From a virus, in the IMG/VR virus record IMGVR_UViG_3300025137_000214, positions 1 through 27,573 of that record: DNA of 27,573 nt. One strand, given 5' to 3'. The stretch's first letter is position 1; the number at the start of each line of letters is the position of its first letter. This document shows positions 1 through 27,573 of the stretch, one piece after another. The position numbers were made by a program, and so were the translations under genes. The notes under the pieces were generated by a model. It was not told the DNA's origin, did no database searches, and saw only the letters and a program-made list of their open reading frames with translations.

Positions 1-1
1 A

Positions 2-3000
2 GGTAGAAGAGATGGTACAGCTAATTTAATATCATTAAGAGCAAGAGATGCTTCCGCGCCAACAGTAGCTTTACCTGATGGTCAAGGTGGTTTAATAAGA
101 TGGCAAGGTTTTGATGGAACTGATTTCGCACAAATGGGTGCTATAGCTGTAGTGGCAGATGGTCAAGCTGTAGCTAATTCTGACGCACCTAGTAAAATGA
201 TATTTTATACAACCGCTGATGGTGGCGAAGCTTTAACAACAGCACTTACATTAGATAAATCTCAAAACGCAACTTTTGCAGGGAATATTTTAATGGGTAA
301 TACTGTTGTAAATCCAGCATCAGGCTTTGCAGATCAAACAGGTATAGGATTAAAAAATTCAACAACAGTTCCAGAGATACAAATATCGTCAGATTCTACT
401 GCAATGCAATTAGGAAGAACTACTACAGGTAGTGATGGTCAAATAATGGCAATGAGGTATGGTTCAAATACAATACATTCATTTAACACAAATTCATTTA
501 GTGTTGGCACAGGCGCAACTTTTGCAGGTATTGTAGGTATAGGTAGTACAGGTGTTTATGCGGGTACTGCTGCTCAGTTAAATTTACCAGGTATAGGGTT
601 AGCTATTAAAAATGACAAGGACGGTAGTAGTAACAACTGGAGTTATATAAATAACACAGCTACAGGAAGCGCATCTAATATAAATTTTCACACTGGCAAC
701 AATACGGCTGCTTTAACTTTGGCTCACAGTGGTTACGCGACTTTTACAGCGGATGTAGAAATACATAAATCTGGTAACGATACAACTGGTAAATTAACAA
801 TAGCTGGAAATAATAACACAGGTACACCAGGTCAAAAAACAAGTAGTACTATTGAGCATAGAGGTGAACATTTAAAAACTGTTATTACGCATAATGGTAG
901 TGATGTTATAACTATAGGCACAGGAACACTCACAGAATTCGCAGGTGAAGTATTAGTTAATGGAAATTTAGAAACCGTAGGAACGAGCTATCTGTATTTA
1001 AGTGGGCACATGAGAATAAATAATCCTGGTAGTGGGGCTTTTAACCTTGATCAATATGATGGTACTAATTGGAATGATACATTAAATATAACTAACGCAG
1101 GAGCAGCAACTTTTCTAAGTGATGTAACCGCAGTTAATGTAATACCTACTTCAGCCTTAAGAATCGGTGCTGCTGATAAATGGAAAATAAGAGGTAATAA
1201 CTCTAACGATAATTTAGCTTTTGAATATGCTGCTTCTGAAACTCTAGCTGATACTAATATAAAATTAGAATTAACTTCAACAGCCGCAACTGTTAAAAAC
1301 AGCTTATCAATACAATCAGATGATGATAATAGATTTTTAGTTAGATCAAATGATTATACTATATCTAGAATTATTTCAAGAGGACTTACTGGCACAAACT
1401 TAGACAAAGGTTTGTTCTCATTAATGACTTCAGACGGTAGTACCAACAATGTTGAAGCAGTTCGTATAGATTCCGCTGGTAACTCTTGGTTTAACGGTGG
1501 GCAAGTTGGTATTGGAGTCGGTACTCCAACTGAATTGCTGCATATTAAGAACCCAAGTAATTCCTGGAATCAATACGCTAGAATTAGAATAGGCACAGAA
1601 ACTACTGATAACTTTGCTTCTGAAATAGGTTTTCATAGAGGAACGACCGACAACACGGATAGAGGATTTTTTATTGATGGTGGTGGTAGTGGTACTCAGC
1701 ATTTAAAAGTTTTATACACCGGAAACGTCGGAATCGGGACTGTTTCTCCTGGGGCTAAGTTAGAGGTAGCAGGTGGAGCGGATTCTATTGCTAGGGTATT
1801 AGGAACAACTACAGCTGCAAGATTAGATTTACAGACTAATTCATATCATAAATTTATACAAACAATAGAGTCTGATGGTCGTTTTAGACTATATAACCAA
1901 ACAACTTCAAAAGAACAACTAACAGTTTCAAATATTGGTGATGTAGGTATAGGTGATGCACTTCCAACAAGTATATCAGCAAATACCTATAATCTATCTG
2001 TTAATTCAGCAAGAACTGATTTATCAGGAGCGCTTATAACTAAAGCTAATAGCTCCATAAAACATCAGCAATACTGGGATTCAAGTGGATATGGTTTTAA
2101 CCTATCAGCTAATTCAGGAGATTTTAAATGGAAGGTTAATAACAGCGATAGAATGGTTGTTGAAAAAGACGGTGGTCTTGATATACAAGGTACCGCGGGT
2201 CAACTTTTCTCAGTTACAAATAGTTTGTCGGGTGATTTATTCTCAGTATCAGATATTTCAGGTATTCCAATATTTAATGTAAACTCTAGTGGTTTATCAA
2301 ACTTTGACGGTAGTGTTGATGTAAGCGGAAATTTACTTGTAGGAAAAACCGCAGTAAATAATGCATTAAAAGGTGTTCAACTAATGACTGACGGAAGTAT
2401 AAATCCAACTGTTAGTGGTGACACTGTAGCTAGGTTTAATAGACTAAGTAATGACGGTGAAGTTATAAGAATACAAAAAGACACAGCTCTTGTTGGGGCT
2501 ATCGGAACCTACAATGGTGTGCCTTGGATAGGTTACCAAGGTGGAGCTGGTGGTGGAATTATGTTCAACGGGGTTAACATTGAACCAACGTTGATAGGAT
2601 CATCAAGATCTAGTAACACTAATGATATAGGTTCGGTAAATTACAAGTGGAGGTATGGTTATTTCGGCACTGGTTTAAATACGCATAATCTTATCGCTAC
2701 AAACTCAACGGTATTAAGTGGTCCACAAAGTGGAACATCAAATGTTTTAACAGTAAACCATGGAGCAGGATCTCACACAGGGATAGGGATAAAAATATCT
2801 TCAGCAAATAGTGGTCATGCTCTTGATTTAAGCGGAAGTGTAGGTAGTGGTTACGCAAGAATAACAACAGCTTATAATAATCTTCCTGATTTTACAATAT
2901 CAGGTACAATCACTGCTGGTGAAGATGTAATAGCTTACTCAGATATAAAGCTAAAAGAAAATATAAAAACATTAGATGGTTCTAAAGTTTACGACATGCG

Positions 3001-3202
3001 TGGTGTTAGTTTTACAAGAAAAGGTACAGAAAAAAAAGGTAGCGGTGTAATAGCTCAAGAGATGCAGAAAGTAGCACCTGAATTAGTTAATGAAATAGAT
3101 GGCACACTAGGTGTATCTTATGGTAACATAACAGGTTATTTAATCGAAGCAATAAAAGATTTAAAAGCTGAAATAGAAGAACTTAAAAAACAAATTAAGT
3201 AA
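2..3202 (+). CDS. Tail fibre with C-terminal S74 self-cleaving chaperone (5' partial)
   Basis: The frame is open from base 2, so the N terminus lies upstream; 1,066 residues are visible. The body is Gly/Ser/Thr/Asn-rich and lacks long hydrophobic segments, as expected for a trimeric beta-helical fibre. ATF motifs (ATFAGN, ATFAGI, ATFTAD, ATFLSD) begin at bases 269, 515, 737 and 1106. VGIG motifs (GQVGIG, GNVGIG, GDVGIG) begin at 1499, 1721 and 1937, only 74 and 72 codons apart. The last ~90 residues match the peptidase S74 intramolecular chaperone of endosialidase and T5-type fibres: SDIKLKENI begins at S980 (visible numbering), then GVIAQEMQKVAPELV, then a terminal coiled coil (LIEAIKDLKAEIEEL). 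In this family the chaperone drives trimerisation and is cut off just before that serine. The stop shares one base with the next start (TAATG). Role as host-recognition fibre is inferred; the S74 call is firm. Confidence 0.88.
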   Translation, partial: GRRDGTANLISLRARDASAPTVALPDGQGGLIRWQGFDGTDFAQMGAIAVVADGQAVANSDAPSKMIFYTTADGGEALTTALTLDKSQNATFAGNILMGNTVVNPASGFADQTGIGLKNSTTVPEIQISSDSTAMQLGRTTTGSDGQIMAMRYGSNTIHSFNTNSFSVGTGATFAGIVGIGSTGVYAGTAAQLNLPGIGLAIKNDKDGSSNNWSYINNTATGSASNINFHTGNNTAALTLAHSGYATFTADVEIHKSGNDTTGKLTIAGNNNTGTPGQKTSSTIEHRGEHLKTVITHNGSDVITIGTGTLTEFAGEVLVNGNLETVGTSYLYLSGHMRINNPGSGAFNLDQYDGTNWNDTLNITNAGAATFLSDVTAVNVIPTSALRIGAADKWKIRGNNSNDNLAFEYAASETLADTNIKLELTSTAATVKNSLSIQSDDDNRFLVRSNDYTISRIISRGLTGTNLDKGLFSLMTSDGSTNNVEAVRIDSAGNSWFNGGQVGIGVGTPTELLHIKNPSNSWNQYARIRIGTETTDNFASEIGFHRGTTDNTDRGFFIDGGGSGTQHLKVLYTGNVGIGTVSPGAKLEVAGGADSIARVLGTTTAARLDLQTNSYHKFIQTIESDGRFRLYNQTTSKEQLTVSNIGDVGIGDALPTSISANTYNLSVNSARTDLSGALITKANSSIKHQQYWDSSGYGFNLSANSGDFKWKVNNSDRMVVEKDGGLDIQGTAGQLFSVTNSLSGDLFSVSDISGIPIFNVNSSGLSNFDGSVDVSGNLLVGKTAVNNALKGVQLMTDGSINPTVSGDTVARFNRLSNDGEVIRIQKDTALVGAIGTYNGVPWIGYQGGAGGGIMFNGVNIEPTLIGSSRSSNTNDIGSVNYKWRYGYFGTGLNTHNLIATNSTVLSGPQSGTSNVLTVNHGAGSHTGIGIKISSANSGHALDLSGSVGSGYARITTAYNNLPDFTISGTITAGEDVIAYSDIKLKENIKTLDGSKVYDMRGVSFTRKGTEKKGSGVIAQEMQKVAPELVNEIDGTLGVSYGNITGYLIEAIKDLKAEIEELKKQIK

Positions 3203-4425
3203 TGGCAGTTCCAAGTAGCGGTAACAGTATAAGTTTAGCAGCTATAGCAGCTGAAAAGCTAGAAAATGACTACACAGACGTAGACACTAGTTATGGGCCA
3301 TATAGTCTAAGAGATATTACTGAAGGTGGTAATACTTACGGTGGTGGTGAGAACTACGATAATACAAATGGTTTTAGTGCATCTCACCCAAATAACCTTG
3401 CACCTTACGGCATGGCTGAATTTTATAGCTATGATCACGACGCGGCTTCACCCGCTTGTAACTTAGCTTATCGTAATGGTGGACAAGGAACATTTAACTA
3501 CCCTATAAACTTAGGTAGTGCAACAGGTACTGTTACAATAGAATACGAAGCATATAGCTTTCCAGATAGGTTTATTTTTACGTGGAATGGTAACACTTAT
3601 AAAAGTGGTGTAGAATCCACTGGAGATTTTGTTGGTAGCCAAACTTATTTATCAGCTCTACAAGCAACACCCGGTAACTCAAGTGCAACCATAACAACAT
3701 TATCTCCGTCGGCTGGTAGAGGTTCTATTACTTTTAATAAAAACACATCAAGTAGTACTTCGAATATGCAGGTTACCGCACCACTAGGTAATACACAATG
3801 GTGGTTTTCGGTTAGCTGCCCAGGTATGCAAGTTATAGGTAGTGGAAATGGAGTTGCTCCAACTGTTCAAACAGACAATGTTAGTAGTCTAGCCGCGACT
3901 AGTTTTACTATGAATGGTACAACAACTAACAGAGGCTTGCTAGCCAACTTAACTTCAACTGGCGTTATAAGTGCTAGAGGGTTTGTATATATGACCGGTA
4001 ATCAATCAGCTAATTTTATATATGGTGGATCTGGAGTGACAAGAGAAGTAGTTGATACAACAAATACATTAAGCCCTTTTGCAAAATCAATTACTGGTTT
4101 AACAGCTTCTACTGCTTATTCTTTTAGAGCTTACGCTTCTAACGGAGCGGGTACAACTTATGGTGTTATAAAAGTAGTTACAACAACCAGCGCTATAACT
4201 TCATTTAGTAGTTCTTTATCTGGAAGAACAACTGATGTTTGTGGCTTCCTTACAAATCAAACATATTATCATAATGGATCTGGTAGTTATCCAGCTGTAA
4301 ATGATGTTGTTTATTCAAATTCAGGAGGTACAACATTTTTAGCCGTAGGTTTTAGAAAATTAGGTAACGGTGGTAAATACAGGGTTGACCAAAATGGAGT
4401 AGTTGGTCAAATAAGTCTCTGTTAA
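3202..4425 (+). CDS. Beta-rich virion surface protein with Fn3-like domain
   Basis: 407 residues, start overlapping the fibre stop by one base. Four parts are visible. Residues 1-82 form a module (MAVPSSGNSISL, then YGPYSLRDI and MAEFYSYDHD) of a type I associate with flavobacterial phage structural proteins. Residues ~85-215 look like a beta-sandwich (VTIEYEAYSFPDRF, APLGNTQWWFSVSCPG). Residues ~222-330 are Fn3-like, with the SITGLTASTAYSFRAYASN signature also frequent in Bacteroidota surface proteins. Residues ~345-407 form a small C-terminal module (YYHNGSGSYPAVNDVVYS) ending in cysteine. No signal peptide or membrane helix is seen. Being coupled to the fibre gene, it is probably a second adsorption or tail-tip component; that role is inferred. 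An enzyme function is not suggested by any motif. Confidence 0.6.
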   Translation: MAVPSSGNSISLAAIAAEKLENDYTDVDTSYGPYSLRDITEGGNTYGGGENYDNTNGFSASHPNNLAPYGMAEFYSYDHDAASPACNLAYRNGGQGTFNYPINLGSATGTVTIEYEAYSFPDRFIFTWNGNTYKSGVESTGDFVGSQTYLSALQATPGNSSATITTLSPSAGRGSITFNKNTSSSTSNMQVTAPLGNTQWWFSVSCPGMQVIGSGNGVAPTVQTDNVSSLAATSFTMNGTTTNRGLLANLTSTGVISARGFVYMTGNQSANFIYGGSGVTREVVDTTNTLSPFAKSITGLTASTAYSFRAYASNGAGTTYGVIKVVTTTSAITSFSSSLSGRTTDVCGFLTNQTYYHNGSGSYPAVNDVVYSNSGGTTFLAVGFRKLGNGGKYRVDQNGVVGQISLC

Positions 4426-4502
4426 TGATACTAACACTTAAAAACTGTGAAAATAGCGTAATAATATAAACATAGAATAACAATTTAAAAAAAAACAAAA
4501 CA
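4426..4502 (+). promoter_or_regulatory. A/T-rich 5' leader of the small-gene block
   Basis: This 77-base gap is one of the longest in the window. It contains AACAATTT followed by an A-run and AACAAAACA directly before the ATG, with no Shine-Dalgarno sequence. Bacteroidota ribosomes typically start behind such A/T leaders. I could not find the Bacteroidota -7 element TAnnTTTG, so no promoter is claimed, although a phage-specific one could lie here. Confidence 0.35.
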
Positions 4503-4874
4503 ATGGGATTAAAAGGAGCATACAATTTTAAAGGTATAGCGTTAAGCGATGCTTACCTACAGGTAGGTAACATCAACTGCAGTTATAACTCTAGTTCATC
4601 GCAAAATTTAAAAACTGCTGCTGTGTACAATCCAGATGGTAGCTTAAAAACTGAAGCGGTGTATGAAACAATTTGGACAAAATCACCTAACTCAAATGTT
4701 GGTGTAAAAGTATTTAAGGATAAAGCAGCTAGAGACGCTAATCCAAACTCTCAGCTAACTGAGTTTGGTTTCGGTTTTACTGCATCTGTAGCTGACTCAG
4801 CAAAGAATCATGTAAAGCAAGCTTACGTAGCTTTAAAAGCAGACGATAAGTACAAAGATTATACAGACGTATAA
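4503..4874 (+). CDS. Small phage protein, unknown function
   Basis: 123 residues, not recognised. The sequence is soluble and mixed alpha/beta. It begins MGLKGAYNFKGIALSDAYLQV, has a Ser/Asn-rich stretch (YNSSSSQN), a central KTEAVYETIWTK, and a Lys/Asp-rich C terminus (KADDKYKDY). There is one cysteine (NCSYN), no signal peptide and no membrane segment. Codons such as AAC and ATC occur more often than in the large neighbours. The long A-rich leader and its place ahead of the coiled-coil gene suggest good expression and a structural or accessory virion role, but this is only context. Confidence 0.75.
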   Translation: MGLKGAYNFKGIALSDAYLQVGNINCSYNSSSSQNLKTAAVYNPDGSLKTEAVYETIWTKSPNSNVGVKVFKDKAARDANPNSQLTEFGFGFTASVADSAKNHVKQAYVALKADDKYKDYTDV

Positions 4875-4905
4875 TAAACAATTAACAATTAAATTAAATT
4901 AAATT
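4875..4905 (+). promoter_or_regulatory. TTAACAATT A/T leader before the coiled-coil gene
   Basis: The spacer contains TTAACAATTAAATTAAA and further AAATT repeats running to the ATG. Nearly the same string lies before the capsid gene at 12060-12082, which makes it a recurrent translation-initiation leader and not just random AT-rich spacer. It contains no G and so has no Shine-Dalgarno sequence. Confidence 0.45.
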
Positions 4906-5187
4906 ATGGCAAAAGAAGAAGTAATTGATCTAGCTCCAGCAGTGGACAAGATCACAGATGAACAATTAAAAGAATTACAAGGTTTAGTAGGACAAATTAA
5001 TAACATCCAACTAAGCATTGGTCAATTAGAGACTCAAAAAGCAGGTATGCTTCAAGGTGTTGGAGAGCTACAGTTAAAATTAAAAGACACGCAAGCTAGT
5101 CTTGAAAAAGAATATGGTAAAGTGTCTGTTAATATTCAAGATGGATCTATTAAGCCTATAGAAGATGAAGCTGATAAGAAAGATTAG
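4906..5187 (+). CDS. Small coiled-coil phage protein
   Basis: 93 residues, almost entirely helical. Residues ~15-75 carry heptad-like spacing of Leu/Ile/Val (QLKELQGLVGQINNIQLSI, then QLETQKAGMLQGVGELQLKL), so an oligomeric coiled coil is likely. The tail is acidic and lysine-rich (EDEADKKD). There is no signal peptide or enzyme motif. Its 3' end overlaps the next gene by 23 bases. The strong TTAACAATT leader resembles that of the capsid gene, so it may be abundant. Function unknown; a small assembly or scaffold helper is possible but not shown. Confidence 0.75.
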   Translation: MAKEEVIDLAPAVDKITDEQLKELQGLVGQINNIQLSIGQLETQKAGMLQGVGELQLKLKDTQASLEKEYGKVSVNIQDGSIKPIEDEADKKD

Positions 5188-5383
5188 TATTGGTAAAGAT
5201 TATAAAAATGAAGCTATGCATTATGCCGTGGGCCAAGAGGTCTACGGCGGGCATACTATTTGTCATATAACAGAGGAAGATGACAAGTTTAGTATATTTA
5301 TTAAAAAAGCTGATGAGGTTTTACCTTGGAAAGATTTTAATAAAAACATGGCAGTAGCTATTGAATATAATCTAGAATACTAA
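5165..5383 (+). CDS. Small conserved-looking phage protein, unknown function
   Basis: 72 residues starting inside the previous gene. I chose the ATG at 5165 over the in-frame ATG at 5216 because the extra residues (MKLIRKISIGKDYKN) read as an ordered beta-type N terminus continuous with the rest, and 5165 gives translational coupling. The body has the look of a small beta fold: AVGQEVYGGHTICHI, then FSIFIKKADEVLPWKDFN, ending in VAIEYNLEY. No catalytic motif is seen. It sits one base before the GroES-like start (TAATATG), so the two are probably co-translated. Function unknown. Confidence 0.65.
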   Translation: MKLIRKISIGKDYKNEAMHYAVGQEVYGGHTICHITEEDDKFSIFIKKADEVLPWKDFNKNMAVAIEYNLEY

Positions 5384-5384
5384 T

Positions 5385-5978
5385 ATGAAGAGTATTTTTG
5401 ATTTTGTTATTGAGCCACTTGGCTCTAGATACAACAATAATAAGAAAGTAGAAGGCGGAGACTTAATACTTAATACACAAATATTCACACACCAAAGCGT
5501 AAATAGACTAGGTATCGTTAAAAGCTTACCCACAACAGGTGACACTAATATTAAGGTAGGTGACACTGTTGTTGTCCATCATAATGTATTTAGAAGATAC
5601 CATGACGTCAGAGGTGTAGAGAAAAACGGCAGAAGTTACATAGATGATAATAATTATTTATGTTCTTTTGAACAAATCTTTTTATATAAAAATAAAAACG
5701 AGTGGAAAGCACCTAGGGGTTATTCATTTGTAAAACCTATTGAATCTAATAATATTTTTAATCTTAACAAAGAAAAGCCTAGTATTGGTGTTGTAAAGTA
5801 TCTTGATGAAAACTTTGACTCACAAATACAACAAGGTGATCTAGTTGGTTTCACTCCTGGTAGTGAATATGAATTTGTAGTAGACGATGAAAGATTATAT
5901 AGAGTTGGATCTCGATCATTAACTATAAAATATGAATATCAAGGAGACGAAAAAGAATATAATCCAAGCTGGGCATAA
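5385..5978 (+). CDS. GroES-like co-chaperonin, apparently two tandem barrels
   Basis: 197 residues. Residues 1-103 follow the Cpn10 pattern: an N-terminal strand (FDFVIEPL), a glycine/asparagine-rich segment where the mobile loop would be (about 17-37), GIVKSLP at 43-49, the hallmark IKVGDTVVVHHN at 56-67, and a closing strand (FEQIFLYK) at 95-102. Residues 104-197 repeat the outline: YSFVKPIE at 113-120, IGVVKYLDE at 134-142, IQQGDLVGF at 148-156, and a closing strand around 161-182. Phage co-chaperonins such as T4 gp31 replace host GroES to fold capsid protein with GroEL, and this gene lies in the structural block. Single-barrel proteins of the family have about 100 residues, so this is double length. 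Whether barrel two is a true Cpn10 fold is inferred. Confidence 0.6.
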   Translation: MKSIFDFVIEPLGSRYNNNKKVEGGDLILNTQIFTHQSVNRLGIVKSLPTTGDTNIKVGDTVVVHHNVFRRYHDVRGVEKNGRSYIDDNNYLCSFEQIFLYKNKNEWKAPRGYSFVKPIESNNIFNLNKEKPSIGVVKYLDENFDSQIQQGDLVGFTPGSEYEFVVDDERLYRVGSRSLTIKYEYQGDEKEYNPSWA

Positions 5979-6207
5979 AGCAGTTGAAGAACTTATAAAA
6001 GTAGCTGGTGAAAAAATAGTTGATTCTGGAGATGATATATCTGCTGATAGATTAAAAAATGCCGCTGCTACTAAAAAGCTAGCTATATTCGATGCTTTTG
6101 AGATACTTAATAGAATACAAGAAGAGGAAGATATGCTTAATGATGTAGTTAAAGAGGAAGTTGAAGAGACATCATTTGGTGGCTTTGCAGAAAGAAGATC
6201 TAAATAA
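5932..6207 (+). CDS. Small helical protein before terminase; small-terminase candidate
   Basis: 91 residues, overlapping the end of the GroES-like gene by 47 bases. The ATG at 5932 is forced: a TAA lies in frame at 5926 and no usable start follows for a long way. The protein is helical and charged: MNIKETKKNIIQAGHKAVEEL, then SADRLKNAAATKKLAIFDAFEIL, then an acidic segment (QEEEDMLNDVVKEEVEE). The stop overlaps the large-terminase start (TAATG), the usual place of small terminase subunits, which are small helical DNA-binding oligomers. No helix-turn-helix can be asserted, so the terminase role rests on position and size only. Confidence 0.7.
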   Translation: MNIKETKKNIIQAGHKAVEELIKVAGEKIVDSGDDISADRLKNAAATKKLAIFDAFEILNRIQEEEDMLNDVVKEEVEETSFGGFAERRSK

Positions 6208-8420
6208 TGTACAAGCAATCACTGTATAAGGTTGTAGAACCTATAAAAATAAACACAGTCAAGAGGCTTAACAAAGCTAAGAAGTGGGATTATGGCTATA
6301 ACAAAGAGCATGATATTGTTGTTATATCTAAAACTGGGCAGATAGGTGAAATATATGAAATACAAAATTTTAAAATAGCATTACCTAAATGTGTAAGTCC
6401 ACATAAGTTTGATAGTAATAAATGGGAAGTTAGTGATTACCCTAGAGAATTAAAAAGAATAAAAACTATATTTGATTGGAAAAATTATGCAGATGATTTC
6501 AAGAAAAAATATATAGATTACATAGAAGATGAGTTTAAAAAAAGAGAAGAAGGTTTTTGGTATTATAATCAAGGTAAACCTACTTATATTACTGGCACTC
6601 ATTATATGTACTTGCAGTGGTCCAAAATTGATGTTGGGCAGCCAGATTTTAGAGAAGCAAACAGACTATTCTATATATTCTGGGAAGCTTGCAAAGCAGA
6701 TACAAGATGCTACGGAATGTGCTACCTTAAAAATAGACGTTCAGGATTCTCTTTTATGGCTTCAGGAGAAGCGGTTAATCAAGCAACAATATCATCTGAT
6801 GCTAGATTCGGTATCTTATCAAAGTCAGGACCAGATGCTAAAAAAATGTTTACCGACAAGGTTGTACCAATATCTGTAAATTACCCTTTCTTTTTTAAAC
6901 CTATACAAGATGGTATGGATAGGCCAAAAACAGAACTTGCGTATAGAGTTCCTGCTAGTAAGCTTACAAGAAGAAGTATTGTTAGCTCTGACAAGCCAGA
7001 AGAGTTAGAAGGTCTTGATACAACTATTGATTGGAAAAATACAGGTGATAACAGTTACGATGGTGAGAAACTTAAATTATTAGTGCATGATGAAAGTGGT
7101 AAATGGGAAAGACCTAATAATATATTAAATAACTGGAGGGTTACTAAAACAACATTACGATTAGGTAGTAGAGTTATTGGTAAGTGTATGATGGGATCAA
7201 CATCAAACGCTTTAGACAAAGGAGGAGATAATTTTAAGAAACTATATAAAGCTTCAGATGTTACAAAAAGAAACCGCAATGGACAGACAAGCTCGGGACT
7301 ATATTCTTTATTCATACCTATGGAATGGAACTACGAAGGTTTCATTGATTCTTATGGAATACCTGTATTCGACACACCTGAAACAGAAAAGGTTGGACCT
7401 TTTGGCGAGGCTATAGATATAGGTATACTAGAACATTGGCAAAATGAAGTAGATGGTTTAAAAGACGATGGAGATGCTTTAAATGAATTTTACAGACAAT
7501 TTCCAAGAACTGAAGAGCATGCGTTTAGAGACGAAACAAAAAACAGTATATTTAATTTAGCTAAAATATACGAGCAAATAGATTACAACGAGGAAACAAA
7601 CTACATAAACACTATAACCACTGGTAATTTTCAATGGGTTAATGGTGTTAAAGATAGCAAAGTTATATTCTACCCTGATAAAAATGGTAGATTTAAATTA
7701 AGCTGGACACCACCAGCTCATTTACAAAATAACGTTATATTAAAAAATGGCTATAAAAAACCAGGTAATGAACACATGGGTGTTTTTGGTTGCGATAGTT
7801 ACGATATATCTGGTACTGTTGACGGTAAGGGCTCTAAAGGTTCTTTACATGGGTTAACAAAGTTTAGCATGGAAGATGCACCAGCAAATCATTTCTTTTG
7901 TGAATATATAGCTAGACCACAAACCGCTGAGATCTTCTTTGAAGATGTTTTAATGGCACTTGTATTTTACGGGATGCCTATACTAGCAGAAAATAATAAA
8001 CCTCGTTTATTGTATTATTTAAGAAGACGTGGTTATAGAGGCTTTAGTATGAATAGACCAGATAAAGTATGGAATAAGTTGTCTATAGCTGAAAAAGAAG
8101 TTGGTGGAATACCTAACTCTAGTGAAGATATAAAACAATCTCATGCCGCAGCAATAGAAATGTACATACAAGACCACGTTGGTATAAAAAGTGATGGTAG
8201 TCATGGTACAGTTTATTTTAACGAACTTCTTAATGATTGGTCTAAGTTCGATATAAACAATAGAACCAAGTTTGATGCATCTATAAGTTCTGGTTTAGCT
8301 ATAATGGGTTGTAATAGACATTTGTATGCACCCAACGCTAAAGTAGAAAAACAAAAAGTAAATATAAGTTTTGCTAGATATAAACAATCTGGCATACAAT
8401 CAAAATTAATAGAAAATTAA
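6207..8420 (+). CDS. terL: Terminase large subunit
   Basis: 737 residues; the ATPase-nuclease motor that packages DNA through the portal. The ATPase is in the N-terminal half. A deviant Walker A, KNRRSGFS (K175-S182), lacks the usual GK[ST] lysine but matches the K-x-x-R-x-G-[YF]-S layout of lambda gpA. Walker B is LLVHDE (291-296, D295/E296). The coupling motif is GSTS (330-333). The RNase H-like nuclease follows, with a first acidic strand GVFGCDSYD (D530/D533) and a late acidic residue in TKFDAS (D690). Other recognisable stretches include SSDARFGILSKSGPDAKKMF and LEGLDTTIDWKNTGDNSYDG. Length is somewhat above the common 450-700 range, mainly from an N-terminal extension. It starts on the stop of the small upstream gene and ends one base before the portal start. 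Confidence 0.93.
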   Translation: MYKQSLYKVVEPIKINTVKRLNKAKKWDYGYNKEHDIVVISKTGQIGEIYEIQNFKIALPKCVSPHKFDSNKWEVSDYPRELKRIKTIFDWKNYADDFKKKYIDYIEDEFKKREEGFWYYNQGKPTYITGTHYMYLQWSKIDVGQPDFREANRLFYIFWEACKADTRCYGMCYLKNRRSGFSFMASGEAVNQATISSDARFGILSKSGPDAKKMFTDKVVPISVNYPFFFKPIQDGMDRPKTELAYRVPASKLTRRSIVSSDKPEELEGLDTTIDWKNTGDNSYDGEKLKLLVHDESGKWERPNNILNNWRVTKTTLRLGSRVIGKCMMGSTSNALDKGGDNFKKLYKASDVTKRNRNGQTSSGLYSLFIPMEWNYEGFIDSYGIPVFDTPETEKVGPFGEAIDIGILEHWQNEVDGLKDDGDALNEFYRQFPRTEEHAFRDETKNSIFNLAKIYEQIDYNEETNYINTITTGNFQWVNGVKDSKVIFYPDKNGRFKLSWTPPAHLQNNVILKNGYKKPGNEHMGVFGCDSYDISGTVDGKGSKGSLHGLTKFSMEDAPANHFFCEYIARPQTAEIFFEDVLMALVFYGMPILAENNKPRLLYYLRRRGYRGFSMNRPDKVWNKLSIAEKEVGGIPNSSEDIKQSHAAAIEMYIQDHVGIKSDGSHGTVYFNELLNDWSKFDINNRTKFDASISSGLAIMGCNRHLYAPNAKVEKQKVNISFARYKQSGIQSKLIEN

Positions 8421-8421
8421 T

Positions 8422-10851
8422 ATGGCTGAGTCAGTTGTTAAAGGTTATTTTCCAAGTCAAGTCGCAAGCGATTTAGAAAAGATAAGTAAAGACTACGGTT
8501 TGAAAGTTGCTAAAGCAATTGAAAGCGAGTGGTTTAAGAGGGACTCTGGTACGAACAGATTCTCTGGGAATCAAACAGAGTTCCATAAACTTCGCTTATA
8601 CGCTAGAGGAGAACAATCTATACAAAAATATAAAGATGAATTATCTATAAACGGTGATTTGTCATATCTTAATTTAGACTGGAAACCAGTACCTATTATA
8701 CCTAAATTTGTAGATATAGTAGTTAATGGTATATCAGAAAGAGTTTTTGATATTAAAGCATATTCTCAAGATCCTTCAGGTGTCAGTAAAAGAACAGCTT
8801 ATATGGAGTCAATGCTTAGAGATATGAGATCAAAAGAGCTTAATGCTTTTGCTAAAGAAGCTTTTGGTATTGATCTTTCTGAAAATGACCCTGAAATACT
8901 ACCTGATTCACAACAAGAGTTAGATTTACACATGCAACTTAGTTATAAGCAGCAAGTAGAAATAGCTGAGGAACAAGCTATTAACGTTGTTCTTGAAGGT
9001 AATAGATATGATTTAACTAGAAGAAGAGTTAACTATGACTTAACTGTATTAGGTATAGGTTCTGTTAAAACCGTTTATAACAAGTCAGAAGGAATAAAAA
9101 TAGAATACGTAGACCCTGCTAATTTAGTATACTCATATACAGAGTCGCCTTATTTTGATGATATATATTATATTGGTGAAGTTAAAACGCTACCTGTTAA
9201 CGAATTAAAAAAACAGTTTCCTAATCTAGACGAACAACAATTAGAAAAAGTTACTGGTCAAGGTTTCCAAAACAGTGGTTTTTATAATAGAAGCTTAACT
9301 GAATCTAGCCAAGTTGATAAAAATCAAGTTCAAGTGTTGTATTTTAACTATAAGACGTATGCTAATGAAGTATACAAAGTTAAAGAAACAGCTACTGGCG
9401 CTAGCAAAGTTATAATAAAAGATGATTCATTTAATCCTATGCAGGATCAAATGCTTGAGGCTAAGTATGGTAAGATGTCTAGGTCACTAGAAGTTTTATA
9501 CGAAGGAGCTATTGTTTTAGGTACTGATATAATATTAAAATGGGATCTTAGTAAGAACATGATGAGACCTAAAAGTGATCACACTAAGGTTAAAATGAAT
9601 TACTCTATCTCAGCACCTAGAATGTATAAAGGTAGAATAGAATCACTTGTAGGACGTATAACTGGTTTTGCTGATATGATACAGCTAACTCATTTAAAGC
9701 TGCAACAGGTGATGTCTAGAATGACTCCTGACGGTATATATTTAGATGCTGATGGTTTAGCTGAAATTGATTTAGGTAATGGAACTAATTATAACCCACA
9801 AGAAGCATTGAATATGTTTTTTCAAACTGGTTCTATTATAGGTAGATCAATGACTTCTGAAGGAGATATGAATCCTGGTAAGGTACCTATTCAAGAAATA
9901 CAAAGTGGAAATGGTGGTGCTAAGATGCAGAGTTTGATAGGTACGTATAATTATTATTTACAAATGATAAGAGATGTCACCGGTTTAAATGAGTCATCAG
10001 ATGGATCTACTCCGTCTAAAGACGCTTTAGTAGGTGTACAAAAAATAGCAGCTGCAAATAGTAACACAGCAACAAGACATATATTACAAGCTGGTTTGTA
10101 TATAACTTCAGAAGTAGCTGAAGCAGTTTCTTTAAGAGTATCTGATATACTAGAGTACTCACCAACAAGAGAAGCTTTTATACAAAAAATAGGTATACAT
10201 AATGTTTCTACTTTAAGTGAGTTACAAAACTTACATTTATCTGATTTTGGCATATACATAGAGCTAGCACCAGATGATGAAGAAAAAGCTATGTTAGAAC
10301 AAAATATACAAATGGCTTTATCTGCTGGAAGCTTAGACTTAGAAGATGCTATTGATTTAAGAGAAATAAAAAACATTAAGTTAGCTAATCAAGTATTAAA
10401 GATACGTAGAAAAAAGAAACAAGAAAGAGATCAAATGATGCAGCAGCAGAATATACAAGCTCAATCACAAGCTAATGTTCAAGCTCAACAAGCCGCAGCT
10501 CAAGCAGAGGTTCAAAAGAATCAAGCTATAACTCAACAAAAAATACAGCTAGAGCAAACCAAAGCTCAATTAGAAGAGGCTAAACTAGCTAAAGAGGTTT
10601 TATACAAAAAAGAACTTATGAACCATGAGTTTCAGATTAACATGAGACTTAAGGGTATGGAAGTTGATGGTATGAAAAACAAAGAAAAGTACAAAGAAGA
10701 TCGTAAGGACGAAAGAACTAAAATTCAAGCGTCTCAACAGTCTGAACTAATAGATCAAAGAAATAACTCAAAACCACCTAAAAACTTTGAATCTGCAGGT
10801 AATGATATACTTGGTGGAGGTATAGACCTAGGCGCAACAGACCCTAGGTAA
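8422..10851 (+). CDS. Portal protein
   Basis: 809 residues; the dodecameric head vertex ring through which DNA enters and leaves. It follows the terminase at once (TAATATG). The N-terminal part has EFHKLRLYARGEQSIQKY (~53-70) and KPVPIIPKFVDIVVNGISER (~88-107), which I recognise from portals of flavobacterial and crAss-like podoviruses. The middle is mixed alpha/beta, with a long helix-like stretch (MIQLTHLKLQQVMSRM). From about residue 655 the protein becomes a Gln/Ala/Lys-rich coiled coil (QQQNIQAQSQANVQAQQAAA and on to ~770), with a Gly-rich end. Such low-complexity tails occur in portals with long barrels. The stop codon overlaps the 3' arm of a hairpin. Confidence 0.88.
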   Translation: MAESVVKGYFPSQVASDLEKISKDYGLKVAKAIESEWFKRDSGTNRFSGNQTEFHKLRLYARGEQSIQKYKDELSINGDLSYLNLDWKPVPIIPKFVDIVVNGISERVFDIKAYSQDPSGVSKRTAYMESMLRDMRSKELNAFAKEAFGIDLSENDPEILPDSQQELDLHMQLSYKQQVEIAEEQAINVVLEGNRYDLTRRRVNYDLTVLGIGSVKTVYNKSEGIKIEYVDPANLVYSYTESPYFDDIYYIGEVKTLPVNELKKQFPNLDEQQLEKVTGQGFQNSGFYNRSLTESSQVDKNQVQVLYFNYKTYANEVYKVKETATGASKVIIKDDSFNPMQDQMLEAKYGKMSRSLEVLYEGAIVLGTDIILKWDLSKNMMRPKSDHTKVKMNYSISAPRMYKGRIESLVGRITGFADMIQLTHLKLQQVMSRMTPDGIYLDADGLAEIDLGNGTNYNPQEALNMFFQTGSIIGRSMTSEGDMNPGKVPIQEIQSGNGGAKMQSLIGTYNYYLQMIRDVTGLNESSDGSTPSKDALVGVQKIAAANSNTATRHILQAGLYITSEVAEAVSLRVSDILEYSPTREAFIQKIGIHNVSTLSELQNLHLSDFGIYIELAPDDEEKAMLEQNIQMALSAGSLDLEDAIDLREIKNIKLANQVLKIRRKKKQERDQMMQQQNIQAQSQANVQAQQAAAQAEVQKNQAITQQKIQLEQTKAQLEEAKLAKEVLYKKELMNHEFQINMRLKGMEVDGMKNKEKYKEDRKDERTKIQASQQSELIDQRNNSKPPKNFESAGNDILGGGIDLGATDPR

Positions 10852-10857
10852 TTTTTT
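10826..10857 (+). terminator. Candidate intrinsic terminator/attenuator at the portal stop
   Basis: ACCTAGG (10826-10832) pairs perfectly with CCTAGGT (10843-10849) around a 10-base loop, and a TTTTTT run follows at 10852-10857, the order of an intrinsic terminator. The stem is only 7 bp and overlaps the portal's last codons and TAA, so readthrough is likely. It could lower or separate portal and scaffold transcript levels. Confidence 0.4.
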
Positions 10858-10879
10858 ATTAATTTTATAATATTTTATT

Positions 10880-12058
10880 ATGTCAGAAGAACAAAAAGAT
10901 GAAGTTCAAGAGGAAGCTGTAGAGCAAACTCAAGAAGTTCAAGTAAAAGCCGTGCCTGAGGAGAAACCTGAGGAGCAAGGCCCAAAAGCGGAAGTCTTAG
11001 AAGATGGTACGTTTAAATTAGATTTATCACAAGGTTCAAAAGAACCAGAGGTAGAAGCTGAAGCTGAACCAGAAGTTGAACCAGAAGTTGAAGCTGAAGA
11101 GCAAGAACCTGGTTTAGAAGAGGTTATAGAAGAGGAACAAGCAGCTGTAGAAGAAGTAGAGGATAAAGTTGTTGAAGAAGTTCAAGAGCAAGTTCAAGAA
11201 GCTATTGAGGATGCTAAAGAAACAGGAGAACCTTTACCTGAGAACATACAGAAAGTAGTTGATTTTATAAATGAGACAGGCGGATCGCTTGAGGACTATG
11301 TAAAATTAAATCAAGATTTTACCAACTACGATGATAAAACTCTATTATTAGAGTATTACAAACAAACAAAACCTCATTTAAATAACGAGGAAATAAATTT
11401 CCTAATGGAAGATCAATTTTCTTTTAACGAAGATGTTGACGAGGAAATAGATATAAAAAGAAAAAAACTAGCGCTAAAAGAGCAGGTTGCAAGTGCTAAA
11501 GGCCACCTAGACGGGCTAAAGTCTAAATACTATGAAGAAGTTAAAGCTGGTTCTAGGCTCGCGCCAGAACAACAGAAGGCTGTAGATTTCTTTAATAGAT
11601 ATAACGAAGAGTTAGAGGAAACTAACAAGAATCAAGGTTTACAACAAAAAGTGTTTCAAGAAAAAACTAAACAAGTTTTTAACGATCAGTTCAAAGGTTT
11701 TGAATATAAGGTTGGAGAAAAGAAATACAGATTTAACGTAAAAGATGCTGCAAAGGTTAAGGATACACAAAGCGACATTAACAATTTTGTCAAGAAGTTC
11801 TTGAATGAAAAAAATGAAATGTCAGATGCTTCAGGCTATCACAAATCTTTATTTACAGCAATGAACCCTGATTTAGTAGCTCAACATTTTTATGAACAAG
11901 GTAAGGCTGATGCTGTTAAAAGTAGTATAGCTAAATCTAAAAACATCGATATGGAACCAAGGTCTACTCACGAGAAGGCACCAAGTCCAAATGGATTTTC
12001 AGTAAAAGCGGTTGACAATAGTTCTAATGACTTTAAGTTTAGAATAAAAACAAGATAA
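10880..12058 (+). CDS. Acidic scaffold-like protein
   Basis: 392 residues between portal and capsid genes, the classical scaffold position. The first ~120 residues are extremely acidic and repetitive, with runs built from VEAE, PEVE and EEVQEQ units; the rest is helical and rich in Lys/Glu/Gln (KKLALKEQVASAKGHLDGL, NEELEETNKNQGLQQKVF). The C terminus is basic (FKFRIKTR), as in scaffolds whose C-terminal helix contacts capsid protein. There is no protease motif. Scaffolds assemble inside the procapsid and leave or are degraded before packaging. The assignment rests on position, acidity and helicity. Its start follows a 28-base A/T spacer after the portal hairpin. Confidence 0.7.
   Translation: MSEEQKDEVQEEAVEQTQEVQVKAVPEEKPEEQGPKAEVLEDGTFKLDLSQGSKEPEVEAEAEPEVEPEVEAEEQEPGLEEVIEEEQAAVEEVEDKVVEEVQEQVQEAIEDAKETGEPLPENIQKVVDFINETGGSLEDYVKLNQDFTNYDDKTLLLEYYKQTKPHLNNEEINFLMEDQFSFNEDVDEEIDIKRKKLALKEQVASAKGHLDGLKSKYYEEVKAGSRLAPEQQKAVDFFNRYNEELEETNKNQGLQQKVFQEKTKQVFNDQFKGFEYKVGEKKYRFNVKDAAKVKDTQSDINNFVKKFLNEKNEMSDASGYHKSLFTAMNPDLVAQHFYEQGKADAVKSSIAKSKNIDMEPRSTHEKAPSPNGFSVKAVDNSSNDFKFRIKTR
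11047..11103 (+). repeat. Glu-rich short tandem repeats in the scaffold gene
   Basis: Repeated GAAGCTGAA and CCAGAAGTTGAA units encode alternating EAEAE and PEVEPEVEAEE segments. The repeats are in frame and imperfect, so unit number could drift by slippage without breaking the gene. The region falls in the disordered acidic part of the protein. Confidence 0.6.
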
Positions 12059-12082
12059 CTTAACAATTAAAATTAAAAAATT
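12059..12082 (+). promoter_or_regulatory. TTAACAATT A/T leader of the capsid gene
   Basis: TTAACAATTAAAATTAAA runs into AAATT and the ATG. It is almost identical to the leader at 4882-4905 and has no Shine-Dalgarno sequence. A-rich bases upstream of the start favour initiation in Bacteroidota, which fits the need for high capsid output. Confidence 0.5.
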
Positions 12083-13564
12083 ATGGCAAGTGGATCATTC
12101 ACAGGGAGCTCATCAGCTCTCGCACATTTAACACCAAGACCTGTAAAAGATTTATATGGGTCAAATTACCTGTCAATTACAGGAAACGATTACAACTTTA
12201 CTAAACAATTCCTACCGGAAGTTTATGAAAAAGAAGTTGAAAGATTCGGTAACAGAACTGTTGCAGGATTTTTAAAAATGGTAGGAGCAGAAATGCCTAT
12301 GGCTTCTGATCAAGTTGTTTGGTCTGAGCAAGGTCGTATTCACGTTGCTTTTAGCGACTGTTCTACAGACGCTGACGGTGGCGCAACAAATGAACTTACT
12401 TTTTCATCAGCGGCTAACGCTAGTATGATTGATGTTCATGATACTATTATTGTAAGCAAGAATGGTGTAACAGTAAAATGTTACGTTTCAGCTAGAGCAG
12501 CTGGCGCTTCTGTTGCTACTGTTATTCCTTACACTGCTGCTACTTTAGCTGCTGCTGGTATTGCAAATAGCACTACTGCAATAAATGTATTTGTTTACGG
12601 TTCTGAGTACAAAAAAGGATCTGCTAACGCTGGAAACTCTAAAGATGCTGACTTTACTACTTTTAGTAATAAGCCAATCATCTTAAGAGACAAGTATAGT
12701 GTAAATGGATCAGATACTGCTAGTATCGGTTGGGTAGAAGTAACTACTGAAGCTGGAACTGGTGGGTACTTATGGTACTTAAAATCTGAGCATGAAGCTA
12801 GATTAAGATTCGAAGATCAATTAGAAATGGCGATGATTGAAGCTGAGCCAGTTTCTGGTAACCAAATGGATGGCGCAGGTGTTTTCCAAACACAAGCACT
12901 CGCTGGACAACACGGTACGCAAGGTTTATTCTCTGCTATTGAAGAAAGAGGATTAATCTACAACAACCCTGATTTTGGTTCAGTTGGAACTGGTGCTGGT
13001 GAAGGAATTGCTGAATTTGATGTTATATTAAAAGAATTAGATAAGCAAGGAGCTATCGAAGAAAATATGATGTTCTTAAATAGAGGAACTTCATTAGCAA
13101 TCGATAACATGTTAGCTGCTCAAAATTCTTACGGAACTGGAGGTACATCTTACGGTGTATTTGACAATTCTGAAGATATGGCACTTAACTTAGGATTCTC
13201 AGGATTTAGAAGAGGTTCTTACGATTTTTACAAGTCTGACTGGAAATACCTAAATGACGGTACTACAAGAGGATTAATTGGAGATGTACAAGGAGTGTTA
13301 GTTCCTGCTGGAACAAGTACTGTTTATGATCAACAATTAGGTAAAAACATCAAAAGACCATTCTTACACGTCAGATACAGAGCTTCTGAAGCTGATGATA
13401 GAAGAATGAAATCTTGGATCACTGGATCTGTTGGTGGTAACTTTACTAGCGACGAGGATGCTATGAACGTTCATTTCTTATCAGAAAGATGTTTATGTGT
13501 TCAAGCTGCTAACAACTTCATCTTATTCAAAGATGCTGATGGTGTTACTGGTGATAGCAACTAA
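12083..13564 (+). CDS. Major capsid protein
   Basis: 493 residues; builds the icosahedral shell, presumably with the HK97 fold. It follows the scaffold gene and has the size of capsid proteins in crAss-like and flavobacterial podoviruses. N-terminal FTKQFLPEVYEKEVERFGNR (~39-58) and the block IGWVEVTTEAG...GYLWYLKSEHEARLRFEDQLEM (~215-250) are, in my memory, characteristic of that capsid family. No transmembrane segment or enzyme motif is present. Codon choice differs from its neighbours: ATC, TTC, AAC and TAC are favoured and ATA is rare, as expected for a very highly expressed gene. It has its own strong A/T leader and is followed by a hairpin at 13577-13617. Confidence 0.87.
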   Translation: MASGSFTGSSSALAHLTPRPVKDLYGSNYLSITGNDYNFTKQFLPEVYEKEVERFGNRTVAGFLKMVGAEMPMASDQVVWSEQGRIHVAFSDCSTDADGGATNELTFSSAANASMIDVHDTIIVSKNGVTVKCYVSARAAGASVATVIPYTAATLAAAGIANSTTAINVFVYGSEYKKGSANAGNSKDADFTTFSNKPIILRDKYSVNGSDTASIGWVEVTTEAGTGGYLWYLKSEHEARLRFEDQLEMAMIEAEPVSGNQMDGAGVFQTQALAGQHGTQGLFSAIEERGLIYNNPDFGSVGTGAGEGIAEFDVILKELDKQGAIEENMMFLNRGTSLAIDNMLAAQNSYGTGGTSYGVFDNSEDMALNLGFSGFRRGSYDFYKSDWKYLNDGTTRGLIGDVQGVLVPAGTSTVYDQQLGKNIKRPFLHVRYRASEADDRRMKSWITGSVGGNFTSDEDAMNVHFLSERCLCVQAANNFILFKDADGVTGDSN

Positions 13565-13576
13565 TTAACAATTACT

Positions 13577-13617
13577 GTAATTCTTACCCTCGTTAAAACA
13601 ACGGGGGTAATTATTAC
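13577..13617 (+). terminator. Strong hairpin after the capsid gene
   Basis: TTACCCTCGTT (13584-13594) pairs with AACGGGGGTAA (13600-13610), 11 bp with one G-U and a 5-base loop. A flanking 5-bp helix (GTAAT 13577-13581 with ATTAC 13613-13617) stacks beyond a 2x2 internal loop. It starts 12 bases after the capsid stop. No long T-run follows, so it may act as terminator, processing site or 3' stabiliser of capsid mRNA. Confidence 0.65.
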
Positions 13618-13643
13618 TCTTAACATTTATATTATATCATATT

Positions 13644-14405
13644 ATGAAAAAACAAGAAACAACTCCTTCGACTTGGGAGATTAAAGATAGAGTTTATTTA
13701 CTAAAAGGTAACAAAACGCCTTTATTATTTACAGTACCCGCAAAACATAGTAGAGCTAAATCACTATTGTATTTTGATGAAGATCAAGGTCTTCAAAGGG
13801 AATTAAGATATGCAACTAACCAAAACTCACCTTTTGTAGATGAGCAAAAAGGTACAGTAACACTAGGTCATATATTTTTTAGAGACGGTAAGTTGATGGT
13901 GCCGAAGCAAAAACAAAATCTTCAAAAGCTTTTGTCGCTTTATCACCCATTAAATGGTAAGTCTTACTTTGAAAAAGATGACGTTAAAGAAGCTGAGGTT
14001 GATTTAAGTTATTTACAAATGGAGATTGAAGCGCTAAAAATAGCTTCTGATTTTGATCTTGATGATTGTGAAGCTTTATTAACGGTTGAGACAGGATCTA
14101 ATGTATCTACAATGACTAGTAAGGAAATAAAAAGAGACACTATAGTTTTTGCTAGAAATAACCCACAACAATTTTTAGAACTAGTACAAGATGAAGATCT
14201 TAGTTTAAAAAGTCTAAGTATGAAAGCTGTTAAACAAGGAGTAATTAAAATGTCACAAGATGGCAGATCTTTTGTTTGGGGTAAAAACAGTAAAAAATTA
14301 ATGGTTGTACCGTTTGATCAAGAACCATATCCAGCTTTAGCTGCTTGGTTTAAGACAGATGATGGAATGAAAGTTCTAGAAAGCGTACAAAAGAAAATCA
14401 AATAG
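13644..14405 (+). CDS. Protein of unknown function between capsid and connector genes
   Basis: 253 residues, not recognised with certainty. Residues ~10-105 look like a small beta domain (RVYLLKGNKTPLLFTVPAKH, then GTVTLGHIFFRDGKLMVP). Residues ~120-200 are helical and acidic (VDLSYLQMEIEALKIASDF). The C-terminal ~60 residues (GRSFVWGKNSKKLMVVPFD, then ALAAWFKTDDGMKVLESV) look like an independent small domain. There is no signal peptide, membrane segment or known active site. It is the only gene in the window with a hairpin on both sides and ends in TAG. Its place suggests a head decoration, vertex or neck component; this is inferred from position alone. Confidence 0.75.
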   Translation: MKKQETTPSTWEIKDRVYLLKGNKTPLLFTVPAKHSRAKSLLYFDEDQGLQRELRYATNQNSPFVDEQKGTVTLGHIFFRDGKLMVPKQKQNLQKLLSLYHPLNGKSYFEKDDVKEAEVDLSYLQMEIEALKIASDFDLDDCEALLTVETGSNVSTMTSKEIKRDTIVFARNNPQQFLELVQDEDLSLKSLSMKAVKQGVIKMSQDGRSFVWGKNSKKLMVVPFDQEPYPALAAWFKTDDGMKVLESVQKKIK

Positions 14406-14413
14406 ATTACCTA

Positions 14414-14450
14414 TAGTAGTTAGGCTACTTTAACGGTAGCCTAATTATTA
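14414..14450 (+). terminator. 15-bp hairpin after the 253-residue gene
   Basis: TAGTAGTTAGGCTAC (14414-14428) pairs along its full length with GTAGCCTAATTATTA (14436-14450) across a 7-base loop, with two G-U pairs; the inner 9 bp are perfect. It begins 9 bases after the stop. What follows is A-rich, not T-rich, so it is a weak canonical terminator but a convincing RNA stem, possibly for processing or mRNA stability. The A-rich run at 14451-14465 then serves as the leader of the next gene. Confidence 0.6.
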
Positions 14451-14465
14451 TAAATAAAAAAAATT

Positions 14466-15182
14466 ATGGCAGTAAGCATAGATACAGTATATCAAAGAGT
14501 TTTAGCTATAGCTAATAAAGAACAAAGAGGTTATGTAACACCTCAAGAGTTTAACGTATTCGCTAATCAAGCTCAAATGGATATATTCGAGCAGTATTTT
14601 TACGACTTAAATGTATTTTTAAGAGCACCTGGAAACGATACTACACATGGTGATCCTATAGATATATTAAAAGAAAAAATAGATCAGTTTGAAAGATATA
14701 GACAAACTGTGGCCGTAAGCTCAGGTGGAGTAGGTGTATTACCTGACCACTATCGTATGGGTGAACTTTACTTTTACAACGCCAACTGTACTGGTGGACC
14801 TAGATTTATTGAAATAGAAAAAATAAATCAAAACGAAATCCATCACATACAGAATTCTCCTCTAACAGCACCTTCAAATACCTTACCAGTGTACGTTCAC
14901 ACTACGGGTTATAGAAATATTCAATTATATCCTGTAACAATTACCGCAGCTGTGTGTAACTATATAGCTAGACCAGCTCAAGCTGTTTGGGGTTATACCG
15001 TAGCTAATGGTCAAGCGCTTTATAATTCAAGTTCAACTACTAATTTTGAACTACATCAAGCGGAGGAACCTAATTTAGTTTTTAAAATACTAGAGTTAGC
15101 TGGTATATCAATGAAAAATCCTAACTTATACTCACAAGCTGCTGCAGAAGAAGCTAAAGACTTACAAGAAGAAAAACAATAA
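14466..15182 (+). CDS. Head-tail connector (adaptor/ring) candidate
   Basis: 238 residues. The N-terminal ~60 residues are helical (SIDTVYQRVLAIANKEQRGY, FNVFANQAQMDIFEQYFYD), the middle is beta-rich (VGVLPDHYRMGELYFYN, YRNIQLYPV), and a C-terminal helix ends in AAAEEAKDLQEEKQ. Helix-beta-helix proteins of this size right after capsid genes are typical of neck adaptors in podoviruses (functional counterpart of T7 gp11 or a crAss-like ring protein). It is four bases from the second connector candidate, so they are likely made and assembled together. Joining portal to nozzle is inferred; no partner-specific motif is visible. Confidence 0.55.
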   Translation: MAVSIDTVYQRVLAIANKEQRGYVTPQEFNVFANQAQMDIFEQYFYDLNVFLRAPGNDTTHGDPIDILKEKIDQFERYRQTVAVSSGGVGVLPDHYRMGELYFYNANCTGGPRFIEIEKINQNEIHHIQNSPLTAPSNTLPVYVHTTGYRNIQLYPVTITAAVCNYIARPAQAVWGYTVANGQALYNSSSTTNFELHQAEEPNLVFKILELAGISMKNPNLYSQAAAEEAKDLQEEKQ

Positions 15183-15185
15183 GAT

Positions 15186-16277
15186 ATGCCTTTATTCACA
15201 GGAACACAACAACAGTATTATAACAACTCCCAGTCATTCACTGGTAATGGTTCTACTACTGCTTTTACTTTAACATTTTCTCCTTTACCTACACTTATAA
15301 CTGATTTTAAGATATTTGTAAATGGTTCAGAGCTAAACACTAGTCTATACGATGGAACACCTTATAATGCTAGCACTGGTGTTATAACTTTTGATACAGC
15401 ACCAGTTAATGGAGCTTCTATATTAGTTAGACAAACGAACTTTAGCGAGCAAACTGGCAACTATCAATTTATAGGTATTGATGATATTATAAATAACTTT
15501 ATAGTTTCTTACGTAGGCGAAGACAAAATAATACCAAAAGCTAGAAGAGCTGATATTGCTTTCCACGCACAGAGAGGAATACAAGAATTAAGCTACGATA
15601 CTTTTAAATCTATCAAAGCTCAAGAAATAGAAATACCACCTTCACTAACAATGAAGTTACCACATGACTATGTTAACTATGTTAAACTTGCTTGGAAAGA
15701 TTCATCAGGTATAGAGCATATTATATATCCAACAGGTAAGACTAGCAACCCTACAGCAATACTTCAAGCTGAAAACTTTGATTACAACTTTGATAGTGAT
15801 GGTTCACTACTTGTTGCTCAGAACTCAGACTCTTTAAGAGATTTTATTAATACAGCTCAGACTAGTGCTTCAGATCCTAGTGATGGTTTATATGATTTTA
15901 TGACAGATGCTGGAAGTAGATTTGGAATAAGTCCAGAGCACGCACAGTCTAATGGTGTTTTTTACATAGATTCAGCTAGAGGCACAATACATTTTAGCTC
16001 TGATTTAAATACTAAAACAATAATACTTAAGTATATAAGTGATAGTCTAGGTACTGATGCTGAAATGATAGTTCATAAATTTGCTGAAGAAGCTATGTAC
16101 AAGTATATGGCACACGCTATATTATCTACTAGAGCAAACGTGCAGGAGTATATAGTCGCTAGATTTAAAAAAGAAAAGTTTACAGCTATAAGAACAGCTA
16201 AATTAAGACTATCGAATTTAAAAATTGAAGAGTTATCTCAAGTTATGAGAGGTAAGTCTAAACAAATAAAACACTAA
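15186..16277 (+). CDS. Ring/connector protein with N-terminal fibre-anchor-like beta domain
   Basis: 363 residues. Residues ~16-84 form a compact beta domain (SFTGNGSTTAFTLTFSPLP, FKIFVNGSEL, VITFDTAPVNGASILVRQ) with the strand and turn order of the T7 gp17-type fibre N-terminal domain that docks fibres to a tail. From ~100 on comes a different domain: INNFIVSYVGEDKIIPKARR, ADIAFHAQRGIQELSYDTF, IEIPPSLTMKLPHDYVNYVK, which I associate with connector proteins of flavobacterial podoviruses. A helical C terminus (EEAMYKYMAHAILS, basic to the end) follows. It lies between the adaptor candidate and the nozzle gene, so a ring between portal and nozzle is likely, perhaps also holding fibres. The domain split is visible; the fibre-docking role is inferred. 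Confidence 0.6.
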   Translation: MPLFTGTQQQYYNNSQSFTGNGSTTAFTLTFSPLPTLITDFKIFVNGSELNTSLYDGTPYNASTGVITFDTAPVNGASILVRQTNFSEQTGNYQFIGIDDIINNFIVSYVGEDKIIPKARRADIAFHAQRGIQELSYDTFKSIKAQEIEIPPSLTMKLPHDYVNYVKLAWKDSSGIEHIIYPTGKTSNPTAILQAENFDYNFDSDGSLLVAQNSDSLRDFINTAQTSASDPSDGLYDFMTDAGSRFGISPEHAQSNGVFYIDSARGTIHFSSDLNTKTIILKYISDSLGTDAEMIVHKFAEEAMYKYMAHAILSTRANVQEYIVARFKKEKFTAIRTAKLRLSNLKIEELSQVMRGKSKQIKH

Positions 16278-16280
16278 AAT

Positions 16281-19200
16281 ATGCCAGAGTTAAAGCACCA
16301 TTTTCGCTTCGGGAAGATGAACAAAGACCTTGATGAAAGGTTAGTTCCAAATGGCGAATATAGAGACGCTCTGAATGCTCAAATAGCTAGTTCAGAAGGA
16401 AATGATGTAGGCACTTTACAAAACGTGTTAGGTAACAAGTTGGCTTACCCATCTCTAATGAACATAGCTGGATCTAAATGCATCGGCTCTTGTAGAGACT
16501 CTGCTAATGATAAAATATACTGGTTCATAACAGGTACATCTATTGATGTTATAGCTGAGTATGATCAGTACACTAAAACAGTATCACCAGTCTTGGTAGA
16601 TACTAACAACATCTTAGATTTAAGTTCTAGTAACTTGATAACAGGTGTTAACATAATCGAAGGGTTATTATTCTTCACAGACAATAGATCTGAACCTAAG
16701 GTCGTTGATATTAAAAAGTTTAAAGAAGGTTCTTCTAACTTTACTACACACACTACACTAACAACAGCATATTCAACAGCAACTTATGGCTTTACACTAG
16801 ATGATGTAACTGTTATAAAGAAATCGCCAATCGAAGCGCCGACAATAGCCATGTCAGCATCTTTAAGAGGCGGTATAGTCGAAAGTGTATGTATAGCAAA
16901 AAGCTTTGTTGATGGTAGCGGAGAGGCTTTAACACCAGGAGCTCACCCTGATTCTAATAGTAATTTTACTTTCCAACATAACATGAACCTACAGGTAGGT
17001 GATAGGTTAAAGTTTACAATATTAGACGAATCAGAAGATGACGAGGTTATAGCTACAGTTATAGATATTCTTTCTTTTTCACCAAATAGCTTTAAGTTAA
17101 ACTTAGATTCTATATCTGATGGTATAGTTACTGGTACCCAAGACTGGAAAGTTATATTAATGGAAGATAAATCTTTGTTTGAATTTAAGTTTCCTAGATT
17201 TGCATATAGATACAAGTATGATGATGGCCAGTACTCTGCTATTGGGCCATTTAGTCAAGTAGCTTTTTTACCAGATGAGTTTGATTATAATCCTAAAAAA
17301 GGTTTTAACAAAGGTATGGTTAATACTTTAAAGAAATTAACTATATCAAACTTTGTTACAAGTCATTTACCTAAAGACGTTATAGAAATAGATGTATTAT
17401 ACAAAGAAGATAAAAGCACTAACATATACACGGTTAAAAGTTTAAAGGGTAGTCCTGAAAACCAAGATGAAGAGTGGACTAATAACTCTATGCTAATAGA
17501 GTCTGAGATAATATACAAAGTACTACCATCTGTTCAGCTACTTAGACCTTGGGATAATGTTCCTAAAAAAGCTAAAGCTCAAGAGTTTTCTGCAAACAGA
17601 TTGATATACGCGAACTACACACAACAATATGACATTAAAGATGTTAATAACGCAGAAATAACACCTAAGTTTGATGTATCTATAATACAATCAGATGACT
17701 CTAGTTATGGCGTTAGAACACCAGGTAAGTCTATAAAGTCCATGAGAACATATCAATTAGGCGTTGTTTATAAAGATGCTTTTGGTAGAGAGACACCAGT
17801 GTTAACAGACACTACAGGTTCAATACAATTACCTAAATCACAAGCTGTTAACTGGAATGTTCTTAATGTGAAGATTTTAAGTAATCCTCCTTCTTGGGCA
17901 ACACATTATAAATACTTCTTAAAAGAAACATCTGCTGAGTATTATAACTTAGCTATGGATAGACACTATCCTGCTGAAGATGGTAATGTTTGGTTAGCTT
18001 TTCCTTCCGCTGAAAGAAACAAAGTTAATGATGAAACTTTTTTAATATTAAAGAAAAGACATGATAGTGATGCTTTTGTTGAAGATGAAGCTAGGTACAA
18101 GATAATAGCTATTGAAAACGAAGCTCCAGATTTTTTAACAATATCAAAAGTGTCTAAAGGTATAGCTACGGCAGATAATAATGGTAACTTATTTATAGAT
18201 GGTGGTTACCCAGAAAAAGGTACTGCGCAAATAAGAATACCTAGAGTTTTATGGAAACCTCATTTTGGTGGAACAACAGGAAGCGGTGATGACATAGATT
18301 TATCAACAGCATCAATACATACTCTTTCAGACTTAATGGTTAGAGTAAAAAAAGGTAACAATGTTACTAAGTATTATGATATAGCTAATATAATTTACGA
18401 GCCTGTGGCTGGAAACTTAGAGTTTGTTAACACAACTACAGATTGCCCAGATGATAAATATTGGCAAATAAATATAGAAAAAACATTCGATGAGTCAGAT
18501 GTTAATTGGTTAGGTACTGTAGGAGGAGGTGACACTATACAGAGCGTTTCAATGACTGTTGAAATTGCTCAAAAAGTAAGAAAACTAAAACCAGAGTTTC
18601 AAGGTAGATTTTTTACTAAAATATACAGAGACTCTTCGCTAGAGCAAAACATATTACAATTTGGCAACATTGATGAGATGAGAACTATAGCTCAAAATAA
18701 CTTTTGGCAAGTTGGTAATGATGCTGGTACATCTTTAGGTGCTAATACTGGTGGTAATCAAAGTACTAGGTATAACTATTGGAAAAAGAAAGATAAAGGA
18801 ACAGGGACTAATTTTGGTGCTGGTTGGTTTATACCTAGGTTTACTAAATTTTATTCATGGAAAGATTTAGGTGGTGAAGGAGATGTAAATCCAAACAGAG
18901 ATTTAGGTGCAAGTAGCCATCCGCACACGGCTGTAAAAAATACGCAAGGATACGGTATAAGGCAAGGTGAAACAGTTATTGAACTTGCTTTTCATGCTTT
19001 TGGTGATGGTGCAAGTAATAGTAAGAGTGGCCAAAACAGTGTAAAATGGGGTGAGTGGATTAAGTTTGGAAACACAGTCGCACCTCAACACAAGGATTTT
19101 GTTAATGCATTACAAACAACTGGTAATTACATAAAGTTTTCAGGTGATCCTGATCAAACAGCTTATCAAATAAAAGGATATAGAAGAGGTGGTGCTATTA

Positions 19201-20699
19201 TGTTTAAAGGTAGAAATAGTAACGGAAACGGTAGAACAGGTACTTTTGGATCTTCAAGAGTTGTAATATTTACAATAAAGCTAGATAAACCTATACAATG
19301 GGCTCCAGAAGACAATGTACCAAACATATTAAATGGCTATCATTATAATACACCTATACAAATAGGTACAACCTACGTTGACGAAGATGATTTAGACGGA
19401 TTTACAACAGATAACCCAGGTATATGGGAGACTGAACCCAAAGAAGTTGCTGAGCTAGACATATATTACGAGGCTAGTAATGCTTACGCTATTAGTACAC
19501 ATGGTAACGATATAGCTTTAGATTATCATAATTGCTATTCCTTTGCTAACGGAGTTGAATCTAATAGAATAAGAGATGATTACAACGCTACATATATAGC
19601 TAAAGGAGTTAAAGCTAGTAGTACTTTAGCAGAGCAATACAATGAAGAGGTTAAAACTAATGGTTTAATATTTTCTGGTATATTTAACTCTACATCTAGT
19701 GTAAATAGACTAAACCAATTTATAATGGCAGAATCTATAACTAAAGATATTAACCCTTCTTACGGAAGTATACAAAAGTTAGATACTAGAGATACGAACA
19801 TATCTGTTTTCTGTGAAGATAAAGTATTAAGAATACTAACAAACAAAGACGCTTTGTTTAATGCTGACGGAAACGCTAATATAACTTCTAATAGAGCTGT
19901 GTTAGGCCAAGCTGTACCATATGTTGGTGAATTTGGCATAAGTAAAAACCCTGAAAGCTTTGCTAAGTATGGATTTAGAAGTTACTTTGCAGATAGAGCC
20001 AGAGGAGCTGTTTTAAGGCTATCTCAAGATGGTTTAGAATTAATATCAACAAAAGGTATGGGTGATTATTTTGGAGACAAACTAGCTGTTACTCAAATAG
20101 CTATTGGTGCTTATGATGAAGACAAAAGTTCTTATGATCTATCACTACAAAGTAACACAGTAAGAGGATCTGATGACACTGTTTCATACAAAGAGCAAGT
20201 TGGCGGTTGGCCAAGTAGAAAATCTTATATACCTGAAAGCGGTATTACTTTAAATAACATTTATTATACATTTAAAAACGGTGAAATGTATTCTCACGAT
20301 AATGAAATTAGAAATAACTTCTATGGAATCCAATATAATACTTCTGTTAAGTTAGTTATGAATGAGATGCCTGATGTTGTTAAAGGTTTTAAAACATTAA
20401 ACTATGAAGGATCTAAACCTTATTACAAGCCTAACCTAACAGATGATCAGTATTATAATAATGTATTGCAATTTGGTTGGTATAATACAGCTGTAGAAAC
20501 AGACTTGCAGTCAGGTATTGCTAATGAGTTCAAAGGAAAAGAAGGTAAGTTTTTCAATTACATACATGGCACAGGTACAACATTAAGTAATTTAGATACT
20601 AAAGAATTTTCTGTTCAAGGTATTGGTAACCTATCAAGTATATCAGGTGATGTTGCTCCAGCTAATATAACTATAACTTTAAAAGAAAACGACGACTAA
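16281..20699 (+). CDS. Large tail nozzle/stabilisation protein (P22 gp10/T7 gp12-like, muzzle)
   Basis: 1,472 residues, the largest complete protein here. The N terminus (HHFRFGKMNKDLDERLVPNG, then YRDALNAQI and DVGTLQNVLGN, residues 6-52) is the hallmark start of nozzle proteins, in which a G-x-Y-x-D-A-x-N segment precedes a beta-propeller. The chain is beta-rich with many aromatic-turn repeats (KIYWFITGT, GLLFFTDNRSEPKVVDIKKF). Known P22 gp10 (~470) and T7 gp12 (~790) are shorter; crAss-like versions exceed 1,000 residues because of insertions, as here (for instance the Gly/Asn-rich region around bases 18730-19270). It forms the distal tube of short tails. No membrane helix or lyase motif is seen. 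Position after the connector candidates supports the call. Confidence 0.75.
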   Translation: MPELKHHFRFGKMNKDLDERLVPNGEYRDALNAQIASSEGNDVGTLQNVLGNKLAYPSLMNIAGSKCIGSCRDSANDKIYWFITGTSIDVIAEYDQYTKTVSPVLVDTNNILDLSSSNLITGVNIIEGLLFFTDNRSEPKVVDIKKFKEGSSNFTTHTTLTTAYSTATYGFTLDDVTVIKKSPIEAPTIAMSASLRGGIVESVCIAKSFVDGSGEALTPGAHPDSNSNFTFQHNMNLQVGDRLKFTILDESEDDEVIATVIDILSFSPNSFKLNLDSISDGIVTGTQDWKVILMEDKSLFEFKFPRFAYRYKYDDGQYSAIGPFSQVAFLPDEFDYNPKKGFNKGMVNTLKKLTISNFVTSHLPKDVIEIDVLYKEDKSTNIYTVKSLKGSPENQDEEWTNNSMLIESEIIYKVLPSVQLLRPWDNVPKKAKAQEFSANRLIYANYTQQYDIKDVNNAEITPKFDVSIIQSDDSSYGVRTPGKSIKSMRTYQLGVVYKDAFGRETPVLTDTTGSIQLPKSQAVNWNVLNVKILSNPPSWATHYKYFLKETSAEYYNLAMDRHYPAEDGNVWLAFPSAERNKVNDETFLILKKRHDSDAFVEDEARYKIIAIENEAPDFLTISKVSKGIATADNNGNLFIDGGYPEKGTAQIRIPRVLWKPHFGGTTGSGDDIDLSTASIHTLSDLMVRVKKGNNVTKYYDIANIIYEPVAGNLEFVNTTTDCPDDKYWQINIEKTFDESDVNWLGTVGGGDTIQSVSMTVEIAQKVRKLKPEFQGRFFTKIYRDSSLEQNILQFGNIDEMRTIAQNNFWQVGNDAGTSLGANTGGNQSTRYNYWKKKDKGTGTNFGAGWFIPRFTKFYSWKDLGGEGDVNPNRDLGASSHPHTAVKNTQGYGIRQGETVIELAFHAFGDGASNSKSGQNSVKWGEWIKFGNTVAPQHKDFVNALQTTGNYIKFSGDPDQTAYQIKGYRRGGAIMFKGRNSNGNGRTGTFGSSRVVIFTIKLDKPIQWAPEDNVPNILNGYHYNTPIQIGTTYVDEDDLDGFTTDNPGIWETEPKEVAELDIYYEASNAYAISTHGNDIALDYHNCYSFANGVESNRIRDDYNATYIAKGVKASSTLAEQYNEEVKTNGLIFSGIFNSTSSVNRLNQFIMAESITKDINPSYGSIQKLDTRDTNISVFCEDKVLRILTNKDALFNADGNANITSNRAVLGQAVPYVGEFGISKNPESFAKYGFRSYFADRARGAVLRLSQDGLELISTKGMGDYFGDKLAVTQIAIGAYDEDKSSYDLSLQSNTVRGSDDTVSYKEQVGGWPSRKSYIPESGITLNNIYYTFKNGEMYSHDNEIRNNFYGIQYNTSVKLVMNEMPDVVKGFKTLNYEGSKPYYKPNLTDDQYYNNVLQFGWYNTAVETDLQSGIANEFKGKEGKFFNYIHGTGTTLSNLDTKEFSVQGIGNLSSISGDVAPANITITLKENDD

Positions 20700-20700
20700 T

Positions 20701-22500
20701 ATGGCACTTACTAATTGCACTATAAATTCAACATCAACACAGACACCAGGTGGCCAAGCTGTAGGTTCTTTAGCTAGTTTAGTTTTAAAAATAAAACCAG
20801 ATAACGGTTACGTTTTACAAGCATTAGATTTTTCTAATAACACAGGTAGCGTTACTGGTATAGCTAGTATAACTTTAGCTAACTCATCAACTGCTTACGC
20901 TGATAATAATGAAGTTTCTGTAACTGTAGATATAGATAATACATTTTCACCAAGTGCTGATGTTGATTTTGTTATAGATATAGATGGAGCGGCTATATTA
21001 AAAAAGCTTGTTCCACAAACGATAAACGGCACATATGATACTGCTGTAAGCAGTGCAACACCAGCTAGTCAAACAGCTGTTCAGTACAGTGTGTTTGGAA
21101 CACCAGGTAGTATAGTTAGTTTATTTAGTAAAACATTTACAGCTTCTTCTGGAAAGTTTTTTGAAACACCTCCTTCTTATGTTATATCTACTGGATCACA
21201 AGATACGTATATTATTACTGCTACAGACACATACACTAGTGATGTTTATTTAACAGCTAGAACTTTTACGGTAAAAGGTAAAATACCTAGCCAAACTATA
21301 AATGGTGATAACATTGATTTTACAGCTAACGCTAGTGCCTCTATAGTAGCTGTATCAACAGGTAAGATAACAGCGTTTAGATTAGACACAAGCACTATGA
21401 CTTATGATAGAGGTAATAGAAAACTAGTAATATATGGTGATGTAGGTGCTCAATTTAGGTTAAGTATGACTAACGAAGATAGTTTATCCTATAATTTTAC
21501 AACTAGTGATTTTGTTAATGGAGCTTCGTTCACAGGCACTATACCTTCCTCTGGTTCAATTTTATTTGATATAAATATACCAGCTGTAACTGACGATGAC
21601 TTGTATAGCTTTACACTAAGCACTGTGCCTTTTAGTGGATCTCAACTAGCGGCTAACATAGATTCTAACGGAGATCAAGTTGCTAACTTTTCAATATCAC
21701 AAATAGGTGATGTAACGTACACCGTAACAACAGACTCAGCTAGTGATTCAAGAACATACACAAGTAACCCATCAGCAGTACATATTGGCCAACCGTTTGT
21801 GGAGTATGATTTTGTAAAAACTGTTACATCTGTTTTAACTTTAACTGATAATGCAGATATAGTTTTAACAAGACTACCACTACCTGAAGATTTTACAGCT
21901 TTAAACACTGATTCTTCTTCTGCTACTGATTCTTCTATAGATATAACAAGCGTAACAGTAAACCCGCCTCTTGTAGGTGCTTCTGGAAACCAAAGTTTAG
22001 CTATTACCGTGGTGTCTACTATAGATTACTTTGGATCAACAGCTTCTTCACACACGCTAGATTTAGGTAATTTTATAGCAGCAGAAAGTATTTCTGGAGT
22101 TTCTGGATTTAGATTATACACACCTACAGTAACAGGTGTTAGTGGTCTTATAATAGGTCCAGCAAGAGCTAGTTATACTGTTCTTAACGGTATTTCAGGT
22201 ACTAACACTAAAAGTATTGCATATGGAACTCCTAGTGGAACAAACATAACTAGTGGATCCGGTGTATTATATGGTAACTTCTACGGAAATAACTTACAGC
22301 AAATATCGCTTAGTATATCCGCAACAAGTTCTTCAGCTTTCAACACGACACAAAGTTTAACAATATCACCTAATAATTTAGTTGGTCAAGCTCCAGCACA
22401 AGATTTACATTATACTTGGACGGCTAAAACAGACGAGATAATAGACGCTAGTTCTGATATGACTTTTAATATAACCGTTGGTCTATTTAACAACCCATAA
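20701..22500 (+). CDS. Beta-rich virion structural protein, Ig-like repeats
   Basis: 599 residues, starting one base after the nozzle stop. Ser/Thr/Asn-rich, almost without long helices, with alternating short strands throughout, consistent with a chain of Ig-like beta-sandwiches. The first ~60 residues have SLASLVLKIKPDNGYVLQAL, a segment type I associate with phage tail proteins. Later segments (VSVTVDIDNTFSPSADVDF, YIITATDTYTSDVYLTARTF, SLAITVVSTIDYFGS) look like repeating units with poorly conserved sequence. No signal peptide, membrane segment or catalytic motif. Likely a nozzle-attached fibre, whisker or tail decoration; the exact role is unknown. Confidence 0.6.
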   Translation: MALTNCTINSTSTQTPGGQAVGSLASLVLKIKPDNGYVLQALDFSNNTGSVTGIASITLANSSTAYADNNEVSVTVDIDNTFSPSADVDFVIDIDGAAILKKLVPQTINGTYDTAVSSATPASQTAVQYSVFGTPGSIVSLFSKTFTASSGKFFETPPSYVISTGSQDTYIITATDTYTSDVYLTARTFTVKGKIPSQTINGDNIDFTANASASIVAVSTGKITAFRLDTSTMTYDRGNRKLVIYGDVGAQFRLSMTNEDSLSYNFTTSDFVNGASFTGTIPSSGSILFDINIPAVTDDDLYSFTLSTVPFSGSQLAANIDSNGDQVANFSISQIGDVTYTVTTDSASDSRTYTSNPSAVHIGQPFVEYDFVKTVTSVLTLTDNADIVLTRLPLPEDFTALNTDSSSATDSSIDITSVTVNPPLVGASGNQSLAITVVSTIDYFGSTASSHTLDLGNFIAAESISGVSGFRLYTPTVTGVSGLIIGPARASYTVLNGISGTNTKSIAYGTPSGTNITSGSGVLYGNFYGNNLQQISLSISATSSSAFNTTQSLTISPNNLVGQAPAQDLHYTWTAKTDEIIDASSDMTFNITVGLFNNP

Positions 22501-22511
22501 AATAAAATAGC

Positions 22512-22856
22512 ATGGCTAATATAACATTAACATTTTTAAACCCAGTACAGGATTCTGTTCAAATAGGTGATATAGCTTATTTTTCTTCGACATCTACTGT
22601 TGGTAATTTTAATACCGCTGGAACTATAAATAAAATTGGAGCAATAACAGCTGTTGCAGATTTATCAATATCTTGTGACATAGAGCCATTTGCGGTTAGA
22701 CCATCAGCAAATGATTTTATATTGTTTAGTAAAGATAATCAAGCTAACATGGCTAGTATAGCTGGATACTACGCTGAAGTTGATATGCAAAACAACGATA
22801 CAGCTGCTGCGGAAATATTCACAGTGAGCTCTGAGGTGGTTGAAAGTAGTAAATAA
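22512..22856 (+). CDS. Small beta-type virion-associated protein
   Basis: 114 residues, 11 bases after the preceding stop. Begins MANITLTFLNPVQDSVQIGD, with an IAYFSSTSTVG strand pair and a C-terminal segment (FILFSKDNQANMASIAGYYA, then EIFTVSSEVVESSK). The pattern of a short beta fold ending in an amphipathic tail is, as far as I recall, found in small structural proteins next to internal proteins in flavobacterial phages. No enzyme motif or membrane helix. Its place between tail and internal-protein genes suggests a tail or interior part. Function unknown. Confidence 0.7.
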   Translation: MANITLTFLNPVQDSVQIGDIAYFSSTSTVGNFNTAGTINKIGAITAVADLSISCDIEPFAVRPSANDFILFSKDNQANMASIAGYYAEVDMQNNDTAAAEIFTVSSEVVESSK

Positions 22857-22891
22857 CATGTAATAATAATAGATATAACAAAATATAAAGT

Positions 22892-23560
22892 ATGGATCCA
22901 TCAATGGTAATTGGAGGCGTTAAAGCCTTAACTAGTATAGCCGGAGGAATTATCGGAAGCGGTAAAAGAAAACGAGAACAAAGACAGGCTCAAGCTGGTT
23001 ACGATAAAACGTTGGCTAGATTAGAGAACATGGACACATCTAATCCTTATGCTAACCAACAGAATGTCTACGAAGACTTAACTGTTAATACGCAGCAAGC
23101 TGATATGTTAGCTGGTCAACAGCAGCAATCATTAGCTAACACAATGGGAAATTTACAAGGTGCTGCCGGTGGATCTGGCATAGCTGCTTTGGCTCAATCA
23201 ATGGCTAATCAACAATCACAAAACCTACAACAAGCTACAGCTAGTATAGGACAACAAGAGCAGTCAAACCAAAGACTAGCAATGGGGCAAGAAGCACAAA
23301 TGCAACAAAACATGGTTGAAGGTGACATGATGTCTAGACAAATGGAAGCTAGCAAAACAACAGGTATGTTGGGTAGAGCTGGCCAAAGGTTATCAGCAGC
23401 TAATCAAGCAAGACAACAAGCTACTAACTCTATAATGGGTGGTGTTGGTGAAATGGTTGGTATGGGGTCTACATTTTTAAAAGGTGGTGCTAACCACGGT
23501 CTTGCGCAAAAAGGCGCAGGCCCTGGTGAAGTAGCTACATTGCCAAATCAATCGACATAA
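22892..23560 (+). CDS. Internal virion (ejection) protein, T7 gp14-like in type
   Basis: 222 residues. A short hydrophobic Gly-rich segment (VIGGVKALTSIAGGIIGSG, ~6-24) is followed by a basic stretch (KRKREQRQ), then Gln/Met/Ala-rich helices (NPYANQQNVYEDLTVNTQQA, then NLQGAAGGSGIAALAQSMAN) and a second Gly-rich hydrophobic part (IMGGVGEMVGMGSTFLKGG, ~180-198). Gln-rich helices with membrane-seeking ends are typical of small ejected proteins of podoviruses, which line the conduit across the outer membrane. It begins a run of three genes rising in size (222, 420, over 912 residues) as in T7 gp14-gp15-gp16. Family is recognised by composition and context, not by a diagnostic active site. Confidence 0.65.
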   Translation: MDPSMVIGGVKALTSIAGGIIGSGKRKREQRQAQAGYDKTLARLENMDTSNPYANQQNVYEDLTVNTQQADMLAGQQQQSLANTMGNLQGAAGGSGIAALAQSMANQQSQNLQQATASIGQQEQSNQRLAMGQEAQMQQNMVEGDMMSRQMEASKTTGMLGRAGQRLSAANQARQQATNSIMGGVGEMVGMGSTFLKGGANHGLAQKGAGPGEVATLPNQST

Positions 23561-23572
23561 ATTAAAATATAT

Positions 23573-24835
23573 ATGGAACTACCAGATTACTCAGGAAGTA
23601 AAGTTGTTAACGTCACAAATGCTGATGCTTTAAATAACTCTAAACTACAAGAAAAGCACTTTCAAGAGCAAATGAATGCTATTTTAGCTAGAAAAAGAGA
23701 AGAACAGATCAAGAAAGCTAGGTCTAATGCTAAGGTGGAGAAATACCTTAACACTATGCCCGATGGTATTGATACTTCTAAGCTTCCAGCAAAGTATCAA
23801 CCAGGTGTTCAAGACTGGGCTAAGAGTAAGCAATTAGAATTTGCTGAGCTAGCTCAACAAGCAGCCAACTATGAGAGTAATGGTGATTTTACTAATAGCA
23901 TAGCTATAAAAAGTAGAATGACTGAGATTGAAAACTCTTTTAAAAACGTAGACAGTCAACTAACTCAATTTAAATCTTACAAAGATAATTTCTTAGAAGA
24001 CAGCCAAAACGGTATGGTTAGCAACTCTGTTAATCCTTACAAGAGAGATCTACTATCTTCTGTATATACTGATGAGTTAGATATGACTTTTTCAGATGAC
24101 GGCAATATAACTTTTTTAAACGAAGAAGGTGGTTACATTAACTTTAACGAAATACCTGATTACACTGTTAAAAACAACAAAGGTGCTAGCGAGATACTAA
24201 ACATGAACGAAGCTATTTATAAGAGTGGAGTAATGAGTCCTAGCTCAGAAAGGTTATATAGAATGAAACTTCAAAATATAACTAAGTCTAGAGATGATGT
24301 TTTGTCATTAGCTACTGATGATTTTATAACAGAAGGTGGTTTAGGTATATTAGACGATGATTTACTCTATAATGAAGAAAGAACTGATGAGCTTAGAGAT
24401 ATGGTTATAGATTCTTACATGGGTATGTTTAAAGAAACCGCAGCGACTAGTATTAAAGAAAAGGCTAACAAAACAAGAACAAAAACTAGAAGCGGTAGCG
24501 CAACTGAAAGAAAATACGGAACAGTATTAAACAATATGTTTAAAGGTTTAAGTAATTTTGCAAATGGTGACGGAGGTTCTTTAACCGCTTACTCTAAAGG
24601 TCAATTTTTAGATAACGAAGACGGTACTGGTGATCTTATATATAGCGACGAAGTTATATTTTTAGATAAAGAATTAAATGAAAACACTATTTATAGAATA
24701 TTAAAAAAAGAAGGCGTACCAGATAACATGATACCTTCTTTAGAAGAAATTAGAGCAATGATAAATGGTGGTAGTAGTGAAGAACAAGCTACAGAACCAT
24801 CAGCAGCAGATTTAATAGCTAAATACTCGAATTAA
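23573..24835 (+). CDS. Internal virion protein, helical (second ejection protein candidate)
   Basis: 420 residues. The first ~130 residues are helical and charged (LQEKHFQEQMNAILARKREE, QLEFAELAQQAANYESNGDF). A middle region with short strands follows (LDMTFSDDGNITFLNEEGGY). The C-terminal part is helical, with a basic low-complexity linker (KEKANKTRTKTRSGSATERK, ~300-319) and a final segment (EQATEPSAADLIAKYSN). No hydrophobic helix or catalytic motif. It starts 12 bases after the previous gene and ends two bases before the large protein gene, so all three are likely translated together. By position it parallels T7 gp15, though about half its size. Homology to gp15 is not claimed. Confidence 0.6.
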   Translation: MELPDYSGSKVVNVTNADALNNSKLQEKHFQEQMNAILARKREEQIKKARSNAKVEKYLNTMPDGIDTSKLPAKYQPGVQDWAKSKQLEFAELAQQAANYESNGDFTNSIAIKSRMTEIENSFKNVDSQLTQFKSYKDNFLEDSQNGMVSNSVNPYKRDLLSSVYTDELDMTFSDDGNITFLNEEGGYINFNEIPDYTVKNNKGASEILNMNEAIYKSGVMSPSSERLYRMKLQNITKSRDDVLSLATDDFITEGGLGILDDDLLYNEERTDELRDMVIDSYMGMFKETAATSIKEKANKTRTKTRSGSATERKYGTVLNNMFKGLSNFANGDGGSLTAYSKGQFLDNEDGTGDLIYSDEVIFLDKELNENTIYRILKKEGVPDNMIPSLEEIRAMINGGSSEEQATEPSAADLIAKYSN

Positions 24836-24837
24836 AT

Positions 24838-27573
24838 ATGGAAGAATTAGAATTGATCGTCCAAAGAATGATGGACGCTGGTGAGTCAGAGGAAAACATT
24901 AAAGCAGTAGTGCAGGAGTTTTCTGCGGGAAAGCAAACAGACCCTGTAAATGTAGAGGCGAATACGGGGTCAGAAAAAGATATGGCTTCAAAATCGGAAG
25001 ATGGTTCGTCGGATTCACAAGAGGATAAACCTAGTAATTGGAAAGTAGCTGGGGAAGCTTTTAAAGGACTTGCTAATACAGCAGTAGAGATTGTTTTTGA
25101 CAATACTAAAGACATAGAGCAATGGGCTATGACACAGAGCGCTAGTATTATTGAAATGATAAAAGCTAAAAGCTTTAGTTTAACACCAGAACAAAGAAAA
25201 AAAGCAGTTGACAACGCAGCTTGGTTTCAAAAAACTAAAGATGAAATAGTTAATTACAACACTCATACAAGGTTTATAGCTGATCAATTAATGCCAGGTG
25301 GCGGAGGTTTTTTATTTAACACGTCTAGAGAAGCAATAGACGAAACACAGAAAAAATTAATACAAAACCAAACTGAATTTAGCAATACAATAACAGAAGA
25401 AATACTAAGTGAAGATACTGATTATGGTGAAGTTGCTGCTAGAATATTTAGAGACGGTCTAACTAGTGCTCCTTTTACTATAATGTCAATGAACCCTTAC
25501 ACCGCTGGTTTTATGGGTGTTGGTTTAGCTGGTGATAAATTTGTCGAAGAGGTTAATCGCGCTGAAAACAAAGACGGTATAGATCAAGCTCTGTGGAGAT
25601 TAAATGGAGCTGCTGCTACAACTGGTACTATTGAAATGTTAGACGCTTTGATAACAAGAAGGTTGTTAGCCGCTAAAGGCTTGTTACCAGGTGGTAGCAA
25701 AGTTGCTTCTGAAGCTGTTAAGCAAATGGAAAAAGGTATAGGCCGTAAGGTTTTAGATGTTTTAGGTATAGGTTTAAAAGAAGGTAGTACAGAGATAGGT
25801 CAAAGCATACTTAACAAATTTAGTGACTCATTATGGTTAGATAGAGGTGTTTTAAGCGATGAAGCAAATCCTGATGGCGTAATGAAAACAATATACCAAA
25901 CTATAGATGAAGGTATAATAGGTGCTTTTAGTGGTGGTGGTGTTACGGCTGTTGCGACAGCAGCTCAATCAGATACTGCTATAAAAGATAGAGTAGAATA
26001 CGTGTTAATGCCTAAAAGTGTTAGAGAGCAAAAAAATAAGCTAACAGAAGAGTTTATAGCTCAATCAGAAAAAGCTAAAAAACTAACCGAAGCAGGTAAT
26101 AAAAAAGGTGCAAAAGCTATAGAGAAAACAAACAAGAAGATTTTATCTCAAATATTAGAGATACAGAATAAAAATAAAATGATTCTTGATAATCTAAGTG
26201 GTAAAGACCTACAAGATTATGCTAAAAACATTGATGCAATAAACGCTTTGAATAAAAACAAAGACATACAAGGTGTTGGATCAGACATATCTGCTCTAGA
26301 AAATATTAACAACGAAATATTTGATAGAGTTTTAAAGCAGAACTACGGAGAAAATGTTAGTTTTACAGAAATAGCTTCTAAGCAGTTAGGTTTAGACACT
26401 GTTGTGGCAAAATCAAATGCTGAATTCGAAAGATTAATAAAAGGTTTAGACGGTAAAAACGTCAACGGTGCATTTATAGGTAACGGTAAAATAATAATAA
26501 ACCAAAGAGTAGCTTTAAAACAAGGCGCGGTTGGAGTTGGTAGTCACGAGGTTTTACACCCAATATTAAACGCTATGGTTGGTGATGCAAAATCCCAAAA
26601 AGTTTTAGTAAATAAATTTAAGAAAACACTAAATAGTAAGCAGTTAAATTGGGTTGAAGGTGAGCTAAAAGCTCAAGGCAAGAAAATTGGTACTCAGGAA
26701 TACTTTACCGAGTACTTTAATGTTTTCTCTGAAGGATTAGTTAAAAACAGAATAAACTTTGATGAAGGTGTTTTTACTAAAGTAAAAAACTATCTAACTA
26801 AATTATATCAAGGTAAAGGTTTTGATAACATAGACTTTGAAAGTGGTAGAGGTGCTTATAACTTTATGAAAGCCTACGACAAGAGTATAAAGTCTGGAAA
26901 AATAAGTCAGGACATACTAAACGTTGTTGATAAAAACAAGGTAGCAAAAGCTGACGTGTTAGATAAAATACAATTATCTGATACAAAAGAGGTTCAAGAG
27001 GTTAATGACATATACAATAACAATACAGATAAGCAAATTGCAGGTTTTGATATAGCTGACAAATATAGAGGCATGGCTGAAGCTGTGTTTAATAGTTTAA
27101 AAGAAGGTAGTAATTATACGCAGAATCAAAAAGAAGTTTTTGATGGCAAGAAAGAAGACATGCTTGCTATGATGTTGTATGATAAAATACCTAGTCAAAA
27201 AGAAGACTCTAAAGCTAGAAACGTAGTTGGTTTAGTTCAAGATTTTGAATCCAAGAAACAAAAGTATAATAATGTTGCCGCTTATATAAACACTTTTTTC
27301 AAAGAAAGATCTAAAGAGGTATTTAAGTATTTCTCTAAAGATGCTATTAACGAAGGTTTAACTAAGGAGGACGGTACTCTGAAGACCGCTGTTAGTAATA
27401 AAACAAACGAGACATCCGATATAGATCAAGGTAAAAAAGCTAGAAAACTAAGTAGTTTTGACAAGCTAATGAAGGGTGACAAGTCTTTTGTTGACCCTAA
27501 AATAAAAAGCAATATAATAACAAAGCTTACTAAAAACTTAAAAAGAATAGCTTTTAAAGGTAGGTTTAATGCT
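24838..27573 (+). CDS. Large internal virion protein with HExxH metallopeptidase motif (3' partial)
   Basis: The frame opens at ATG 24838, two bases after the previous TAA, and stays open for 912 codons to the last base, so the C terminus lies outside. Residues 1-25 (MEELELIVQRMMDAGESEEN) read like N termini of large phage virion proteins. A Gly/Ala-rich, possibly membrane-active part follows: ~211-234 (APFTIMSMNPYTAGFMGVGL), ~257-280, and ~359-377 (GIIGAFSGGGVTAVATAAQ). Helical, Lys-rich coiled coils span ~390-500. At 567-578, GVGSHEVLHPIL gives HExxH (H570, E571, H574). About 50 residues later QEYFTEYFNVFSE (E621, E625, E633) offers a gluzincin-type third zinc ligand. The order and size match T7 gp16-like ejected proteins, but the visible enzyme motif is a protease instead of a transglycosylase. 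Confidence 0.72.
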   Translation, partial: MEELELIVQRMMDAGESEENIKAVVQEFSAGKQTDPVNVEANTGSEKDMASKSEDGSSDSQEDKPSNWKVAGEAFKGLANTAVEIVFDNTKDIEQWAMTQSASIIEMIKAKSFSLTPEQRKKAVDNAAWFQKTKDEIVNYNTHTRFIADQLMPGGGGFLFNTSREAIDETQKKLIQNQTEFSNTITEEILSEDTDYGEVAARIFRDGLTSAPFTIMSMNPYTAGFMGVGLAGDKFVEEVNRAENKDGIDQALWRLNGAAATTGTIEMLDALITRRLLAAKGLLPGGSKVASEAVKQMEKGIGRKVLDVLGIGLKEGSTEIGQSILNKFSDSLWLDRGVLSDEANPDGVMKTIYQTIDEGIIGAFSGGGVTAVATAAQSDTAIKDRVEYVLMPKSVREQKNKLTEEFIAQSEKAKKLTEAGNKKGAKAIEKTNKKILSQILEIQNKNKMILDNLSGKDLQDYAKNIDAINALNKNKDIQGVGSDISALENINNEIFDRVLKQNYGENVSFTEIASKQLGLDTVVAKSNAEFERLIKGLDGKNVNGAFIGNGKIIINQRVALKQGAVGVGSHEVLHPILNAMVGDAKSQKVLVNKFKKTLNSKQLNWVEGELKAQGKKIGTQEYFTEYFNVFSEGLVKNRINFDEGVFTKVKNYLTKLYQGKGFDNIDFESGRGAYNFMKAYDKSIKSGKISQDILNVVDKNKVAKADVLDKIQLSDTKEVQEVNDIYNNNTDKQIAGFDIADKYRGMAEAVFNSLKEGSNYTQNQKEVFDGKKEDMLAMMLYDKIPSQKEDSKARNVVGLVQDFESKKQKYNNVAAYINTFFKERSKEVFKYFSKDAINEGLTKEDGTLKTAVSNKTNETSDIDQGKKARKLSSFDKLMKGDKSFVDPKIKSNIITKLTKNLKRIAFKGRFNA

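Follow-up and report, generated by a model that had tools for sequence, protein, structure and literature searches.

An apparently intact zincin in a podovirus giant virion protein, with repeated junction motifs at which it may cut its own chain

What does a protease embedded in a giant phage virion protein cut? In a virus record of 27,573 bases (the whole stretch analysed, hereafter the window), the question arises from the last gene, which runs off the contig and encodes an HExxH motif. No domain is commoner in polyvalent proteins than the zincin, according to Iyer et al. (2017) (PMC5512222). Our answer, to which we give about an even chance, is that this podovirus giant protein carries an apparently intact zincin, most likely cutting its own chain at motifs repeated at the junctions between its modules.

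Genomic setting and architecture of the giant protein

The window comes from an ocean virus that infects bacteria, a podovirus with relatives among Flavobacteriia phages. Its TerL is 62% identical to that of the uncultured ctfjg026, 45% to those of Flavobacterium elemo phages, and 38% to those of Cellulophaga phages phi13:2 and phi38:1. From the terminase onward, the genes encode the portal, a scaffold-like protein, the capsid and tail proteins, then a Gln-rich protein of 222 aa, a protein of 420 aa and finally the giant protein. The terminase, portal and virion structural genes lie upstream of the giant gene, which is the last in the late operon and follows two smaller proteins resembling internal virion proteins. 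This order is broadly conserved in the isolates named above, where the giant product is annotated as 'structural protein'; the slot of the 222-aa protein is annotated as 'virion structural protein' in cultured relatives. At the other end of the window, positions 2-3202 encode a large protein that resembles a tail fibre, and we take its C-terminus (SDIKLKENIKTLDG...GVIAQEMQKVAPELV) to be similar to an intramolecular chaperone/peptidase S74 domain. The genes of interest here are:

22892-23560, + strand: 222-aa Gln-rich neighbour, probable internal virion protein
23573-24835, + strand: 420-aa neighbour, probable second ejection/internal virion protein, judging by position and synteny
24838-27573, + strand: giant polyvalent virion gene, of which the 5' part (912 codons) is present before the contig stops

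The gene order, together with the analogous N4 cluster (16.5-kDa protein, 66-kDa protein, vRNAP), suggests that the giant protein is ejected. The arrangement of the 222-aa Gln/Ala-rich protein, the 420-aa protein (22892-24835 together) and then the giant gene parallels that of N4 gp52-gp51-gp50, and they form a candidate ejectosome set. Several contigs carrying the giant-protein phage module (L177, L179, L181, L182, L185-L187) have been binned into Maricaulis, Aliivibrio and Woesearchaeota MAGs; since the relatives point to Bacteroidota hosts, these contigs are probably mis-binned.

Full-length relatives of the giant protein are about 2,000-3,500 aa long, and the window copy is a 912-aa N-terminal part. 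Alignment, coverage profile and modelling divide it as follows:

24838-26277, + strand: variable N-terminal region (residues 1-480), poorly conserved among relatives by coverage profile and alignment
26278-26952, + strand: zincin domain as modelled (residues 481-705)
26545-26559, + strand: HEVLH active-site motif (residues 570-574; H570, E571, H574), invariant in 75/75 distinct homologues
26710-26712, + strand: E625 of TEY on the next helix, the same in 75/75 and predicted to be the third ligand of the zinc
26965-26985, + strand: first inter-module junction, KIQLSDT (residues 710-716), by alignment a degenerate counterpart of the relatives' QFSK/QFSR
26989-27573, + strand: residues 718-912, where by alignment and coverage profile the shuffled middle region begins; the contig stops within it

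The full-length relatives all share just two parts, the zincin and a helical C-terminal module of about 690 aa (C-module); the N-terminus and the middle turn over. The middle of most relatives has a HAD-type motif set (DFDDT, LTARP, ADD), and some carry Zeta_toxin/AAA_33 or ART-PolyVal domains. The zincin of the relatives is therefore embedded in a very large chain with unrelated enzymatic domains, as in polyvalent proteins. In most giant proteins (e.g. L026, L062, L105) the HAD-type phosphatase signature (DFDDT ... LTARP ... FADD) lies directly before the C-module. One HAD-type middle region matches a PHROGs polynucleotide kinase (E 1.3e-4), and the HAD-type module is possibly an injected RNA/DNA end-repair enzyme.

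The C-module is recognisable by the motifs GRxILAFANTPMQYxR and MFFNxRSA (e.g. L026:11493-13652) and is encoded by at least 579 IMG/VR stretches. It belongs to no Pfam or PHROGs family, and its model (mean pLDDT 70) gave no convincing structural match, including with Foldseek against the PDB. A likeness to the T7 ejectosome was considered and rejected, as the match covers 73 residues at Z 4.1, within noise.

The zincin domain and its active site

The window protein has only three histidines in its 912 residues, two of which belong to HExxH, and shuffling its own composition gives 0.0006 expected HExxH motifs. We collected relatives from IMG/VR and compared 75 distinct zincin-domain sequences, whose mean column identity is only 29%. 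Just six columns are invariant: H570, E571, H574, E625, F667 and F676. E625 is the middle residue of TEY (residues 624-626; 26707-26715), in a later helix that reads QEYFTEYFNVFSE. The original prediction of a gluzincin-type HExxH...E in a large virion-operon protein, with its third ligand a glutamate on a later helix, is therefore supported, and the glutamate had been placed correctly. Loss of HExxH in close homologues, which the same prediction had named as evidence against it, was not seen: all 75 keep H570, E571 and H574.

This conservation does not stem from how the homologues were found, and we reject selection bias in the search on two counts. First, 45 of the 80 loci were retrieved via a different peptide pattern, so the conservation of HExxH is not a selection effect. 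Second, HExxH is present in 69/69 full-length proteins of an independent set retrieved solely by the C-module (70 motifs vs 0.66 expected), compared with 0-3 occurrences of control motifs such as HDxxH, HQxxH and HKxxH. The zincin domain is hence obligate in these proteins, not a product of chance.

Neither Pfam nor PHROGs returned a zincin family for the window protein or the full-length relatives. Below the curated Pfam cut-off, the ATLF/lethal-factor family PF07737 matched 3 of the 75 members (best E 0.003) and Thermolysin M4 PF01447 reached a best E of 0.011, neither matching the window protein. A tblastn search of an annotated phage collection gave no relative of the window protein, a PDB sequence search gave no matches, and a hydropathy scan of the window protein gave no membrane segment. 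The lack of a Pfam or PHROGs zincin family for the window protein could be taken to mean that the protein is no enzyme and has its HExxH by chance. Against this stand the expectation of 0.0006, the four invariant residues, the predicted fold and the obligate occurrence; the conservation among homologues refutes a chance match, to which we assign next to no probability.

An AlphaFold2 model of residues 481-705 built from the 75 sequences (mean pLDDT 91.2, pTM 0.86) runs from an N-terminal helix through a four-stranded sheet to the HExxH helix and a later helix bearing E625 (model helix 140-155). It has the core elements of the polyvalent zincin-like MPTase, namely an N-terminal helix, at least three strands and two C-terminal helices. 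The model gives a zincin-like layout with high confidence, placing HExxH on one and E625 on the other of the expected pair of helices, as the prediction from the sequence had anticipated. This speaks in part against the other refuting condition named with that prediction, a fold in which H570, E571 and H574 stay apart.

Foldseek found no match to the model at E<1 in the PDB. VIA structural neighbours include zincins and their relatives, all with low Z values: lethal factor/Certhrax (5.5), PPEP-2 (4.7), Zmp1 (3.9), PprI (3.7) and ArdC (3.3). The likeness to anthrax lethal factor and the PPEP family (Z 4.7-5.5) is weak and at the level of fold only; those are secreted bacterial proteins with no significant sequence relation to this domain. 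Predicted viral proteins match more clearly than solved structures, as for the elemoC structural protein (probability 1.00) and the polyvalent protein of Escherichia phage PTXU04 (probability 0.99). Taken together, these results mark HEVLH as the most likely active site of a gluzincin-type metallopeptidase that appears intact and is predicted to be active.

A repeated junction motif in the middle region

The middle of the relatives holds a repeated peptide, [IV]-[QKM]-[FY]-S-[KR]-[ST], with copies often 350-450 aa apart. [QK][FY]S[KR] was observed 114 times in the middle vs 8.9 expected, and 9 times in the N-terminal region vs 5.1 expected. The density of [QKM][FY]S[KR] is 1.24 per 1000 aa in the middle and 0.106 in neighbouring ORFs, a difference of about 12-fold; these ORFs of the same phages are near background, with 20 motifs vs 14.0 expected in 188,000 aa. 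At least four copies of [FY]S[KR] are present in 31 of 106 non-redundant proteins (about 1 expected), while copy numbers are modest in many relatives (none in 5/106, one in 16/106). The motif is not in excess in two giant proteins of cultured relatives that have no zincin, phi38:1 gp101 and phi13:2 gp127. Several distant zincin-bearing relatives also lack the motif (elemoE gp18, ctfjg026, Gundel_1 gp74 and several MAG contigs). Among the MAG-bin loci, the motif pattern recurs in three independent cases (L178, L182, L191) and is absent from more distant ones.

We also investigated how the motif is placed relative to module boundaries. Pooling sites adjacent to the C-module is confounded by the start of that module, so the test was limited to interior motif sites, away from both the zincin and the C-module. 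Homology blocks start and end at these sites 3-4 times as often as at random positions. Distinct alignment starts within the first 10 residues of the motif number 324, vs 93 per bin at random, and control motifs have no common peak of starts and ends. A boundary of any kind lies within 10 aa of 163 sites vs 119 at random (random maximum 139); the count of interior sites with both a start and an end within 15 aa is not significant (31 vs 26.8).

The window holds one copy of the motif, in degenerate form (IQLSD); any more junctions would lie past the contig end. This first post-zincin junction reads KIQLSDTKEVQEV in the window, GQFSRTEDVQEI in L022 and L026, and QFSKT in others. KIQLSDT is our proposed self-cleavage site in the window protein.

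Copies of the motif within one protein tend to be of the same type. The residue before F/Y is concordant in 60/201 within-protein pairs, vs 25.6 expected and at most 44 in 2000 shuffles, a permutation statistic inflated by shared ancestry, as some motif copies are homologous between proteins. The concordance persists in stricter non-redundant sets down to 15 proteins and is weaker in a set of 11 (p 0.05). The type also follows the zincin: the zincin tree needs 4 changes between Q, K and M, the C-module tree 8, and shuffled types about 14. The partial correlation of motif type is 0.28 with zincin identity and 0.14 with C-module identity, where the Mantel statistics share the same inflation and the association with the zincin may be raised by linkage, since zincin and motif adjoin in the gene.

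The position of the motif at module boundaries is also what would be expected of a by-product of domain shuffling, in which the repeat supplies homology for recombination and has nothing to do with the protease. We regard this as very improbable. Both AGY and TCN codons encode the motif serine, in background proportions, and the motif occurs in 43 different nucleotide versions, which argues for selection on the peptide rather than the DNA; motif type follows zincin type besides. An origin of the motif through repeats or recombination at the DNA level was rejected on this codon use.

Self-cutting, its rivals and known systems

The repeated motifs between the parts suggest that the protease cuts the giant protein into separate tools. 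In the mechanism we propose, the zincin would work in cis, cutting its own giant chain at the junction motifs between shuffled cargo modules. The cuts would free enzymes (HAD phosphatase, zeta-type kinase, ADP-ribosyltransferase and others) and the helical C-module, either during assembly or after ejection. The motif as cleavage site, the zincin as its enzyme and the timing of the cuts are all steps we infer. Processing of virion proteins had been the last of the alternatives offered in the original prediction; the strongest evidence now favours it in the form of processing of the giant protein itself. This evidence comprises a motif that is confined to the giant protein, lies at module boundaries, is consistent within proteins, tracks the zincin tree and is selected at the peptide level, together with an invariant active site, a predicted zincin-like fold and the obligate presence of the zincin with the C-module.

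In its fullest form, a self-processing polyprotein of a tailed phage, one zincin per giant virion protein would excise fast-shuffling cargo at a [IV][QKM][FY]S[KR] linker, and the specificity of the protease would co-evolve with its sites, as in RNA-virus polyproteins. We put this forward tentatively, judging it somewhat less probable than not. Counting against self-cutting are the degenerate window copy, the modest motif numbers and the motif-less distant relatives that bear a zincin. So does the delivery, uncut, of the N4 vRNAP and of plasmid polyvalent proteins with similar domains, as described by Iyer et al. (PMC5512222).

The N4 vRNAP also provides the model for a domain that is structural, may bind zinc and serves packaging, folding or regulation with no cutting of protein. 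It is packaged uncut despite an HExxH in its C1 domain beside the large helical C2 (PMC12633501; PMC5512222), and the giant protein here, with its zincin and helical C-module, is built along similar lines. However, all 75 homologues keep E571, the catalytic base, which a domain that only bound zinc could do without, and N4 gp50 lacks a repeated junction motif (three scattered [FY]S[KR]). A purely structural role thus seems rather unlikely to us. The two giant virion proteins share an HExxH domain, a large helical C-terminal region (C1 zincin and C2 in gp50; PMC12633501) and a similar slot beside two smaller structural proteins, but profile comparison gives no link between them. Pfam scans of the middle regions of 28 relatives contained no RNAP family; divergent RNAPs can escape such scans, and the window copy is truncated.

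A further alternative is that the active zincin is an injected effector cutting host proteins (a defence protein, RNAP or envelope protein), with the motif just a linker or docking peptide. An effector role has been suggested for polyvalent zincins (PMC5512222), and the middle modules here resemble host-directed enzymes (zeta/kinase, ART-PolyVal, HAD). Effectors, however, are expected to turn over or be lost, yet the zincin is kept in 69/69 proteins while the cargo turns over; no host target is indicated, and the motif follows zincin type. We therefore consider an effector unlikely. The cleavage of peptidoglycan or of a host defence protein, as originally suggested, is not disproved but has no sequence support, the part of the protein present containing no peptidoglycan-cutting domain. 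This includes the lytic transglycosylase domain of the T7 gp16 type, which is absent from the 912 aa, the rest of the gene lying beyond the contig.

Self-cutting by a polyvalent zincin has precedent. Zincins in phage polyvalent proteins are already known, and Iyer et al. (2017) proposed that they cleave the chains in which they sit, giving P1 DdrB as a case of processing, while listing the N4 vRNAP and two plasmid proteins as delivered whole (PMC5512222). Their polyvalent MPTase domains share with ours HExxH, a glutamate on a downstream helix, very large multidomain virion-linked proteins, fusion to ART and kinase-like domains and, as a proposal, autoproteolytic processing (PMC5512222); the zincin here differs in being captured by no Pfam model. 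As to which of the 12 published MPTase clades it might belong to, single-sequence comparison gave a probability of 0.6% with N4 and of 92% with elemoE gp18. The searched passages of PMC5512222 describe no recurrent junction or cleavage motif for polyvalent zincins. The zincin itself is of a known sort; for the repeated junction motif associated with it, our searches, which covered open-licence papers, found no earlier description.

If the motif is the substrate, the zincin target question becomes directly testable, and giant proteins of uncultured phages gain a sequence rule for their module boundaries and released pieces. If self-processing is true, a dsDNA tailed phage would use a polyprotein strategy, its cargo swappable between fixed cut sites.

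Among cultured relatives, elemoE gp18 of a Flavobacterium elemo phage (3,694 aa, 'structural protein') occupies the same genomic slot and its single zincin aligns with ours (hhalign, 92% probability), but it has neither the junction motif nor the C-module. Gundel_1 gp74, a structural protein of a Tenacibaculum phage, is homologous to part of the C-module (E 5e-11) and carries an HExxH (HEFGH), but its zincin sequence differs and it has no motif excess. In two loci, L132 (2243-7672 and 7620-10268) and L003 (7965-11432 and 11423-14860), the giant frame is split into two overlapping ORFs, either through a frameshift introduced in sequencing or because the chain is naturally in two pieces. Finally, the 3,859-aa giant protein of ctfjg026 (L091, MW202828.1, 42-11621) has two HEFGH zincin-like motifs, at residues 1615 and 2500, compared with the usual single motif elsewhere.
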